DNA from: Bacteroidales bacterium
GTDB lineage: Bacteria > Bacteroidota > Bacteroidia > Bacteroidales > UBA932
Assembly (NCBI GenBank): GCA_017429205.1
Contig: JAFRPH010000002.1
Location: 50,721 to 114,720, forward strand
Direction of reading: 5' to 3'
DNA: 64,000 nucleotides
Shown: piece by piece, positions 1 to 64,000 of the stretch
Layout of the letters: every line of letters begins with the position of its first letter
Numbering within the stretch: the first letter of the stretch is position 1
Notes under the pieces: model-generated
Database searches by the model: none
What the model was told of the DNA's origin: nothing
What the model saw: only the letters and a program-made list of their open reading frames with translations
Translations under genes and position numbers: made by a program

Positions 1-549
1 CGTCTTCGCGAGCTGCTCCAGCAGGCGGGTCAGTTCACTCCCCCGCACCTTCGCCAGGCACATATAGTTCTTGAACGGGAACATCGACTCGATGTCGTCC
101 AGGGTGACGGCCCCTTCCGGCATCGGGATGCGGATGCCTCCGTAGTTGGTCAGGGCGAACTCCACCGGCACCTGAAAATAATCGGCCGCCTTCGCGCGGA
201 GGGCGTCCGCGACGAGGTTGCCGATCGGGAGGTCGCACTCGGTCCGGGGATTGTCCATGAACCGGGCGTTGTGGCCCACCACTTCCTTGAGGTGCGCCAT
301 CTTGGGCTGGACCTCCATCAGCATCGCGGCCACTTCCGGGGTCGCCCCATCCGTGAAATGCCGCCCGTTCGGGGCGATGTAATCGTCCTCGAACGCGCCC
401 AGGGCCGTGTCCACGTTCTCTGCGTTCACCGGGACCACGCCGGTCCGGCTGCCGTCCATCGCGACGCGCTTCCACTCCATCCGCGGCCCCTGCTGGGCGC
501 AGGAGACCGCGGCGAGGAGACAAAGCGCTGCTACTTTTGCTTTAACCAT
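1..549 (-). CDS. 5'-nucleotidase C-terminal-domain lipoprotein (partial, runs off the window)
   Basis: The visible 183 codons start with a lipoprotein signal (hydrophobic run, AAVSC at residues 13-17) and continue straight into a UshA-type 5'-nucleotidase C-terminal domain: GNLVADALR, ALTNYGGIR and the MFPF segment are typical of the nucleotide-binding domain. There is no N-terminal metallophosphatase part, so this is one half of a split enzyme; the metal-binding half may be the next gene beyond the window edge. The ATG lies inside the last codons of the ABC permease gene (19-base overlap in another frame), implying translational coupling. The predicted place is the periplasmic face of a membrane, in nucleotide or sugar-phosphate hydrolysis. 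Family confidence is good; substrate unknown. The 3' end is missing. Confidence 0.8.
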   Translation of the reverse strand, partial: MVKAKVAALCLLAAVSCAQQGPRMEWKRVAMDGSRTGVVPVNAENVDTALGAFEDDYIAPNGRHFTDGATPEVAAMLMEVQPKMAHLKEVVGHNARFMDNPRTECDLPIGNLVADALRAKAADYFQVPVEFALTNYGGIRIPMPEGAVTLDDIESMFPFKNYMCLAKVRGSELTRLLEQLAKT

Positions 550-1928
550 TTCCAAAGGTCTTTGAATGTCGATTTCTTGCCGTACATCAGGATGCCCACC
601 TTGTAGATCTTCGCGGACGCCCAGGCGCAGACGAAGAAGGTCAGGATGAGGAGGCCGATGGACAGGATGAGTTCCCACATCGGGACGCCGAAGGGCAGGC
701 GCGCAAGCATCACGATCGGCGAGGTGAAGGGAATCATCGAGCCCCACCAGACGATGCTGCTTTCCGGCGCCCGGAAGGCGTAGAAGGCGATGAAGAAGCC
801 GAGCAGCAGCGGGACCGTCACCGGAATCTGCAGCTGCTGGGTGTCCGCCTCGTTCTCCACGGCCGAGCCGATGGCCGCGAACAGCGACGCATACAGCAGG
901 TAGCCGAACAGGAAGAACAGCAGGAAGGAGACGATGAGCTGCGTGTAGTTCAGGGAGCCGAGCGTGCCCAGGACGGCCTCCATGCCGGTCGGGCCTTCGG
1001 CCACGGCGGTCGTGTCGGTCAGGGCCTGGAGCTGCTCCATGCTGAGGGCGTTCCCCATGGCGTCGTTCATGGACGTCATTCCCGGCATCGTCTCCACTTG
1101 GTTTTGGCTCAAGGTACCCGTGATCTTGTCCATGCCGACGATGCCGCCCAGGATGCCGATGATCACCCCCGTGAGGACGATCCACAGCAGGAACTGCGTC
1201 AGGGCCACGAGGGCGACGCCGATGATCTTGCCGAACATCAGCTCCGTGGACTTCACGGAGGAGACGAGCACCTCCACCACGCGGCTGGTCTTCTCCTCGA
1301 TGACGCTGGACATCACCATGCCGCTGAACAGGGCGATGAACATGTACAGGGCCATCGCGAGGACCATCGACACGATCATATAGACCTCGCTCTGGGAGAT
1401 GGTCTCCTTGCCCTCCTCGTCCACGGTGTAGGACGTCAGATGGACGTTGGAATGGACGTCTTCCATGATCTGCTCCAGGCCGGGAATGTCATAGGAGTCG
1501 ATGCGGTAGGCCTCCACGGCGTCGTTGATGCGGTGCTCGATGGCCTCGGCCGTCTCCATGCCCATGGGCTTGTCGGCGTAGGTGGTCGCCGTCACGGACT
1601 TGGTGGCGCTGTCCAGCGGAGAGATGTACAGGAGGACGTCCGCGTCATACTCGCCCAGGCGGTTCTTGACCGCCTCGGGATCCGTCTCGGAAAGCTGCGT
1701 GAAGGTGATCAGCTTGGTGTTCTCGAGCTTCTCCATCACGATGCCGGAGTTGTCGATGACGGCGATACGCTTGGAGTCGCCCTCCGCCTTGAGCATCACG
1801 AAGAGCATCACGGCGTACATGCCGGCGAACAGGATCGGAACGCCGAAAGTGGTGAGCAGGAAGGACTTCTTCTTGACCTTGTTCAGGTATTCCCGCTGGA
1901 TGATGATGCCTAATTTCTTGAGATTCAT
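531..1928 (-). CDS. ABC-2 type exporter permease
   Basis: A 465-residue ABC-2 (NatB-like) permease: one N-terminal membrane segment after a basic start (roughly residues 22-45), a long extracytoplasmic domain (about 50-190), then five or six membrane segments to the C terminus. The motif SSVIEEKTSRVVEVLVSS, typical of the coupling helix of ABC-2 permeases, follows the second hydrophobic segment. The start is one base after the stop of the ATPase gene, so the two make one transporter. The substrate cannot be read from sequence; NatAB-like systems export ions or drugs. The end overlaps the following 5'-nucleotidase-domain gene. Confidence 0.88.
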   Translation of the reverse strand: MNLKKLGIIIQREYLNKVKKKSFLLTTFGVPILFAGMYAVMLFVMLKAEGDSKRIAVIDNSGIVMEKLENTKLITFTQLSETDPEAVKNRLGEYDADVLLYISPLDSATKSVTATTYADKPMGMETAEAIEHRINDAVEAYRIDSYDIPGLEQIMEDVHSNVHLTSYTVDEEGKETISQSEVYMIVSMVLAMALYMFIALFSGMVMSSVIEEKTSRVVEVLVSSVKSTELMFGKIIGVALVALTQFLLWIVLTGVIIGILGGIVGMDKITGTLSQNQVETMPGMTSMNDAMGNALSMEQLQALTDTTAVAEGPTGMEAVLGTLGSLNYTQLIVSFLLFFLFGYLLYASLFAAIGSAVENEADTQQLQIPVTVPLLLGFFIAFYAFRAPESSIVWWGSMIPFTSPIVMLARLPFGVPMWELILSIGLLILTFFVCAWASAKIYKVGILMYGKKSTFKDLWKWLKQK

Positions 1929-1929
1929 A

Positions 1930-2793
1930 CTATTTGCCCTCCCCTTCCGTTTCAGTTACGAGTTTGATGAAAATGTCGTTCATGCGCGGGACGAGCTCGC
2001 GGTAGGCGTTGATCCGGATGCCGCCCTCGATGAGTTCGGTCAGGCGGGCCGGCGCCTTCTCGCGGGTGAGGACCTCCTGCTTGCGGGCGAAATCCTCCGT
2101 GTACTCGATCTCGACGTTGTCCTCGCCGAAGCGGTGGCGGATGTCGTCCGTCCCGCCGGTGACGACCAGCCGGGCCTTGTTGATGAGGGCGATCTCGTCA
2201 CAGAGCTCCTCCACCGACTCCATGTTGTGGGTGGAGAGGATGATGGTCGCGCCTTCCTCCTTGAGCCGGAGGATTTCCTTGCGGATAAGGTCCGCATTGA
2301 CCGGGTCGAAGCCGGAGAACGGCTCGTCCAGGATCATCAGGGACGGCTTGTGCACGACGGTGGTGATGAACTGGACCTTCTGGGCCATGCCCTTGGAGAG
2401 CTCCTCCACCTTCTTGTTCCACCAGTCCTGGATGCCGAAGCGGACGAACCAGTCCTTGAGGGCGCGGGCGGCGTCGCGGGAGGACATGCCCCGCAGCTGG
2501 GCGAGGTACATCGCCTGGTCGCCGACCTTCATCTTGCGGTACAGGCCGCGCTCCTCGGGCAGGTAGCCGATGTGCGCGACGTCGTCGTCGGTGATGGGAC
2601 GGCCGTTGAACCAGACTTCGCCGGCGGTCGCCATCGTGATGCGGTTGATGATGCGGATGAGCGTGGACTTGCCCGCCCCGTTCGGCCCCAGCAGGCCGAA
2701 GATCTTTCCTTCGGGGATGTCGATGGACACGTCGTCCAGCGCCACCTTCTCTCCGAAGTGCTTGGTCACGTTTTTGACTTCTATGATTGCCAT
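1930..2793 (-). CDS. ABC transporter ATP-binding protein
   Basis: A 287-residue ATPase with all nucleotide-binding motifs: Walker A GPNGAGKST (36-44), signature ELSKGM, Walker B LMILDEPFSGFDPV and the H-loop STHNM. The C-terminal 70 residues resemble the DUF4162 tail of NatA/Ccm-like export ATPases. It is the partner of the permease that starts one base downstream. A good promoter lies just upstream (2811-2844), so the pair can be transcribed independently of holA. The transported substrate is unknown. Confidence 0.92.
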   Translation of the reverse strand: MAIIEVKNVTKHFGEKVALDDVSIDIPEGKIFGLLGPNGAGKSTLIRIINRITMATAGEVWFNGRPITDDDVAHIGYLPEERGLYRKMKVGDQAMYLAQLRGMSSRDAARALKDWFVRFGIQDWWNKKVEELSKGMAQKVQFITTVVHKPSLMILDEPFSGFDPVNADLIRKEILRLKEEGATIILSTHNMESVEELCDEIALINKARLVVTGGTDDIRHRFGEDNVEIEYTEDFARKQEVLTREKAPARLTELIEGGIRINAYRELVPRMNDIFIKLVTETEGEGK

Positions 2794-2810
2794 AACGGTG
2801 TTGTTTTCTG

Positions 2811-2844
2811 CAAATATAGAAAGAAATTATTGAATTGCAATAAA
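2811..2844 (-). promoter_or_regulatory. Bacteroidota-type promoter for the ABC exporter genes
   Basis: On the minus strand a perfect -7 box TATATTTG (2811-2818) has a TTG -33 element (2838-2840) 19 bases upstream. It sits in the AT-rich 57-base gap between holA and the ATPase gene. Confidence 0.7.
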
Positions 2845-2850
2845 TATTTA

Positions 2851-3894
2851 CTAAATATTCAAAATTTTCGTCGTCAGTTCCACTAGCAGGTCCGCCGGGG
2901 TGGCTTCCCCGACTTCGCCGCCCTTCCCCTTGAAGTCATAGTCGTTCAGAAGGGAGATGACGCGCATTGTCTGCCTCAACGAGTATTTCTTCACGGCCGC
3001 GTCGTATTCCTTGAAGAAATACGGATTCACACCCAGGACTTTCGCCTTGGCGGCGCCGTCGCCGCCCTGCCCCGCCTGGATGAGGGCGTGGTAGCGCAAG
3101 ATGCGGTTGAAATGCGTGTACAGCATGCTCACGCCCATCGGCATCGCGAACTTCGGCGCTTCGCCGACGTTCCGGGCCACCTTCACGACCCGGGCGGCGT
3201 CACGGAAGGACAGCGCCTTCGTCAGTTCGAAGATGCTGTACTGCCGGCTGATGCCCACGTTCTTCTCGATGTCCTCCGGGGTGATGTTTTTGACGCCCTC
3301 GGGGAGGTTCTTCAGGAGCTTCTCCGTCTCGACGGCGATCCGCCCGAGGTCGGTGCCGGTCGATTCCACCAGCAGCCGGGCGCCTTCCGGGTCGATCTGC
3401 AACCCCCGCTCGGAGTAGAAGGTCACGACCCACTTCTCCGTCTCGTAGTCCCGCAGGGGCAGGGATTCCACGATGACGCCCTGCTTCAGGACGGTCTTGT
3501 ACAGGGACTTGCGCTTGTCGGCGGAAGCCCCGTGCATCAGGATGACCAGGACGGTGGAATCCAGCGGCTTCTGGCAGTAGAGGGCGAGGTCATCGAGGGT
3601 CTTCATCGCCTGCGCCTCCTTCACGACCACCAGCTGCCGCTCCGCCATCATCGGGAACCGCCGGGCCGCGGTGATCACCGCGTCGGCATCGACATCGGCC
3701 CCGTAGCAGATGAGTTCGTTGAAGTCCTTCTCCCAGTCCTGCAGGCAGTTGTCGATGATCGCCTGGCACAGGAGGTCGGGATAATACGGCTCCTCCCCCA
3801 TCAGGAGATACACCGGCTTGAACACGCCGGACTTGACCTCCTCGATGAGGTTCCGGACCTGCCGGTCGGTTTCCATATAAGATTTTGCAGCCAT
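2851..3894 (-). CDS. holA: DNA polymerase III subunit delta
   Basis: A 347-residue protein of normal HolA length. The N-terminal part has the family pattern (GVFKPVYLLMGEEPYYPDLLCQ, then ELICYGADVDADAVITAARRFPMMAERQLVVVKEAQ), the middle matches the AAA+ lid (ISRQYSIFELTKAL), and the C-terminal collar helix region has NPYFFKEYDAAVKKYS. Delta loads the beta clamp as part of the clamp-loader complex in the cytoplasm. It follows the unknown exported-protein gene by 23 bases and may be in the same transcript. Assignment is firm although overall identity in this family is low. Confidence 0.9.
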   Translation of the reverse strand: MAAKSYMETDRQVRNLIEEVKSGVFKPVYLLMGEEPYYPDLLCQAIIDNCLQDWEKDFNELICYGADVDADAVITAARRFPMMAERQLVVVKEAQAMKTLDDLALYCQKPLDSTVLVILMHGASADKRKSLYKTVLKQGVIVESLPLRDYETEKWVVTFYSERGLQIDPEGARLLVESTGTDLGRIAVETEKLLKNLPEGVKNITPEDIEKNVGISRQYSIFELTKALSFRDAARVVKVARNVGEAPKFAMPMGVSMLYTHFNRILRYHALIQAGQGGDGAAKAKVLGVNPYFFKEYDAAVKKYSLRQTMRVISLLNDYDFKGKGGEVGEATPADLLVELTTKILNI

Positions 3895-3917
3895 ATCAGG
3901 ACATCGGTACCATAAGT

Positions 3918-5024
3918 CTAAAACACCATGCTGAGGCCCATCCCATAGGGCGTGGGGGCCACTTGGACCCGGGCGCGTCCGAGACCGGCGGCCCGGAGCT
4001 TGGAATACCCCGAGAGCCCCGTCAGCCCGGTCGTCAGTTCAGTAAGGCCGAAGTTCGCCAGCAGCGCGCCGGCGGCGGGCAGGAGCCAGGGCGCGCCCAT
4101 CTTCTTGCCGTACGTCTTGGTCTTGACGGGATCGTCCATCCCGTCCACCATGCTGTACGATTCGGACCAACCCTCGTTCTTCGCAATCCGGTTATAGCCC
4201 AGGAATGTGACAGCCCCGCCCGCGAGGAGAAGTCCCCCGCCGATGGCGGACCTTGTGACGAAGGACGAGGAGGAAGGAGCCTTGTAATCGCGGAACGTCT
4301 GAGCCAGCCGGGAAATGGACGCATTGGCGAGGAACATCTCGGAAAGGCCATAGGCCAGGGTGACCGCCGCAGCGCCCGTCCCCGTATACCATCCGGGGTT
4401 CAACTTGTATTCGATGACGCCGACGTTGTTTCCGGTACCGGGGACAAACTTTTTCCCGATGGCGGCGTCCCGGGTCAGATAGCAGGCGAAACCGGACGAA
4501 AAGCCGGCCAGGAACTTGGCCAGGCCGGCCACCGCCTGAATCTTTGACACCCGATAGCCCAGGTAATAGGCCTCATCCCCGACGAGCGCGCGCGTTTCCG
4601 CGCGAGTCAGCGGGACGACTTCCTCGGCGTAAAAATCCCCGTGGGAGGCCGCATAGTAAGGCGCCTGGAGCAGGAGACCCCGATCCATCTCGCCCCCTTC
4701 GAACGGGAGGACGAAACCGTCGGCAAAAGCCACTTTCTGAACCTCGATGCTCTTGAAACTGTCGAAGACCTGCTCCGAAACCCACCGGTAACCGCCCTCG
4801 ACCTTGAGCCACTTGTCCGACTCCGCCAGGCTGAGGGTCTCGTGCGTCCTGACCTGATAGGCGGAAGGGGATCCGGGCTTGGAGGGTTCGATCTTCTTGA
4901 CGTGCACCGTGGCCGTACCGCCATACTGCAAGTAGACGGTATCCGCAGGAGAATTGATGTCCTTCTGCGCCCACAGGGACACGGTTACGGCCAGGCCGGC
5001 CGACAGCAAGAAGATCCTCTTCAC
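3918..5024 (-). CDS. Exported protein of unknown function with hydrophobic C-terminal half
   Basis: The start is taken at a GTG (5024) because the signal peptide KRIFLLSAGLAVTVSLWAQ begins right there and the residues before it in the frame are arginine-rich non-coding sequence. The 368-residue product has a beta-rich first half (about 25-150) and a second half with several glycine/alanine-rich hydrophobic stretches (about 155-175, 205-230, 250-275, 310-335). It ends in Phe (LSMVF), a feature common in outer-membrane proteins. I do not recognise the family. It starts 11 bases after the GH3 stop and precedes holA by 23 bases, suggesting co-transcription with the GH3 gene. Confidence 0.6.
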   Translation of the reverse strand: MKRIFLLSAGLAVTVSLWAQKDINSPADTVYLQYGGTATVHVKKIEPSKPGSPSAYQVRTHETLSLAESDKWLKVEGGYRWVSEQVFDSFKSIEVQKVAFADGFVLPFEGGEMDRGLLLQAPYYAASHGDFYAEEVVPLTRAETRALVGDEAYYLGYRVSKIQAVAGLAKFLAGFSSGFACYLTRDAAIGKKFVPGTGNNVGVIEYKLNPGWYTGTGAAAVTLAYGLSEMFLANASISRLAQTFRDYKAPSSSSFVTRSAIGGGLLLAGGAVTFLGYNRIAKNEGWSESYSMVDGMDDPVKTKTYGKKMGAPWLLPAAGALLANFGLTELTTGLTGLSGYSKLRAAGLGRARVQVAPTPYGMGLSMVF

Positions 5025-5035
5025 GGCGGGGAATG

Positions 5036-7282
5036 CTATTTCAGTTCGAACTCGACGGTACCCTTGACATCCTGCGCGGAAGCGGCGACAAGGGCGCGGA
5101 AGGTGCCCTTCTCGGCCACCCAGGCGTGCTTGTCCGCATCGAAGAAGCTGAGGGCCTCCTTGTCGATGGTGAAGCGCACATCGGCCTTCTGGCCGGGCTC
5201 GAGGCACACCTTGGCGAAGCCCTTGAGCTCCTTGGCGGGACGGCCCACGGAGGCCTCCACGTCGGCAATGTAGAGCTGGACGACCTCGGCGCCTGCGACG
5301 GAACCGGTGTTCGTCACGGGCACGGTCACCGTCACGGTGCCGTTCTCCTTCATGGACTTCCGGTCGATCTTCGGCTCGCCGAACGCGAAGGTGGTGTAGC
5401 TCAGGCCGTAGCCGAACGGGAAGAGGACGCCGCCGTGGAGGTCATACCAGCGGTAGCCCACGTAGATGCCCTCAGTGTATTCCATGTCCAGGACCGGCAT
5501 CCCGTCGATGGTGCCGTCCCGGAGGATGCCGGGATACTGCTTCTCCGTCTGGACGGGGTTGTCGGCATAGGAGACGGGAATCGTGAACGGCAGGTGGCCG
5601 GACGGGTTCACGTCGCCGGACAGGACATCGGCCAGGGAATGGCCGGCCTGGGTGCCCAGGTACCAGTCCTGGACGATGGCGGGGACCTTCTCCACCCACG
5701 GCATCGCCACGGCGTTGCCGGAGATGTTCACCACGACGAGCTTGTCCGTCGCGGCGGCCAGCGCCTCGATGACGGCGTCCTGGCCGTAAGGCAGGCCGTA
5801 TTGGACGCGATCCAGGCCCTCGGAATCCTGCCGGTCGGCCTTGTTCAGGCCGCCGATGAAGATCACGTAGTCGGCGCCTTCCGCAGCCTTCACCGCATCG
5901 GCGATGAGGGTGGCTGCGTCGCGGCTTTCGCGCAGATCCTGGCCGGTGGACACACCGTTGTACTCACCGCCCACGTCGCCCACGTAGCCGCGCTCCCAGA
6001 CGACCTCGGCTTCCGGCCAGCGGGCCTTGATGCCGTCCAGTGGGGAAACTTCCAGCTTCGCTTTCAGCGAGGAGGAACCGCCGCCCACGGTCATCATCTT
6101 GACGGCGTTCTCGCCCACGACTACGATCTTGGCCGGCTTCGCGGCCATCGGCAGGACCCCGCCGTCGTTCTTGAGGAGGACGATGGACTCGGCGCCGATC
6201 TTGCGCGCCGCGGCATAATGCTCCGGCGAAGTCTGGCTGCCGAACGGACGGTTGCGGTCCATGGACGTGCGGAAGATGAGGCGCAGGAGCCGCTTCACGC
6301 GGGCATCCAGCTCCTCGGTGCCGATCTCGCCCTTTTGGATGGCCTCCTTGTAGGCCTTCGCGAGGTAGTAGCTGTCGTAGGCGTTGGTCTTGCCCATCGT
6401 GAGGCCGTCGGTCCAGGAACCGTATTCCAGGTCCACGCCGTGCTTCGCGGTCTGCAGCGTGTTGTGCACGCCGCCCCAGTCGCTGATCACGACTCCGTCG
6501 AAGCCCCATTCCCCGCGGAGGATCTTGTCCAGCAAGACCTCGTTGGAGCACAGGTGTTCATTGTTGTAGAGGTTGTAGGCGGCCATGATGGACCAGGCGT
6601 GGCCCTTCTGGACCGCCGCCTTGAAGGCCGGGAGATAGATTTCATACAGGGTGCGGTCGTCCACGATGGTGTTCGCCGTATGGCGGTTCACCTCGCTGTT
6701 GTTCAGCGCATAATGCTTCACGCACACCGCGACACCGTTGGACTGCACGCCCTCGATGTAGGGAACCACCATCTCGCCCGCGAGATACGGGTCCTCGCCC
6801 ATATACTCAAAGTTGCGGCCGTTCAGCGGGAACCGGTAGATGTTCACGCCGGGGCCCAGCAGCACGGTCTTGTTCCGGTAGCGGGCCTCTTCGCCGATGC
6901 TCTTGCCGTACAGGCGGGAGAGCTCGCGGTCCCAGGTGGCCGCCAGGCCGCTCAGGGCCGGGAACGCCGTGATGGAGTCGTTGGTCCAGCCGGCCTGGTC
7001 CCACTCGTCCCAGAGCACTTCCGCGCGGATGCCGTGGGGGCCGTCGGTGCACCACACCTCCGGAATGCCCAGGCGCGGCACGCCCGGAGAGCTGAACTTG
7101 GACTGCGCATGGACCATCGCGATCTTCTCGTCGAGGGTCATCTTCGAGAAGGCGTCTTCCACCCGCGCCTCGAGGGGCTGGGCGTCGTCCAGGTAGACGG
7201 GAAGGTTCGATTTCTTCTGGGGGGCCTGCCCGCACGCGACGGCGACAAGGGCGAGGCCAAGGAGGAGGGATCTGCAGTTCAT
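5036..7282 (-). CDS. Glycoside hydrolase family 3 lipoprotein (beta-glucosidase-like)
   Basis: A 748-residue GH3 enzyme with a lipoprotein signal (LVAVAC, Cys17), so probably anchored in a membrane facing the periplasm or outside. The (beta/alpha)8 domain carries the substrate-binding KHY (189-191) and the nucleophile in VVISDWGG (Asp268). A C-terminal alpha/beta sandwich and an Fn3-like domain (DRKSMKENGTVTVTV onward) complete the usual three-domain form. It cleaves beta-linked glucosides or a related sugar; the exact substrate cannot be told. A -7 box is just upstream at 7306-7313. It probably heads a transcript with the unknown exported protein and possibly holA. Confidence 0.9.
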   Translation of the reverse strand: MNCRSLLLGLALVAVACGQAPQKKSNLPVYLDDAQPLEARVEDAFSKMTLDEKIAMVHAQSKFSSPGVPRLGIPEVWCTDGPHGIRAEVLWDEWDQAGWTNDSITAFPALSGLAATWDRELSRLYGKSIGEEARYRNKTVLLGPGVNIYRFPLNGRNFEYMGEDPYLAGEMVVPYIEGVQSNGVAVCVKHYALNNSEVNRHTANTIVDDRTLYEIYLPAFKAAVQKGHAWSIMAAYNLYNNEHLCSNEVLLDKILRGEWGFDGVVISDWGGVHNTLQTAKHGVDLEYGSWTDGLTMGKTNAYDSYYLAKAYKEAIQKGEIGTEELDARVKRLLRLIFRTSMDRNRPFGSQTSPEHYAAARKIGAESIVLLKNDGGVLPMAAKPAKIVVVGENAVKMMTVGGGSSSLKAKLEVSPLDGIKARWPEAEVVWERGYVGDVGGEYNGVSTGQDLRESRDAATLIADAVKAAEGADYVIFIGGLNKADRQDSEGLDRVQYGLPYGQDAVIEALAAATDKLVVVNISGNAVAMPWVEKVPAIVQDWYLGTQAGHSLADVLSGDVNPSGHLPFTIPVSYADNPVQTEKQYPGILRDGTIDGMPVLDMEYTEGIYVGYRWYDLHGGVLFPFGYGLSYTTFAFGEPKIDRKSMKENGTVTVTVPVTNTGSVAGAEVVQLYIADVEASVGRPAKELKGFAKVCLEPGQKADVRFTIDKEALSFFDADKHAWVAEKGTFRALVAASAQDVKGTVEFELK

Positions 7283-7305
7283 TCGGTCAGCGTTTTAATA
7301 ACTTA

Positions 7306-7313
7306 CAAATATA
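7306..7313 (-). promoter_or_regulatory. -7 promoter element for the GH3 gene
   Basis: Perfect TATATTTG on the minus strand, 23 bases before the GH3 ATG. No clear TTTG is found 19-21 bases upstream because that place is taken by the terminator stem. Confidence 0.5.
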
Positions 7314-7345
7314 AAAAAAATCTGCGGAATTTGACTTCCGCAGAT
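7313..7345 (-). terminator. Rho-independent terminator
   Basis: Minus-strand hairpin with 10-bp arms (plus-strand ATCTGCGGAA 7320-7329 and TTCCGCAGAT 7336-7345, 6-base loop) followed by a run of eight U. It ends whatever is transcribed through 7367-7494 and insulates the GH3 promoter. Confidence 0.85.
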
Positions 7346-7366
7346 GACAATCCCACAGGGGGCCGA

Positions 7367-7494
7367 TCAGAATGTCGTCAGGCACACGCCCACCGTCCAG
7401 GTGGACATCGTCGGTCCCGGTTCGGGGAACCGCCGGGCCGAGGCGGCGCTCCCAGCAGCAGGGCCAGCAGGAGGCAGGCGCAAAATCTTTTCAT
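7367..7494 (-). pseudogene. Remnant of a small exported/outer-membrane protein gene
   Basis: From ATG 7494 the frame gives a good signal peptide (MKRFCACLLLALLLGA) and then arginine/proline-rich residues to a stop at 7378. Switching frame after the signal gives a C-terminal tail reading MSTWTVGVCLTTF and a stop at 7367, a plausible outer-membrane-type C terminus ending in Phe. The two halves fit one short or internally deleted gene with a frameshift. Terminators lie on both sides, at 7512-7537 and 7313-7345, as expected for a once-independent unit. Alternatively the 38-residue frame is a tiny intact exported peptide gene. Low certainty. Confidence 0.35.
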
Positions 7495-7511
7495 AGTCAA
7501 TTTAATCCACG

Positions 7512-7537
7512 AAAAAAAAGGCGGCCGCGAGGCCGCC
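7512..7537 (-). terminator. Rho-independent terminator after hpf
   Basis: Minus-strand hairpin GGCGGCC-TCGC-GGCCGCC (7520-7537) followed by eight U (7512-7519). It closes the HsdR_N-cca-xerC-hpf operon. Confidence 0.9.
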
Positions 7538-7555
7538 AGCAAGCTGTTCAAAGGA

Positions 7556-7846
7556 TTATTTATCGAACCGTTTTTCCTTCGCGCGGACGATCTTTTCCTT
7601 CATCGCGTCGGCCGCTTCGGTGACGGCTTCCTCGAAGGTATGCGCGTGACGCTCGATCACGAGGTCTTCACCGGGGAAACGGGTTTGGAGCCGGACACAT
7701 TTGTTCTCGGGTTCCGGGGAGAGAGAGAGGGTGACGTCGATGTCGCCGAGGTTGTCGAAGAACTTCTCCACCTTGCCGACTTTCTTTTCCACATAGTCGA
7801 GCAGATCCTTGGCTGCATCGAACTTCAGGGACTTCACATTAATCAT
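7556..7846 (-). CDS. hpf: Ribosome hibernation promoting factor (short form)
   Basis: A 96-residue HPF/RaiA-family protein: beta-alpha-beta-beta-beta-alpha pattern with LSLSPEPENKCVRLQTRFPGEDLVIERHAHTFEEAVTEAADAMKEKIVRAKEKR. It lacks the long-form C-terminal dimerisation domain. It binds the 30S decoding region in slow growth. The ATG overlaps the xerC stop by eight bases and a strong terminator follows, so it is the last gene of its operon. xerC-hpf adjacency is common in Bacteroidota. Confidence 0.9.
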   Translation of the reverse strand: MINVKSLKFDAAKDLLDYVEKKVGKVEKFFDNLGDIDVTLSLSPEPENKCVRLQTRFPGEDLVIERHAHTFEEAVTEAADAMKEKIVRAKEKRFDK

Positions 7847-8801
7847 TTGAGCCTCCGTTTTTTGCCCTGGGATGGGCGTTGTTATACACTTTCTTCAGCC
7901 GGTCGACGGAGTTGTGCGTGTACACCTGCGTGGCGGCGAGGTTCGCGTGGCCGAGCATCTCCTTGATGGAGTTCAGGTCGGCGCCGTCGTCCAGGAGGGC
8001 CGTGGCGACCGAATGCCTGAGCACGTGGGGGGATTTCCTCCCGGTGATGCCGTAGCCGTCGAGTTCCGCCTTGATGGTCCGATCCACGTAGTTGGGGTAC
8101 AGGGGCCTGCCCTTTTCCGTCACGAGGAGGGGGCCTTCCGCGGGCGGCGCGCTGCCTCTCATCGACTCAACTGCATTCAAATATAAGCAAATTTCGTGAC
8201 AAAGTGAAGGGACCACCGGAATTTCTCGCATTTTGTCGCCTTTTCCCACGACCCGCAGCACTTGCCGCGCCTCGTTGAAGGAGTCCACTTTCAGGCCGAT
8301 GAGTTCCGCCCGGCGGATGCCCGTCCCGAAGAGCAGGCTGACGATGAGGCGGCGCAGGCGGGCGCGGTAGAGCTCCACGGCGGTCTTGTCCGTCGGGGCC
8401 GGTCCATAGCTGCGCAGGATTTCCAATTCGTCCTCCCCAGCCCAGTGGTCGGTGGCCTTAAAGTATTCATCCATCGACTTTTCCTGATAAAACTCCGGCA
8501 GCCGTTTCTCCATCTTGGGGCGCTTGACGCCTCGGGCGGGATTGGACTTCAGGACGCCTTTCTGCATCAGGAAGCGGCAAAAACCGCTCAGGACCGACAT
8601 ATGCTGGTGCACCGTCCGCGGCTTCAGGCCCCGGTTGATGCAATCGGCCTCATACCGGCGCAGCATCGACGGGGTGAGCGACGCCACGACTTCCCCCTCG
8701 CAGAACCGCGAGAAATCCGCCAGCACATCCCCATAGATGGCCTGTGTCCGCGGCGAATACCGCCGGATATCCCGGATGTATGCGAGGTATGCGTCGATCA
8801 T
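7839..8801 (-). CDS. xerC: Tyrosine recombinase XerC
   Basis: A 320-residue tyrosine recombinase; the ATG at 8801 starts the typical N-terminal SAM-like domain (YLAYIRDIRRYSPRTQAIY). All catalytic residues are visible: Arg in GTGIRRAEL (163/164), Lys in VVGKGDK, His259 and Arg262 in SPHVLRHS, His285 in LGHAN, Tyr294 in TQVYTH. Together with XerD it resolves chromosome dimers at dif. The housekeeping role is inferred from its operon with cca and hpf, without phage genes or attachment repeats nearby. It starts 8 bases after the cca stop. Confidence 0.88.
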   Translation of the reverse strand: MIDAYLAYIRDIRRYSPRTQAIYGDVLADFSRFCEGEVVASLTPSMLRRYEADCINRGLKPRTVHQHMSVLSGFCRFLMQKGVLKSNPARGVKRPKMEKRLPEFYQEKSMDEYFKATDHWAGEDELEILRSYGPAPTDKTAVELYRARLRRLIVSLLFGTGIRRAELIGLKVDSFNEARQVLRVVGKGDKMREIPVVPSLCHEICLYLNAVESMRGSAPPAEGPLLVTEKGRPLYPNYVDRTIKAELDGYGITGRKSPHVLRHSVATALLDDGADLNSIKEMLGHANLAATQVYTHNSVDRLKKVYNNAHPRAKNGGSND

Positions 8802-8809
8802 GACGGGAA

Positions 8810-10249
8810 CTATTTCACGGGCGTGAGGCCCAGCTCGGCGGCCTTTTCGCGCATCAGCGCGTCGGCGGCCTCGAAGGTGTTGGGAATGTCGCCGTCCAGG
8901 ATGGCGTTCTTGACGCACTCCTTGATCTGGCCGATGGTGTTGCAGGGACCGATGCCGAAGACTTCCATCACATAGTCGCCGGTGATGGGGTTCTTCCAGT
9001 TGCGGATCTTGTCCTTTTCCTCCACCTCCACCAGCTTCTCCTTCACCAGCTGGAAGTTGCGGTGCAGGCGGGCGACCTTCGCGGGGTTCTTGGAGGTGAT
9101 GTCCGCGTGGCAGAGGAGCATGAGGTCGTCGATGTCGTCGCCGGCGTCGAACAGGAGCCGGCGCACCGCGGAATCCGTCACCTCGTCGTCCACGAGGGCG
9201 ATCGGGCGCAGGTGCAGGTTCACCAGCTTCTGCACGTACTTCATTTTCTCGTTCAGCGGCATCTTCAGGTCCTGGAAGATCTTCGGGACCATCCGGGCGC
9301 CGATGACTTCGTGCCCGTGGAAGGTCCAGCCCTGGCCCGGCGCATAGCGCTTGGAGGCGGGCTTGCCGATGTCGTGCAGGAGCGCGGCCCAGCGGAGCCA
9401 GACATTCGGCTCGCCTTCCTCGCTTTCCGCCACGTTGTCAAGCACTTGCAGGGTATGGGAGAAGTTCTCCTTGTGGCCCTTTCCCTCGACGGTTTCCACG
9501 CCCTTGAGTTGCACCAGCTGCGGGAGGAACTGCTCCAGCAGGCCGGTTTCGTCCATCAGGCGGAACGCCATCGACGGTTTCCGGGTGACGAGCATCTTGT
9601 TCACCTCCTCCACGATGCGTTCGGAGGAGAGAATCTTCAGGCGGTCCTTCATCGCCCGCATCGCTTCCAGCGATTCCGGGACGATGGTAAAGGCGTGTTC
9701 GGGGGTGGAGAGCTGCGCGGCGAAGCGGATGGCGCGGAGCATGCGCAGCGGGTCGTCGCTGTAGGTCTGTTCGGGCTGGAGCGGGGTGCGGATGATGCCG
9801 GCCGCGAGGTCGCGGATGCCCCCGAAGGGATCGACCAAGGCGCCGAAATCCTCCTTGCACAGGCTGAACGCCATCGCGTTGATGGTGAAATCCCGCCGCA
9901 GCTGGTCCTCTTCCAGCGTTCCGTCCTCCACGATGGGCTTCCGGGAATCGCGGTTGTAGGACTCCTTGCGCGCGCCCACGAACTCCACCTCGATGCCCTT
10001 GTAGTGCAGCATCGCGGTGCCGAAGTTGCGGAACACGCTCACGTTCGTATGGACCTTTGCCGCCACGGCTTCCGCGAGCGCGATGCCGCTCCCCTCCACG
10101 ACGATGTCGATGTCCGTGTTGGGACGGCCCAGGAAGCAGTCGCGGACATAGCCGCCGATGACGAAGGCGCGCACCCCGAGGTCCGCCGCCACGTCCGACA
10201 CCAGCTTGAAGACCGGCGCGTCCAGGTATCCTTCCGTTATCGTCGACAT
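8810..10249 (-). CDS. cca: CCA tRNA nucleotidyltransferase with HD domain
   Basis: A 479-residue class II nucleotidyltransferase. It has GGYVRD and the metal-binding TDIDIVV near residues 25-50, RRDFTINAMAFSL after them, and an HD phosphohydrolase domain (LLHDIGKP) in the second half. It adds or repairs the 3' CCA of tRNAs; the two tRNA genes in this window do not encode CCA, consistent with need for it. The ATG at 10249 lies inside the end of the upstream HsdR_N-like gene (13-base overlap). Confidence 0.93.
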   Translation of the reverse strand: MSTITEGYLDAPVFKLVSDVAADLGVRAFVIGGYVRDCFLGRPNTDIDIVVEGSGIALAEAVAAKVHTNVSVFRNFGTAMLHYKGIEVEFVGARKESYNRDSRKPIVEDGTLEEDQLRRDFTINAMAFSLCKEDFGALVDPFGGIRDLAAGIIRTPLQPEQTYSDDPLRMLRAIRFAAQLSTPEHAFTIVPESLEAMRAMKDRLKILSSERIVEEVNKMLVTRKPSMAFRLMDETGLLEQFLPQLVQLKGVETVEGKGHKENFSHTLQVLDNVAESEEGEPNVWLRWAALLHDIGKPASKRYAPGQGWTFHGHEVIGARMVPKIFQDLKMPLNEKMKYVQKLVNLHLRPIALVDDEVTDSAVRRLLFDAGDDIDDLMLLCHADITSKNPAKVARLHRNFQLVKEKLVEVEEKDKIRNWKNPITGDYVMEVFGIGPCNTIGQIKECVKNAILDGDIPNTFEAADALMREKAAELGLTPVK

Positions 10250-10650
10250 AGCATATCCTCCCAGAGCGGGGCCTTTTCCACGAAGACGAACCCGTCCGCG
10301 TGCCGCTCGAACATAAAGGTCTTCAATCCGTTGGTAATCACGATGTAACGCACGTCCAGCGCGTTGTTGTAGCGGATGGCCTGGTCCACCACCTCCTGCG
10401 TCAGCTCCACCTCCGGCCGCTTGCATTCGACCACCAGGAGCGGATGCGCCTGCCGGTCATAGACGATGAGGTCGGCCCGGTAGTCGAGGCCGTTCCAGGA
10501 CAGGGAGACCTCGCTCATCATCATGTGCTCGGGCACCTTCATCCCCTCGTGCAGGACGGAGATGAACCACTGCCTGACCTCCTCCTCGGGGGTCAGCCGG
10601 ACGCTCTTTTTCCGGAGCGGGTCCCAAACCATATCGCTGTGAATCGGCAT
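10237..10650 (-). CDS. HsdR_N-like (type I restriction enzyme R N-terminal) nuclease-fold protein
   Basis: A 137-residue stand-alone protein with the PD-(D/E)XK core seen in HsdR N-terminal domains: RADLIVYDRQAHPLLVVECKRPEVEL (Asp, then ExK as ECK), followed by QAIRYNNALDVRYIVITNG. There is no helicase, specificity or methylase subunit around it, so it is not a restriction system. It sits at the head of the cca-xerC-hpf operon, a common place for this family in Bacteroidota. A -7 box TATCTTTG (10657-10664) ends only 7 bases before the ATG. Function unknown. Confidence 0.75.
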   Translation of the reverse strand: MPIHSDMVWDPLRKKSVRLTPEEEVRQWFISVLHEGMKVPEHMMMSEVSLSWNGLDYRADLIVYDRQAHPLLVVECKRPEVELTQEVVDQAIRYNNALDVRYIVITNGLKTFMFERHADGFVFVEKAPLWEDMLCRR

Positions 10651-10672
10651 TCGCTGCAAAGATAATAAAAAC

Positions 10673-13054
10673 CTACAAACCGGGCTCGATCAGGGAATGG
10701 CTGCGCGGCAGCATCACCCGGATCCGCGCCAGGTTTTCGGGGTCCAGATTGGAGCGGGAGAAGGGCACCGGCCGGGTGCAGGGGTCGTCCCCCGGATTCC
10801 GGCCGTACTTGAACTCATAGGTGAGCTTCCCGTCCGGAGTCAGGCAGGCGGGGTCGATTTCTGCAGTCGGGACGGAGATGAACGCATCCACCGCCACCGT
10901 CCCCTCTTCGGCCAGCAGGCCGTCCTCCCGGAGGAGGCGGTAGCACTCGACGGCCGTGTCATGGGCCGGGTCGATGAAGACGAGGTCCTCCGCCAGGAGG
11001 TCCCGGTAGGGGTAGTCTCCGTCCTTCCGATAATCCCGGAGCTCGCGGACCACCTTCTGCATCGTCTCCAGATGGAAAGGATAATGCGTACAGCCCAAGA
11101 TAATCGCCTTGAGCGGAACCGTGCTGCCGCTCAGGCGGTGCCGCTCCACGAGCGAGACCAGGTTGAAGCGGGCGTAGTTGGCGGCGGCGTTCAGCTGGAT
11201 GCCGTCCTTGGATCCCAGCAGGGCGTGCCGCTTCGTCTCGAAACGATAGACGGGAAGCAGGTACGCCTTGATGTCGGCGTCGCCGGTGCCGATGCGCGGT
11301 CCCCGGTAAGACGCCCGCGGCGCCTTCAGGCGCACGTCCACGAAATCCGGTTCCCCGTCCACGGCCTCGGCGAAGCCGTACCCGCTCTGGCTCACGACCG
11401 TCATCCGGCCGCCGACGCCCTGTTCGGCCGCCAGGGCCTTCAAGGTGCGTTCATAGGCGCCCGAAGAAATCGTTCCCTGGGTGGCGAGCACGCCGATGGC
11501 GAAAGGCTGTTCCTCATCGGCCAGGGCCTTCAGGGCCGCCTTGGAGCCGGCCTCGATGACCCCGATGACCTTCACGCCGTCGCCGGCCTCGTCCAGCTTT
11601 TTCCGCACCAGGTCCAGCCCGTAGGCCGTCGCCGTGTTGCAGCCGATGACGAGAATCTTGCAACGGCCCTTCCAGCCGGAGGGTTCCTTCTCGGCGGCAT
11701 CCCGGCTATACCGGTCGCCCATCAGGAAATCGGCGTCGGCGACCACCAGTTGCCGCAGGTAGTCCGCCTTGCCGGCCGCGTCGTAGGTGCCGTAGGGCAT
11801 ATTGGCCTGGTCGGCCAGGTACTGGAACTTTTCCCGGCCCAGGTCCGGCACGCCGTCCGCCCGCTCGGCCCCGGTCCCGTTGTCAAAGGCGTCCAGATCC
11901 AGCAGCTTTTCCAGCACGGTCAAACCGCCCGTCCCGGAATCGAACACGCCGATCGCCTGCTCCGGCGCGGGAACCTGCCCGGAAAGGCGCAGGGCCTGGC
12001 GGATGACCGGGAGAACGAGGTCCACGTAGCGCTGCATGCCGAGGTCCGTCAGGTGGATCGTATCGGCGGTGGTCTCGCCGTCCGGCATCGTCATCGCCCA
12101 GGCGGGGATGTAGAAGATCAGCTTCTCCCCCTGGCTCTGCAGGCGTTCGAAGAGGGCCTTCTGCTCGAAGTTCTTGTCCTCCACCTCCTTCCGGATGGCG
12201 CTGTCGAACAGCGTGTGCGGGAAGATAACATCTTCGATGAAGATCACCGGCACGTCGGGATGCGCGTCGCGGAGGATGCGGAAGAATTCCTCGCCGTGCT
12301 CCTTGATCATCGGGGCGTAGGCGTTGGGCGCGTAGTCCAGCACATACACGGCCGGATCGGGCACGGAGGCCATCAGGTGGGCGATTTCCGGGTCCAGCAG
12401 GGCGTTCCCGCTGAAGCCCAGGTTGATGACCTCGCGGTCCAGGGCGCGGGAAATCATGTTCGTATGGGCCATGCCCGGCCGGCTCGCGCTGCACCCTTGC
12501 AGGATGCTGGTGCCGTACATCACGACCGGACGTTCCGTGCGCGGCGTCCGGGCAACCGGCTGCTCCAGGGAAGCCCCCTCGTCGACACCGATTTCGAGGG
12601 AATCGACCCCGTCATACAGCGACAGGTAAAGCATATACTCCCGCCACTCCGGGGTCATATTCTTGACCAGGCAGTCGGTGCTCGTCTTCTCCTGCGAAGG
12701 CCGTCCGACGCCGGCGGGACGCCAGACGCCGTCGACCAGGATGTACAAGTCCAACCCCCGGACGCCCGTCGGATTCATGTTCGACAGCCAGCTCCCGTAG
12801 GTCGATGTCCACCGCGCGTGAATGGCCGTGGAGTTGGACCGGAAGCGGATGTACAGGCCCGCGCTCTGGGTGCCGAGGCGCCAGACGGCGGGGCGGGAAA
12901 CGCCCTCGAGGGCGGCCGGAAGCCGCTGGTAGCGGGTTTTCGTCGCATCGGACGCCTTTCCGTACACGGGGAAGGCCGATGCGTCCGTGAACACCTGGGC
13001 GGACAGGTTCAGCGCCAGGAAAGCGGCGGCGAGGAGGGTCAGGATCTTTTTCAT
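10673..13054 (-). CDS. Exported SGNH hydrolase fused to a glutamate/aspartate racemase domain
   Basis: A single 793-residue frame. It starts with a signal peptide (MKKILTLLAAAFLALNLSAQ), then a jelly-roll-like N-terminal domain (about 25-165) and an SGNH hydrolase (about 175-355: GTSILQGCSAS nucleophile block, NLGFSGNALLD, and DTIHLTDLG with the Asp/His pair). From about residue 363 it becomes a MurI-type racemase: AIGVFDSGTGGLTVLEKL, MPYGTY, IGCNTATA (about 473), IGVLATQGTISSGAYERTL and LGCTHYPFH (about 655), both catalytic cysteines present. The racemase half is about 430 residues, longer than usual MurI. ATGA overlap with the upstream acyltransferase gene makes it the last gene of the lipid operon. 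An in-frame ATG at about 12036 could give a cytoplasmic racemase alone. Confidence 0.85.
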   Translation of the reverse strand: MKKILTLLAAAFLALNLSAQVFTDASAFPVYGKASDATKTRYQRLPAALEGVSRPAVWRLGTQSAGLYIRFRSNSTAIHARWTSTYGSWLSNMNPTGVRGLDLYILVDGVWRPAGVGRPSQEKTSTDCLVKNMTPEWREYMLYLSLYDGVDSLEIGVDEGASLEQPVARTPRTERPVVMYGTSILQGCSASRPGMAHTNMISRALDREVINLGFSGNALLDPEIAHLMASVPDPAVYVLDYAPNAYAPMIKEHGEEFFRILRDAHPDVPVIFIEDVIFPHTLFDSAIRKEVEDKNFEQKALFERLQSQGEKLIFYIPAWAMTMPDGETTADTIHLTDLGMQRYVDLVLPVIRQALRLSGQVPAPEQAIGVFDSGTGGLTVLEKLLDLDAFDNGTGAERADGVPDLGREKFQYLADQANMPYGTYDAAGKADYLRQLVVADADFLMGDRYSRDAAEKEPSGWKGRCKILVIGCNTATAYGLDLVRKKLDEAGDGVKVIGVIEAGSKAALKALADEEQPFAIGVLATQGTISSGAYERTLKALAAEQGVGGRMTVVSQSGYGFAEAVDGEPDFVDVRLKAPRASYRGPRIGTGDADIKAYLLPVYRFETKRHALLGSKDGIQLNAAANYARFNLVSLVERHRLSGSTVPLKAIILGCTHYPFHLETMQKVVRELRDYRKDGDYPYRDLLAEDLVFIDPAHDTAVECYRLLREDGLLAEEGTVAVDAFISVPTAEIDPACLTPDGKLTYEFKYGRNPGDDPCTRPVPFSRSNLDPENLARIRVMLPRSHSLIEPGL

Positions 13055-14121
13055 AGGAGGGGTCCGGCGTAGATTTTCACGACAGTGTTCCGCAATTCCT
13101 CCGGAACGGCGGCGAGATGGGCTTCGAAGGCGGCCTTGTCCCGGGGCGTGTAGCCCTCGGACGAATTGCCTTCCAGGTAGTCCGCGGCGATGCGGTTGTT
13201 CGGCCAGATCCGGTACCCGGCCCGGATGCGCCGGTCGATGAGGGCCGCCGTCTCGCGGCAGAAGGTATTGACGGGAAGGTCCTGCCAGGGCGCGAGGTCC
13301 TCCGCCGTCACCGGGTCGCAGACCGTATAGTGGACCCGGCCCTTGGGCTGGGTGATGCCGGTGAGGATGCTTTTCAGGTCCTCCCCGGGCTTCTTTTCGT
13401 AATAGCGGTCCCGCTCCAGCGCGGTCAGCTCCGCCGCCTTCAGCACGTCGCAGGGCTCCCATTCGTAGGAAACGGCGAGCGGCACGATGTGCAGGTCCAG
13501 GATGTCGCCCGCCAGCGAGAACATCTTGATGATGCCCTGGTCCGTCGCGTCCACCCCGTCCTTCGTCCGCCCGTTCCGCTGGGCGATCCAGACGGACTCC
13601 CCTTTCTCGGTGATGGTCCACCGGATATACTCCGACAGGCGCACCGAACTGGTCAGGAACGCCCGGGGAGAGGAGACCGTCGACGGCCGCTCCACCCGGA
13701 ACATCTTGTTGGACTTTCCGAAATCCACCACCAGGCCGCCCTGCATCAGGTTCGCCCCGAAGGTGATCTCGGACGTCCGGAGACCGGCGCGGCGCAGCAG
13801 CACTTGCAGGAAAGCGGCGTCCATCACGATGTCGCGGTGGTTGGAGACGAAGAGATAGCTCACCGCAGGGTCCAGCTTCTCCATGCCCTCCACGGTCACT
13901 CCGTCAGTCGTCTTGTCCATCAGGGCTTCCACCACGGGCATCATGAAACGGACTTGGAACTCCTCCACGTTCCGGCATGAAACCACGGAGGAGACCACCT
14001 CCTCGAACGGTTTTTCCGGGAACAGATAGCCGCACACCACCCGGAACTCGGGATAGGCGACGAGACGCCGCATCGCGGCCGGAATCTCCGCGTCGGTATA
14101 GGGGCGGATGTCGTCAAACAT
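13051..14121 (-). CDS. PlsC-like 1-acylglycerol-3-phosphate acyltransferase family protein
   Basis: A 356-residue acyltransferase-fold protein. The catalytic block reads YLFVSNHRDIVMD (His95), with five rather than four residues between His and the final Asp, a variant form; WIAQRNGRTKDG takes the place of the FPEGTRS substrate-binding motif. There is no signal peptide, so it acts at the inner face of the cytoplasmic membrane. It overlaps the PaaK-like ligase by 8 bases and the SGNH-racemase gene by ATGA. It is a second acyltransferase in the operon besides the MMPL-fused one and may use an unusual acceptor. Confidence 0.75.
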   Translation of the reverse strand: MFDDIRPYTDAEIPAAMRRLVAYPEFRVVCGYLFPEKPFEEVVSSVVSCRNVEEFQVRFMMPVVEALMDKTTDGVTVEGMEKLDPAVSYLFVSNHRDIVMDAAFLQVLLRRAGLRTSEITFGANLMQGGLVVDFGKSNKMFRVERPSTVSSPRAFLTSSVRLSEYIRWTITEKGESVWIAQRNGRTKDGVDATDQGIIKMFSLAGDILDLHIVPLAVSYEWEPCDVLKAAELTALERDRYYEKKPGEDLKSILTGITQPKGRVHYTVCDPVTAEDLAPWQDLPVNTFCRETAALIDRRIRAGYRIWPNNRIAADYLEGNSSEGYTPRDKAAFEAHLAAVPEELRNTVVKIYAGPLL

Positions 14122-15412
14122 GCTTGGGTCGGTTGTCGATGAATTTCACGGGTTTGCGGGACTTGGCGGGATACAGGATGGCCGCCACCTCCGCCGGAGG
14201 GCAGATCTCGATGCGGGGCGCCACCCGGATGCGGGAGCGGAAGCGGTCCTTGAGGTCCTTCACGGCGTCGAACTCCGGCTGGTACTTGAGGCCCAGCTTC
14301 ACGAGCACGTCGTCCGTGCCGGCGTCGCTTTCGTCGACGATGACCACGTAGTTCTCCACATAGTCCGCATTGTCCAGCACGTCGTTCACGGCCGGCGGAT
14401 AGAGGGTGGTACCCTTGAGCTTGATCATATTGTTTTTGCGGCCCACGAGCGGGGTCAGGCGGTACGACCAGCGGCCGCACTTGCACTGTTCCGTGACCTT
14501 CGCGGCCATGTCGCCCGTGCGGAAGCGCAGGAGCGGCATTCCCTCCACGCCCAGGGTTGTGACCACGATCTCGCCCACTTCCCCGTCGGGCACCGGCAGG
14601 TTGTCCTCGCCGATGATCTCCACGATGATGAGCTCCGGATGGACGTGTCCGCCGCAGCCGTACGGGCACTCGGAGAAGGTCGCGCCCATCTCGGTGGAGG
14701 AATAGGTCGCGAACAGCTCCACGTCCCATTTCTCCTTGATCCGGCGGCCCAGGAGGTTCAAGTCGAACTGCTGGTCCCGCAGGCCCTCGCCGATGCCGAT
14801 GATCCGCCGGACCGAGGAATTCTTGTAGTCGATGCCGTGCTCCTCCGCGTACTGGATCAGGCGCAGGATGAAGGACGGGACGCACATGATGGTGTCCGGC
14901 TTCAGCCGCTGGATGGTGTCCCACTGCAGTTCGGGGATGCCGTTGCCCACGCGGATGATGCTGGCGCCGAGCTTCCGGATGCCCAGGAAGTAGGCCAGGC
15001 CCGCCATGAAGCGCTTGTCGATGGTGGTCATCAGCTGGACGATGTCCCCAGGCTTCACGCCGGCGCACGCGAAGGATTTCTCCTCGTTGAACGCGAGGCG
15101 GTCCAGATCCTTGTCCGTGCAGCCGAAGGTCACAGGGTCCCCCAGCGTGCCGGAAGTCGTGACGTAATCCACGATCTTCTCCTTGGGGCAGCACAGGAAA
15201 TCGTCGTTGAACAGCTGCAGGTCCTTCTTTTCGGTGAAGGGAATCTTCACCAGGTCCTCCAGCGTCCGGATCTTCGCGATGTCGATGTGATAGCTCTCGA
15301 ACATCCGCTGATAGTACTTCGAATGCTCGGCCAAGTATTGCAGGGCCTCCGCGAGGCGCCCTTCCTGATAGGCCTTGATGGCTTCGGGCCTTTCGAACTC
15401 AATGTCTGCCAT
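14114..15412 (-). CDS. PaaK/coenzyme F390 synthetase-type acyl-adenylate ligase
   Basis: A 432-residue phenylacetate-CoA ligase-family enzyme. The AMP-binding loop is TTSGTLGDP (85-93); YSSTEMGATFSECPYGCGGHVHPE and CKCGRW supply the family's cysteine/histidine metal site, and RTGD and GRKNNMIKLKGTTLYP are the later adenylation motifs. It activates an aryl or acyl acid with ATP. In flexirubin and aryl-polyene clusters such ligases activate the aromatic starter or tail; here the substrate is unknown. It overlaps both neighbours by 14 and 8 bases. Confidence 0.85.
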   Translation of the reverse strand: MADIEFERPEAIKAYQEGRLAEALQYLAEHSKYYQRMFESYHIDIAKIRTLEDLVKIPFTEKKDLQLFNDDFLCCPKEKIVDYVTTSGTLGDPVTFGCTDKDLDRLAFNEEKSFACAGVKPGDIVQLMTTIDKRFMAGLAYFLGIRKLGASIIRVGNGIPELQWDTIQRLKPDTIMCVPSFILRLIQYAEEHGIDYKNSSVRRIIGIGEGLRDQQFDLNLLGRRIKEKWDVELFATYSSTEMGATFSECPYGCGGHVHPELIIVEIIGEDNLPVPDGEVGEIVVTTLGVEGMPLLRFRTGDMAAKVTEQCKCGRWSYRLTPLVGRKNNMIKLKGTTLYPPAVNDVLDNADYVENYVVIVDESDAGTDDVLVKLGLKYQPEFDAVKDLKDRFRSRIRVAPRIEICPPAEVAAILYPAKSRKPVKFIDNRPKHV

Positions 15413-16259
15413 AGTCGATCTCTGCTATCCAATCGAGGAACTCGGCCTGCCAACGGGCCGTTTCCTCCGTAAATTTCTCCTTGTCGGCGCCGAACCCGTG
15501 CCCACCCACGTGGTACCGGATGGTGCGGTGCGGCACGCCCTTCTCCGTCAAGGCGGCGTCCAGCAGATCCGCATTGTGCGGGTCCACCACCGGGTCGTCG
15601 TCGCATCGGAGCAGGAACACGGGCGGCGTATCAGGCCTCACGTGGCACTCCAGCGAGAGGGAGTCCCGCATCACCTGATTGCCGGTCCTTCCGTCGCCCA
15701 ACAGACCGCGCCGGGAACGGGCGTGGGTGCTGGGATCGCGCATGGACACGACCGGATAGATCGGCGCCACGAAATCCGGACGAAGGGAGGTTCCCGCCGC
15801 GCGCTCCGTGAAATCCGTCCCGAAAAACTCCGCGGCCGACATCACCAGGTGACCGCCGGCGGAAAAGCCCATCGCCCCCACAGGACCGTCGTACTGCCGC
15901 CGGACCAGGGTGATGGCCCGCTGCAGGTCCGCGATCATGTCCGGATGGCGGTTGCCGCCGAACACGGCCCGCGTATGGAACGTGAAATTGAACCAGCCGC
16001 CCGTGCGGTACAGGAGCACATAGGCGGCAAAGCCCTCTGAGGCGAGCCACTCGCCTACCAGCTCGCCTTCCCCCTCCTTGTCCAGCCAGAAATAGCTGCC
16101 GCCCGGGCACACGACAACGGCGGCCTTCGGCTCGCCTTCCGGCAGATAGGCCTTCAGCGTGGAACCGGCGTGCACGGACGTGCCCTCCCAGATCTTCACG
16201 GTCTGGGCCTGCAGGGCCGTGCAGAGCACGAGGAAAAGAAGGGTCAGGATTCTTCGCAT
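15399..16259 (-). CDS. Exported alpha/beta hydrolase (BD-FAE/acetyl-esterase type)
   Basis: A 286-residue esterase. The start at 16259 gives a clean signal peptide (MRRILTLLFLVLCTALQAQ). The oxyanion loop CPGGSYFWLDKEGEG (51-65), nucleophile elbow GFSAGGH (Ser133), Asp in RCDDDPVVD and His in VGGHGFG complete the triad. Such enzymes remove acetyl or feruloyl groups from polysaccharides, but its place in the lipid operon (16-base overlap with the MMPL fusion, 14 with the ligase) suggests it may trim or transfer an acyl group on the operon's product in the periplasm. Confidence 0.8.
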   Translation of the reverse strand: MRRILTLLFLVLCTALQAQTVKIWEGTSVHAGSTLKAYLPEGEPKAAVVVCPGGSYFWLDKEGEGELVGEWLASEGFAAYVLLYRTGGWFNFTFHTRAVFGGNRHPDMIADLQRAITLVRRQYDGPVGAMGFSAGGHLVMSAAEFFGTDFTERAAGTSLRPDFVAPIYPVVSMRDPSTHARSRRGLLGDGRTGNQVMRDSLSLECHVRPDTPPVFLLRCDDDPVVDPHNADLLDAALTEKGVPHRTIRYHVGGHGFGADKEKFTEETARWQAEFLDWIAEIDYGRH

Positions 16260-19200
16260 CTCCCACAAATATAAGTCAAATTCTCCGGAACGCCCGCACA
16301 GCGGACGGCCGTCAGGTACTTTTCTTCCTCCGCCTCATACGCCGTCACCCGCATCTCGGGATGCGTCAGGGCCACCAGAAGGGCATATACGCCGCAACCG
16401 GCTTCCGGAATGACGAGCGATTCGCCCGTCAGGGCATCGACCTGGGCGAGGGTTTCCGGAGTCAGGACGCGGCGGCATTCCACATCGGCGTCGTGTCCCT
16501 TGTACAGGTACTGGTAGCGGACGAAAGTGGCGTTGTAGGCCGCAGTCTCGCATTCCCGGCGAATGCGGGCGTACTCCCGCTCGTAGTCGTGGCGGACCTT
16601 CCGCGTGAACGCGGCGATGTCGCCTTCCGGCACCTCGAACCGCTCGCCAATCTCCATATACAGCCCGGCCTTCCGCAGGAGGAAGTCATGCTTGGGCAGG
16701 GCGTATCCGAAACCGTGGATATACAGCGGCAGGATGGGCAGTCCCAGTTCCCGGGCCGAGACGAAGGCGCCCCGGTGGAAACGCTGGATCCGGCAGTCCT
16801 GGCTCCGCGTCCCTTCCGGGAAGATGACGATGGAATAGCCCCGCGCGACGAGGTCTTTCATATGGGCCAGGTTCTTTTCCAGCCCTTCCATCACCGGATA
16901 GAACTCCGCCTTGCGGATCAGGTAGCCATAGAACGGGCTGTTCCAGACCCATTCGTTCGTCAGGAGGATGACCTTCGGGTGCAGGGCGATGATGGGCAGG
17001 ATGTCGAAATGCGACTGATGGTTGCAGATATACACGGCCGGCTTGGAGAAATCCTCCCCGTGCGGGTTGGAAAGCGTATACGGACAGCCCGGAATGGCCT
17101 TCATCGCCAGCTGGGCCGTCCTCATCAGGACGCGGCGGTACTTCTCCCGCTTGCGCGGCGTCGGACCGCCCAAGAACAGGAAGAAGGTCCATATGGTCAG
17201 CGCCAGCATGGCCAGCAGGAACACGACAAAGATATACCCGGTCCGGAGGGAACGTCCGAGCGTCCAGGCCACCTTGCGCGGCTGGCCTTTTTTCGTCGTC
17301 AGGAAGCGGAACACCAGCGGCGGCAGGTAGTAGGCCATCGCCACCACGGTGAACATGCCCACGATGGTCACGGCCGCCAGCGACCGCAGGGCCGGATGCT
17401 TCGCCACGATGAGGGCGCCGATGCCGATGAACATGATGAGGGCCGACAGGACCACGGCGTTTTTGAACGACCGCAGGATCTTCTTGCCCGTCGCATATTC
17501 GTACATCAGCCCCTCGGTGATGAAGATGGAATAGTCGTCTCCCTGACCGAAGATGAACGTGGCCAGGATGATGTTGACGATATTGAACTGCAGGCCGAAC
17601 AGGCGCATCGTCCCGAGAATCCAGATCCAGCCCACCGCCAGCGGCAGGAAGGCGGTGACACCCATCGTCAAGCCCAGGGACAGGCACAGGAAGAAAAAGA
17701 CGATGACACTGCACAAAAGCCCGATCCGGTCGAAATCCTCCGACAGCATCCGCGCCAGCGTGCCGGACACGTCGTCCTGCGTAAAGCAGAACGCCCCCTC
17801 AGGCAATGCCGCCCGCAGTGCCTCCACCGCATTCCGGGCTTCTACGTCATTCCCGGCTTGACCGGGAATCTCCTTCACCTTCAAGTAATTCACCACCTGC
17901 ACCTTCTCCTCCCCCGGCAGGTACATCGCAGTTCCCAGCGTGCCGGTGATCGGTGCGAAAAAGTCCACCTCCTGCACCGTCCATTCTTCGTCCAGCAGGT
18001 CGAAGAAAGGCTGGAAGGCGTGGGCCGTGAAACCGACCTTCAGGCCGGCGTCGATGATGCGGTCCGACAGGTCGGGACGGGCCTCCAGGAAGGCGTTCCA
18101 GCGGGCGATGCGGGCCGCCTGCTCCTTCTTCGAAGGCAGGAAAGTGCCGAGGCCAGAAGCGTCCTGCAGTAGCGGGGCGAGCGCTTCGTTGCACTGCAGC
18201 GCTTCCTCCGCCGTTGCGCCGGACGCCACCACATACACGGTCGACGCCCCATCGGCCGAAGCGCCCATTTCTTCCAGAAGGGCGAAACCGCGCTCCTGCT
18301 CCGGCGTCATATAGTTGATGTGGTGCATGTCGGCGTCGAACGAGATGCCGCGGCTGAGCCACCAGAGGACGGCCGTCACGGCGAGGAAGCCGAGGAAAAC
18401 CCATCTGCGGGCCTTCGGGCCCAGGTGGATGTGGCGGTCGAAGTCCAGCTTGACGGTGTTCCGGGGCCGGGAGGTCGCCGGCACGAGAACCGGCAGGAAC
18501 ACGAGCACGAAGAGGATCGTCCCCACCAGCATCATCGCGCCGATGAAGCCGAAGTCGTGCAGCGCCTCGGCCTTCAGCAGAAGCAGCGACAGGAAGGCAC
18601 CCACGGTGGTGATGTTGCCCACCAGGAGCGGATTGACCTGGTCCGCGAGGGCCTTGCGCTTGTCGGGCTGGTATTTCAGGTGGTCCACATAGTGGAGCGG
18701 ATAGTTCACGGCGATGCCGATGATCATCGACCCGATGCCCAGCACGATCAGCGACACCGAGCTCTTGAACAGGGCGATGATCCCGAGGGCGAACAGGGCG
18801 CCGGCGAGGATGGACACGAGAATCCAGCAGACGTCGGTGATGCGTTTATAGCTGAGCCACAGGACGATGCAGATGAGGATCGCCGCCAGGGCGAGGGCCA
18901 GGAAGGAGTCTTTCTTGATGCGGGAGGCATTCTCGACGGCCACCTCCGGACCGCCCGTCGAGGTGATGCGAAGGTCCGGGAACCGGGCCGCCGTCCGCGC
19001 CTTGACCGTGTCCGTCAAGGCTTTCAGTTCCGCATTCCGGCCGGATTCGGTGCTGCCGAAGGGCGAATTGAACAGGACGACGCCGGTCCGGCCGTCGCCC
19101 GTGAACAGGAAGCCGTCCTCCACCCGGCTTTTCGTCGCCGGATTCAGCGCCTCCAGCCGCTGCAGAACCGGAGAGAACAAGCCTAACGGGTCACTGCGGA

Positions 19201-19708
19201 GATACTGGGAAATGAAGCTCGAGCCCATAGAGTAGAAACTCCGCTCGTTTTCCGCCATCCGCTCCTCCACGTAGCCGGGGACAGCCAAGAGGGAGTCCAT
19301 CCGCGCATAGTCGGCCTCCGTCAGGAAATAGGGCCAGTGGGTGCGGATGAAGCCGAAGACCTCCTCCACGGCGCCCGCATCGGCGGCGACTTGGAGGTCC
19401 GGGACGAGCGCGGCGGTATCGGCCTCGGCCCAGAGGTCGCCGAAAGCCGCCATCGCGTCCATCACGCGGTCGGGATCCTCCTCGTCGGACTCGAAGAAAA
19501 TGGCCATCCGGTCCTGCCCGAGGCGGTTGTAGACGTCGGAATAGCGCTTGCTTTCCTCGCTCTGCGGCAGGAAAGCGGAAATGTCTTCCTCGTAATGCAT
19601 CCGCAGGGCGGACAGGGTGCAGAGGCCCAGCAGGACGCCCATCAGGGTGATGGCCAGCCCCTTGCGCGCCGACAGCCAGTCGTAAATATGCAAGACGAGC
19701 TTTTTCAT
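16244..19708 (-). CDS. MMPL/RND exporter fused to PlsC acyltransferase and methyltransferase-like tail
   Basis: An 1154-residue fusion. Residues 1 to about 800 are an MMPL-type RND exporter with two repeats of membrane segments and periplasmic loops (FGQGDDYSIFITEG in the second). Then comes a PlsC acyltransferase with canonical NHQSHFD (about 896) and FPEGTRS (about 964). The last 100 residues contain PEAGCGVYALLVALTHPEMRVTAYEAEEEKY, resembling motif I and the acidic loop of an SAM methyltransferase, but too short to be a full domain. This architecture is known from aryl-polyene/flexirubin clusters of Bacteroidota. Residues about 612-620 (EIPGQAGND) are the translation of a dispersed repeat (17846-17871). 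ATGA overlap with the GT2 gene. Confidence 0.85.
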   Translation of the reverse strand: MKKLVLHIYDWLSARKGLAITLMGVLLGLCTLSALRMHYEEDISAFLPQSEESKRYSDVYNRLGQDRMAIFFESDEEDPDRVMDAMAAFGDLWAEADTAALVPDLQVAADAGAVEEVFGFIRTHWPYFLTEADYARMDSLLAVPGYVEERMAENERSFYSMGSSFISQYLRSDPLGLFSPVLQRLEALNPATKSRVEDGFLFTGDGRTGVVLFNSPFGSTESGRNAELKALTDTVKARTAARFPDLRITSTGGPEVAVENASRIKKDSFLALALAAILICIVLWLSYKRITDVCWILVSILAGALFALGIIALFKSSVSLIVLGIGSMIIGIAVNYPLHYVDHLKYQPDKRKALADQVNPLLVGNITTVGAFLSLLLLKAEALHDFGFIGAMMLVGTILFVLVFLPVLVPATSRPRNTVKLDFDRHIHLGPKARRWVFLGFLAVTAVLWWLSRGISFDADMHHINYMTPEQERGFALLEEMGASADGASTVYVVASGATAEEALQCNEALAPLLQDASGLGTFLPSKKEQAARIARWNAFLEARPDLSDRIIDAGLKVGFTAHAFQPFFDLLDEEWTVQEVDFFAPITGTLGTAMYLPGEEKVQVVNYLKVKEIPGQAGNDVEARNAVEALRAALPEGAFCFTQDDVSGTLARMLSEDFDRIGLLCSVIVFFFLCLSLGLTMGVTAFLPLAVGWIWILGTMRLFGLQFNIVNIILATFIFGQGDDYSIFITEGLMYEYATGKKILRSFKNAVVLSALIMFIGIGALIVAKHPALRSLAAVTIVGMFTVVAMAYYLPPLVFRFLTTKKGQPRKVAWTLGRSLRTGYIFVVFLLAMLALTIWTFFLFLGGPTPRKREKYRRVLMRTAQLAMKAIPGCPYTLSNPHGEDFSKPAVYICNHQSHFDILPIIALHPKVILLTNEWVWNSPFYGYLIRKAEFYPVMEGLEKNLAHMKDLVARGYSIVIFPEGTRSQDCRIQRFHRGAFVSARELGLPILPLYIHGFGYALPKHDFLLRKAGLYMEIGERFEVPEGDIAAFTRKVRHDYEREYARIRRECETAAYNATFVRYQYLYKGHDADVECRRVLTPETLAQVDALTGESLVIPEAGCGVYALLVALTHPEMRVTAYEAEEEKYLTAVRCAGVPENLTYICGRCEES
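17846..17871. repeat. Palindromic dispersed repeat inside the MMPL coding region
   Basis: GTCATTCCCGG...CCGGGAATCT: 26 bases, with arms able to pair, sharing both termini with the repeats at 32154-32180, 36068-36094 and 57051-57087. It is in frame and read as EIPGQAGND. Confidence 0.75.
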
Positions 19709-20415
19709 CGGCCCAGGAGCATCCGAGGATAACCATAGACCAGGGCGAGCACGCACAGGACGGTGTTCAGCACGCTGATCCGGAAGAAATCGGCGAAGGG
19801 CCGGAAATGGGACACACGGTCCTCGGGATAGTACACCCGCACCGGGACCGGGACGATCCGGAGGTTCTTCCAGGCGGAGAAGACGAGGAGCGCGAGTTCC
19901 GCCTCATACCGGGCGGTCAGGAGCTTCAGGGACGGGAGGTCCTCCAGCGGATAGACGCGGAAACCCGTCTGCGTATCGGGGAGCTTCCGTCCGGTCTGGA
20001 CGGTGAACCAGAAATTCGAGAACTTGTTCGCGAAGGTGTTGCCCGAAGGCATTCCCTCCGCCGTGAGGTTGCGGCTGCCGATGACCAGCGTCCGCTCCCC
20101 CGCCGCGGCGACAAGCGCCGGGATGTCGGCGGGATCGTGCTGGCCGTCCGCGTCCAGCGTCACCGCGAAGCGGTAACCCTGCTTCCGCGCGGCCTCCAGG
20201 CCGGTCTTGAGCGCCCGGCCCTTGCCCCGGTTGGTTTCGTGCCGCAAGACCCGGATGTCCAGGTCCTTCAACCGTTCCTGCGTATCGTCCGTGCTGCCGT
20301 CGTCCACCACGAGCACCGGCAGTCCCTGCCGGAGGACGCCGCGGACCACGTCCGCGACCGTCCCGCCGTTGTTGAACGTCGGGATGACGGCGCAGATATG
20401 ACGGGGATCGATCAC
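19705..20415 (-). CDS. Family 2 glycosyltransferase (dolichyl-phosphate-mannose-synthase-like)
   Basis: A 236-residue GT2. The start is taken at GTG 20415, which overlaps the stop of the dehydratase gene as GTGA; an upstream TTG (20442) is possible but less likely. ICAVIPTFNNGGTV begins the GT-A fold, then VLVVDDGSTDDT, LDADGQHDP (metal-binding DXD variant) and a hydrophobic C-terminal segment (FRISVLNTVLCVLALVYGYPRML) that would tether it to the membrane. In aryl-polyene-type clusters a GT2 attaches a sugar to the lipid. The donor is unknown. Confidence 0.85.
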   Translation of the reverse strand: MIDPRHICAVIPTFNNGGTVADVVRGVLRQGLPVLVVDDGSTDDTQERLKDLDIRVLRHETNRGKGRALKTGLEAARKQGYRFAVTLDADGQHDPADIPALVAAAGERTLVIGSRNLTAEGMPSGNTFANKFSNFWFTVQTGRKLPDTQTGFRVYPLEDLPSLKLLTARYEAELALLVFSAWKNLRIVPVPVRVYYPEDRVSHFRPFADFFRISVLNTVLCVLALVYGYPRMLLGR

Positions 20416-20783
20416 GCCACGGACAGGCTCATTTTGGCACAAAGGGTTTCGCCGGAAAGGATTTCCACCGTCCGCTCGCTCCCTTCCCCGCCCAGGTTGA
20501 AACGGAGTTCCGTCGCCTCGGACGGGATGATGGGACTCGTGAACTTGATGTTCTTCGCCCCCACGAGCCGGACACTGTAGTCATGGGCTACTTCCCCTTC
20601 GTCATGGCCGACCTGATCGGCCATCTCTGCGATCAGCTCCAGCGCAATCTCCACCAGGCACACGCCCGGCGTGATGGGATAGCCAGGGAAATGCCCCTCG
20701 TAAACGGGACTGTCGGGCAGCAGGCGGATGGTGGCGCCGGCGGCGTCGACCGAGACGAGTTCGTAGAGGATTCCCTGCAGCAT
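20412..20783 (-). CDS. Hotdog-fold 3-hydroxyacyl-ACP dehydratase-like protein
   Basis: A 123-residue FabZ/FabA-like protein. The start at 20783 is one base after the LolA stop (TAAGATG); the family motif EGHFPGYPITPGV follows in the first third, with catalytic His in HFPG. The partner Asp/Glu of FabZ (normally on a later helix) corresponds to Glu in LVEIALELIAEM. It could dehydrate 3-hydroxyacyl-ACP chains, or as in several flexirubin loci serve as a modified dehydratase. No acyl carrier protein or ketosynthase is encoded in this operon. Confidence 0.78.
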   Translation of the reverse strand: MLQGILYELVSVDAAGATIRLLPDSPVYEGHFPGYPITPGVCLVEIALELIAEMADQVGHDEGEVAHDYSVRLVGAKNIKFTSPIIPSEATELRFNLGGEGSERTVEILSGETLCAKMSLSVA

Positions 20784-20784
20784 C

Positions 20785-21306
20785 TTACTGTTTTTCAAAG
20801 AGTTTGGCATCCACCGGCCGGTTGGTGACGATGTCCTTGAATTCCAGCAGCGTCCAATCGCCGTCCGGCGTGATCAGGAGGGCGGAACGAAGCTGGAGGG
20901 ACTGCTTGTCGGCGCGGACGACGATTTCCCGGAACAGGGACTTGAGGTCCCGGCGGACCGGCACCAGTTTCACGGCGAGCTCCTCCCCTTCCAGGGCGGT
21001 CGCCGTGAAGTCCTTCTCCGCGGGCATCCGGAAGCGGCGTCCGGCGATGGCCAGTTCCCCGCTGGAGACGAACACGCTCGGATAGGGCTTGAGTACCTCC
21101 CAGCGGATGCGGTCGGGGCTCGCGAGCACCATCCGGCCTTCGCTCTTGAGGTCCTTGGCGAGCATCGAACTGTGCCGCGTCTGGGTGAAGGACGCCTGCA
21201 GGGTCTCGAAGGTATTGGCCGCCTTCAGCCGGTCCAGGATGTTCTCCTGGGCCGATGCGGCCAGCGCGAGCGCCAGGCCGGCGAATATGAGGAGCCAGCG
21301 TTTCAT
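20785..21306 (-). CDS. LolA-like outer-membrane lipid/lipoprotein carrier
   Basis: A 173-residue periplasmic carrier with signal peptide MKRWLLIFAGLALALAASAQ. The LolA pattern is clear: FETLQASFTQTRHSSMLAKDLKSEGRMVLASPDRIRWEVLKPYPSVFVSSG and a C-terminal LLEFKDI strand. It is not next to other lol genes; a dedicated LolA copy beside an MMPL exporter is the aryl-polyene/flexirubin arrangement, where it is thought to ferry the lipid to the outer membrane. ATGA overlap with the flippase gene upstream. Confidence 0.85.
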   Translation of the reverse strand: MKRWLLIFAGLALALAASAQENILDRLKAANTFETLQASFTQTRHSSMLAKDLKSEGRMVLASPDRIRWEVLKPYPSVFVSSGELAIAGRRFRMPAEKDFTATALEGEELAVKLVPVRRDLKSLFREIVVRADKQSLQLRSALLITPDGDWTLLEFKDIVTNRPVDAKLFEKQ

Positions 21307-21656
21307 CGGGCGATCAGGACACAACCGGAAATGACCAGGAACACGCCGATCCACTGCACCCAGTTCACCTGCTCGTGGAACACGAGGATGGCGGCCACCA
21401 TCCCGAACGCATAGCTCAGGCAGGAAAGCGGATAGGCGATGCTGAAGGGGAAATGCTTCAGGATGTACAGCCACAGCACCGTGGCGACGCCGAAGGAGAT
21501 GCCGCACAGCAGGAACCACCAGTTGGTGAGCTGGCTCTTGAAGAAAGACCAGGTCCAGCTGAAAGGCCCTGACGAGGCCAGGCCCAGCTTCAGCAGGACC
21601 TGCCCTCCGCAGAGGAACACGCTTTGCGTGACGGCAAGGATGACGAGTTTCCACAT
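21303..21656 (-). CDS. Small EamA/SMR-type membrane transporter (ArnE-like flippase)
   Basis: A 117-residue protein with four membrane helices (about 3-22, 36-55, 62-82, 93-115), the size of half an EamA transporter, like ArnE/EmrE. The start at 21656 (MWKLVILAV) matches the first helix. It is the first gene of the nine-gene operon, preceded by a good promoter at 21664-21697. Members of this fold flip lipid-linked sugars or export cations; the company of GT2, LolA and MMPL favours a lipid-flipping role. Confidence 0.75.
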   Translation of the reverse strand: MWKLVILAVTQSVFLCGGQVLLKLGLASSGPFSWTWSFFKSQLTNWWFLLCGISFGVATVLWLYILKHFPFSIAYPLSCLSYAFGMVAAILVFHEQVNWVQWIGVFLVISGCVLIAR

Positions 21657-21663
21657 AATTATA

Positions 21664-21697
21664 CAAAAATACGGAATCCTGCCCACAAATGCAAAAA
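21664..21697 (-). promoter_or_regulatory. Promoter of the nine-gene lipid operon
   Basis: Minus-strand -7 box TATTTTTG (21664-21671) with TTTG (21692-21695) 20 bases upstream. The -33 element overlaps the U-run of the preceding terminator. Confidence 0.65.
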
Positions 21698-21722
21698 ACG
21701 GGCGGTCCCGAAGGGCCGCCCG
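21693..21722 (-). terminator. Rho-independent terminator after the glycine-rich protein gene
   Basis: Minus-strand hairpin with GC-rich arms (plus-strand CGGGCGGTCCC 21699-21709 and GGGCCGCCCG 21713-21722, one bulged base) followed by six U. Confidence 0.85.
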
Positions 21723-21748
21723 CGATGAATCGCCGGAATGGACCCGGC

Positions 21749-22276
21749 TTATTTCTTGCCGCCCAGGATGCTGCCGAGCGCACCGCCAAGGATGCTGCCC
21801 AGGCCGCCCGTGCTGGCCTTCTGCTGCTTGGCCGCGCCACCGGCAAGCACGCCGCCGAGGACGCTGCCGAGAATGCTGCCGCTGCCGCCCTTGAGGGTCA
21901 GGAGCACGTCGTTCAGGTCCACGTCGCCGTCACCGTCCTGGTCCTTGATGATGTTCTTCAGGCCGCCCATGATCTTGGGGATGAAGGCGAGGAGCGCGGC
22001 GCCGGCGGCGCCGAGCTTGAGCTTGGAGAGGACGTTGGAGTTGAAGATGTTGCCGGCGAGCGCCGTGACCGGGCTCTTGGCCGCGTCGGCCTGGCCGGTC
22101 AGGAGGGCCTTGATCTGGTCGAGACCGCCCGGGGCCGTCGCCGTCTTGGCGAGGGAGCCGAGGATGGAATCGGAAAGGCCGCCGAGGACCTGCTGCTGGA
22201 GGTTCTGGGGGATCTGAATGTTGCTGCTGGCCACATTCTTGGTCACCTGCTGAAGGATGATGTCACTGAGATTCAT
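21749..22276 (-). CDS. Glycine-rich protein with an EF-hand/dockerin-type calcium loop
   Basis: A 175-residue protein; the start at 22276 (MNLSDIILQQV) is preceded by a -7 box. No signal peptide. Residues 1-60 are amphipathic and Gln-rich; 85-105 is a hydrophobic stretch (LGAAGAALLAFIPKIMGG). Residues 112-123 match the calcium-loop consensus DxDxDGxVDxxD exactly (DQDGDGDVDLND). The tail repeats GSILGG-type motifs four times (GSGSILGSVLGG, GLGSILGG, ALGSILGG). Family not recognised. It lies alone between a terminator and the tRNA-Lys genes. Confidence 0.6.
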   Translation of the reverse strand: MNLSDIILQQVTKNVASSNIQIPQNLQQQVLGGLSDSILGSLAKTATAPGGLDQIKALLTGQADAAKSPVTALAGNIFNSNVLSKLKLGAAGAALLAFIPKIMGGLKNIIKDQDGDGDVDLNDVLLTLKGGSGSILGSVLGGVLAGGAAKQQKASTGGLGSILGGALGSILGGKK

Positions 22277-22312
22277 ACTGTATTGATTTAGTGTTTTGTG
22301 TGTTCGTTCCGA

Positions 22313-22320
22313 CAAATATA
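22313..22320 (-). promoter_or_regulatory. -7 promoter element of the glycine-rich protein gene
   Basis: Perfect TATATTTG on the minus strand, 36 bases before the ATG; no convincing -33 element. Confidence 0.5.
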
Positions 22321-22538
22321 GCGAAAAAACAAAAACAATGCCCCACCCCGATAAAAAGAATCAAAAAAAAATGGACAGCGTGGCCGTAGGTACAAGTGAG
22401 GGACCGATGGGCGCACTTTCGCGGGTTTTTCGTGCCCATAGGTACAGCCAATGGACCTCTGGGCACGGTAGGAGGCAGTATGCCTCGGAGGCGAAGCCGA
22501 CGGAGGGGGTCCGGGGGTCTTCCCCCGGTAAATTAAAC
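22321..22538. other. Non-coding stretch with an imperfect direct repeat
   Basis: No convincing gene on either strand. Two 26-base copies share TAGGTACA, then six variable bases, GGACC, two variable bases and TGGGC (22387-22412 and 22439-22464), spaced 52 bases start to start. Further along, CCGGGGG-TCTT-CCCCCGG (22511-22528) forms a small hairpin. Confidence 0.45.
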
Positions 22539-22571
22539 AGAAAACAGACAGCCGAAAGCTGTCTGTTTTCT
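22539..22571 (-). terminator. Hairpin terminator after tRNA-Lys(CTT)
   Basis: Perfect 14-bp stem (22539-22552 and 22558-22571) with a 5-base loop directly downstream of the tRNA on the minus strand, followed by a U-rich tail. Confidence 0.75.
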
Positions 22572-22573
22572 AG

Positions 22574-22646
<73 letters not shown>

Positions 22647-22691
22647 ATTTCAGTATGTCTGGAAGACTCGCTTTTAATCTCGCTTCCTTTG

Positions 22692-22764
22692 TGACCCGTT
22701 CGGGGCTCGAACCCGAGACCCCAACATTAAAAGTGTTGTGCTCTACCAACTGAGCTAACGAGTC
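22692..22764 (-). tRNA. tRNA-Lys (anticodon TTT)
   Basis: 73 bases. Acceptor GACTCGT/ACGGGTC, D-arm AGCTCAGTTGGTAGAGC, anticodon loop CTTTTAA with anticodon TTT, T-arm CGGGTTCGAGCCCCG, discriminator A, no encoded CCA. It lies 45 bases upstream of the tRNA-Lys(CTT) in the same transcript, so both lysine codons are covered by this pair. Confidence 0.93.
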
Positions 22765-22789
22765 CTCCTTGTTTTCCCAAACGGGATTG

Positions 22790-22820
22790 CAAAGGTAGTC
22801 ATTATTTTTGATTCCGCAAG
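22790..22820 (-). promoter_or_regulatory. Promoter of the tRNA-Lys pair
   Basis: Minus-strand -7 box TACCTTTG (22790-22797) and TTG (22817-22819) 19 bases upstream. Confidence 0.65.
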
Positions 22821-22883
22821 AGAAATTTTCATTTTTTTGCGAATCATCTTTATTAACTTTGCAGGGATAAAACGGACTTGAAT

Positions 22884-23909
22884 ATGAAACTATCATACCC
22901 GATCAGCGTAATTCTCGCCTTTTCGCTTTTCCTTTCCTGCAAAAAGGAACCCCAATATCCTACGAAAACGGTCGCCATTTCCTATGATGAATCCTATGGC
23001 CTGGCCCGGCTGTATCCGGAGCTGGAGAACTCCCCTTTCATCAAGTATGACGCGAATAAAGGGTATTACCTCATCTCGGAAGAGAAACTGTGGAACCTGT
23101 CCTATACCGACGTCTCCACCGACTTTCAGACACTCACGTGGGATTCCGTTCCGCTTCCTTCCTTTCTTTGCGGCGGCAACACGGGCATCACATTGACCAA
23201 TCCCGGTTTATTCATTGAAAACCGGAACGATTTCCCGGTCTATGCCTATGTCGATGCCATCCTCTCCAACGACAAAGGAAAGGCGGAGTTCATCCTCTCC
23301 GAAAGTGGGACCACTTTCTATCTGGCCCGAGCGGATGCCATCGACCGGGATCCTGTCCAGAACAGGGAAATCAAGGCCATTGGTCCCCTCTTCCGCGCTC
23401 CCTTCTCCGACGGGAAACTGCTGCTCCCGTCGCTCTCCGTCCGGCCCAACACGCTGGATATGGACGCCTTCACCCGCCAAGAAGAATACCGGATGCAGTT
23501 GAAAGGCAGCTGGATGATTCCGCTGGCCTTTACCGGAGAAATCCAGGCGGAAGGCGCTCCAACGGTTCCTGTCACCCTGGATGGAGCCAGCCTGGGAGCC
23601 CCCGGGAATGCAACGCACAGAATCAGACAGAACCTGGAGAACAGATACCTGCCCTTTGACTGCCGGATCACGCCCGTGCTCACGATGAACGGGAAACAAC
23701 CGGTCTATCTGGACAGTTTCATCCTCAAAAGTGAAGAACAAGTGGAATACTCCTATGACTTCCGCCCGTCAGAAGACAACTGGAAAGCCACATTCCATTA
23801 CCTGGTCTCTCCCGCCCGGGGACGGGACGAATTCTTCTCCAAAGACCACGGCTACCTGAGAATCTGGTACACCAAGTTCACCGCCAATCTGGACGAAGCT
23901 ACGAACTGA
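22884..23909 (+). CDS. Lipoprotein of unknown function
   Basis: A 341-residue protein with a lipoprotein signal (ILAFSLFLSC, Cys19), so surface- or periplasm-anchored. The rest is beta-rich with two sections: about 25-140 (VAISYDESYGLARLYPELENS, then NPGLFIENRNDFPVYAYVDAIL) and 200-340 (SWMIPLAFTGEIQAEGAPTVPVTLDG). The second section reads like beta-sandwich repeats. Family not recognised. The start is ATG 22884, with TAACTTTG as -7 box at 22854-22861. Codon use is somewhat less GC-biased than neighbours. Its 3' end overlaps the convergent manC end by 11 bases. Confidence 0.65.
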   Translation: MKLSYPISVILAFSLFLSCKKEPQYPTKTVAISYDESYGLARLYPELENSPFIKYDANKGYYLISEEKLWNLSYTDVSTDFQTLTWDSVPLPSFLCGGNTGITLTNPGLFIENRNDFPVYAYVDAILSNDKGKAEFILSESGTTFYLARADAIDRDPVQNREIKAIGPLFRAPFSDGKLLLPSLSVRPNTLDMDAFTRQEEYRMQLKGSWMIPLAFTGEIQAEGAPTVPVTLDGASLGAPGNATHRIRQNLENRYLPFDCRITPVLTMNGKQPVYLDSFILKSEEQVEYSYDFRPSEDNWKATFHYLVSPARGRDEFFSKDHGYLRIWYTKFTANLDEATN

Positions 23910-24942
23910 ACTCCTTGATCCGCTGCTCCTCGGAGAGGCGGCAGACGAGGAGGCGGTCCGTCGATTCTGCAACGATATATCCTTCAAGGCCTTCCACCAC
24001 GACGGTCTTTTCGCCGGCCGTGTGGACGAAGCAGTCCTTGCAGCCGAAGAGGCGGACGTCGCCGCCCACGACGGCGTTTCCTTCGGCGTCGGGTTCGATA
24101 TGCGTCTTGATGGATCCCCAACTTCCCAGGTCGCTCCAGGCGAAGTCCCCGGCGACGACGTAGATGTTGCGGGACTTCTCCATCACGGCATAGTCGATGG
24201 AGATCTTGTCGCAGGTGGGGAACAGTTTCCGCAGGACGGACGCCTCCGCATCGGTGAACAGCGCGGGGGCGATGGTGTCCATCACGCCGGCGATCTGCGG
24301 CGCGTAGGCGCGCAGCTGGCGGGTGATGGTCTTCACGTTCCACACGAAGATGCCCGCGTTCCAGAAGTAATGGCCGTCGGCGAGATAGGCCTCCGCCGTC
24401 GCGGCGTCGGGCTTTTCCTTGAAAGCCGACACTTTCACGACCTCCCCGGGCACGGCCTCGGCCGCATGGATGTAGCCGTAACCCGTCTCCGGGCGCGTCG
24501 GTGTGATGCCCACGGTGACGATGGCATCGGTCCCCTCCGTCGCGGCGAGCGCCTTGCGGATGGCGTCGGTGAACGCGTCGGTCTTCAGGACCAGGGCGTC
24601 GGCCGGGGTGACGACGATGTTCGCGGCAGGATGGCGCTGGGCAATCTTCCAGCAGGCGTAGGCGATGCAGGGGGCCGTGTTCCGGGCCTCCGGCTCCGCC
24701 AGGATCTGGTCGACGGGGATGTCCGGCAGCTGTTCCCGGACGATATCCACATACTTCTCGGAGGTGACCACCCAGAACTTGTCCGGGGCGCACACCGGCA
24801 GGAAGCGTTCCACCGTCAGCTGGATGAGCGACTTCCCCACCCCCAGGACGTCGATGAACTGCTTCGGACGTTCCGGCGTGGAGAGCGGCCACAGGCGGCT
24901 GCCGATGCCGCCGGCCATGATGACGACGTGGGTATCCATCAT
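23899..24942 (-). CDS. manC: Mannose-1-phosphate guanylyltransferase
   Basis: A 347-residue nucleotidyltransferase. VVIMAGGIGSRLWPLSTPERPKQF is the GDP-mannose pyrophosphorylase signature at the N terminus; LAEPEARNTAPCIAYA, GYGYI, FKEKPD, YFWNAGIFVW and SIDYAVMEKS follow as expected, and a short left-handed beta-helix C terminus closes it. There is no fused phosphomannose isomerase. Product: GDP-mannose for glycan and fucose synthesis. The start is at 24942, or one codon later as two ATGs are adjacent. Confidence 0.93.
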   Translation of the reverse strand: MMDTHVVIMAGGIGSRLWPLSTPERPKQFIDVLGVGKSLIQLTVERFLPVCAPDKFWVVTSEKYVDIVREQLPDIPVDQILAEPEARNTAPCIAYACWKIAQRHPAANIVVTPADALVLKTDAFTDAIRKALAATEGTDAIVTVGITPTRPETGYGYIHAAEAVPGEVVKVSAFKEKPDAATAEAYLADGHYFWNAGIFVWNVKTITRQLRAYAPQIAGVMDTIAPALFTDAEASVLRKLFPTCDKISIDYAVMEKSRNIYVVAGDFAWSDLGSWGSIKTHIEPDAEGNAVVGGDVRLFGCKDCFVHTAGEKTVVVEGLEGYIVAESTDRLLVCRLSEEQRIKEFSS

Positions 24943-25001
24943 AATATGGAATAATTTTGAATTACGCGGCTGCAAGTTAGCTATTTTTCACCAAAAAACC
25001 T

Positions 25002-25009
25002 TACCTTTG
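25002..25009 (+). promoter_or_regulatory. -7 promoter element of the GH109 gene
   Basis: TACCTTTG on the plus strand 24 bases before the ATG, in the 91-base gap between divergent manC and the GH109 gene. Confidence 0.5.
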
Positions 25010-25033
25010 GTGTTCAAAGACCATATTCTTATT

Positions 25034-26422
25034 ATGAAAAAGCACTTCCTACTTCTGCTTGCCATAGGTGCGCTACTGGCCACCGCGTGCAAGACCAAAA
25101 CCACCCCTGCCGTCCTGAAGACGGACGTCCCCGCGCGTCCGGCCGGCCAGGAGAACGTCATCGGCCTCCGGACCGAACCCCTCGAGACCGTCCGCATCGG
25201 CGTCGTCGGCCTCGGCATGCGCGGCGGGGACGCCGTGGAACGCCTGACCTACGTTCCCGGCGCCGTCGTCACCGCCCTCTGCGACGTCGTTCCCGAGCGC
25301 GTGGCCGAAAGCCAGGCCGTCCTCGCCAAGCGAGGCATGCCCGCCGCCAAGGAATACACCGGCGCGGAAGACGCCTACAAGGCGCTCTGTCAGCAGGAGG
25401 ACCTCGACCTCGTCTATATCTGCACGGACTGGAGCCACCACGTGCCCGTCGCCCTCTGCGCGATGGAGAACGGCAAGCACGCCGCCGTCGAAGTGCCCGC
25501 CGCGGGCACCCTGGAGGACATCTGGGCCCTCATCAACACCTCCGAGCGCACGCGCAAGCACTGCATCATGCTGGAGAACTGTTGCTACGACTTCTTCGAG
25601 CTGAGCACCCTGGCGATGGTCCAGGCCGGCGCCATCGGCGAGCCCATCCACGCGGAAGGCTCCTACCAGCACAACCTGGATCCTTTCTGGAAGGCCTACT
25701 GGGACAACTGGCGCCTCAAGGAGAACCAGAAGAATCGCGGTGACCTGTATCCCACCCACGGCCTCGGCCCCGTGTGCCAGGTGCTCAACATCCACCGCGG
25801 CGACCGGATGAAGACCCTCGTGGCGATGGACACCGAGCCTTTCAACGGCGCGAAGATGTCCGAGAAGCTGTACGGAAAGCCTGACGCGACCTTCGCCGCC
25901 GGCGACCAGACGACCACCCTCATCCGCACCGAGAAGGGCAAGACCATCCTCGTGGAGCACGACGTGATGACCCCGCGCCCGTACAGCCGGATGTACCAGG
26001 TCGTGGGCACGGACGGCTATGCCGCCAAGTACCCGGTCTCGATGCTCTGCTTCCGCGAGTTCGAGGAAGGGCAACCGGTGGACGCCCATACCGTGGGCAC
26101 GGAGAAAGTGTACCGCGGCGCGGCGGCCGACGAAATGCTCGAGAAGTACCCGAGCCCGATCCTCACGCCCGAACTCGTGGCCCTCGCCAAGGAAGTGGGC
26201 GGCCACGGCGGCATGGACTACATCATGGACTACCGGATGGTCTACTGCCTGCGCAACGGCCTGCCGCTGGACATGGACGTGTACGACCTCGCCGAATGGT
26301 GCTGCGTCACCCCGCTGTCCCGCCTCTCCCTGGAGAACGGGAACATGCCGGTGGAAGTCCCCGACTTCACCCGTGGCGCCTGGGACCAGCTGAAAGGATT
26401 CTCCTACGCTTTCGCCGAGTAG
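25034..26422 (+). CDS. GH109-type oxidoreductase-like glycosidase (alpha-N-acetylgalactosaminidase family), lipoprotein
   Basis: A 462-residue Gfo/Idh/MocA-fold enzyme with a lipoprotein signal (ALLATAC, Cys19). VRIGVVGLGMRGGDAV (53-68) is the dinucleotide-binding loop; YICTDWSHHVPVALCAMENGKHAAVEVPAAG and GDLYPTHGLGPVCQ match GH109, which uses bound NAD+ to cleave alpha-GalNAc from mucin-type O-glycans or blood-group A structures. Signal plus GH109 motifs separate it from cytosolic dehydrogenases. It faces the hexosamine-kinase-like gene end to end with a 3-base gap. Confidence 0.85.
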   Translation: MKKHFLLLLAIGALLATACKTKTTPAVLKTDVPARPAGQENVIGLRTEPLETVRIGVVGLGMRGGDAVERLTYVPGAVVTALCDVVPERVAESQAVLAKRGMPAAKEYTGAEDAYKALCQQEDLDLVYICTDWSHHVPVALCAMENGKHAAVEVPAAGTLEDIWALINTSERTRKHCIMLENCCYDFFELSTLAMVQAGAIGEPIHAEGSYQHNLDPFWKAYWDNWRLKENQKNRGDLYPTHGLGPVCQVLNIHRGDRMKTLVAMDTEPFNGAKMSEKLYGKPDATFAAGDQTTTLIRTEKGKTILVEHDVMTPRPYSRMYQVVGTDGYAAKYPVSMLCFREFEEGQPVDAHTVGTEKVYRGAAADEMLEKYPSPILTPELVALAKEVGGHGGMDYIMDYRMVYCLRNGLPLDMDVYDLAEWCCVTPLSRLSLENGNMPVEVPDFTRGAWDQLKGFSYAFAE

Positions 26423-26425
26423 GGG

Positions 26426-27511
26426 CTACAGACTGTCGATAAACGCCTTCATCTGCGGCACCTTGGCGTAGGCCGCGTGGAAGAGGGCGACTTGATTCCG
26501 TGTCCGGACCAGGTTATGGTCCGGATACTTGATTTTATAGTAGGTGTCGCCGTTGATGTAGTCCGCAAAGAAGCGGACGGCCTGCATATACGGGAAGAGG
26601 CAGGCGGCGTACGGGAGGTTCTCCTTTTCGACGGGCGTGAGGAACACTTTGGCGGACTCCACATAACCCTTGGCGAAGGCCTCGAAGATGTCCATCTTGA
26701 AATCGACCTTCTCCACGGCCGGATCGTCCTCGGCCACCGTGTTCGCGGCCGTGCGGAGGAAGTCGCCGAAGTCGGAGAAGACGAAGGACGGCATCAGGGT
26801 GTCCAGGTCGATGACGCAGAGGATGTTGCCATCCTTGTCGAACATCATGTTGTTCACCTTCGTGTCGCAGTGGCAGATGCGCTTGGGGAGGACGCCCTCG
26901 CGATACAGGCGCTCCGCCTTGCACATTTCCTCCTCAAAGGGCTTGAGGTCCGCCAGGATGGCCTGCACCTCGGGTTCCGCCATCCGGCCCACCGGATCGG
27001 CGGCCACGGCCTCGGCGAGCTGCCGGGCGCGGAGCTCCATGTTGTGGAAGTCCGGGATGGTCTCCCCCAGCGTGTCCGGGATGTCGGCGAGCATCGCCTC
27101 GAACTGGCCGAAGGCCTTGCCGGCGTAATACGAATACTCCGGATTCACGGTCTCGTACGTGAAGGCATCCTTGATGAACACGGACACGCGCCAATAGGTT
27201 TCCCCGTCGGTCCAATAGGTCTTGCCCGTTTCCTTGCAAGGGATGAAGGTGAGGACTTTCCGGTCGATGTCCGGGTCCCCGGCGAGCTTGCGGCGGATAT
27301 GGGCCGTGGCGCAGTCGATGTTGTGCTGCAGCAGGTCCACATCCTTGAAGATCGCATTGTTCACGCGCTGGAGGACATAGTTGTCCGGACCGTCGGTCTT
27401 GACCAGCAGCGTGTCGTTGATGAGGCCGTTGCCCAGGGGCTTGATCTCCCGGACCTCGCCCTTCACGTCAAACCGGGCGACGATGGCTTTGAGTTCTTCG
27501 ATGGATTTCAT
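26426..27511 (-). CDS. APH-fold sugar kinase (N-acetylhexosamine 1-kinase-like)
   Basis: A 361-residue aminoglycoside-phosphotransferase-fold kinase. The N-lobe nucleotide site is LGNGLINDTLLV with YVLQRVN; the catalytic loop is ICHCDTKVNN (His214, Asp216, Asn220/221) and the metal-binding Asp235 is in CVIDLDTLMP. This resembles NahK, which phosphorylates GlcNAc/GalNAc at C1 in mucin-sugar salvage. Its neighbour GH109 releases GalNAc, fitting this reading, but the specificity is inferred. It starts 4 bases after the GH3 stop, so probably shares that transcript. Confidence 0.75.
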   Translation of the reverse strand: MKSIEELKAIVARFDVKGEVREIKPLGNGLINDTLLVKTDGPDNYVLQRVNNAIFKDVDLLQHNIDCATAHIRRKLAGDPDIDRKVLTFIPCKETGKTYWTDGETYWRVSVFIKDAFTYETVNPEYSYYAGKAFGQFEAMLADIPDTLGETIPDFHNMELRARQLAEAVAADPVGRMAEPEVQAILADLKPFEEEMCKAERLYREGVLPKRICHCDTKVNNMMFDKDGNILCVIDLDTLMPSFVFSDFGDFLRTAANTVAEDDPAVEKVDFKMDIFEAFAKGYVESAKVFLTPVEKENLPYAACLFPYMQAVRFFADYINGDTYYKIKYPDHNLVRTRNQVALFHAAYAKVPQMKAFIDSL

Positions 27512-27515
27512 AACC

Positions 27516-29846
27516 TTAGATGTTCGGGGTTTCCCAGACTTTGGTTTCGGTGCAGCGGGCCATCACGCCGAGGCCGCCGCAGGAGAGGCGGAAGTCGCCG
27601 GCCTCCAGGCGCCACTTGCCGTCGGCGCCCACGAAGGCGAGCTCGTAGGCCGGGACCACGAAGGAGACGGTCTTGGTCTCCCCCGGCTCCAGCGCCACTT
27701 TCTCGAAGCCGCGGAGCCGCTTGACGTCCGGGATGAGGGAGGCGACGAGGTCGGAGCTGTACAGCAGGACGGCCTCCTTGCCGGCGCGGTCGCCGGTGTT
27801 GGTGACCTTGACGGACACCTTCAGTTCGTCGCCGGCCTTGAAGTCCGCCGGGCTCTCCAGCGTAAGGTCGCTGTAGGCGAAGCTCGTGTAGCTGAGGCCG
27901 TGGCCGAAGGCCCACTGGACGTCCATGATGGCGTCGTAGTTGTAGGCGCCGTCCATCACCTCGCGGTGCTCGGAGACCTTGTAGTCGTAGGTATGCAGGG
28001 AGTTGATGTACTTGGGATAGGTGAACGGGAGCTTGCCGGAGAAGTTCTCGTCGCCGGCGAGGAGGGCGGCCAGGGCGTCGCCGCCGTAGTTGGACGGCAG
28101 CATCACGTCCACGACGGCTTTCACGAGCGGCTCGATGTCGCCGATGATGCGCGGACGGCCCTCGTTCAGTACGAGGATGACCGGCTTGCCGGTGGCGGCG
28201 AGCTTACGCACGAGCTCCTTCTGGTTCTCGGAGAGGTTCAGGTCGTTCATGTTGCCGGGCGTCTCGCAGTAGGTGTTCTCACCCACGCAAGCGACAATCA
28301 CATCGGCCCCGCGAGCGGCCATGACGGCCTTGGCGATGCCGGAGGCGTTCTCGGACTGCCAGCTGCCGAAGGCATTGTCATACTCCACCCCGGGAACGTA
28401 GGTCACATTCTTGAACCGCTTCTGGATCGCCTCCAGGATGGTGTTGTACTGCGGGACGAAGGCGTCGCCCTCGCCCTGCCAGGTATAGGACCAGCCGCCG
28501 TTCAGGGTGCGGAGGCTGTTCGCGTTCGGGCCCGTCACCAGGATGCGCTCGGTGCCCTTGAGCGGGAGGATCCCCTCGTTCTTGAGGAGCACCTCGGACT
28601 CGACGGCGGAGTCATAGGACTGCTTCGCGAAGGCCTCGGAGGCGTACTCCGGATACTCGTGCTCCCAGGTCGGATTGTCGAACAGGCCCAGGCGGACTTT
28701 CAGACGGATCACGCGGCGGGCGGCGTCGTCGACGCGCTCCATCGGGATGCGGCCGTCCTTCACCAGGCCGATGATGACGTTGCAGCACTCGGGATCGTAC
28801 GGGTCCATGATCATGTCGATGCCGGCGTTGATGCCGAGGGCCACGGCCTCGGCCTTGTCGGCCGCCACGTGGTCGCGGGTGAAGAGGTTGTCGATGTCGG
28901 CCCAGTCGGTCACGAGCATGCCGTCCCAGTTCAGCTGCTCCTTCACCCAGCCGGTGAGGAGGGTCTTGTTGGCGTGGGTGGGGATGCCGTTGATGGAGGC
29001 GGAATTGACCATCGCGGTCAGCGCGCCGGCTTGGAAGCACTCCTTGAAGGGACGGAAGTACTTCTCGCGAAGGTCGTTCTCGGCGATGTAGGCCGGGGTG
29101 CGGTCCTTGCCGGTGTGCGGCACGCCGTAGCCCATGAAATGCTTGATGCTCACGGCCACGTTCTCCAGGCCGATGTGGTTGGGGTCGGAACCCTGCAGGG
29201 CGATCGTCTCTACGCGGGCCATCTCGGCCTGCAGGTACGGATCCTCGCCCCAGCTCTCCCACTGGCGCGGCCAGCGCGGGTCACGGCCGAGGTCCATCAC
29301 CGGGGAGAACACCCACGGGCACTGCGCGGCGCGGGTCTCGTAGGCCATCGCGTGGCCCATCATCTGCGCGTAATCGCGGTTGAAGGTGGCCCCAAGGTTG
29401 ATTTCCTGCGGGAAGAAGGTGCCGTCCGTCAGGTAGGAGGCGCCGTGGATCATGTCCAGGCCGTAGATGCACGGGATGCCGATGTTCTTCATCGAGCTCT
29501 CCTGGATCTTGGAGATGTAGTCGGCCGTCTTCACGCGGTCGAAGGAATGGCCCTGCAGCACGTTCAGGACGGAGCCGACCTTGTACTTGCCGAAAAGGAT
29601 GTCCATCTTCGCCGGGTCCACGTCGTCGTGGGTGTCGTTCGTGATGTAGTCGATGGTGATCTGGACCATCTGGCCCACCTTCTCCTCCAGGGTCATCCCC
29701 TTGAGGACTTGTTCGACTTTGGCCTCCACGGCGGCATCGGGCTCGATGGCGGGGAGGACGGCGGGGGTTTTGCTTCCGCACGCGAGAGCGGCCGCGGCGG
29801 CGAGGACGAAGGCCGAGGCCTTCAGCAGGTTCTTGCAGAGATTCAT
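27516..29846 (-). CDS. Glycoside hydrolase family 3 lipoprotein
   Basis: A 776-residue GH3 with a lipoprotein signal (AALAC, Cys23). The first domain has GLDMIHG (129-135), RDPRWPRQWESWGEDPYL and the nucleophile in LVTDWAD (Asp314); the second sandwich domain includes the NEGILPLKG and VGENTYCETPGNMNDLNL loops, followed by an Fn3-like C-terminal domain. The N-terminal pattern resembles exo-beta-glucosidases/BoGH3-type enzymes on beta-glucans or xyloglucan. It is transcribed from 29877-29908 together with the sugar-kinase gene. Confidence 0.9.
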   Translation of the reverse strand: MNLCKNLLKASAFVLAAAAALACGSKTPAVLPAIEPDAAVEAKVEQVLKGMTLEEKVGQMVQITIDYITNDTHDDVDPAKMDILFGKYKVGSVLNVLQGHSFDRVKTADYISKIQESSMKNIGIPCIYGLDMIHGASYLTDGTFFPQEINLGATFNRDYAQMMGHAMAYETRAAQCPWVFSPVMDLGRDPRWPRQWESWGEDPYLQAEMARVETIALQGSDPNHIGLENVAVSIKHFMGYGVPHTGKDRTPAYIAENDLREKYFRPFKECFQAGALTAMVNSASINGIPTHANKTLLTGWVKEQLNWDGMLVTDWADIDNLFTRDHVAADKAEAVALGINAGIDMIMDPYDPECCNVIIGLVKDGRIPMERVDDAARRVIRLKVRLGLFDNPTWEHEYPEYASEAFAKQSYDSAVESEVLLKNEGILPLKGTERILVTGPNANSLRTLNGGWSYTWQGEGDAFVPQYNTILEAIQKRFKNVTYVPGVEYDNAFGSWQSENASGIAKAVMAARGADVIVACVGENTYCETPGNMNDLNLSENQKELVRKLAATGKPVILVLNEGRPRIIGDIEPLVKAVVDVMLPSNYGGDALAALLAGDENFSGKLPFTYPKYINSLHTYDYKVSEHREVMDGAYNYDAIMDVQWAFGHGLSYTSFAYSDLTLESPADFKAGDELKVSVKVTNTGDRAGKEAVLLYSSDLVASLIPDVKRLRGFEKVALEPGETKTVSFVVPAYELAFVGADGKWRLEAGDFRLSCGGLGVMARCTETKVWETPNI

Positions 29847-29876
29847 CGTATCTTGGTTTCAGTTTTTTCCAATTCT

Positions 29877-29908
29877 CAAAGATAGGGATTATTTGCATTT
29901 CGTGCAAA
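29877..29908 (-). promoter_or_regulatory. Promoter of the GH3-kinase transcript
   Basis: Minus-strand -7 box TATCTTTG (29877-29884) with TTTG (29905-29908) 20 bases upstream. The -33 element is one arm of an inverted repeat shared with the divergent promoter. Confidence 0.75.
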
Positions 29909-29923
29909 AAGGGGCTACATTTG
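29892..29923 (+). promoter_or_regulatory. Promoter of the cysteine desulfidase gene
   Basis: Plus-strand TTTG (29892-29895), 20-base spacer, TACATTTG (29916-29923), 24 bases before the ATG. Confidence 0.75.
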
Positions 29924-29946
29924 TATTTGTCCCCACCCTGGAGCCT

Positions 29947-31290
29947 ATGACTGACCGCCAAGCCGAACTCATCGAACTCATCCACAAGGAAGTGAAGCCC
30001 GCCCTGGGCTGTACCGAACCCATCGCTGTCGCCCTCGCCGTCGCGAAGGCCGTGGACATCATCTCCGAGAACTGCTCGCACTGCGGCGACTGCCCCCTGT
30101 GGCGGCAGACGGCCGATTTCCGCATCGCCGTGGAAGTGAGCGGCAACATCCTCAAGAACGGGATGGGCGTAGGCATCCCCGGAACCGGGATGGTGGGTCT
30201 GCCCATCGCGGCCGCGCTCGGCGCCGTGTGCGGCGACCCGGCCCGCGGGCTGGAGGTCCTCCAGGGCGTCACGGACGGCGCCGTCGCCCGCGCCAAGGAA
30301 CTTGTCGCCGGCAAGCGCGTCGCCATCTCCGTCGCGGATACGGACCATCTCCTGTACGTGAAGGCCACCGTGTCGATGGGCGAAGGCATCCAGGCGTCGG
30401 CGGAAGTCCATCCCCGCGCCTACGCCGTCATCGAGGACGACCACGACAAGATCGTGGAAACCAGCTTCGCGGACCGCATCCTGATGAGTTCCGAATCCGG
30501 CGCGGCCGTCAAGGACCGCACGACGCTGGATTACGGGCTGACGGTCCGGGAGATCTACGACTTCGCCTGCACGGCCGATTACGAGGACATCAAATTCATC
30601 CTGGACGACCGCACGCTGAACCTCGCCCTCGCGAAGGAGGGCCTGGACGGCGACTACGGCCTCCGGGTGGGCAAGGCCATCCGCGAGAACCAGCTGGAAG
30701 TGTTCGGCGACGACCTGATGAGCTATGCAATGGGCCTCACCGCCGCGGCCTCCGACGCCCGCATGGCCGGCTGCACGCTTCCCGCAATGAGCAACAGCGG
30801 CAGCGGCAACCAGGGCATCACCGTGTCGATGCCCATCATCGCCTACGCGCTCAAGTACGGCATCGCGGACGAGCCCCTCGCCCGGGCGCTCATCCTCAGC
30901 AATTTAGTCGCCATCCATATCAAGGGATTCCTGGGCAAGCTCTCCGCCCTCTGCGGCTGCGTGGTGGCCTCCACCGGTTCCGCCTGCGGCATCGTCTATC
31001 TGCAGGGCGGCACCTACGAGCAGGTGTGCGCCGCCATCAAGAACATGATCGGCAACATCACCGGGATGGTGTGCGACGGGGCCAAGGTCGGCTGCGCGAT
31101 GAAGGTCGCCTCCGGCGTCTCCAGCGCCATCCAGTCCGCCGTCCTCGCCCTCCGCGGCACCTGCATCCCCTCCACCGACGGCATCATCGAGGACGACATC
31201 GAAAAGACCGTCCGCAACCTCGGCACCATCGGCTCCGTCGGCATGCAGGCCACGGACAAGATGATATTGGACATCATGCTGTGCAAGTAG
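29947..31290 (+). CDS. L-cysteine desulfidase family protein (UPF0597/CyuA)
   Basis: A 447-residue cytoplasmic enzyme related to the serine dehydratase alpha chain. Features: ALGCTEPIAVALA near the N terminus, GMGVGIPGTGMVGLPIAAALG, AGCTLPAMSNSGSGNQGITVSMP in the middle, and conserved cysteines in CGCVVAS and MVCDGAKVGC that would hold an iron-sulfur cluster. It splits L-cysteine to pyruvate, ammonia and sulfide. It is monocistronic, with a good promoter 24 bases upstream. A role in anaerobic cysteine use is known for the family; the substrate here is inferred. Confidence 0.87.
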   Translation: MTDRQAELIELIHKEVKPALGCTEPIAVALAVAKAVDIISENCSHCGDCPLWRQTADFRIAVEVSGNILKNGMGVGIPGTGMVGLPIAAALGAVCGDPARGLEVLQGVTDGAVARAKELVAGKRVAISVADTDHLLYVKATVSMGEGIQASAEVHPRAYAVIEDDHDKIVETSFADRILMSSESGAAVKDRTTLDYGLTVREIYDFACTADYEDIKFILDDRTLNLALAKEGLDGDYGLRVGKAIRENQLEVFGDDLMSYAMGLTAAASDARMAGCTLPAMSNSGSGNQGITVSMPIIAYALKYGIADEPLARALILSNLVAIHIKGFLGKLSALCGCVVASTGSACGIVYLQGGTYEQVCAAIKNMIGNITGMVCDGAKVGCAMKVASGVSSAIQSAVLALRGTCIPSTDGIIEDDIEKTVRNLGTIGSVGMQATDKMILDIMLCK

Positions 31291-31310
31291 CACAGCCCCT
31301 TATCAGAGAA

Positions 31311-32138
31311 TCAGAATTTGACTTTTCCGCCGAGGCGGAAGAGGGCGTCCCACCAACGGGTGGGAAGGATGGCGTGTAGGAAAAGGAGGGTGCCGGCGCC
31401 GAAGCCGACGCGGTAGCGGGCGCGGGGGCGCCGGCTGTTCACGGCCTTGGAGATGGCGCGGGTGACGACCGAGGGCTTGGAGAGGAGGCGCATGGAATAG
31501 GCCTTGCGCATCGTCTCGGACTCGCGGAGGCCTTCCGCCTCGTAGGGCGTTCCTTTCGAAGATTCCGCCAGGTGGTCGGCGGCGATGATGCCCCAGTTGG
31601 TCTTGATGCCACCCGGCTCGATCATCGAGACGTCGATGCCGAAAGGCTTCAGCTCCATCCGCAGCGCGTCGCTCAGCGCCTCCACGGAGAACTTGGACAC
31701 GTGGTACCAGCCGCCGAAATACAGGACGGTTTTCCCCGCGACGGAGGAGATGTTGACGATGCGTCCGCTCCCCTGCTCCCGCATGGACGGAATGACCAGC
31801 TGGCACAGGCGGGCGAGGCCGAACACATTGACTTCCAACTGCCGGCGGGCCTCCTCCAGCGGTACGTTCTCGATGGCGCCGAAATAGCCGTAGCCGGCAT
31901 TGTTCACGAGGGCGTCGATGCGGCCTTCCGCTTCCAGGACGGTCCGGACGCCCGCCTCCAGGGAGGCTTCGTCCGTCACGTCCATCCGCAGCGGGACCAC
32001 GCCGAGCGCCTTGAGCGGTTCCATCCGCTCCACACGCCGGGCCGCGGCGTACACGCGGTGCCCCTGCCGCGCAAACGCCTCAGCGGCATCGTACCCGATG
32101 CCGCTGCTGGCGCCTGTCACCAAGATGACTTTTGTCAT
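31311..32138 (-). CDS. Short-chain dehydrogenase/reductase
   Basis: A 275-residue SDR. The start at 32138 gives MTKVILVTGASSGIGYDAA with the TGxxxGIG cofactor loop at once. Then NNAGYG, the catalytic Ser in ISSVAG, and GWYHVSK as YxxxK. The C-terminal 40 residues include a hydrophobic segment (AGTLLFLHAILPTRWW), typical of membrane-associated SDRs acting on lipids or retinol-like substrates. It lies between the convergent desulfidase and a repeat that overlaps the GH3 stop. The substrate is unknown. Confidence 0.87.
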   Translation of the reverse strand: MTKVILVTGASSGIGYDAAEAFARQGHRVYAAARRVERMEPLKALGVVPLRMDVTDEASLEAGVRTVLEAEGRIDALVNNAGYGYFGAIENVPLEEARRQLEVNVFGLARLCQLVIPSMREQGSGRIVNISSVAGKTVLYFGGWYHVSKFSVEALSDALRMELKPFGIDVSMIEPGGIKTNWGIIAADHLAESSKGTPYEAEGLRESETMRKAYSMRLLSKPSVVTRAISKAVNSRRPRARYRVGFGAGTLLFLHAILPTRWWDALFRLGGKVKF

Positions 32139-32180
32139 TCCGAGCGGCCTTTTGTCATTTCGAGCGAAGTCGAGAAATCT
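32134..32180. repeat. Tandem partial and full copy of the dispersed palindromic repeat
   Basis: A partial copy GTCATTCCGAGC (32134-32145) is followed by a full 27-base copy (32154-32180), GTCATTTCGAG...GAAATCT. The first overlaps the SDR start codon region, and the second reaches the GH3 stop codon (32179-32181). Confidence 0.75.
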
Positions 32181-34449
32181 ATTTCTTGAACGTAAACCGC
32201 TTCGACCGCACCCTGTCGGAGCTGCCGCCGTAGAGCAGTTCATACTTGCCCGGGAGCGGAATCATGTCCTGCTTCTCTTCCGACCACCAGAGGAAGGTTT
32301 CGTCCTCCAGCGGGATGCACACCTTCACGGTCTTGCCGGCCGGAATGGTCACGCGGCGGAAGGCGCGGAGGGTCTTGACGGGGCCGTTCGGATCGTCCTT
32401 GCGGCGGACGTACACTTGGACGACCTCGGTGGCCTCGCGCTTGCCGGTGTTCTTCACCGGGATGATGAGCGAGTTGTTCTTCACTTTCGCCCGCTTGTAG
32501 CGGAACGTCGTGTAGCTGAGGCCGTAACCGAACGGATACAGGGGCTTGCCCTGGAAATAGCGGTAGGTGTGGCCCTTCATGTCGTAGTTCTCGAAATCCG
32601 GCAGGTCATCCACGCTGCGGTAGAAGGTGACGGGAAGCTTGCCGGAAGGGGCGACGTCGCCGAAGAGGACGTCCGTGATGGCCAGACCGCCCTCCTCACC
32701 CGGATACCAGGCCTGGAGAATGGCGTCGCAGGTCTCCGTCTCCGGGACCAGGCCGATGGCGCAGCCGGAGAAGTTCACGAGGACGACCTTCTTGCCGGCG
32801 TCGTGCAGAGCCTTCAGGAGGTCGCGCTGCACCTGGGGGAGTTCGATGTCCGTGCGGTCGCCGCCCTTGAAGCCGGGCAGCTGCACCGGCATCTCCTCGC
32901 CTTCCAGGCGGGGCGAGATGCCGCCCGCAAAGATGACGATGTCGATGTCCTTCAGGCTTTCGAGAACGGCCTCGACGTCCAGCGCCGGGAGGAAGTCCTT
33001 CTGCCGCTCGTCCTGGCGGCGGATATAGTTCTGGATATCCTGCACGCCGATGGCGAACTGCTTCGCGACGGCCTCCAGCTCGGCGCCGGTCATATGGCGG
33101 GCCTTCTCCAGCGGGTTGTTCGGATCGGGCTTGGGCATGAACTCGTCGGAGATCAAGCCGCAGCCGCGGACGTACTGGATGCCGGGAATCCGCTCCTTGA
33201 GGGCATCGTAGAGAGTAATCGTCCGGTTAGGGACGGGATTGTAGTTGCCCCACTGCATCTTCGCGTCATCCCCGTTGGGGCCCACCAGTGCGATCCGCGC
33301 ATTGGCAGCGAGCGGCAGGATGCCGCCCTTGTTCTGGAGGAGAACCATCGTCTCCTGCGCCATCTTCCGGGAAAGGGCGAGGTGCTCCTCCCCTTCCACG
33401 ATGGACGGAGAAAGGTGGTCCCAGAGGGAGATGTCGTCCATCTCGCCCAGGCGGTAGCGGGCCGCGAACAGGCGGATCAGGTTCCGGTCCAGGTCCTTCT
33501 CGTCCAGCAGGCCGCGCTCCACGGCCTCCGGAATATGATGATACGTCCCGCCGCACTCGGTGTCCACGCCGGAGTGGATGGCCAGGGCCGCCGCGGCGGC
33601 GACATCAGGCACGTACTCGTGATGGTTCTTGCGGTAGAAGTCGTCGACGGCGCCGCAGTCGGAGGTGATGATGCCCTTGTAGCCCCATTCACCCCGGAGG
33701 ATCTTGTTGATGAGTTCGTCAGAGGCGCCGCAGGGAACGCCGCGGAAGCGGTTGTAGGCGGTCATCACTTCCTGGACATCGGCCTTGACCACCAGGTCCT
33801 TGAAGGCCGGGAGGTAGGTCTCGCGGAGGTCGCGCTCGGAGACGACGGCGTCATAGCTGTGGCGGTTCCATTCCGGGCCGGAGTGGACGGCGTAGTGCTT
33901 CGCGCAGGCGTGGGCCTTCAAGACCGGGGAATCCGACGGCCCTTGCAGGCCGCGGACGACGGCCATGCCCAGCTGGCCCGTCAGGTACGGGTCCTCGCCG
34001 TAAGTTTCCATGCCCCGTCCCCAGCGCGGGTCGCGGAAGATGTTGATGTTCGGGGTCCAGAAAGTGACGCCCTGGTACTGCTTCACCAGGCCCGTCTTCC
34101 GGGCCTCGTCGTACTTCACCCGGGCCTCGTCGCTGACGGCCGTGAAGACCTCGTAAACCAGCGGTTCATCGAAGGAGGCGGCCATGCCGATGGGCTGCGG
34201 GAACACCGTGGCGGCCCCGTTGCGGGCCACGCCGTGCAGCGCCTCGCTCCACCAGTTGTAGGCCTTGATGCCCAGGGCGGGCACCGCGGCGGACGAATTC
34301 ATGGACAGGGACATCTTTTCCTCCAGGGTCAGGCGGGAAACGAGGTCCGCCGCCCGCTCTTCGGGCGTCAGGGAACGGTCTTTGTAGGGTTGTGCCGACA
34401 GGGCGGCAGTCACGGTGCAGAGCATCAGGATCGTGGTCAGTCGTTTCAT
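32179..34449 (-). CDS. Glycoside hydrolase family 3, beta-xylosidase type
   Basis: A 756-residue exported GH3 (signal MKRLTTILMLCTVTAALSAQ; no lipobox). YNWWSEALHGVARNG (64-78), FRDPRWGRGMETYGEDPYL and KHYAVHSGPE (184-193) are followed by the nucleophile in ITSDCGAVDDF (Asp264). This SDCGAV form is characteristic of xylan 1,4-beta-xylosidases such as Prevotella Xyl3A. The second domain and a C-terminal Fn3-like domain are complete. A promoter is at 34487-34516. Substrate assignment is from motif only. Confidence 0.9.
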   Translation of the reverse strand: MKRLTTILMLCTVTAALSAQPYKDRSLTPEERAADLVSRLTLEEKMSLSMNSSAAVPALGIKAYNWWSEALHGVARNGAATVFPQPIGMAASFDEPLVYEVFTAVSDEARVKYDEARKTGLVKQYQGVTFWTPNINIFRDPRWGRGMETYGEDPYLTGQLGMAVVRGLQGPSDSPVLKAHACAKHYAVHSGPEWNRHSYDAVVSERDLRETYLPAFKDLVVKADVQEVMTAYNRFRGVPCGASDELINKILRGEWGYKGIITSDCGAVDDFYRKNHHEYVPDVAAAAALAIHSGVDTECGGTYHHIPEAVERGLLDEKDLDRNLIRLFAARYRLGEMDDISLWDHLSPSIVEGEEHLALSRKMAQETMVLLQNKGGILPLAANARIALVGPNGDDAKMQWGNYNPVPNRTITLYDALKERIPGIQYVRGCGLISDEFMPKPDPNNPLEKARHMTGAELEAVAKQFAIGVQDIQNYIRRQDERQKDFLPALDVEAVLESLKDIDIVIFAGGISPRLEGEEMPVQLPGFKGGDRTDIELPQVQRDLLKALHDAGKKVVLVNFSGCAIGLVPETETCDAILQAWYPGEEGGLAITDVLFGDVAPSGKLPVTFYRSVDDLPDFENYDMKGHTYRYFQGKPLYPFGYGLSYTTFRYKRAKVKNNSLIIPVKNTGKREATEVVQVYVRRKDDPNGPVKTLRAFRRVTIPAGKTVKVCIPLEDETFLWWSEEKQDMIPLPGKYELLYGGSSDRVRSKRFTFKK

Positions 34450-34486
34450 TATCAGGGAGATGTTGGATTTGACTCGGTTATTTTTA

Positions 34487-34516
34487 CAAAATTAAGAAAA
34501 ACGGACGGAATACAAA
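34487..34516 (-). promoter_or_regulatory. Promoter of the xylosidase-type GH3 gene
   Basis: Minus-strand -7 box TAATTTTG (34487-34494) with TTTG (34513-34516) 18 bases upstream; slightly short spacer. Confidence 0.55.
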
Positions 34517-34543
34517 GGTATTTTCCGTAAATTTGTGGTTGCT

Positions 34544-36037
34544 ATGGCAGATATGAAAACCCTGGCCAAGGATACGGCCATCTACGGACTCAGCAGCATC
34601 ATCGGGCGGTTTTTGAACTACCTGCTCGTTCCCCTCTACACCTACAAGATCGCGGCGGCCAGCGGCGGCTACGGCGTCATCACGAACCTGTACGCCTATA
34701 CCGCCCTCCTGCTGGTCATCCTGACCTACGGGATGGAGACGACCTTCTTCCGTTTCGCGAACAAGGAGGGCGAGGACCCGAAGCTGGTGTACTCCTCCAT
34801 CCTCCGGATGGTCGGCCTCACCTCGCTGGTTTTCATCGGCCTGGTGTTCGCCTTCATCGGGCCCATCTCCTCGGCCATGGGGTATCCGGAGCATCCGTCC
34901 TACATCTGGTCGCTTGCCATCGTGGTGGCCCTGGACGCCTTCCAGGCCATCCTGTTCTCCTACCTGCGGTACCAGAAGCGGCCCCTGAAGTTCGCGGCGC
35001 TGAAACTGCTGTTCATCGGCCTGAACATCGCCCTGAACCTGGTGTACTTCGTCCTGCTTCCCAAGCTGTATGACGGGAATCCGGCCGTGTGGGGCAAGCT
35101 GTACAACCCCGAGGTGGGCGTCGGTTATGTCTTCTATATCAACCTGTTCTGCACTTCCCTCGTCACCTTCTTCTTCGCGAAGGAGCTGAAGGGCATCGGC
35201 TACGGGTTCGACTGGAACCTGTGCAAGCGGATGCTCTCCTACAGCTGGCCCATCCTGGTGCTCGGCATCGCCGGCATCCTGAACCAGACGGCCGACAAGA
35301 TCCTCTTCCCGAAGGTCTATCCCGGGGCCGATGCGAACGTCCAGCTGGGCATCTACGGCGCCGTCGTGAAGATCGCGATGATCATGGCGCTCATCACGCA
35401 GGCCTTCCGCTACGCCTACGAGCCGTTCGTGTTCGGCAACTCCCGCGAGAAGGACAACAAGGAGACCTATGCGAAAGGGATGAAGTATTTCGTCATCTTC
35501 ACGCTGCTGGCCTTCCTGTGCGTCATGGCCTATATGAACGTCCTGCGTTACATCATCAAGAGCGACTACTGGGACGGCCTGAAGGTGGTCCCGATCGTGA
35601 TGGCGGCGGAGATGATGATGGGCATCTACTTCAACCTGTCCTTCTGGTATAAATTGACCGACAAGACCATCTGGGGCGCCATCTTCTCCGGCATCGGCTG
35701 CGCCGTCCTGATCGGCATCAACGTCCTCCTGGTCCCGAAATACGGCTACATGGCCTGCGCCTGGGGCGGTTTCGCCGGCTACGGCGTCGCGATGCTGCTG
35801 TCTTATTTCGTCGGGCAGAAGTACTATCCCATCGACTATCCCATCAAGGACATGCTCATCTACACGCTCCTGGCGGCCGTGCTCTTTGTGGGCATCACCT
35901 ACTCCAACAAGCTCCTCGGCTTCTGGCCGGCCATCCTCGTGAACACGGTCCTGGTCTGCGCTTTCCTCGCCTACATCGTGAAGAAGGACCTGCCGCTGGC
36001 GGAGATTCCGGTGATCGGAAAATACTTCAAGAAATAA
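34544..36037 (+). CDS. Polysaccharide flippase family protein (Wzx/MATE-like)
   Basis: A 497-residue integral membrane protein with about 13-14 helices. The N terminus LAKDTAIYGLSSIIGRFLNYLLVPLYTY is the typical start of the polysaccharide-biosynthesis (MOP superfamily) branch; ILNQTADKILFPKVYP and MAYMNVLRYIIKSDYWDGLKVVPIVMAAEMMMGIYFNLSFWYKLT match too. It probably moves a lipid-linked oligosaccharide across the inner membrane. No glycan operon surrounds it; it stands alone with a -7 box TAAATTTG (34528-34535) ending 8 bases before the chosen ATG. A second ATG is 3 codons later. A clear terminator follows. Confidence 0.85.
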   Translation: MADMKTLAKDTAIYGLSSIIGRFLNYLLVPLYTYKIAAASGGYGVITNLYAYTALLLVILTYGMETTFFRFANKEGEDPKLVYSSILRMVGLTSLVFIGLVFAFIGPISSAMGYPEHPSYIWSLAIVVALDAFQAILFSYLRYQKRPLKFAALKLLFIGLNIALNLVYFVLLPKLYDGNPAVWGKLYNPEVGVGYVFYINLFCTSLVTFFFAKELKGIGYGFDWNLCKRMLSYSWPILVLGIAGILNQTADKILFPKVYPGADANVQLGIYGAVVKIAMIMALITQAFRYAYEPFVFGNSREKDNKETYAKGMKYFVIFTLLAFLCVMAYMNVLRYIIKSDYWDGLKVVPIVMAAEMMMGIYFNLSFWYKLTDKTIWGAIFSGIGCAVLIGINVLLVPKYGYMACAWGGFAGYGVAMLLSYFVGQKYYPIDYPIKDMLIYTLLAAVLFVGITYSNKLLGFWPAILVNTVLVCAFLAYIVKKDLPLAEIPVIGKYFKK

Positions 36038-36041
36038 CAGA

Positions 36042-36064
36042 AGCCCGGTCCGCCGGGCTTTTTT
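36042..36064 (+). terminator. Rho-independent terminator after the flippase gene
   Basis: AGCCCGG-TCCG-CCGGGCT hairpin (36042-36059) followed by a run of T (to 36064), 4 bases after the stop codon. Confidence 0.9.
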
Positions 36065-36067
36065 CTT

Positions 36068-36094
36068 GTCATTCCGAGCGAAGCGAAGGAATCT
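36068..36094. repeat. Dispersed palindromic repeat copy
   Basis: 27 bases, GTCATTCCGAG...GGAATCT, between the flippase terminator and the hut promoter. Confidence 0.75.
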
Positions 36095-36126
36095 TGTTAC
36101 AATTTGAAAACAAATTGCTATCTTTG
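36094..36126 (+). promoter_or_regulatory. hut operon promoter with an operator-like palindrome
   Basis: -7 box TATCTTTG at 36119-36126, with a TTG at 36094-36096 22 bases upstream. The spacer holds a perfect inverted repeat CAATTTG-AAAA-CAAATTG (36100-36117), ending two bases before the -7 box, a place where a bound protein would block polymerase. No hut regulator gene is encoded nearby. Confidence 0.6.
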
Positions 36127-36151
36127 AAAGATAAACTGATAACCTTTTTCT

Positions 36152-37858
36152 ATGAAAAGAATCATCGAATGCGTGCCCAACTATAGCGAAGGGCGGGACA
36201 AGTCGGTCATCGACGCCATCGTGGCGGCGATCGCCGCGGTCGAAGGCGTGAAGGTGCTGGACGTGGACCCCGGCGAGGCGACGAACCGGACGGTCGTGAC
36301 CTTCGTGGGCGAGCCGGAGCCGGTCGTCGAGGCCGCCTTCCGGGGCGCCGCGAAAGCCCAGGAATTGATTGACATGCGCCTGCATCACGGCGCGCACCCG
36401 CGCAGCGGGGCCACCGACGTGCTGCCGCTCATCCCCGTGTCCGGGATTACGCTGGAAGAATGCGCCACGCTGGCCCGCGGGCTCGCGGAGCGAATGTATA
36501 AGGAACTCGGCATCCCCTGCTATTGCTACGAGGCCGCGGCCTTCAAGCCGGAACGGCGGAACCTGGCCGTATGCCGGGCGGGCGAATACGAGGCCCTGCC
36601 CGAGAAGATGGCCGATCCGGACCGCAAGCCGGACTTCGGCGGGGCGTATGACGAAGTCGCCGCCCGCGCCGGCGCCACCAACGTGGGCGCCCGCAACTTT
36701 CTCATCGCGGTCAACTACAACCTGAACACCACCTCCACCCGCCGCGCAATGGCCGTCGCCTTCGACGTGCGCGAGAAGGGCCGCAAGGCCCGCGAGGGCG
36801 GCTCCCTCACCGGCAAGCTGCTGAAGGACGAGAAGGGCGAGCAGATCTGGATTCCCGGCACCCTGAAAGGCTGCAAGGCCATCGGCTGGTACATCGACGA
36901 ATACGGCATCGCGCAGGTGTCGATGAATATCACGGACATCGACACGGTGCCCCTGCACGTCGCCTACGAGGAGGTCTGCCGCGCCGCGGCCGCCCGCGGG
37001 CTCAAGGTCACCGGCGTGGAAATCGTCGGCCTGGTCCCGAAGCGCGTCCTCATCGACGCGGGCAAGTTCTACCTGGCCAAGCAGCAGCGTTCGCTGGGCA
37101 TTTCCGAGGAGGAAATCCTCAAGATTGCCGTCAAATCGATGTCCCTGGACGACCTCAAGCCCTTCAATCCGAAGGAGAAGGTCATCGAATACCTGATGGA
37201 GGACGAGGCGGAACTCGCGGTCCGCGAGAAGCTGATCCGGATGTCCGTCAAGGGCTTCGCCGCCGAGACGGCCTCCGAGTCCCCCGCCCCGGGCGGCGGG
37301 TCGATTTCGGCCTATATGGGCGCGCTCGGCGCCGCCCTCGCCACGATGGTCGCGAACCTGTCCTCGCACAAGCGCGGCTGGGACGACCGCTGGAAGGAAT
37401 TCTCCGACGTCGCCGAAAAGGGCCAGGCCCTGATGGCGGAACTCCTCGCCCTGGTCGACGAGGACACGGCCGCCTTCAACCGCATCATGGACTGCTTCTC
37501 GATGCCGAAGGGCACGCCCGAGGAGAAGGCCGCCCGCGCCGCCGCGCTCGAAGAGGCGACGCTCTACGCCGCCTCCGTGCCGCTGAAGACGATGGAAGCG
37601 GCCCTGAAGGCCCTCCCGCTGGCGCTGGAGATGGCGCAGAAGGGCAACCCGGCGTCGGCCTCCGACGCGGGCGTCGCGGCTCTCGCCGCCGTCGCCGGCA
37701 TCCGCGGCGCCGCCCTCAACGTCCGCATCAACGCCGCCGGCCTCACCGACAAAGCCCCCGCCGAACCGCTCCTGAAGCGCGCCGACGCCATCATCGCCGA
37801 AGCCCTCGCCCTGCAGGACCAGGTGCTCGCCGAAGTGAACAAGCATATCGAAGCCTGA
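36152..37858 (+). CDS. ftcD: Glutamate formiminotransferase-formiminotetrahydrofolate cyclodeaminase (fused)
   Basis: A 568-residue bifunctional enzyme. Residues 1 to about 330 are the formiminotransferase (ECVPNYSEGRD, RLHHGAHPRSGATDVLPLIPVSG, FLIAVNYNLNT). About 360-568 are the helical cyclodeaminase (ESPAPGGGSISAYMGALGAALATMVANLS, ASDAGVAALAA). It moves the formimino group from N-formimino-glutamate to tetrahydrofolate and deaminates it to methenyl-THF. With no hutG or hutF here, this sets the route: histidine to glutamate plus one-carbon folate. First gene of the operon. Confidence 0.95.
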   Translation: MKRIIECVPNYSEGRDKSVIDAIVAAIAAVEGVKVLDVDPGEATNRTVVTFVGEPEPVVEAAFRGAAKAQELIDMRLHHGAHPRSGATDVLPLIPVSGITLEECATLARGLAERMYKELGIPCYCYEAAAFKPERRNLAVCRAGEYEALPEKMADPDRKPDFGGAYDEVAARAGATNVGARNFLIAVNYNLNTTSTRRAMAVAFDVREKGRKAREGGSLTGKLLKDEKGEQIWIPGTLKGCKAIGWYIDEYGIAQVSMNITDIDTVPLHVAYEEVCRAAAARGLKVTGVEIVGLVPKRVLIDAGKFYLAKQQRSLGISEEEILKIAVKSMSLDDLKPFNPKEKVIEYLMEDEAELAVREKLIRMSVKGFAAETASESPAPGGGSISAYMGALGAALATMVANLSSHKRGWDDRWKEFSDVAEKGQALMAELLALVDEDTAAFNRIMDCFSMPKGTPEEKAARAAALEEATLYAASVPLKTMEAALKALPLALEMAQKGNPASASDAGVAALAAVAGIRGAALNVRINAAGLTDKAPAEPLLKRADAIIAEALALQDQVLAEVNKHIEA

Positions 37859-37861
37859 ACT

Positions 37862-39883
37862 ATGAACAAATTCCAAGAAGAAATCTTGGCGGGCATTCCG
37901 GCGGAGCTGCCGGAGGTGAAGCCGTATGATCCGGAGATCAACCACGCCCCCAAGCGGAAGGATATCCTGACCGGCGAGGAGAAGGTGCTGGCGCTGAAGA
38001 ATGCGCTGCGCTATTTCCCGGCCAAGCATCACGCCGTGCTGGCGAAGGAGTTCGCCGAAGAGCTGCACAAGTACGGACGCATCTATATGTACCGTTTCCG
38101 GCCGTCCTATGAGATGTATGCCCGGCCCATCGACGAGTATCCGGCCAAGTCCCGGCAGGCGGCGGCCATCATGGCGATGATCCAGAACAACCTGGATCCG
38201 CGCGTGGCCCAGCACCCGCACGAGCTCATCATCTACGGCGGCAACGGCGCCATCTTCCAGAACTGGGCGCAGTACCGCCTCGTGATGCAGTACCTCGCCA
38301 CGATGACGGACGAGCAGACGCTCGTGATGTACTCCGGCCATCCGCTGGGCCTCTTCCCGAGCCACAAGGATGCCCCGCGGGTGATCGTCACCAACGGCAT
38401 GGTCATCCCGAACTACTCGAAGCCCGACCACTGGGAGAAGTTCAACGCCCTGGGCGTGAGCCAATACGGCCAGATGACGGCCGGCTCCTATATGTACATC
38501 GGCCCCCAGGGCATCGTCCACGGCACCACCATCACGGTGATGAACGCCGCGCGGAAGCAGCTGAAGGCCAAAGGCCTGAACGGCGACGACCGCGGCGGGC
38601 TGCTGTTCGTGACGGCGGGACTCGGCGGCATGTCGGGCGCCCAGCCGAAGGCGGGCAACATCGCCGGTGTGGTGAGCGTCACGGCCGAAATCAATCCCAA
38701 GGCCGCGGAGAAGCGCTACGCGCAGGGTTGGGTCGACGAGCTCCACACGGACCTGGACGAGCTCATCCCCCGCATCCGCAAGGCGGTGGCCGGGAAGGAG
38801 GTCGTCTCCCTCGCCTACGTGGGCAACATCGTGGACCTGTGGGAGCGCCTCGCGGACGAAGGCGTCCACGTGGACCTAGGCTCCGACCAGACATCCCTCC
38901 ACAACCCGTGGGCGGGCGGCTACTACCCCGTGGGCTACAGTCTCGAGGAGTCCAAGAAGATGATGGCCGAGGAGCCGGCGCGGTTCAAGGAGGCGGTCCA
39001 GGCGTCGCTCCGACGCCACGTCGCCGCCGTGAACCGCCTCGCCGACCGAGGCATGTACTTCTTCGACTACGGCAACGCCTTCCTCCTGGAAAGCTCCCGC
39101 GCCGGGGCCGATGTCCTCAAGGCCGACGGCACCTTCCGGTATCCGTCCTATGTGCAGGACATCATGGGCCCGCTCTATTTCGACTACGGGTTCGGCCCGT
39201 TCCGCTGGGTGTGCATGAGCGAGAAGCCGGAGGACCTCGCGAAGTCCGACGCCCTCGCGATGAAGGTTCTCGGCGAAATCGCCGCTACGGCCCCCGAGGA
39301 GATCGCCGGGCAGATGCGCGACAACATCCACTGGATCGAGGAAGCCGGCCGAAACCACCTCGTGGTGGGCTCCCAGGCCCGCATCCTCTACGCCGACTGC
39401 GAAGGCCGCACCAAGATCGCCCTCGCCTTCAACGACGCCATCCGCAAGGGCGAGATCACCGCGCCCATCGTCCTGGGCCGCGACCACCACGACGTCTCCG
39501 GCACGGACTCCCCGTTCCGCGAGACTTCCAACATCTACGACGGCTCGCAGTTCACCGCCGACATGGCCGTCCAGAACGTCATCGGCGACGGCTTCCGCGG
39601 CGCCACGTGGGTGTCCATCCACAACGGCGGCGGCGTGGGCTGGGGCGAGGTCATTAACGGTGGCTTCGGCATGGTCATCGACGGCAGCGACGACAGCGCC
39701 CGCCACATCCGCGAAATGCTGTTCTGGGACGTGAACAACGGCATCGCCCGCCGCAGCTGGGCCCGGAACGAGGGCGCCCGTTTCGCCATCGAGCGCGAAA
39801 TGGCCCGCACCCCCGGACTCAAGGTCACCCTCCCGAACTTCGCCGACGAAACCCTCCTCCGTAAAACCCTGAACGAACTATGA
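37862..39883 (+). CDS. hutU: Urocanate hydratase
   Basis: A 673-residue urocanase, longer than the roughly 555-residue proteobacterial form but with the core intact: ELIIYGGNGAIFQNWAQYRL, MYSGHPLGLFPSH, TAGSYMYIGPQGIVHGTT, FVTAGLGGMSGAQPKAGNIAG and DQTSLHNPWAGGYYPVGYS with NAD+-binding and active-site residues. The extra length lies in insertions in the central and C-terminal parts, as in eukaryote-like/Bacteroidota urocanases. It converts urocanate to imidazolonepropionate. It begins 3 bases after ftcD; its stop overlaps the hutH start as ATGA. Confidence 0.95.
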   Translation: MNKFQEEILAGIPAELPEVKPYDPEINHAPKRKDILTGEEKVLALKNALRYFPAKHHAVLAKEFAEELHKYGRIYMYRFRPSYEMYARPIDEYPAKSRQAAAIMAMIQNNLDPRVAQHPHELIIYGGNGAIFQNWAQYRLVMQYLATMTDEQTLVMYSGHPLGLFPSHKDAPRVIVTNGMVIPNYSKPDHWEKFNALGVSQYGQMTAGSYMYIGPQGIVHGTTITVMNAARKQLKAKGLNGDDRGGLLFVTAGLGGMSGAQPKAGNIAGVVSVTAEINPKAAEKRYAQGWVDELHTDLDELIPRIRKAVAGKEVVSLAYVGNIVDLWERLADEGVHVDLGSDQTSLHNPWAGGYYPVGYSLEESKKMMAEEPARFKEAVQASLRRHVAAVNRLADRGMYFFDYGNAFLLESSRAGADVLKADGTFRYPSYVQDIMGPLYFDYGFGPFRWVCMSEKPEDLAKSDALAMKVLGEIAATAPEEIAGQMRDNIHWIEEAGRNHLVVGSQARILYADCEGRTKIALAFNDAIRKGEITAPIVLGRDHHDVSGTDSPFRETSNIYDGSQFTADMAVQNVIGDGFRGATWVSIHNGGGVGWGEVINGGFGMVIDGSDDSARHIREMLFWDVNNGIARRSWARNEGARFAIEREMARTPGLKVTLPNFADETLLRKTLNEL

Positions 39884-41367
39884 TCCATACCATCTCCACA
39901 GGCCGCATCACCCTCGAGCGCCTGAAAGAAATCATCGACAACCACGCCACCCTCGTCCTCTCGGAAGAGGCAAAGATGGCCATCCTCAAGTGCCGCCGCT
40001 ACCTGGACGAAAAGATGAAGGACCCGGAGAAGCCGATGTACGGCATCACCACGGGCTTCGGTTCCCTCTATAATGTCACCATCCCGGCCGACGAGCTCTC
40101 CCAGCTCCAGCACAACCTCGTGATGTCGCACGCCTGCGGCGCCGGCGAGACCGTCCGCCCGGAAATCGTGAAGCTGATGCTCTTCCTGAAGGCCCAGAGC
40201 CTGTCCTATGGCCATTCGGGGGCGCAGCTCATCACCGTGCAGCGACTCATCGACATGTTCAACGAGGACATCCTCCCGGTCGTGTACCAGCAGGGTTCGC
40301 TCGGCGCCTCCGGCGACCTTGCTCCCCTCGCCCACCTGAGCCTCCCGCTCATCGGCCTGGGCGAAGTCCTGTACCAGGGGAAGGTCCGTCCCGCCACGGA
40401 AGTATGGGCCGAAAAGGGCTGGGAGCCCATCACGCTCCAGTCCAAGGAAGGCCTGGCGCTGCTGAACGGCACCCAGTTCATGAGCGCCCACGCCGTCTAT
40501 TCCCTCCTCAAGAGCATGCGGCTCTCCGCCTGGGCGGACCGCATCGCTGCGATGTCGCTGGACGCCTATGACGGGCGCATCGAACCGTTCCTGCCGCTGA
40601 CGCACCTCATCCGCCCGCACACGGGCCAGATCGAGACCGGCAAGAAGTTCATGTCCACCCTGGAAGGCAGCGAACTCATCCGCCGTCCCAAGGAGCACGT
40701 CCAGGACCCGTACAGCTTCCGCTGCATCCCGCAGGTCCATGGCGCGGTGAAGGACAACATCAACTATGTGAAGTCGGTGATCGAGAACGAGATCAATTCC
40801 GCGACGGACAACCCGAACATTTTCCCGGACGAGGACATGATCATCTCCGCGGGCAACTTCCACGGCGAGCCCATCGCCATCCCGATGGACGCCCTCGCCA
40901 TCGCGATGTCGGAATTGGCAAGCATCTCTGAAAGACGCACTTACCAGCTCATCCACGGCCTCCGCGGTCTCCCGAAGTACCTGGTCGCCAATCCCGGCCT
41001 GAACAGTGGCTTCATGATCCCGCAGTACACCGCCGCGAGCATCGTGAGCCAGAACAAGGGGCTCTGCTGGCCCGCCTCCTGCGACTCGATTCCCTCGTCG
41101 CAGGGCCAGGAGGACCACGTGAGCATGGGCTCGAACTCCGCGACCAAGCTGGTCCGCGTCGTGGACAACACCGAAACGGTCCTGGGCATCGAACTCTTCA
41201 ACGCCGCCCAGGCCCTCGAGTTCCGCCGCCCGGCGAAGACCTCCCCCATCCTGGAGCGCATCTTCGAAGATTACCGCAAGGTCGTCCCCTTCATCGACAA
41301 CGACACCTACATGCACCCCCTGATCGAAAAGTCGGTGCAATTCATCCGCCAGGAGCAGTATCTATGA
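39880..41367 (+). CDS. hutH: Histidine ammonia-lyase
   Basis: A 495-residue aromatic-amino-acid ammonia-lyase. The MIO-forming Ala143-Ser144-Gly145 is in GSLGASGDLAPLAHL; YGITTGFG (54-61) supplies the catalytic Tyr, and QDPYSFRCIPQVHGA and the C-terminal SCDSIPSSQGQEDHVSMG are HAL-type. His rather than Tyr use is inferred from the hut context and the QED motif. It makes urocanate and ammonia. ATGA overlaps couple it to hutU before and hutI after. Confidence 0.95.
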   Translation: MIHTISTGRITLERLKEIIDNHATLVLSEEAKMAILKCRRYLDEKMKDPEKPMYGITTGFGSLYNVTIPADELSQLQHNLVMSHACGAGETVRPEIVKLMLFLKAQSLSYGHSGAQLITVQRLIDMFNEDILPVVYQQGSLGASGDLAPLAHLSLPLIGLGEVLYQGKVRPATEVWAEKGWEPITLQSKEGLALLNGTQFMSAHAVYSLLKSMRLSAWADRIAAMSLDAYDGRIEPFLPLTHLIRPHTGQIETGKKFMSTLEGSELIRRPKEHVQDPYSFRCIPQVHGAVKDNINYVKSVIENEINSATDNPNIFPDEDMIISAGNFHGEPIAIPMDALAIAMSELASISERRTYQLIHGLRGLPKYLVANPGLNSGFMIPQYTAASIVSQNKGLCWPASCDSIPSSQGQEDHVSMGSNSATKLVRVVDNTETVLGIELFNAAQALEFRRPAKTSPILERIFEDYRKVVPFIDNDTYMHPLIEKSVQFIRQEQYL

Positions 41368-42590
41368 TCCTCATCAAGAACATCGGCGAACTCGTCGGAA
41401 TCGTGCCGGCGGGCGTCCTGCGAAAGCAGGGCACCGAGATGGCGGAGACCGGCGTACTCCGCGACGCCTGGCTCGCCATCGAGGACGGCAAGATCGCCGG
41501 GTTCGGCCAGATGGCCGATCTGCCGGTTGCTGAGCCTGTCGAAGCAACCGGCATCGACGCCCAAGGCGGCATGGTCCTGCCGGCCTTCTGCGACAGCCAT
41601 ACGCACATCGTGTACGCGGGGAGCCGCGACGGCGAGTTCCTGGACAAGATCAACGGGCTCAGCTACGAGGAGATCGCGGCCCGCGGCGGCGGGATCCTCA
41701 ATTCCTCCGACCTGCTGCACGAGACGTCCGAAGACGAGCTCTACGAGCAGTCGATGGCCCGCGTCCGCGAGATGATGGGCAAGGGCACCGGCGCCATCGA
41801 GATCAAGAGCGGCTATGGGCTCAACCCGGCGGACGAGCTCAAGATGCTGCGTGTCATCCGCCGCATCAAGGAGTCCGTCCCGGCGCTCGTCCGCGTCACC
41901 TTCCTCGGGGCCCATGCCGTCGGCCGCGGCTACACGCACGAGGAGTACGTGCAGGCGATGGTCGACATGATGCCCCAGGCGGCGGAATACGCTGATTTCG
42001 TGGACGTTTTCTGCGACGAAGGGTTCTTCACCGTCGAGGATACGGACCGCCTGCTCACGGCCGGCGCGGCCTGCGGCCTGCGCCCGAAGATCCACGCCAA
42101 CGAGCTCGCCGTCAGCGGCGGCGTCCAGGTGGGCGTGAGGCACGGCGCCCTTTCCGTGGACCATCTAGAGCGGACGACGGACGCGGAGATCGAAGTCCTG
42201 CGGGGCTCCGAGACGATGCCGACGATGCTGCCCGGCTCGTCCTTCTTCCTCGGCATTCCGTTCGGACGCGCGAAGGAGTTCATCGGCGCAGGCCTCGGAG
42301 TCGCCCTCGCATCGGACTACAACCCCGGGTCCTCCCCCTCCGGCGACATGCGCTTCGTGATGGCCCTCGGCTGCATCCGCATGCGCCTCACCCCCGTCCA
42401 GGCCCTGAACGCCGTCACCCTGAACAGCGCTTATGCCATGGGCCTTTCCGACATCACCGGCTCCATCACCCCCGGTAAACGCGCCGACCTCCTCCTCACC
42501 CACCCCGGCTGGACCCTCACCAAACTCCCCTACCTCTACCAGACCCCCTTCCTCCGGACGGTCTTCCTGGGAGGCCAGCCGCTGGAATAA
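41364..42590 (+). CDS. hutI: Imidazolonepropionase
   Basis: A 408-residue amidohydrolase. CDSHTHIVYAGSRDGEF holds metal ligands His79 and His81; later KIHANELAVSGG, SVDHLE and LASDYNPGSSPSGDM complete the family pattern. It opens imidazolonepropionate to N-formimino-L-glutamate, the substrate of FtcD. Residues 53-64 (LPVAEPVEATGI) are encoded by a palindromic dispersed repeat (41521-41553) that lies in the loop before the metal site. Last gene of the operon. Confidence 0.95.
   Translation: MILIKNIGELVGIVPAGVLRKQGTEMAETGVLRDAWLAIEDGKIAGFGQMADLPVAEPVEATGIDAQGGMVLPAFCDSHTHIVYAGSRDGEFLDKINGLSYEEIAARGGGILNSSDLLHETSEDELYEQSMARVREMMGKGTGAIEIKSGYGLNPADELKMLRVIRRIKESVPALVRVTFLGAHAVGRGYTHEEYVQAMVDMMPQAAEYADFVDVFCDEGFFTVEDTDRLLTAGAACGLRPKIHANELAVSGGVQVGVRHGALSVDHLERTTDAEIEVLRGSETMPTMLPGSSFFLGIPFGRAKEFIGAGLGVALASDYNPGSSPSGDMRFVMALGCIRMRLTPVQALNAVTLNSAYAMGLSDITGSITPGKRADLLLTHPGWTLTKLPYLYQTPFLRTVFLGGQPLE
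41521..41553. repeat. Palindromic repeat inside hutI
   Basis: Perfect 11-bp arms TGCCGGTTGCT and AGCAACCGGCA around GAGCCTGTCGA. The core TGAGCCTGTCGAAGC is the kind of short repeat often scattered in bacterial genomes. It is in frame. Confidence 0.7.
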
Positions 42591-42609
42591 CCCTATCCCG
42601 AGGCGGGAG

Positions 42610-42705
42610 TTGCAAAAACCGCATTCTACGAAGTAAAACGCAACATACCCCATCTTCCAAGGTGGGGTATGTTGCATTTATGCGCATACAATGCCGTTTT
42701 TGCAA
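42610..42705. repeat. 96-base nested palindrome between hutI and the small-protein island
   Basis: Outer arms of 16 bases (42610-42625 and 42690-42705) pair with one mismatch; inner arms of 13 bases (42640-42652 and 42663-42675) pair perfectly. The unpaired interior segments are 14 bases on each side and the terminal loop is 10. There is no T-run typical of a terminator. It marks the left edge of the AT-richer island. Confidence 0.75.
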
Positions 42706-42765
42706 CATCAAATTCGAGAACAACGAGTAACCGTCCATCTAAGCACACATTTCCAACTTTTTGTC

Positions 42766-42773
42766 TATCTTTG
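42766..42773 (+). promoter_or_regulatory. -7 promoter element of the MORN-TonB gene
   Basis: Perfect TATCTTTG 26 bases before the ATG at 42800; no TTTG at the proper distance. Confidence 0.5.
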
Positions 42774-42799
42774 TGTTGTACCTTCATTCATAGATTAAG

Positions 42800-43591
42800 A
42801 TGTCAATCATTGTCGCCATATTGCTTGGTTTATCTCTTTCCCCTCAAGTTGATACGCTTCGCCTGGAACATGGTATGTATTTGGGCGAGATGCCTATGGG
42901 TGAAGGTAAACTTTATCATGATGAGCAAGGAATCTATATCGGGCGGTTCAATCGGACGGTCATTTCCGGCCGGGGAATGCATTTCGAGCCCGACGGCAGC
43001 AAGTATGTCGGAAATTTCGTGCAAGGTGTGGAACAGGGTTACGGTCGATACTTTATGCGTACGGGGGCTGTCTTCTGTGGTGAGTTCAGCCATGGATACC
43101 CCAATGGGCGGGACACGCTCTTCTATCCCGATGGGCGGGTTTTCATCGGCATTGTCCAGAACAGAGGCGCCACCTCACAGGGCAAGACCTACAAGAATGC
43201 ACAAGCGGCCGGGGTCACAAAACCCGTATTCCCCGATGTCCAGTTGAGCGAAGAAGACCGCGCTTTCCTGGAGAGAGTCAAAGCGAACGACGTCGATACG
43301 GCGCCCGTTTTCAAGGATGGCGTATCTTTCTTCGAGGCATACATCGTTCCCCATTTCAGGGTTTCGCCATCGATGTCCGGCCGGTCCGCCGTGGTCCATT
43401 ATGAGTTCACGGTGGGTGAAGACGGCAAGATCAGCGACGTCACCATTACCTCTTCCACGGATAACGCCTTCGCCAAAGAATTGGCCCGGGTCATCCAGCA
43501 TTCGCCCAAATGGAAACCGGCCATGAAAGACGGAAAACCGGTCCCCTACACCATCAAGAACCAGACGGCGCATTTCGGCCAGGTTGATTGA
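42800..43591 (+). CDS. MORN-repeat protein with TonB C-terminal domain
   Basis: A 263-residue exported or N-anchored protein (hydrophobic MSIIVAILLGLSLSPQ). About 24-120 consists of MORN-like repeats (YLGEMPMGEGKLYHDEQG, YIGRFNRTVISGRGMHFEPDG, YVGNFVQGVEQGYGRYF, FCGEFSHGYPNGRDTLFYPDG). About 170-262 is a TonB C-terminal domain (AVVHYEFTVGEDGKISDVTITSSTDNAFAKELARVIQHSPKWKPA). No ExbB/D nearby. The role is unknown; TonB_C domains in such small proteins are often peptidoglycan- or partner-binding modules. First gene of the island, lower in GC than the hut genes. Confidence 0.75.
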   Translation: MSIIVAILLGLSLSPQVDTLRLEHGMYLGEMPMGEGKLYHDEQGIYIGRFNRTVISGRGMHFEPDGSKYVGNFVQGVEQGYGRYFMRTGAVFCGEFSHGYPNGRDTLFYPDGRVFIGIVQNRGATSQGKTYKNAQAAGVTKPVFPDVQLSEEDRAFLERVKANDVDTAPVFKDGVSFFEAYIVPHFRVSPSMSGRSAVVHYEFTVGEDGKISDVTITSSTDNAFAKELARVIQHSPKWKPAMKDGKPVPYTIKNQTAHFGQVD

Positions 43592-43658
43592 TCTCTTCCG
43601 TGTGGGATGTCTATTCAAAGTTTTTGTTAATCCGTAACAATCAAAAGACGATTGATCC

Positions 43659-44171
43659 ATGAACGAGATCAAAATCTATCATTCTGTTTGGAAGAATGCA
43701 ATTACAATCATCATCAGCCTGACGATGGCAGGCTTTGGATTCTTCGTCGGTATCCGAGAAGGTGAGTTTCCGTGGATTGTCTGGATGGCCATCGTGATTT
43801 TCGGCCTTGGGGGATTGTTCATGGCCTATATGGTAATAAAGGATAAGATAGCCCATCGCCCCTTTCTCATCATTACAGACGAATATGTCAGAATGAATGC
43901 CGGGAAGGGCTATGATATTCGATATGCCGATGTGGATGCTTTCTTTATGACGCGGATTTGGTCCAACAAGCATATCGGGATAGCCTACAAGAAAGAGGTT
44001 GAAGCCAGGAAGATGGAGGAAGCAAAAGAGGTCGGCCGGGCGGTCAGGAGATTCAATACAAAGATCATCGGAACGCCAGAGGCAATCCCTGCTTACGACC
44101 TGACGATGAAGCCCGGGGAGATCATTGAGCTTCTGAATGAACGACTGATTGCCTTCAAGAAGAATTGTTAA
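43659..44171 (+). CDS. STM3941-like membrane protein
   Basis: A 170-residue protein with two helices (about 14-32 and 40-62) and a soluble tail. It fits the pattern of STM3941-family proteins: short basic N terminus with IYHSVWKN, paired helices, then RPFLIITDEYVRMNAGKGYDIRYADVDAFFM, a PH-like beta domain. The function of the family is unknown. A short palindrome TTGTTA-ATCCG-TAACAA (43624-43640) lies upstream, and another overlaps its stop codon. Confidence 0.6.
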   Translation: MNEIKIYHSVWKNAITIIISLTMAGFGFFVGIREGEFPWIVWMAIVIFGLGGLFMAYMVIKDKIAHRPFLIITDEYVRMNAGKGYDIRYADVDAFFMTRIWSNKHIGIAYKKEVEARKMEEAKEVGRAVRRFNTKIIGTPEAIPAYDLTMKPGEIIELLNERLIAFKKNC

Positions 44172-44182
44172 TCAAAGATTAA
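44168..44182. repeat. Short palindrome, copy 1
   Basis: TTAATCAAAGATTAA, perfect 6-bp arms around AAA, overlapping the stop codon of the STM3941-like gene. Confidence 0.7.
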
Positions 44183-44212
44183 CGTTTCCCTTGAGATAAA
44201 GACCCACACTTT

Positions 44213-44419
44213 ATGAAACTCTCCGATGAACAGAAACGATTTGCCAAATCGATTGCCCTCTACTCCCTGTTGTACCCTGTTATGATGCTGGTGACCCATA
44301 GAATCCGGGCAGGGGGGGCTTTTGACTGGAATGACTTTCTGGACTCAGTCCTGACTGCCTTGGTGCTCGGCATCCTGTTCTTCATTGTCGGAACCCATGT
44401 TCCCAAGAAAGACGATTAA
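44213..44419 (+). CDS. Small membrane protein (68 residues), paralogue of the gene at 45518
   Basis: The product has two predicted helices (about 14-29 and 44-62) and starts MKLSDEQKRFAKSIALYS, ending GTHVPKKDD. The gene at 45518 begins with the same charged block (SEQKRVLKAFA) and ends GSKIPKKDE, so the two are diverged copies flanking the array. Function not recognised. The ATG is 30 bases after palindrome copy 1. Confidence 0.6.
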   Translation: MKLSDEQKRFAKSIALYSLLYPVMMLVTHRIRAGGAFDWNDFLDSVLTALVLGILFFIVGTHVPKKDD

Positions 44420-44430
44420 TCAAAGATTAA
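44416..44430. repeat. Short palindrome, copy 2
   Basis: The identical TTAATCAAAGATTAA, again overlapping the stop codon of the preceding gene and 13 bases before the next ATG. Confidence 0.7.
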
Positions 44431-44443
44431 ACCTTCCTGGAAA

Positions 44444-44665
44444 ATGAACAAGGCATCCGTCAAAATATTGTTAGAAGCGCTCATTGCCATTCTCTGCCTG
44501 CTTCTCGGTGCGTTCATCGGCGTGTTCTTGGATAGATCCGGCTATCTGGGGCCTCCTGTCGAGCACACTGGCGCAGCCAAGGTTCTTATTCCTTTTCTCA
44601 TTTTAGTGATCATTGCCTGGGCGATTGTCAAAATCTACAGGCTGAAGAAGGAGGACAAAAAATGA
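44444..44665 (+). CDS. Small membrane protein (73 residues)
   Basis: Two helices (about 8-28 and 46-64), basic tail YRLKKEDKK. A glycine/aspartate-containing loop (DRSGYLGPPVEHTG) lies between them. The stop overlaps the next start as ATGA, so the two are translationally coupled. Family not recognised. Confidence 0.55.
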   Translation: MNKASVKILLEALIAILCLLLGAFIGVFLDRSGYLGPPVEHTGAAKVLIPFLILVIIAWAIVKIYRLKKEDKK

Positions 44666-44874
44666 ATAGTACAAAGTTCAATTGGATCCTGCTGGTCCTG
44701 TTCTGTGTTCTGACCGTGATATTCTGCATCGGTCTGATTATGACCCCGGCGAATGGCGATAGAATCAATATGCTGGGAAGGATCGGGCTTTGGTCGGGGG
44801 CAATCGCCAACGTGATGAGTGCAGCAGTACAGGTCTTTGAAATCCGTAGGAAGAATCGGGAGAATAAACAATAA
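44662..44874 (+). CDS. Small membrane protein (70 residues)
   Basis: Two helices (about 8-27 and 42-58) and a strongly basic tail EIRRKNRENKQ. Coupled to the preceding gene by ATGA. Not recognised. Confidence 0.55.
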   Translation: MNSTKFNWILLVLFCVLTVIFCIGLIMTPANGDRINMLGRIGLWSGAIANVMSAAVQVFEIRRKNRENKQ

Positions 44875-44879
44875 GCATC

Positions 44880-45080
44880 ATGAAAAAGCCCATAGGTGCC
44901 ATCGTCTTGTTTTCATTCGGCGTGCTTTTCGGCGTGTATTGGCTGATCAGCAGCATCTGCCATCATGACCGGCCCATTTCCATCATCTTGATAGCTGTTT
45001 TGCTCCTCATCTTCGCCGCCGAGTTGTACCTGACCGTGAAAGGAGCTCGCAAGCAGGATGATGAGAGCAGCGAACGATGA
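44880..45080 (+). CDS. Small membrane protein (66 residues)
   Basis: Two helices (about 5-25 and 32-53) joined by a short HHDRP turn; charged tail KGARKQDDESSER. It starts 5 bases after the preceding stop. Not recognised. Confidence 0.55.
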   Translation: MKKPIGAIVLFSFGVLFGVYWLISSICHHDRPISIILIAVLLLIFAAELYLTVKGARKQDDESSER

Positions 45081-45097
45081 TCCAATCTCCAAATCAT

Positions 45098-45280
45098 ATG
45101 AAAAGATACATCATTACTGGTATTGTTGCCGCCTTGTCTTTTTCGGTGATCTTTGTGGTCCTGGATGCCATCTTCAGGGGCTTGAGACCCTTCCTGTTTT
45201 ATTTTGCAGGTGCCATCGTATTCGGTTTGTTCTCCGGGATTGTCGAATATCTGAAAGAGAAAAGGAAGAAAGATAAGTAG
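45098..45280 (+). CDS. Small membrane protein (60 residues)
   Basis: Two helices (about 3-25 and 30-50) and a basic tail YLKEKRKKDK. The start at 45098 puts the helix right after MKR; an ATG at 45077, overlapping the previous stop, would add seven residues. Not recognised. Confidence 0.5.
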   Translation: MKRYIITGIVAALSFSVIFVVLDAIFRGLRPFLFYFAGAIVFGLFSGIVEYLKEKRKKDK

Positions 45281-45322
45281 ATTCACATTTTGTCGGTCAA
45301 TTCAAAGTTCACACAGGTACCT

Positions 45323-45502
45323 ATGGAACACGATAAGCAACTGAAAGTAGGATTGATTATCGCGCTCGTCTTTGCCCTTTTCTTTGCGTGCATGTTGGGC
45401 TATTTCATCGCCGTCAAGAATCTGTGGATGTGCGTAGCGATGGGGGGCATGGTGGTTTCGTGCTGCGCCAGAATCATTCAACTGTACAAAAAAATCAAAT
45501 AA
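45323..45502 (+). CDS. Small membrane protein (59 residues)
   Basis: ATG 45323 gives MEHDKQLK followed by two helices (about 9-29 and 32-50) and a basic end YKKIK. Several cysteines lie in the second helix (MCVAMGGMVVSCCA). Not recognised. Confidence 0.5.
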   Translation: MEHDKQLKVGLIIALVFALFFACMLGYFIAVKNLWMCVAMGGMVVSCCARIIQLYKKIK

Positions 45503-45517
45503 TCAATTATCCGTACT

Positions 45518-45730
45518 ATGGCATTGGACAGTGAACAGAAAAGAGTGCTGAAGGCATTCGCCGGTTCCGGTCTGGGCATGGTTGCCGGAACGCTCATCTA
45601 CTATGTATGTTCAGGCAAGCTGGAATCATGGACCGATGCGCTGCTGCTGTCGGGCATGGATCTTCTTATCGTCCTCGCCATAGGCGCACTCTTCGTCCTC
45701 GGCTCCAAGATCCCGAAGAAAGACGAATAG
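45518..45730 (+). CDS. Small membrane protein (70 residues), paralogue of the gene at 44213
   Basis: Starts MALDSEQKRVLKAFAGSG, two helices (about 12-30 and 43-62), ends GSKIPKKDE. It shares start, helix spacing and tail with the 68-residue protein at 44213. A small TAATCAATTA palindrome is at the preceding stop. Last gene of the island. Confidence 0.58.
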   Translation: MALDSEQKRVLKAFAGSGLGMVAGTLIYYVCSGKLESWTDALLLSGMDLLIVLAIGALFVLGSKIPKKDE

Positions 45731-45747
45731 GGATTAGTGCGGGTGAA

Positions 45748-47139
45748 TTAAAGCACCAGCGTATTGAGCGACCCAGCCGGTAAAGTAACGGTGCGGGGGT
45801 GACCGGGAAGGCCATCCACCGACACGTTTTTCGGGGCATCGGACTGATTCGCCAATAGCAGGACCGTTCGGCCGTCGGGGTTCAGGAAGCCCAGGGCGTC
45901 GGAGTAGGTGCCGCCCAGGGTGAGGACGCGGGCGCCGGGCTGGACGTAGTGGCTGGCGTGCTTAAGAACGTAATACTCAGGCGAGTAGCGATAAGTCCCC
46001 TTCTCTTTGTCCACGACCACGAGGGAGTTCTGGCGCCACATCCAGGTGCTGATGCCGCCGTCCAGCAGAGAAGTATTCCAGTAGAAGTAGCTCTGGACGC
46101 CGTTGCCGAAGTAGTGCTTCATCAGGTCCCAGCTGTGCATCGCGCCGCGCCAGTCGTTGCGGCCGTCGCCACACTCCTGCTCGGTCTGATAGCACGGAAG
46201 CGAAGGATGCCGCCGATGCAGTTCCGGCAGGGCGTCCTTTCCGGCCCATTGGAAGCCCATGCCCTTGATGGACGGTCCCACCTCCGGATCGGTCAGGATG
46301 CGGTCCCAGAGCTCGGGATCGGCCCGTTCCATGGTGCCCAGGTACACTTCGACCTCGCGGGCGGCCATCTCCGGCTCCAGGTACTTCAGGAAAGCGATCA
46401 ATCCTTCGGGTGTCCACGTGCAGGAGGGGAAGACCTGGTCCGAGTTGGGCTCGTTCTGCGGCATCACCATGGATATGTCGATGCCTTCGGCCTTATAGGC
46501 GTCGATGAACTTGCCGAAATACTGCGCATAGGCCTGCAGGTAAGCCGGTTCCAGGATGAAAGCATCCGTTCCCTCCGGGGTTTCCCGGTCCTTCGGAAGA
46601 CCGTTGAAAGGGGCTGTCCGGGAGGCATAATGGCGATTCACTTTCATCCATTCCGGCGGGCACCAGGGCGAGGCCCAGATCCGCAGCGCGGGATTCACGG
46701 CCTTCGCCGCCCGGATGAACGGAATCAGCCTCTGGCGGTCCCGGTCGATGGAAAAGTGCTCCAGCGCCAGGTCCCCGGGGACATCGTCATAGGAGTAGAA
46801 GTCCACGCTGAAGTCATTGGCGCCAACCGGCATGCGAGCCATCGACAGGTTCATCCCCGCGGGCGTGAACAGATCCTCGAGAATTGCCGCGCGGTCCGCC
46901 TCGGAAAGCTCCGACAGCGAGGTCCATCCCAGCTCGTTGAAGCAAGTGCCGAACCCCTCGACCGCCTGATTCACGGCCTGCAGGTCTACGACGACGGACG
47001 CCTCCGCCGGCGCATCGGCCTCGACCGCCTCCATCACCTGCCAAGGATTCTCAAACGTGGTCGATACCCATTCGACCTTCGCGGCGCGCTGGCAAGAAAC
47101 CACTGCGAGCAGTGCGAGCCCTAAAAAACGCGTTTTCAT
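45748..47139 (-). CDS. Glycoside hydrolase family 30 lipoprotein
   Basis: A 463-residue clan-A enzyme with a lipoprotein signal (LAVVSC, Cys16). VEGFGTCFNELGW (60-72) begins the barrel; the acid/base is Glu230 in MPQNEPNSD and the nucleophile Glu320 in YQTEQECGDG. A C-terminal beta-sandwich follows (LTLGGTYSDALGFLNPDGRTVLLLANQ). GH30 covers beta-glucosylceramidase, beta-1,6-glucanase and xylanase activities; which applies is unclear. It starts 7 bases after the GH43 stop, so it is in the same transcript. Confidence 0.88.
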   Translation of the reverse strand: MKTRFLGLALLAVVSCQRAAKVEWVSTTFENPWQVMEAVEADAPAEASVVVDLQAVNQAVEGFGTCFNELGWTSLSELSEADRAAILEDLFTPAGMNLSMARMPVGANDFSVDFYSYDDVPGDLALEHFSIDRDRQRLIPFIRAAKAVNPALRIWASPWCPPEWMKVNRHYASRTAPFNGLPKDRETPEGTDAFILEPAYLQAYAQYFGKFIDAYKAEGIDISMVMPQNEPNSDQVFPSCTWTPEGLIAFLKYLEPEMAAREVEVYLGTMERADPELWDRILTDPEVGPSIKGMGFQWAGKDALPELHRRHPSLPCYQTEQECGDGRNDWRGAMHSWDLMKHYFGNGVQSYFYWNTSLLDGGISTWMWRQNSLVVVDKEKGTYRYSPEYYVLKHASHYVQPGARVLTLGGTYSDALGFLNPDGRTVLLLANQSDAPKNVSVDGLPGHPRTVTLPAGSLNTLVL

Positions 47140-47146
47140 CGGATGT

Positions 47147-49198
47147 CTATTTCAAAGTGAATGTCTTCGTCTTTCCCCTGTACGTGCACCGTACGACGCG
47201 GGCGTCCTGGTCGATGGCAACCGCCACGGACTTCGGCGCCTTGACGGCGATCTTGCCGGTGACGCCTTCCGGCACGGCCACCTCATAGAACGTATTGTCC
47301 GTCAATCCGTTCTGCTCCGTCGTCCAGACGGGGTGCGCGGGCATTTCCAGCGCCTGGCCGCCGACGGAAATCTTCACGGCCGGCGGGACGGGGAACTCCA
47401 TCTTCTGCCCCTTCTTGGAGAAGCCGAAGCCCACAATATCGCACAGGGGCTCCCCGGCAGGGCCTTCGGCCACGAGGAACAAGGCGTGCTTGCCCGTCAG
47501 GCCGTCGACGGCATCACCCAATGAAACCGCGTACTTCGTAACATCGGCCGAAGCGCCGGCGGGAATCTCTACCTCCCCGACCTTCGTGCCGTTCCAGGCG
47601 CCGCCCTCCCAGGGGCCGTCGACCCAGACGCCCACCTTGAAGGCCTGCGCCGTCCGGGCGGCGACGAAAAGATTGAACACCGTCCCGTTGCCGGGACGCA
47701 CACCTTCGAACGCCGGCAGGCCGGGCGCGCCCTCGGGCAGGCCGCCGAAGCCGATGTACTTATACCCCAGGATATCCCCGGCCCGCACCTCGGTGATGTC
47801 CATCCGGTTGTCCCAGACATCCCAGTTGTCCTGGATCGAGTTCGGGTTGGAGAGATAGCAGGCATAGCCCGCGGAATAGTAACGGTACGGCGGCAGGCCG
47901 TAGATGAAGAAGCCTTCGGACGTCACTTCCGCGCCGCGGTACTCAGAGCCGTCGGAGGCCTTCACCGTGAAGGCGCCTTTGTACGGGTCATACGCGGTAA
48001 TCCGCACCACGCCGCCTTCCGAAACCGGCTTCTCATCGGCCTGGACGGCCACCGGGGCGACCATCGACTGGCGGGCGAAGCCGAAGCCGCGCGGGGCGCG
48101 GTGATAGAACACGTACCACTGGCCGTTGATCTCCGCCAGCGAGCCGTGGGTGTTGTTGTCGCCGAAATGGGTCTCCAGCGCGGAACCGTCGCGGGAGAGG
48201 ACCGGGCCGCGGGCGTCCACGAGGACGCCGCCGCTCTTCCAGGGTCCGCGCGGCGTATCGGCATACGCATACCGCAGCGTCGCATTGCTCTGGGTCAGAC
48301 CATATTCCTGCCCGGAGAAGCCGCTGTACAGGTAGATGTACTTATTCCCGATCTTCCGGAACGAGGAAGCCTCATAGAACTGGAAGTCGTCCAGGTCCTC
48401 CCCCGCCGCCACGGCCGGGAACTCGATCTTCTCGCCCTCACGGATGCCGGCCCACTGGACGTGCTGCTTCATCTCCTCGGCCACGGCCTGGCCCTTCGGC
48501 AGCTTCGCCAGATAGGACGTGATCATCGACGGAACCCAGAACGGATAGTCCGGCTTCCCGTAACGGGGCGTAAACATCGTATTCTGGTCCAGTTCCGTCG
48601 CGCTGGCTCGCTGGATGCCCCAGGCGCCGTAGGCCCGGAAGCCGATGGAATAGTCCGGATCGGAAGGATCGTCGATCTGCTCGACCAGCACGCCCGGGTC
48701 GAAGCCCATGATGCTGCCGGGGGCGAGCTGCCCGTCCTGCACGTTCAGCACTGTGAACGGGCCGTCCGGACGGTCGCTGACGCACACCATCGGCGTATGC
48801 ATCAAGGCATGCGGATACAGGTAATACTTGTGCGAGCCGTCGTCCCGGCGCGTCACCTCCACGAGATCAGGCGCAAAGACCGTACTCATATTCCCATTCT
48901 CAGTGTAGGTGAACACCGGTCCTTCGTCCCGCCAGGCGGTCAGGTCCTCCACCGGCGCCGACCATTGACGGTCGTCCTGTCCGCAATAGCTCTCGACGCG
49001 CGTGTCGTGCGAGCCCGTCACATAGATGCGGTAATGGCCCGGGGTGTCCGGATCCTCGAACACCCGCGGCTCCCCGTCGGGCACGTGCTCCCACAACGGG
49101 AGGTACGGATTACCAATGAAATCGGCGGTCTCGGAGACGGGACCGCCACAGGAAACGAGGGCCAGGCATAAGGCCGACACAACTTGTACTGGCTTCAT
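47147..49198 (-). CDS. Glycoside hydrolase family 43 lipoprotein with a C-terminal carbohydrate-binding domain
   Basis: A 683-residue protein; the start at 49198 gives a lipoprotein signal (LCLALVSC). Residues 27-380 form the five-bladed fold (GNPYLPLWEHVPDGEPRVFED, YVTGSHDT, GSIMGFDPGVLVEQ, THGSLAEINGQWYVFYHR). About 460-600 resembles CBM6 (AGDILGYKYIGFGGL, FNLFVAARTAQAFKVGVWVDG). Expected activity is on arabinose- or xylose-containing glycans. It follows the response-regulator gene by 10 bases and precedes GH30 by 7. Confidence 0.85.
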   Translation of the reverse strand: MKPVQVVSALCLALVSCGGPVSETADFIGNPYLPLWEHVPDGEPRVFEDPDTPGHYRIYVTGSHDTRVESYCGQDDRQWSAPVEDLTAWRDEGPVFTYTENGNMSTVFAPDLVEVTRRDDGSHKYYLYPHALMHTPMVCVSDRPDGPFTVLNVQDGQLAPGSIMGFDPGVLVEQIDDPSDPDYSIGFRAYGAWGIQRASATELDQNTMFTPRYGKPDYPFWVPSMITSYLAKLPKGQAVAEEMKQHVQWAGIREGEKIEFPAVAAGEDLDDFQFYEASSFRKIGNKYIYLYSGFSGQEYGLTQSNATLRYAYADTPRGPWKSGGVLVDARGPVLSRDGSALETHFGDNNTHGSLAEINGQWYVFYHRAPRGFGFARQSMVAPVAVQADEKPVSEGGVVRITAYDPYKGAFTVKASDGSEYRGAEVTSEGFFIYGLPPYRYYSAGYACYLSNPNSIQDNWDVWDNRMDITEVRAGDILGYKYIGFGGLPEGAPGLPAFEGVRPGNGTVFNLFVAARTAQAFKVGVWVDGPWEGGAWNGTKVGEVEIPAGASADVTKYAVSLGDAVDGLTGKHALFLVAEGPAGEPLCDIVGFGFSKKGQKMEFPVPPAVKISVGGQALEMPAHPVWTTEQNGLTDNTFYEVAVPEGVTGKIAVKAPKSVAVAIDQDARVVRCTYRGKTKTFTLK

Positions 49199-49208
49199 AT
49201 ACAGTGTA

Positions 49209-49955
49209 TTATCTTGCAATTGAATGCTCCCGCAGGTATGCGTCAAATGCCTCGCGGTAGGCGTCGGACACGTGCAGCAGCCGGTCCCCCACCTTCACGT
49301 CGCCGGTGCCGCTCACCGAGGCGACCTTGTCCAGGGCGACGATGAACGACCGATGAATCCGCATGAACTGCCCGCTGGGAAGCATCTCTTCCATCCCCTT
49401 CATCGTCACGTGCGTGACGAGCGGCTGCTTCTGCGACGCCAAGAACACCATCACGTAATCCTTCATTCCCTCGACGAACAAGATGTCGTCGAATTCCACC
49501 TTCCGGAGGGCGCCGTCGACCTTGAAGAAGGTGGACGTCTTCGCCTCGGGGGCCGGAGCCGCCGGGGCCGCGGCGGCCGTCGCCGCCTCCTTCAGCGCGA
49601 ACCATTCCCGCGCTTTCTCGGCCGCCTCCAGGAACTTCTGGTAGCGGATGGGCTTCAGCAGGAAATCCAGGGCGGAAACCTCGTAGCTCTCGAAAGCGTA
49701 CTGCTTGAAGGCCGTGGTGAAGATGATGCGGGTGCCGGCGGGGACCATCCGGGACAGTTCCATCCCGCTCAGGTCGGGCATCTGGATGTCCAGGAACACG
49801 AGGTCCGGCGCCTGCGTCCGCATCTCGGACAGGGCCAGGACCGGGTCGGTGAAGGACGCCACCAGCTCCAGGAACGGCGTCCTGGCGATGAAGTTCTCCA
49901 GCATCTTGACGGCGAGGGGCTCGTCGTCCACGACGAAGCAGCGCAGCGAGGTCAT
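49209..49955 (-). CDS. LytTR-family response regulator
   Basis: A 248-residue regulator. The receiver has the acidic pair Asp10-Asp11, phospho-acceptor Asp56 in LVFLDIQMPD, Thr in TTAF and Lys in LLKPI. An alanine/proline-rich linker (about 124-140) leads to a LytTR DNA-binding domain (FFKVDGALRKVEFDDILFVEGMKDYV, MRIHRSFIVALDKV). Its start overlaps the kinase stop by 4 bases. As the GH43 and GH30 genes follow at once, they are probable members of its operon and perhaps targets. Confidence 0.93.
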   Translation of the reverse strand: MTSLRCFVVDDEPLAVKMLENFIARTPFLELVASFTDPVLALSEMRTQAPDLVFLDIQMPDLSGMELSRMVPAGTRIIFTTAFKQYAFESYEVSALDFLLKPIRYQKFLEAAEKAREWFALKEAATAAAAPAAPAPEAKTSTFFKVDGALRKVEFDDILFVEGMKDYVMVFLASQKQPLVTHVTMKGMEEMLPSGQFMRIHRSFIVALDKVASVSGTGDVKVGDRLLHVSDAYREAFDAYLREHSIAR

Positions 49956-51013
49956 AAGGATTTCAAGGTAACTTGCACGTGATAAGTGTCGTCCGTAGCC
50001 GTCTGCTCATAGGTGTACCGGCCGGGATACAGCAGTTCAAGCCGCCGTTTCATGTTCTCCAGGCCGATGCCGGAGCCGATATGGTCCGTCCCCTGCTTCT
50101 CGAACAGGGAGTTGTCGCAGGCGAACACCAGGTCGTCCCCGTCCATATGCATCGTCACCTTCACAAAGGAAGGATGCCGGGCGTTGACCCCGTGCTTGAA
50201 CGCGTTCTCCACCAGGGAGATGAACAGGAGCGGCGCCACCTCCACCGGCTTGGACGGGGCCTCGAGCTGCTTCTCGACGGTCGTCAGCTCGTTGCACCGG
50301 AGGGCCATCAGGTCGATGTAATTGTCCATGAACTCGATCTCCGACGCGAGCTGGACCTTCTCCGCCTCGCTGTCGTACAGCGCATACCGCAGCAGGTCGC
50401 TCAGCTGGCCGATACTCTCTTGCGCCTTGTCCGGGTCGATCTGCGTCAAGGACGAGATGTTGTTCAGGGTATTGAACAGGAAATGCGGGTTGAGCTGGTG
50501 CTTGAGCCAGGTCAGTTCGGCCTCGGCCGTCTTGCGGCGCTCTTCCTCGAACTGCATCTCCCGGTCGTTCATCCGCATCAGGTGACGGAGTCCCACCGCG
50601 AGCAGGATCATCAGGACCTGGAAGAAGACGGCGGCGATGATCCCGCCCAGGAAGAAGGCCCAGATGTTCCGCATCCCGATCTGGTTCACCACTTCCTCCG
50701 GGACCTCCAACGGTCCCCGGGGAATGAACCGGTACAGGTTGTAACCCACCAGCAGCAGGACATTGAGGATGTAGAACCACTTCACTTTCCCTTTCCCGCC
50801 ATACAGGAACTGCGGAACGAGCAGATAGTAGTTCAGGCCGTACAGGAGGAACAGCGGGAGCACCATCCGCGCGGTGTGGCGGAACACGAAGAAGGCCTGC
50901 TGCATATGGCCGGTCGTCGTCCAGGTGACGAGGGCCGGAACGAGAAAAACACCAGCCCAGACGACGATCTGGGTGGTGTTCAGGATGAGATTTCTGCGCC
51001 GGAGATTTTGCAT
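49952..51013 (-). CDS. LytS/YehU-type membrane histidine kinase
   Basis: A 353-residue sensor with four helices in the first 145 residues and no large periplasmic domain. The His-kinase core has the phospho-acceptor in LKHQLNPHFLFNTL (His177), then N-box ENAFKHGV and GSGIGLENMKRRL. The ATG at 51013 is only five bases from the end of a TATATTTG box, so the mRNA may start at the codon itself. The sensing part is likely the membrane domain. It sits 17 bases downstream of the outer-membrane barrel gene. Confidence 0.92.
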   Translation of the reverse strand: MQNLRRRNLILNTTQIVVWAGVFLVPALVTWTTTGHMQQAFFVFRHTARMVLPLFLLYGLNYYLLVPQFLYGGKGKVKWFYILNVLLLVGYNLYRFIPRGPLEVPEEVVNQIGMRNIWAFFLGGIIAAVFFQVLMILLAVGLRHLMRMNDREMQFEEERRKTAEAELTWLKHQLNPHFLFNTLNNISSLTQIDPDKAQESIGQLSDLLRYALYDSEAEKVQLASEIEFMDNYIDLMALRCNELTTVEKQLEAPSKPVEVAPLLFISLVENAFKHGVNARHPSFVKVTMHMDGDDLVFACDNSLFEKQGTDHIGSGIGLENMKRRLELLYPGRYTYEQTATDDTYHVQVTLKSL

Positions 51014-51017
51014 ATTG

Positions 51018-51025
51018 CAAATATA
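51018..51025 (-). promoter_or_regulatory. -7 promoter element of the LytTR-GH operon
   Basis: Perfect TATATTTG on the minus strand, ending 4 bases before the kinase ATG; implies a leaderless or near-leaderless transcript. Confidence 0.5.
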
Positions 51026-51030
51026 GTAAA

Positions 51031-53499
51031 TTATTGCATCATAATCGAGCCCATGCTTTCGGCGGTGGTGGTGCTGTTCAGCTGGTCCTCGTTCTGGATG
51101 GTGCGGGAGGCGCGCTTGGCGGAGTAGTTGCCCTGCTTGCCGAAGGTCCAGCTGACCTGGAAGGTGACCTGACGCATCGGGATGGTGGTGCTCATGTCGG
51201 AGACGAAGCCCTTGCCGACGGTGTGGGAGGACATGGACATCTCGAAGCCCTTGGCCAGCGGGAGCATGCCGTTCACGGAGAAGCTCAGGCGGTCGTTCAG
51301 GAAGGACTTGGTGAGGCCGACCATCGCCATGGACATGCCCGTCGTACGGCCCTGGAGGGTCACCTGGCTGCCCATCATGATGGCGTTCGCGGAGAGGCGG
51401 ATGTCCCAAGGCAGGGTCTGCTGGCCGCCCAGCATCAGGTTGTAGGCCCATCCGCTGTTGTGCTGGCCGAGCTGCGCGCTGGCGATGTCGCTGTAGGTGA
51501 GGCCGCCGTTGATCATGATGCGGGTCTTGTTGGTGGGGTTCAGCATCATGTAGGCGTTCAGGCCCGTGCTCTGGCTCGTGACGATGTTGCCGTAGGTCGT
51601 GTTCAGGAGGTTGTTCTCGTCGAAGAAGCTGTAGGCGGAGATGCCGTTGCCGGTGTAGCTGTAGCGCAGGGTGGCGTTCACCATCACCTTCGGGGTATAG
51701 GCGCTGTACACGAGGGAGATGTTGTGGCCGCGTTCGACTTCCAGCTCGGTGTTGCCGTAGGTGAGGGCGGTCGGATCGGTGGTGTCCACGTACGGGTTCA
51801 GGTAGGAGATGCCCGGGCGGGAGATGCGCATGTTGTAGCTGATGCCGATGTTCTGGGTCATCGACGGGCTCCACTGGATGCTGGCGGTCGGGACGAGGCT
51901 GCCGTAGTCGGTGCGGAAGGCGTTCGTCTGGGCGGAGGAGCTGTAGTTCTGCCAGGTGTGCTCGTAGCGGACGCCGCCCTTCACGCCGATGGTGCCGAAG
52001 TTGCCGGCGAGTTCGGCGTAGGCCGCGCCGATGCGGTTGTAGTAGTCATAGTCCAGGCTGCTCAGGGGGTTGATGACGAACTTGGTGCCGTCCCAGAGGT
52101 AGTCCTGCTGGCTGGAGGAGTTGTGGCGGTCGATGTACTTGGCGCCGGTGGAGAGGCTGTAGTACAGGCCCATCGGGGTGGTGAAGTCGGCCTGGACGGT
52201 GTGGTCGGTGGAGCCGGTGCGGCCGTCGGACTTGCGGTCGGTGAGGTCGAAGCCGGGGATGCTCTCCGCGTTGAAGGTGTTCAGGGTGTTGTTCACGGAC
52301 GGGGCGCCGTTGTACTGGTAGGACAGGGTGAAGGTGCGGCCGGGGAAATCGGCCCAGGAGTGCTGGTAGTCGGCACCCACGGAGATGCTGTTGCGGGTCA
52401 TCAGGGACTCGGTCGTGCCGGTGTAGGTGAAGGCGTCGGAGCCGGGGGCGAACAGCATCGTGTTCGTGGTGCCGGCGGTGTTGTTGGTGCCGAAGTGCAT
52501 CAGGCCCACGGTGGCGGACACGAGGTTCTGGGAGTCGATCTCATAGGAGGCGCTGATGTTGCCCATCAGCATCGGCATGGACATCGTGGACTCGGTGTGG
52601 GTGGAGGTGGAGAAACCGTTGTCCTGCTTGCGGGTCATGTCCATCACGGTGCCCTTGCTGCCCTGCTGCATGCCGTTGAAGTTGGCGGTCAAGGCGAACT
52701 TGCCCTGCTGCATGCTGCCGAACAGGCCGCCGCCGTAGCCGCGGGTGGAAGCCTGGGCGCGGAGGGTGCCGTACATGCCGTCGGCCGCGCTCTGGCCGCC
52801 GGTGACGGCCTTGTTGGTGGTGATGTTCAGCACGCCGCCCACGCCCTCGGCGTCATAGCGGACGCCCGGGTTGGTGACGACCTCGACGTTCTTGACGGAG
52901 CTCGCGGGCATCATCTTGAAGATCTGCGAGGCGTTCTGGGACATCATCTGGTTGGGCTTGCCGTCCACATAGACCACGAAGGAGGAGGAGCCGTTCACAG
53001 AGATGTTGTCCTGGCCATCGACGGAGACCATCGGCACCTTGCGGAGCATGTCCAGCACGGTGGAGGTCTTGGAGTCCACGTCGTCCTCGACGTTGTAGGT
53101 GATCTTGTCCACTTCCATCTTCACGAGCGGACGCAGCGCGGTGACGGTGCCGGCCTTGAGGAGCTCGGCGGCGTCCTCGACGAGGATCTCGCCCAGGTCG
53201 ATCACTTCTTCGCCGTTGATCTTGAAGTAGCGGCGGGCCTGCTTCCGGCCCATGTTGTCGAAGAGCAGGTAATAGTTGCCCTTGATGTCGAAGGTATGGA
53301 CGAAGGTTCCGTCCTCGGCCGTGGTGGTGAAGGCGACGGCCTTGGAGTCGTCGTCGACCTTGAAGAACTGGAGGATGGCCGCCGGCTCCGGCTGACGGGT
53401 CAGGGAGTCGAGGACGATGCCTTTGACGGTGCGGATTTCCTGGGCGTTCGCGGCGAGGCCGGCGAACAGGGCGACAAGGAGGATGTAGAACTTTTTCAT
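51031..53499 (-). CDS. TonB-dependent-receptor-like outer membrane beta-barrel protein
   Basis: An 822-residue outer-membrane protein (signal MKKFYILLVALFAGLAANAQ). About 22-115 is a carboxypeptidase-regulatory-like beta-sandwich (TVKGIVLDSLTRQPEPAAILQ), 125-235 a plug domain (DVDSKTSTVLDMLRKVPMVSVDGQDNISVNG, NPGVRYDAEGVGGVLNITT), then a long beta barrel of the OMP_b-brl_3 type ending in VSWTFGKQGNYS plus a short tail. There is no SusD partner, so it is not a classical Sus pair. It lies upstream of the LytTR-GH genes on the same strand. Ligand unknown. Confidence 0.88.
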   Translation of the reverse strand: MKKFYILLVALFAGLAANAQEIRTVKGIVLDSLTRQPEPAAILQFFKVDDDSKAVAFTTTAEDGTFVHTFDIKGNYYLLFDNMGRKQARRYFKINGEEVIDLGEILVEDAAELLKAGTVTALRPLVKMEVDKITYNVEDDVDSKTSTVLDMLRKVPMVSVDGQDNISVNGSSSFVVYVDGKPNQMMSQNASQIFKMMPASSVKNVEVVTNPGVRYDAEGVGGVLNITTNKAVTGGQSAADGMYGTLRAQASTRGYGGGLFGSMQQGKFALTANFNGMQQGSKGTVMDMTRKQDNGFSTSTHTESTMSMPMLMGNISASYEIDSQNLVSATVGLMHFGTNNTAGTTNTMLFAPGSDAFTYTGTTESLMTRNSISVGADYQHSWADFPGRTFTLSYQYNGAPSVNNTLNTFNAESIPGFDLTDRKSDGRTGSTDHTVQADFTTPMGLYYSLSTGAKYIDRHNSSSQQDYLWDGTKFVINPLSSLDYDYYNRIGAAYAELAGNFGTIGVKGGVRYEHTWQNYSSSAQTNAFRTDYGSLVPTASIQWSPSMTQNIGISYNMRISRPGISYLNPYVDTTDPTALTYGNTELEVERGHNISLVYSAYTPKVMVNATLRYSYTGNGISAYSFFDENNLLNTTYGNIVTSQSTGLNAYMMLNPTNKTRIMINGGLTYSDIASAQLGQHNSGWAYNLMLGGQQTLPWDIRLSANAIMMGSQVTLQGRTTGMSMAMVGLTKSFLNDRLSFSVNGMLPLAKGFEMSMSSHTVGKGFVSDMSTTIPMRQVTFQVSWTFGKQGNYSAKRASRTIQNEDQLNSTTTAESMGSIMMQ

Positions 53500-53534
53500 A
53501 ATATTGCGATACTATTGTTTTCGATTTCCGAGAG

Positions 53535-53542
53535 CAAAAGTA
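53535..53542 (-). promoter_or_regulatory. -7 promoter element of the outer-membrane barrel gene
   Basis: Minus-strand TACTTTTG, 36 bases upstream of the ATG, in the 106-base gap after pgi. Confidence 0.45.
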
Positions 53543-53605
53543 CCGCAATATGCAAGAGGCTGACGCCGGTTTTAGACGAACAGCCCGTTTCTGTAGACGA
53601 ATTCC

Positions 53606-54943
53606 CTAAAGTCGGGCCTTGATGGCTTTGGTCGCTTCCTCGTAGCCGGGCTTTTCGAGGAGGGCGAACATGTTCTTCTTGTAGGCCTCCACGCCGGGCT
53701 GGTTGAACGGATTCACGCCGAGCGTGTACGCGCTCACGCCGCACGCGAACTCGAAGAAATAGAACAGGGAGCCGAGGTTGAAGGCATCGACCTTCTCCAC
53801 GGAAACCTGGAGCTGGGGCACGCCGCCGTCCTGGTGGGCGATGACGGTGCCGAGCTCGGCCATGTGGTTGCAGTGCTCCACCGGCTTGCCGGCGAGGTAG
53901 TTCAGCTGGTCCAGGTTCTGGGGGTCGGAGCCGATGACCACGCTGCGGGTGGCCTTCTCCACGTGGACGACGGTTTCGAACATCACGCGGTCGCCCTCCT
54001 GGATGAACTGGCCCATGGAGTGCAGGTCGGCGGTGTTGTTGACGGAGGCGGGGAAGATGCCCACGCCGTCCTTGCCTTCGGACTCGCCGTAGAGCTGCTT
54101 CCACCATTCGGCGAGGTAGGTGAACTTGGGATTGTAGTTGACGAGGATCTCCACCTTCTTGCCGTATTCCTTATACAGGAGGTTCCGCATCGCGGCGTAC
54201 ACGACGGCGGGGTTCTCCGCGGACTTCACGGCGAGGGCCTTCTCGGCCTCCAGGGCGCCGGCGAGGATGGCGCGCACGTCGAATCCGGCCACCACGATGG
54301 GCAGGATGCCCACGGGGGTGAGGACGGAGAAGCGGCCGCCCACGTTGTCCGGGACGACGAAGGTCTTGTAGCCTTCCTGGGTGGAGAGGGTCTTGAGGGC
54401 GCCCTTCTTGGCGTCGGTGATGGCGACGATGCGCTCGGCCGCCTCCTTCTTGCCGTAGGTGTCCTCCAGGTACTGCTTCACGATGCGGAAGGCGACAGCG
54501 GGCTCGGTGGTGGTGCCGGACTTGGAGATGACGATGCAGGCGACGTTGCGCTCCGCGGCCAGGTCCATCAGTTCGGCGAGATATTCCTCGGACAGGTTGT
54601 TGCCGGCGAAGACCACCTCGGCGGCGTCCTTCTTCGCGAGCTGCTTCGCGAAATTGTGGCTGAGGGCCTCGATCGCGCACTTGGCGCCGAGGTAGGAACC
54701 GCCGATGCCGATGGCGATCACCAGGTCCACGCCCTTGGCCTTCCAGTCGTCGCGGATCGCCTCGCAATCCGCAATCAGGCTTTCGGGGGTCTCGGACGGC
54801 AGGTGCTTCCATCCCAGGAAGTCATTGCCGGCGCCGTTTCCGGCGACGAGGACATCGAATGCATCGAGGGCCTTGCCCACATACGCGTCATACTTGGCTC
54901 CATCCACGAAGCCGCAGCAACCTTTTACGTCTACTTTTACCAT
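53606..54943 (-). CDS. pgi: Glucose-6-phosphate isomerase
   Basis: A 445-residue PGI of the shorter bacterial type. AIGIGGSYLGAKCAIEAL and VISKSGTTTEPAVAFR bind the phosphate; VGGRFSVLTPVGILP is PGI signature 1, and the active-site Glu is in GIFPASVNNTADLHSMGQFIQEGDR. Interconverts glucose-6-P and fructose-6-P in the cytoplasm. Monocistronic; it has a -7 box TAAATTTG at 54969-54976 and is divergent from the phosphatase-GDPD gene. Confidence 0.95.
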   Translation of the reverse strand: MVKVDVKGCCGFVDGAKYDAYVGKALDAFDVLVAGNGAGNDFLGWKHLPSETPESLIADCEAIRDDWKAKGVDLVIAIGIGGSYLGAKCAIEALSHNFAKQLAKKDAAEVVFAGNNLSEEYLAELMDLAAERNVACIVISKSGTTTEPAVAFRIVKQYLEDTYGKKEAAERIVAITDAKKGALKTLSTQEGYKTFVVPDNVGGRFSVLTPVGILPIVVAGFDVRAILAGALEAEKALAVKSAENPAVVYAAMRNLLYKEYGKKVEILVNYNPKFTYLAEWWKQLYGESEGKDGVGIFPASVNNTADLHSMGQFIQEGDRVMFETVVHVEKATRSVVIGSDPQNLDQLNYLAGKPVEHCNHMAELGTVIAHQDGGVPQLQVSVEKVDAFNLGSLFYFFEFACGVSAYTLGVNPFNQPGVEAYKKNMFALLEKPGYEEATKAIKARL

Positions 54944-54968
54944 GATTAGTTCTCTGTTATGTAATTCG

Positions 54969-54976
54969 CAAATTTA
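54969..54976 (-). promoter_or_regulatory. -7 promoter element of pgi
   Basis: Minus-strand TAAATTTG with a TTGG 21 bases upstream (54998-55000), 25 bases before the ATG. Confidence 0.5.
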
Positions 54977-54984
54977 CGAAATAA

Positions 54985-55015
54985 TTTGCAAACCCGCCAA
55001 TTATATGTATATTTG
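54985..55015 (+). promoter_or_regulatory. Promoter of the phosphatase-GDPD gene
   Basis: TTTG (54985-54988), 19-base spacer, TATATTTG (55008-55015) on the plus strand, 25 bases upstream of the ATG. Confidence 0.75.
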
Positions 55016-55040
55016 TAAATATGACAAAAACACTGAATTG

Positions 55041-57050
55041 ATGAAACGGATCTTGACTCTGGCCGCGCTCGCGCTCTTCGCCCTGACGGCCGCCGCCCAG
55101 CCGGACACCCCGGTGGTGAAGTACCTGAAAGGCGACATCCGCCGCGCTGCGTTCAACACGCATTCGTACGAATTCGAACCCGTCAAGGACACCCCCGCCC
55201 CGAAGGGGTACAAGGCGTTCTACATCAGCCACTACGGGCGTCACGGCTCCCGTTCGGACTGGGGCGGCCCGCAGTACAAGCTGGTCCGCGACCTCCTCAC
55301 CCAGGCCAAGGAGCGGAACCTCCTGACCCCCGCCGGAGACTCCCTGCTGAAGGAGGCCGCCCTCATCTATGAGCTGCACAACGGGATGGACGGCCGCCTG
55401 ACGCCCCGCGGCGTGAAGGAGCACGCGCAGCTTGCCGAGCGGATGTACAACCGCTTCCCGGAGGTGTTCAAGAAGGGCAGCAAGCACCTGCGCGCCGTCT
55501 CCAGCACCACCCCGCGCTGCATCGTGTCGATGAACGGCTTCACCGCCCGCCTGCAGGCGTTGCAGCCGGACCTGGACATGGACCTGGACACCGGCGAGAA
55601 GTACTACGCCTACATCGCCCGGGGCGAGAACAGCGTCCTCACCGCCCGGACGAACAAGGCCCTGGCCGACTACAAGAAGACCATCCAGTGGGACAATGAA
55701 ACCGTGTACCGGACCCTGTTCACGGATCCGGAGGCGGCCAAGAAGCTCATCCCGGACGCCTGGGATTTCCAGAACGCCATCTACGACTGCGCCCGTGTCT
55801 CGGATCCCTTCGACATCCCGGACAACATGTTCCGTTACCTCCCCTTCGAGAACGTGGTCCACTTCCATGAGCTGAACTTCCTCTCCGCCTACCTGAACCA
55901 GTGCGACTCCAAGCTGAACGGCGAGATCCGCATCCCGCGCTCGCAGGAGCTGGTGGACACCCTCGTCAGCCAGGCCGACGCGGTCATCGCCGGCAAGGTG
56001 CAGAAGGCCGCGGACCTGTGCTTCGGCCACGACTGGCCTTTCCTGGGCCTGGTGTGCTACCTGGGCCTGGAAGGCGTGAGCGAGCGCTACACGCTCGAGG
56101 AAGCCGCCGCGAACTGGCTCCCTTCCTACTACTGCCCGTTCGCGACGAACCTGCAGATGATCTTCTACCGGAGCAAGAAGTCCGACGACATCCTCGTCAA
56201 GTTCCTCCTGAACGAGCGGGAAACGAAACTCCCGGCCTTGAAGGCCGTCGACGGCATCTATTACAACTGGAACGACGTCAAGGCCTGGTGCGCGAACCGC
56301 ATCCCGAAGACGCAGATCGTCGCCCACCGCGGCTATTGGGAAGGCAATGCGGAGAACTCCATCGCCTCCTTCCGCAAGGCCCAGGAATTCGGCCTCTGGG
56401 GCAGTGAGTTCGACATCCATCTGACGGCCGACGGCGTGCCCGTCATCCACCACGACCAGAAGATCGGCGACCTGGACATCCAGAAGAGCAACTTCGAGGA
56501 GGTCCGCGCGAACCGCCTCGCCAACGGCGAACACGTTCCCACCCTCGCCGAGTATATGGCCCAGGCCGCGCGGAGCCGCGAGTGCCTGCCCGTGCTGGAG
56601 CTCAAGCCGCAGACCACCGTGGAACGCGAGGACGAACTCGTGGACAAGTGTCTCCAGGCCCTGAAGCCGGCCGCGCCGCGCAACGTCCCGCCGGAGTTCG
56701 CCTCCTTCGCCCGCCGCTCTTCCGAGCCCACCAAGGTCGTGTTCATCTCCTTCAGCCACCACATCTGCCAGGAACTCGCCAAGAAGGCCCCGGGCTACAC
56801 GGTCCAGTACCTGAACGGCGACCTTTCCCCGGCCCAGCTCCACGCGGAGGGCATCAACGGCATCGACTACCACTACAGCGTGTTCAAGAAGCATCCGGAA
56901 TGGGTGAAGGAAGCCCACGACCTCGGAATGAGCGTCAATGTGTGGACGGTGGACAATCCGGAGGACATCCGGGCGATGCGCGACCTGGGCGTGGACCAGA
57001 TCACCACGGACAAGCCCGCGCTGGCACGGGAGATCCTTTGGGAGCGGTAG
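55041..57050 (+). CDS. Histidine acid phosphatase fused to glycerophosphodiester phosphodiesterase
   Basis: A 669-residue exported protein (signal MKRILTLAALALFALTAAAQ). About 55-400 is a histidine acid phosphatase: the nucleophile motif is RHGSR (67-71) and the proton donor HD is in CFGHDWPFLG. From about residue 425 it is a GDPD: TQIVAHRGYWEGNAENSIASF (catalytic His and Glu), EFDIHLTADGVPVIHHD, and the C-terminal VNVWTVDNPEDIRAM and DQITTDKPALA. Both active sites look intact. Such a protein could release a phosphoglycerol head group from a phospholipid and then strip its phosphate in the periplasm. The repeat at 57051 follows directly after the stop. Confidence 0.88.
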   Translation: MKRILTLAALALFALTAAAQPDTPVVKYLKGDIRRAAFNTHSYEFEPVKDTPAPKGYKAFYISHYGRHGSRSDWGGPQYKLVRDLLTQAKERNLLTPAGDSLLKEAALIYELHNGMDGRLTPRGVKEHAQLAERMYNRFPEVFKKGSKHLRAVSSTTPRCIVSMNGFTARLQALQPDLDMDLDTGEKYYAYIARGENSVLTARTNKALADYKKTIQWDNETVYRTLFTDPEAAKKLIPDAWDFQNAIYDCARVSDPFDIPDNMFRYLPFENVVHFHELNFLSAYLNQCDSKLNGEIRIPRSQELVDTLVSQADAVIAGKVQKAADLCFGHDWPFLGLVCYLGLEGVSERYTLEEAAANWLPSYYCPFATNLQMIFYRSKKSDDILVKFLLNERETKLPALKAVDGIYYNWNDVKAWCANRIPKTQIVAHRGYWEGNAENSIASFRKAQEFGLWGSEFDIHLTADGVPVIHHDQKIGDLDIQKSNFEEVRANRLANGEHVPTLAEYMAQAARSRECLPVLELKPQTTVEREDELVDKCLQALKPAAPRNVPPEFASFARRSSEPTKVVFISFSHHICQELAKKAPGYTVQYLNGDLSPAQLHAEGINGIDYHYSVFKKHPEWVKEAHDLGMSVNVWTVDNPEDIRAMRDLGVDQITTDKPALAREILWER

Positions 57051-57087
57051 AGATCCCATCGTCGGTCTCCGCCCTCCTCGGGATGAC
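57051..57087. repeat. Dispersed palindromic repeat copy (long variant)
   Basis: On the minus strand it begins GTCATCCCGAGGAG and ends GGGATCT, the same termini as the shorter copies but with a longer middle; it starts at the base after the stop codon. Confidence 0.65.
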
Positions 57088-57094
57088 AATAAGA

Positions 57095-57123
57095 AAACCT
57101 CCTCGTTGCCGAGGAGGTTTTTT
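57095..57123. terminator. Bidirectional terminator between convergent genes
   Basis: AAACCTCCTCG-TTGC-CGAGGAGGTTT hairpin with T on the right and A on the left, usable by the phosphatase-GDPD gene (+) and the M64 peptidase gene (-). Confidence 0.9.
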
Positions 57124-57137
57124 ATGGCAAGCCATCT

Positions 57138-58469
57138 CTACCGAGTGTAATACTCGATCATCCGTACGATGGCGCGGGCGCAGACGGGACAGAATTCCTC
57201 GCACTCGTTGATGCGCATCCGGCATTCCTGGACTGGGCGGTAGACGCCCTTCGTCTGATAGCCGGCGCCTTCGTAGACGCCGAGCTTCAGGTTCAGCAGA
57301 TTCTTCTGCTCTTGGGAGAAGGTGTTCCAGATCCGGCGGACGTCCCGCTTGTCCAGGTCGTCGAGCGGTGTGGGAATCGCGGTGCCGGCGGGGAGCATAT
57401 CCTGCCACTTGGCACCGAAGTCGTGGAGCGTGGTGATGTTGGGCTCCCAGGGCTCCGTATCCGCCGGATACGGGGTCTCCACCTGTTCGCCGTAGGCGTA
57501 CTCGTCGGCCAGGCCGCCGAAGGCGTGGCCGAACTCGTGGACCATCACCGGCGCGAAGGTGGGATGGTCGCTGTTCATGATGGTCAGGGAGTTGTAGATG
57601 CCGCCACCCCCGTAGATGGCCGTGTTGACCAGCACCACGACGTGCTCGAACGGGACGGTGCCGATGGCGTCGTACACCTTCTGCTGGGCGGAGGTGGTGA
57701 GATAACGGTCGGAATAGAAGGTGTCGAAATGGCTGTCCAGCGGTGTGCGGAGCCACTGTCCGCGGCGGGGCACGCTCACGCCGGCATCCTGAGAAGGCAC
57801 GAAGACGGCACGGACGGCGAACTTGTTCTTGCGCGAAGCGAAGGGCTCGTGGTGGAACAGGGCCTGCGCGACGCGTTCCGCATCGCCGTAGAACTTGGCC
57901 TTCTGGGAGGCGTCATAGCCCTCCGAGACCACGACGATGTCGATGGTCTCCTCCACCGGGCCGCCCTGCCAGACGACGGTGGACGAGTAGCCGTTGTCCG
58001 TCACTTTCCGGATCAGGATGTCGGCCGGGTCGATCCGATGCTTCAGGCAGGAGGAGCGGTTCCGGTGCGTGTCCGTCAGGAAGACCTCGATGTCCACCGG
58101 CCGCTTGGGGAACGGAACCTGGAAACAGTTCTCGAAAGCCCGCTGCACGCGGGTGGCCTCCTCTTCCACCTGCCATTCCTGGAACAGGGTGGAGAAGGAA
58201 TTGGCATACAGGCACTCCCCCGTCTCCGGGTCCAGGACGCGGATCTGGCCGTTGCCCTCCAGCAGCGGCGCGGACAGGTTGTGCCGCCGGCCGGCCCACA
58301 CGGAAGTCTTCAGGGCCTGCTGGAAATAGATGGCCTGGTGCGCGTTGTCCCCGCAGAACACGTAGTCCAGCCGCAGGGTGGCGTTCTCGAAGTCCTGGTC
58401 GAAGTCCCGGGCCGCGAAACCCGGCAGGGCCAGGAGAAGGGTGATGATGGACAGAAGAACCTTTTTCAT
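57138..58469 (-). CDS. M64-family (IgA-peptidase-like) metallopeptidase
   Basis: A 443-residue exported protein (signal MKKVLLSIITLLLALPGFA). A beta-rich N-terminal domain (about 20-165) precedes the peptidase, which has IDIVVVSEGYDASQKAKFYGDAERV and the zinc site VHEFGHAFGGLADEY (around 309-323; HExxH as HEFGH plus Glu). M64 members from gut bacteria cleave IgA or other host proteins; here the substrate is inferred only. A cysteine-rich end (CRMRINECEEFCPVC) may form disulfides. Its ATG shares one base with the recX stop (TGATG). Confidence 0.87.
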   Translation of the reverse strand: MKKVLLSIITLLLALPGFAARDFDQDFENATLRLDYVFCGDNAHQAIYFQQALKTSVWAGRRHNLSAPLLEGNGQIRVLDPETGECLYANSFSTLFQEWQVEEEATRVQRAFENCFQVPFPKRPVDIEVFLTDTHRNRSSCLKHRIDPADILIRKVTDNGYSSTVVWQGGPVEETIDIVVVSEGYDASQKAKFYGDAERVAQALFHHEPFASRKNKFAVRAVFVPSQDAGVSVPRRGQWLRTPLDSHFDTFYSDRYLTTSAQQKVYDAIGTVPFEHVVVLVNTAIYGGGGIYNSLTIMNSDHPTFAPVMVHEFGHAFGGLADEYAYGEQVETPYPADTEPWEPNITTLHDFGAKWQDMLPAGTAIPTPLDDLDKRDVRRIWNTFSQEQKNLLNLKLGVYEGAGYQTKGVYRPVQECRMRINECEEFCPVCARAIVRMIEYYTR

Positions 58470-58930
58470 CAGTCTTGGTTTTGCATGACACGTTTGACGG
58501 CCGCTTCCACCTCGTCATAGCCATATCCCCGCGAAAGCAGCGCCTTCAGGAGCTTCAGGCGGCACTGGGGATCGTCCTTGAGGATTCGGTATCGCTCCGC
58601 GGCCAGTTTATCCAGTTTCGAGGCCGCCTTCGCAGGGTCGATCTCCTGCAGGGCCTCGGCAATGATCTCATCGGAAACCCCCTTCCCGCGGAGCTGGAAG
58701 CGGATTTTCACCGCACCCCACCCCTGGAGGGCGGATTTCTCGCGGGCGAAGGCGGCGGCGTAGCGCCGGTCGTCGACGAAGCGGTCCTTGACCAGCGAGG
58801 CGACAATCCTTTCGGCGGCTTCCTCGTCGCCTTCCATCGCCTTCAGCGCCTTCCGGCGGATGTCGGAGACGCAGTACTCCATCCGCGCGCACTGTCGCTG
58901 CAACCGTTCGAGGACCTTCTTCTCTTCCAT
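58469..58930 (-). CDS. recX: RecX regulatory protein
   Basis: A 153-residue RecX of typical length, made of three-helix repeats: DEEAAERIVASLVKDRFVDDRRYAAAFAREKSALQGWGAVKIRFQLRGKGV is the conserved core. It binds RecA filaments and lowers RecA activity. It lies between the patatin and M64 genes in a tight operon; recA itself begins 5 kb away on the other strand. Gap to patatin is 4 bases. Confidence 0.9.
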   Translation of the reverse strand: MEEKKVLERLQRQCARMEYCVSDIRRKALKAMEGDEEAAERIVASLVKDRFVDDRRYAAAFAREKSALQGWGAVKIRFQLRGKGVSDEIIAEALQEIDPAKAASKLDKLAAERYRILKDDPQCRLKLLKALLSRGYGYDEVEAAVKRVMQNQD

Positions 58931-58934
58931 ACGC

Positions 58935-61334
58935 CTAGAAATCGAAGCCGAGGGACAGGTAGGCGCCCACCTTGCGGGTCATCGAAGACCAGTGGACGAG
59001 GGCCTTGAACGGGCCCACGATGGTGTCGTAGGCATAGCCCAGGCCGAAGCCGTAGAGGTTCTCGCCGGTTTCGAACTGGCGGAAGCTGTAGAAGTCGCGG
59101 GAGTAGTTGAAGGCCGCGGTGATGTAGTTGTTGCGGTAGAACTCGTAGCGGAGGTCGGAGCGGAGGACGACCAGGTTGTTGCGCCGGAACGCGGCGTTGT
59201 TGATGCCGATGAACGGCAGCTGGTGGTCCACGTACCGCCCGAACATCTCGCCGCCGAGGACGTTGGCGAACGGAATCGGGATGTCGTCGCCGAAGATGAA
59301 GCGGAAGCCGCCCAGCATCGACAGGGTGAAGCGCCGGCCGATGGGGACGGGCATCTGGCCCGAGCCCGAGACGATGCCGAAGAAGCCCGGATAGCCGGGA
59401 CCGTCGAACATGCGGGAGACCAGGTCGTAGCGCAGGTGCGCGGAGAAGCCCTGGCGCGGGAAATAGCCGTCGTCCAGCGTGTAGGCGGTTCCGTCGATGA
59501 ACACGCCCGGGTAGTCCATCTTCCACAGGGAGCGGTCATAGTCTCCGATCACGTCGCTCGCCAGCAGGTGCGCGATGTTGAAATAGGTGTTCTGCAGGCC
59601 GCCCTTGACGTCGAAGTTCGACCATTCCATATTGGAGGCGTACACCTCCTGCGTAGTGGTCAGGTAGGCGACGTTGAAGCGGTTCTCCCCCATCAGGAAG
59701 TTGTTGTGGTCCGTCCAGCGGAGGTCCGCCCGAATGTTGAAGGTGGGCCACTTGGGCGTCTCGTAGGCGTAATGGACGTCCAGGTAGGGATTCGCGCCCA
59801 CGCGGGCGGTGATGTCCAGGGACGAGCCGCGCATCGCCGTCGTGTTCAGGCCCACGTTCAGCAGCAGGGACACGAGTTCCTCCGTGTCCAGCCGGAAGCC
59901 CACGCCCAGCAGGTGCTTCGGGCCCCGCTTGCAGTTGATCCGCAGGCGGAACGGCTCCTCCTTGCCCAGCATGTCGTAGCTGACATACTCGTAGGAGCCC
60001 TTGCCGAAGATGGTGTTCAGGGCGTCCTCCACGTCGTTGCGGGAGATGCGGTCGCCGGCGTGGACCTTGAGTTTCGCCCGCAGGTAGTCCGCTTCCTTGC
60101 CGGAGACGCCCAGGATCTCGATGCTGTCGATGAGCACGGGGGTGCGGTCGATGTCGATGGCCTTCGGGCCGGCGTACCGGAGGGTGTCGGTGCCCAGCGT
60201 GTCGCGGATGTGGGCCAGTTCGTCCGCCATCTCCTCGGCGGCCTTGTAGCCGCGGCGGAGCATCGTGTCGATGGCCACGGCGTCGAAACTCATCATCCCG
60301 TAGCCGGTGAGGTCCGGCTTGATGCGCACGTCGACGCTGCCGACGTTCCGCTCGAAGGCGTCCTCGGCGAACATGTCGATGCCCCGCCAGAGGATGTCGG
60401 CGATGTTGTGGATCTCCTCGTAGCCGGACTTGGAGTCGGACAGGTCCACGCCGATGACGATGTCGGCGCCCATCTGCCGGGCGAGGTCCACCGGGAAGTT
60501 GTTGCGCATGCCGCCGTCCACCAGCACCATGCCACGGGTGCGGACCGGGGAGAAGTAGCCCGGGATGGACATCGTGGAGCGCATCGCCGTGTTGAGGTTG
60601 CCGTTGTGCCAGACTTTCGCCCGGCCGGAGACGACGTCCGTCGCCACGCAGGCGAACGGGACCGGCAGGCGGAGGAAGTCCGTGGAATCGGCATAGCCCG
60701 GCGTGAGGCTGGAGATCAGGTACTGGACGTTCTGGCCGAAGATATAGCCGGAAGGAAGGCTGCTCATCAGGCTCTTCAGCACCATCCCGTCGGCGTTGCC
60801 GTCGCCGGCCGCGAGGTGCAGCTTGCCGTCCGTGGGATTCGCGTAGCGGATGTCCTCCTCTAGCTGGTTCTGGTAGTCCTTGACGCTATAGTAGAAAGGG
60901 AAGGACAGGGCGAACTTCTCCTTGTACCGCCGCCGTCCGTAGGGGATGTATTCCCAGTCGATCCGGTCGCTCATCGTGCGGTCCCAGTCGAGGTTCCGCA
61001 TCAGGGAGTCCAGGAACTCCGGGGAGTAGCCCATCGCATAGACGCCGCCGATGAGGCCGCCGATGCTCGTTCCCACGACCATGTCCACCGGGAACTTGTA
61101 CTGTTCCAGGTACTTGAGCGCGCCCACGGTCGCCGCGCCCTTGGCGCCGCCGCCGCTGAGCACGAGCGCCAGCGTGGGGCGGTGCTTGCGGATCTTGTCC
61201 ATCCGGGCGCGCATCTCGGCGACGGCCTTCTCGTCGGAAGGGTCCAGACCGAAGCCGGAGGACTTGGTGGTCTGCGCCGACAGGATCGCGGAGGCGGACA
61301 GGAACAGGAGCAGGATGAGCAGATATCTTTTCAT
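58935..61334 (-). CDS. Patatin-like phospholipase with POTRA and outer-membrane barrel domains
   Basis: A 799-residue exported protein (signal to about residue 21). The patatin domain (53-330) has the oxyanion loop SGGGAKG (60-66), nucleophile Ser90 in GTSIGG and Asp273 in VDGGMRNN. A POTRA-like segment follows (IDSIEILGVSGKEADYLRAKLKVHAGDRISRNDVEDALN), then a BamA-like barrel ending in YLSLGFDF, the last residue Phe. This PlpD-type autotransporter-like form would place the phospholipase at or beyond the outer membrane. It lies 4 bases after rlmN. Confidence 0.9.
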   Translation of the reverse strand: MKRYLLILLLFLSASAILSAQTTKSSGFGLDPSDEKAVAEMRARMDKIRKHRPTLALVLSGGGAKGAATVGALKYLEQYKFPVDMVVGTSIGGLIGGVYAMGYSPEFLDSLMRNLDWDRTMSDRIDWEYIPYGRRRYKEKFALSFPFYYSVKDYQNQLEEDIRYANPTDGKLHLAAGDGNADGMVLKSLMSSLPSGYIFGQNVQYLISSLTPGYADSTDFLRLPVPFACVATDVVSGRAKVWHNGNLNTAMRSTMSIPGYFSPVRTRGMVLVDGGMRNNFPVDLARQMGADIVIGVDLSDSKSGYEEIHNIADILWRGIDMFAEDAFERNVGSVDVRIKPDLTGYGMMSFDAVAIDTMLRRGYKAAEEMADELAHIRDTLGTDTLRYAGPKAIDIDRTPVLIDSIEILGVSGKEADYLRAKLKVHAGDRISRNDVEDALNTIFGKGSYEYVSYDMLGKEEPFRLRINCKRGPKHLLGVGFRLDTEELVSLLLNVGLNTTAMRGSSLDITARVGANPYLDVHYAYETPKWPTFNIRADLRWTDHNNFLMGENRFNVAYLTTTQEVYASNMEWSNFDVKGGLQNTYFNIAHLLASDVIGDYDRSLWKMDYPGVFIDGTAYTLDDGYFPRQGFSAHLRYDLVSRMFDGPGYPGFFGIVSGSGQMPVPIGRRFTLSMLGGFRFIFGDDIPIPFANVLGGEMFGRYVDHQLPFIGINNAAFRRNNLVVLRSDLRYEFYRNNYITAAFNYSRDFYSFRQFETGENLYGFGLGYAYDTIVGPFKALVHWSSMTRKVGAYLSLGFDF

Positions 61335-61338
61335 AGGT

Positions 61339-62367
61339 CTATGCGTGGTTGTGCTGCCCGGCCAGGAGGCCGCAGGCGGCGAAGATGTCCTCGCCCCGGG
61401 AGGCGCGGATGGTGGCGGTGACGCCGCCGCGGGTCAGGCGGTCCCGGAAGGCCTCCATCGCCGCCTGCGGGCTGGTGCCGTACGGGAAATTCGGGATTTG
61501 ATGGAACCGGATGAGGTTCACGCGGCACTCCAGGCCGTGAAGCAGGCGCAGGAGGGCGTCCGCGTGGCGGGGCGTGTCGTTGTGCCCGGCGAACATCGTG
61601 TATTCGAAGCTCACGCGGCGCTGGCCGGTGAAATCATATTGGCGGAGAAGGTCGATGACCTGCTGCACCGGATAGGCCTTCTGCACAGGCATCAGGGCGA
61701 AGCGCTCTTCGGGGAAAGGGTCGTGCAGGCTCACGGCCAGATGGCACTTGCACTCGTCCAGGAAGCGTTTCAGGTTCGGGAGGACGCCGATGGTGGAGAG
61801 GGTGATGCGCTTGGGGCTCCAGCCGAAACCCCAGTCCGCGGTGAGGACCTCGATGGCCCGTTTCACCTCCTCCCAGTTGTCCAGGGGCTCGCCCATGCCC
61901 ATAAAGACGGTGTTCGTCAGCTCCGCCGCCTCGTCGACGCCGAAGAACTGGGAGAGGATGTCGGCCGCGGAAAGATTCCCGTGGAAGCCCTGCCGGCCGG
62001 TCATACAGAACTTGCAGCCCATCTTGCACCCGGCCTGGGAGGACACGCACAGCGTCTTGCGGTCGCCGTCGGGAATCATCACGGCCTCCACGGCGTTGCC
62101 GGGGTCGCCGTTCACGGGGAACAGGTACTTGCAGGTGCCGTCGACGGACTCCGCCTTGTCCAGCGGGAGGGCGACGCCCACTTCGTACCGCTCCTCCAAC
62201 CGCTCGCGGCCCGCCTTGGAGATGTTCGTCATTTCAGCAATAGAGCGCACGCGCTTGCCGTAGATCCACTGGGCGATCTGCCCTCCCGTGAATCCCGGCA
62301 GCCCCGCCGCCAGGGCGATTTCCTTGAGTTCGGCGGGCGTCTTTCCGAGGAGCCTTGTCTTTTGCAT
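61339..62367 (-). CDS. rlmN: 23S rRNA/tRNA adenine-C2 methyltransferase (radical SAM)
   Basis: A 342-residue RlmN. The 4Fe-4S motif CKMGCKFC (Cys114, 118, 121; CX3CX2C) is in CVSSQAGCKMGCKFCMTG; GMGEPLDNW is the GGE-equivalent motif, and the second catalytic Cys is in the C-terminal FAACGLLAG. It methylates A2503 of 23S rRNA and A37 of some tRNAs. The start at 62367 is chosen over upstream codons because the promoter box ends 8 bases before it. First gene of the rlmN-patatin-recX-M64 operon. Confidence 0.95.
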   Translation of the reverse strand: MQKTRLLGKTPAELKEIALAAGLPGFTGGQIAQWIYGKRVRSIAEMTNISKAGRERLEERYEVGVALPLDKAESVDGTCKYLFPVNGDPGNAVEAVMIPDGDRKTLCVSSQAGCKMGCKFCMTGRQGFHGNLSAADILSQFFGVDEAAELTNTVFMGMGEPLDNWEEVKRAIEVLTADWGFGWSPKRITLSTIGVLPNLKRFLDECKCHLAVSLHDPFPEERFALMPVQKAYPVQQVIDLLRQYDFTGQRRVSFEYTMFAGHNDTPRHADALLRLLHGLECRVNLIRFHQIPNFPYGTSPQAAMEAFRDRLTRGGVTATIRASRGEDIFAACGLLAGQHNHA

Positions 62368-62375
62368 ATTGTCTA

Positions 62376-62407
62376 CAAATTTAACATTTTTGTAAGAATT
62401 ATACAAA
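62376..62407 (-). promoter_or_regulatory. Promoter of the rlmN operon
   Basis: Minus-strand TTTG (62404-62407), 20-base spacer, TAAATTTG (62376-62383), very close to the ATG. Confidence 0.75.
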
Positions 62408-62447
62408 GTCCCGGTACTTGTATACGGAACAGAAAAGCAGAACGAAC

Positions 62448-63734
62448 ATGAACCAGACCATCCTCATCACCCTCATCGCGGCCGCCGTCGTCGCCGTCGC
62501 CCTCATCGCCCTCGTCATCGCCTGGGTCCGCAAGGACGCGCAGTTACGGACCTCGGAGGCGCTCCGAGAAAGTGAAAGGGCCCAGCACGAAAGGGCCATG
62601 GACGAAGTCAAGGCCGGCCACGAGAAGGCCATCGCCGAGCTCAAGGAAGGCCAGCAGAAGGCCATCGACGCGGCCCGGACCGCGCTGGCCCTCGAGAACG
62701 AGAAAACCCTCAAGGCCCGCGAGGAGGCCCTCAAGCAGGAAGCCGCCGAGACGATGAAAACCATCACCGGCGGCCTGGACCGGAACATCCAGGAGATGAA
62801 GGCGGCCTTCGAGGCGCAGAAGAAGTCCCAGGCCGAGGAGAGCTCCGCCATCAAGACGCAGTTCGCCGAGACGGTCCGGCACCTCAAGGAGCAGACCGAC
62901 ACCATCGGCAACAAGGCCGAGACCCTGGCCAGCGCCCTCAAGGGCCAGAACAAGATGCAGGGCATCTTCGGGGAGACCATCCTCGAGAACATCCTCCAGG
63001 CCGAAGGCCTGCGCGAAGGGCACGACTACGACGCCGAGTTCTGGCTCCGCGACCGCAAGGGCAACTTCATCCAGAACGAGGAGACCGGCCGGCACATGCG
63101 TCCGGACTTCGCCCTCCACTTCCCCGACGACACCGACGTCCTCATCGACTCCAAGGTGTCCCTGAGCGCCCTGGCGGACTATTTCGACGCCGAGACGCCC
63201 GAGGAGCGGGCCGCCGCCGCCCGCCGGAACCTCGAGTCCATCCGCAGCCACATCAAGGAACTGACGAGCAAGGAGTACCAGAAGTACGTGGAAGGCCGCA
63301 AGACGCTGGACTACGTCATCATGTTCATCCCGAACTACGGCGCCTACCAGCTCGCCAAGCAGGAGGACCCCGACGTCTTCGCCGAGGCCTTCCGGCAGAA
63401 CATCCTCATCACCACCGAGGAGACCCTCATCCCCTTCCTGCGGCTCATCCGCACCGCCTGGGTGCAGATGGAGCAGATGGAGAACATCACCGAAATCGTG
63501 AAGGCGGCCGAGGATATGGTCGAGCGCGTGGGGCTCTTCTGCCGGTACAACGCCGCCCTGGAGAACGACCTCCAGAAAGTCCTCGACGGCTTCCGGGAGA
63601 ACACGAACCGCCTGGTCGACGGCAAGCAGAGCATCGTCAAGGCCGCCTACCGCGCCATCGGCCACGGCATTGCCGCGCCCGCCGGCAAGAACACCCTCCC
63701 CGCCCTCAACGCACCTCTTTCCGCGGAAGATTGA
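62448..63734 (+). CDS. rmuC: RmuC-family DNA recombination protein
   Basis: A 428-residue protein: an N-terminal membrane anchor (about 4-25), a long coiled coil (28-165, rich in Glu/Lys/Ala), then the RmuC nuclease-like domain (MQGIFGETILENILQAEGLREGHDYDAEFWLRD, RPDFALHFPDDTDVLIDSKVSLSALADYFD, VIMFIPNYGAYQLA) with the PD-(D/E)XK signature Asp...DSK. It limits inversions at short repeats in E. coli. The ATG at 62448 fits the anchor. It precedes recA by 138 bases. Confidence 0.92.
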   Translation: MNQTILITLIAAAVVAVALIALVIAWVRKDAQLRTSEALRESERAQHERAMDEVKAGHEKAIAELKEGQQKAIDAARTALALENEKTLKAREEALKQEAAETMKTITGGLDRNIQEMKAAFEAQKKSQAEESSAIKTQFAETVRHLKEQTDTIGNKAETLASALKGQNKMQGIFGETILENILQAEGLREGHDYDAEFWLRDRKGNFIQNEETGRHMRPDFALHFPDDTDVLIDSKVSLSALADYFDAETPEERAAAARRNLESIRSHIKELTSKEYQKYVEGRKTLDYVIMFIPNYGAYQLAKQEDPDVFAEAFRQNILITTEETLIPFLRLIRTAWVQMEQMENITEIVKAAEDMVERVGLFCRYNAALENDLQKVLDGFRENTNRLVDGKQSIVKAAYRAIGHGIAAPAGKNTLPALNAPLSAED

Positions 63735-63817
63735 TAATGTACCGCGGTCTGGCACAATCTTGCCGTATCTTTGCACCCGGATAGCGACAAAGCGCTTTTA
63801 TTTACCATTTTATTTCC

Positions 63818-63825
63818 TAACTTTG
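63818..63825 (+). promoter_or_regulatory. -7 promoter element upstream of recA
   Basis: TAACTTTG 48 bases before the recA ATG; another perfect box TATCTTTG lies at 63766-63773. Neither has a clear -33 element, so two start sites are possible. No LexA-like palindrome was recognised. Confidence 0.45.
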
Positions 63826-63872
63826 TACCAATCGGGCAAGCGTTGCCCGGGAAACGAATAACAAACAACATT

Positions 63873-64000
63873 ATGGCTAAAGCAGTAGAAGAAAAGACCG
63901 GTGCGGAAGTCAATGCCGCCAAACTGAAGGCATTGCAGGCGACGATCGACAAGATCGAGAAGGATTACGGGAAAGGTACCATCATGAAGTTGGGAGATCA
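63873..64000 (+). CDS. recA: RecA recombinase (5' part, runs off the window)
   Basis: The first 42 codons read MAKAVEEKTGAEVN and continue with LKALQATIDKIEKDYGKGTIMKLGD, the typical RecA N-terminal helix and the GKG-IM block. The gene continues past the right edge. RecA pairs homologous DNA strands and drives SOS induction; its regulators RecX and RmuC are nearby. Confidence 0.92.
   Translation, partial: MAKAVEEKTGAEVNAAKLKALQATIDKIEKDYGKGTIMKLGD

What the first reader, a model, noticed from the sequence alone, without database searches (positions are those of the whole stretch)
10673..13054. A secreted SGNH hydrolase fused to a glutamate-racemase-type domain
One uninterrupted frame joins a signal peptide, an SGNH esterase with complete catalytic motifs and a MurI-like racemase with both cysteine motifs (GCNTAT and GCTHYP). 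MurI normally works in the cytoplasm, but the signal peptide would export this one. Either a periplasmic racemase exists that might edit an amino acid on the operon's lipid or on peptidoglycan, or an internal start (in-frame ATG near 12036) makes a separate cytosolic enzyme. I do not know this as a common architecture.
Basis: partly seen in the sequence, partly recalled or inferred. Interest (0 to 1): 0.8.

Follow-up and report, generated by a model that had tools for sequence, protein, structure and literature searches.

The report
Exported glutamate racemase fused to esterase
A rumen-type bacterium has joined a secreted esterase gene to an enzyme that flips glutamate between its mirror-image forms; that enzyme is normally known inside cells, but this version belongs to an overlooked exported family that may help bacteria salvage D-glutamate, a cell-wall amino acid.

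Summary
On the minus strand, 13054-10676, one 793-residue frame joins a Sec-like signal peptide, an SGNH esterase module (GxDLY + Lipase_GDSL_3) and a ~430-residue glutamate-racemase domain with the MurI active-site motifs. G001 (RUG253) carries the same fusion at 95% identity. Three sister species have the same gene order without the racemase: it was added cleanly, in frame, at the 3' end of the SGNH gene.

Elsewhere the domain is fused to Na+/glutamate symporters, D-glutamate-cyclase-like domains, amidohydrolases and serine hydrolases. I infer D-Glu to L-Glu conversion outside the membrane, feeding L-selective uptake. Activity, direction and any SGNH coupling are untested; the SGNH module is itself a promiscuous partner, so the pairing may be incidental. 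My searches found no paper on an exported MurI-type racemase.

The parts
10673..13054 (-). whole fused gene, 793 codons and stop
   Evidence: same protein at 95% identity in G001
12995..13054 (-). residues 1-20, Sec-like signal peptide without a lipobox cysteine
   Evidence: sequence reading; first cysteine is residue 128; no signal-peptide predictor was available
12569..12994 (-). GxDLY domain, residues 21-162
11999..12535 (-). Lipase_GDSL_3 (SGNH hydrolase) domain, residues 174-352, with GTS (S183) and DxxH (H334) motifs
   Evidence: for the domain, for the motif places; roles of the residues recalled
   Evidence: the same ATG is in the unfused genes of G502, G443 and G507
11963..11983 (-). 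junction, residues 358-364 (GQVPAPE side of LSGQVPAPEQ), where the unfused genes end
10676..11962 (-). exported-type glutamate-racemase domain, residues 365-793
11924..11947 (-). VFDSGTGG motif
11789..11812 (-). DQANMPYG motif
11639..11641 (-). C472 of CNTATA, first catalytic cysteine by homology
11090..11092 (-). C655 of CTHYP, second catalytic cysteine by homology
10655..10664 (-). TATCTTTGCA box before the next gene, kept in the unfused sister genomes (Bacteroidota -7-like, recalled)
10237..10659 (-). downstream neighbour, HSDR_N_2 domain protein; follows the SGNH gene directly in the unfused genomes
13051..14121 (-). upstream neighbour, acyltransferase; its stop overlaps the start of the fusion
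14114..21686 (-). rest of the run of genes upstream: AMP-binding, BD-FAE-type esterase, MMPL with acyltransferase, GT2, FabA-like, LolA, EamA-like

Best explanation
A secreted two-domain protein of a Candidatus Cryptobacteroides-type bacterium. The N-terminal SGNH esterase supplies the signal peptide; the C-terminal domain is a glutamate racemase of a family that normally travels as a lipoprotein. Outside the cytoplasmic membrane it interconverts D- and L-glutamate by the MurI two-cysteine mechanism, mainly turning D-Glu (freed from peptidoglycan or other D-Glu-containing material) into L-Glu for L-selective uptake. Shown here: the fusion, its origin by clean in-frame addition to the SGNH gene, purifying selection, complete active-site motifs, MurI-like predicted fold, exported relatives, fusion of relatives to glutamate symporters and D-Glu-related domains. 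Inferred: activity, substrate, direction, and the location of this very protein. Not shown: any working link with the SGNH domain.
Against: No activity data. Two catalytic thiols may be at risk of oxidation outside the cytoplasm (recalled). The equivalog cut-off of TIGR00067 is missed (75.1 of 146.65 bits). The commonest neighbours of free-standing members are mostly housekeeping genes. A divergent S13 D-Ala-D-Ala carboxypeptidase at 45 of 83 loci fits wall work as well as salvage. The three sister species do without a racemase at this place. The SGNH module is fused to many unrelated enzymes. P0242 breaks the racemase frame.
Confidence: 0.5

Rival explanations
1. The exported racemase works mainly L to D: it makes D-Glu in the envelope for peptidoglycan editing, release or signalling.
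For: Racemases are reversible (established); a divergent S13 carboxypeptidase lies near at 45 of 83 loci; other exported racemases, BsrV and RacK, make D-amino acids for the wall (PMC12502697, passages).
Against: Fusion to Na+/glutamate symporters and to amidohydrolases and D-glutamate-cyclase-like domains points to consumption of D-Glu.
Confidence: 0.17
2. The long family uses another substrate (a modified glutamate, a glutamyl peptide or another amino acid) or is no longer a racemase; the ~170 extra residues reshape the active site.
For: About 170 residues are extra to MurI (432 against about 254-259 aligned); the score lies under the equivalog cut-off; a related lipoprotein in G001 (L004) has lost the motifs.
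Confidence: 0.2
3. The fusion is a neutral accident or a gene on its way out; the racemase half of this protein does nothing useful.
For: It is in 1 of 101 genomes of the genus; P0242 has lost the frame; both modules join many partners.
Against: Ka/Ks 0.171 in the racemase part and intact frames in window, G001 and P0003.
Confidence: 0.08
4. An internal start at 12035-12037 (codon 340) makes a separate cytosolic racemase.
For: An in-frame ATG lies 25 codons before the racemase domain.
Against: The same ATG is in the unfused SGNH genes of three sister species; the nearest genome has an ordinary MurI; relatives are exported.
Confidence: 0.04
5. Assembly joint.
For: Reads of the window were not available.
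Against: Same fusion at 95% identity in a separate genome and in a 97% cluster of 193 member sequences.
Confidence: 0.01

Closest known systems
MurI / RacE, cytosolic glutamate racemase (TIGR00067; PDB 1zuw)
   Same: Two-cysteine active site, DSG, PYG, CNTA and CTHY motifs, predicted fold
   Different: Exported; about 170 extra residues; under the equivalog cut-off; usually found beside an ordinary MurI
Periplasmic broad-spectrum racemases BsrV / BsrF and RacK
   Same: Racemases with a secretion signal (PMC12502697, passages)
   Different: BsrV is PLP-dependent and of another fold (recalled); the domain here matches the cofactor-independent Asp/Glu racemases
Racemase-GltS fusion of Prevotella (L122, L132, P0123-P0132)
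   Same: The same exported racemase domain
   Different: Partner is a Na+/glutamate symporter at the C-terminus
SGNH hydrolase with GxDLY domain (PF14607 + PF14606; PDB 4lhs)
   Same: First half of the protein
   Different: 4lhs (343 residues) has no racemase; other relatives carry glycoside hydrolases or other domains

Membership tests
Asp/Glu racemase superfamily (PF01177) | Pfam match over the curated cut-off | tested here: met
   37.4 bits, cut-off 31
MurI glutamate racemase | Two catalytic cysteines and the DSG and PYG motifs | tested here: met
MurI glutamate racemase | Glutamate racemase fold | tested here: met
MurI glutamate racemase | Equivalog score (TIGR00067 cut-off 146.65 bits) | tested here: not met
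   75.1 bits
MurI glutamate racemase | Cytosolic, no export signal | tested here: not met
   by sequence only: signal peptide on the fusion, export signals on relatives
MurI glutamate racemase | Glutamate racemase activity | not testable with these tools
   needs an enzyme assay
SGNH hydrolase (GxDLY / Lipase_GDSL_3 type) | Both Pfam domains over the cut-off | tested here: met
   146.4 and 180 bits, cut-offs 27
SGNH hydrolase (GxDLY / Lipase_GDSL_3 type) | Esterase activity | not testable with these tools
   needs an enzyme assay
Bacterial lipoprotein | Lipobox cysteine after the signal | tested here: not met
   the fusion has no cysteine before residue 128; its relatives mostly do have a lipobox
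Bsr-type PLP racemase | PLP-dependent alanine-racemase-type domain | tested here: not met
   Pfam at E up to 0.01 listed three families only, none of them of this type

The most novel reading that the evidence does not exclude
There is an undescribed family of extracytoplasmic, cofactor-independent glutamate racemases, mostly lipoproteins of Bacteroidota, that forms a D-glutamate salvage step outside the cytoplasmic membrane: D-Glu from wall breakdown is turned into L-Glu beside, or fused to, an L-selective glutamate symporter. The window shows the family changing its export vehicle, from a lipoprotein signal to a secreted esterase, within one genus.
Probability: 0.45. Interest if true: 0.8.

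Novelty: new variant of a known kind. Interest (0 to 1): 0.68.

Why it matters
MurI is treated as a cytosolic enzyme of wall synthesis. An exported branch, kept beside the cytosolic one in 72 of 78 genomes examined and fused in different lineages to glutamate symporters and D-Glu-related domains, would mean that some bacteria handle D-Glu outside the cell membrane. That adds a possible step to peptidoglycan turnover and D-amino-acid use in rumen, gut and other habitats, and it can be tested with one enzyme assay. It also warns annotators that a gene labelled 'glutamate racemase' in Bacteroidota need not be the wall-synthesis enzyme.

Tried and rejected
Internal start and cytosolic enzyme: disfavoured. 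Editing of the operon's lipid: disfavoured, since three sister species have the same gene order without a racemase. Assembly joint: disfavoured. A fold of the full-length fusion was not submitted, because MAFFT set the racemase-only rows against the SGNH part: seen in the printed alignment A4 and inferred from the summaries of A3 and A5. In one search one row (L001) was given in a wrong frame or strand and was left out afterwards. Alignment A2, used for the fold, held one multi-domain row (P0213), which was left in. My first lipobox pattern was too strict (51 of 80) and was replaced by the classifier; its two 'none' rows (L144, L145) look like signal peptides to my eye, and for the fused rows it scanned the whole upstream partner, so its verdict on them (L068 among them) is weak. 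The commonest neighbours of the free-standing genes (exonuclease, RlmI-like, PurM-like) gave no functional lead. Papers: of the eight text searches answered with these questions none listed a paper whose title or abstract start describes an exported MurI-type racemase; one search listed 15 of 2,596 papers; searches found none. I saw listings only, except passages of PMC12502697. Most subscription journals are not held, so the absence is weak.

Full report
WHAT IS THERE. The frame lies on the minus strand, from an ATG at 13054 to a stop at 10675-10673: 793 residues without interruption. Pfam finds GxDLY at 21-162, Lipase_GDSL_3 at 174-352 and Asp_Glu_race at 463-547. NCBIfam glutamate-racemase models match from residue 365 or 368 to 547, under their cut-offs (TIGR00067: 75.1 of 146.65 bits). 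By sequence the solved relatives are 4lhs_A for the first part and glutamate racemases such as 1zuw for the second. The first twenty residues, MKKILTLLAAAFLALNLSAQ, read as a Sec signal peptide; there is no cysteine before residue 128. The start overlaps the stop of an acyltransferase gene, at the end of a run of minus-strand genes: EamA-like, LolA, FabA-like, GT2, MMPL with acyltransferase, BD-FAE-type esterase, AMP-binding enzyme, acyltransferase, then the fusion.

HOW THE FUSION AROSE. The window's own assembly is not held. Among 101 genomes of the genus, G001 alone has a match over the full 793 residues. G452 of the same genus has the contig length of Candidatus Cryptobacteroides onthequi, so the genus is probably that one (inference). 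Three of the 101, G502, G443 and G507, hold the SGNH part at 92, 91 and 86% identity with no racemase there, in the same gene order from GT2 to bglX (in G443 the CCA gene matches in two pieces). Their SGNH proteins have 360 residues and end LRKA(R/H)K; in window and G001 the last codons and the stop are replaced by LSGQVPAPEQ and the racemase, after which a TATCTTTGCA box and the next gene resume. So a racemase coding stretch without its own signal was added, in frame, to the end of a secreted-esterase gene (inference from these four genomes and the window; loss of the racemase in the other three is less simple, because their ends are clean). Ka/Ks between window and G001 is 0.119 for the whole gene, 0.081 for SGNH and 0.171 for the racemase; three flanking genes give 0.055, 0.175 and 0.248. 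A database cluster of 193 member sequences, P0003, has both parts. Against: the single sequence P0242 loses the racemase frame just past the junction, and P0243 is an unfused copy with a shifted frame.

THE RACEMASE FAMILY IS EXPORTED. A search with the racemase part gave 3322 hits among the 7996 candidates scored; 120 are listed. Apart from P0003 and the fragment P0004, the 118 listed have 436-504 residues and Asp_Glu_race as their only listed Pfam domain. A scan of one genome for each of 84,980 species confirmed 508 relatives and kept the best 80. A simple classifier of my own called 71 of these 80 lipobox-type, 5 signal-peptide-like (one of them the RUG253 fusion itself, where the call is weak), 2 TM-like and 2 unclassified; of the 118 proteins P0005-P0122, 112 lipobox-type, 2 signal-peptide-like, 2 TM-like, 2 none; of the 119 proteins P0123-P0241, 66, 33, 9 and 10, one without the motif. 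As control, of 23 canonical MurI loci 21 were negative and 2 TM-like. An earlier, stricter lipobox pattern had found 51 of 80.

It comes in addition to MurI. Of 149 genomes of the window's family, 129 have a TIGR00067 match over the cut-off. By my reading, 78 of the 149 have a long member (best E at or under 1.1e-45), and 72 of these 78 have MurI over the cut-off; the six without are G004, G006, G027, G068, G126 and G148 (some are incomplete genomes). G001 has MurI at 197.3 bits. Elsewhere the family is patchy: 6 of 295 genomes drawn from the order have a strong long match (3 of the 6 from the window's own family), a seventh is weak; and 8 of 395 drawn from the phylum, G001 included. Named hosts include Sphingobacterium, Rufibacter, Pseudoflavitalea and Chryseosolibacter; P0239 is named for Pendulispora albinea, of the Myxococcota.

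WHAT IT MAY BE FOR. The partners are the strongest clue. A second search, limited by its design to longer proteins (about 520-1655 residues; 399 hits, 120 listed, so no frequency can be read from it), listed the domain joined to Glt_symporter (10), Amidohydro_3 (10; one named by its source N-acyl-D-aspartate/D-glutamate deacylase/glutamate racemase), PF00144 serine hydrolase (8; in one the racemase was not listed as a Pfam match), GLUCM-like_C, the D-glutamate cyclase-like domain (2), PF06826 transporter (1), M14 peptidase (1), PF03372 (1), PF09825 (1) and SGNH (1, P0003). Five such proteins were scanned again: the partner domain was over its cut-off in all five, the racemase in four (in L144 26.6 of 31 bits). 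The racemase comes first in the 10 symporter fusions and in 7 of the 8 PF00144 ones, last in the 10 Amidohydro_3 ones and in those with M14, PF06826 and SGNH. In a tree of 70 rows (quick method, SH-aLRT only) the fusions lie in several separate places, and the three SGNH-fusion rows group with the free-standing lipoproteins L070 and L073 (86 for these five rows, 98 for a set of 16). In L126 (Mediterranea) the next gene is a Glt_symporter, in L146 (Rufibacter) the preceding gene an N-formylglutamate amidohydrolase. Around free-standing genes, 83 loci (three of them second copies of others, and many cut short) showed an exonuclease (54), an RlmI-like gene (53), an S13 D-Ala-D-Ala carboxypeptidase (45), an aspartate-aminotransferase-like gene (44), a PurM-like gene (35) and type III glutamine synthetase (27) (Pfam for one example of four of these; the RlmI and aminotransferase names are recalled). 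Most are housekeeping genes and prove little.

In E. coli a D-Glu auxotroph could not be made without gltS mutations, and in V. fischeri mutant gltS alleles let an auxotroph grow on less D-Glu, which the authors read as more permissive transport (PMC12502697, passages). An exported racemase would remove that need by offering L-Glu to the transporter. That is my preferred mechanism: D-Glu to L-Glu outside the membrane, then uptake. Activity, direction and the place of this very protein are inferences. The reverse use, making D-Glu for the envelope, remains possible.

THE SGNH HALF. The same SGNH module is itself joined to many other enzymes: 959 hits among longer proteins, 120 listed, with Pfam domains of GH3, GH97, GHL10, GH20, trehalase, FAD oxidoreductase, nucleoside hydrolase and others (family names partly recalled). 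Both halves are therefore promiscuous, and the pairing may be an accident of insertion rather than a working pair. What it does show is that the racemase kept an export route while changing the vehicle.

NOVELTY. Sources call these proteins 'glutamate racemase' or 'aspartate/glutamate racemase family protein'. Text searches with phrases for periplasmic, extracellular, secreted, exported and lipoprotein glutamate racemase found nothing, and seven further searches listed no paper on the subject. The library lacks most subscription journals. I rate it a new variant of a known kind.

Noticed in passing
L117:8806-11664, L122:9833-12670, L132:9836-12658: In Prevotella-type genomes the exported racemase is one protein with a Na+/glutamate symporter (Glt_symporter); the strongest functional hint found.
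   Followed up: partly
P0204, P0241: Exported racemase joined to a D-glutamate cyclase-like C-terminal domain (PF14336; P0204 confirmed).
   Followed up: partly
P0223 and nine others: Racemase appended to Amidohydro_3 proteins; one is named N-acyl-D-aspartate/D-glutamate deacylase/glutamate racemase by its source.
   Followed up: partly
L004:1300-2418 (G001): A 373-residue lipoprotein-like relative in which the racemase motifs are lost and which has no Pfam match at E up to 0.01; similar weak matches occur in other genomes of the genus. It may be a non-catalytic paralogue.
   Followed up: no
window 13051-21686, minus strand: Run of genes with EamA-like, LolA, FabA-like, GT2, MMPL and acyltransferases, AMP-binding enzyme and esterase: resembles an aryl-polyene or lipid export cluster (recalled); product unknown.
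   Followed up: no
window 10237-10659, minus strand: A free-standing 140-residue HSDR_N_2 domain protein (type I restriction R-subunit N-terminus) with a conserved place next to the CCA gene.
   Followed up: no
P0244-P0360: The GxDLY/GDSL_3 SGNH module is joined to a wide range of glycoside hydrolases and other enzymes in listed proteins.
   Followed up: no
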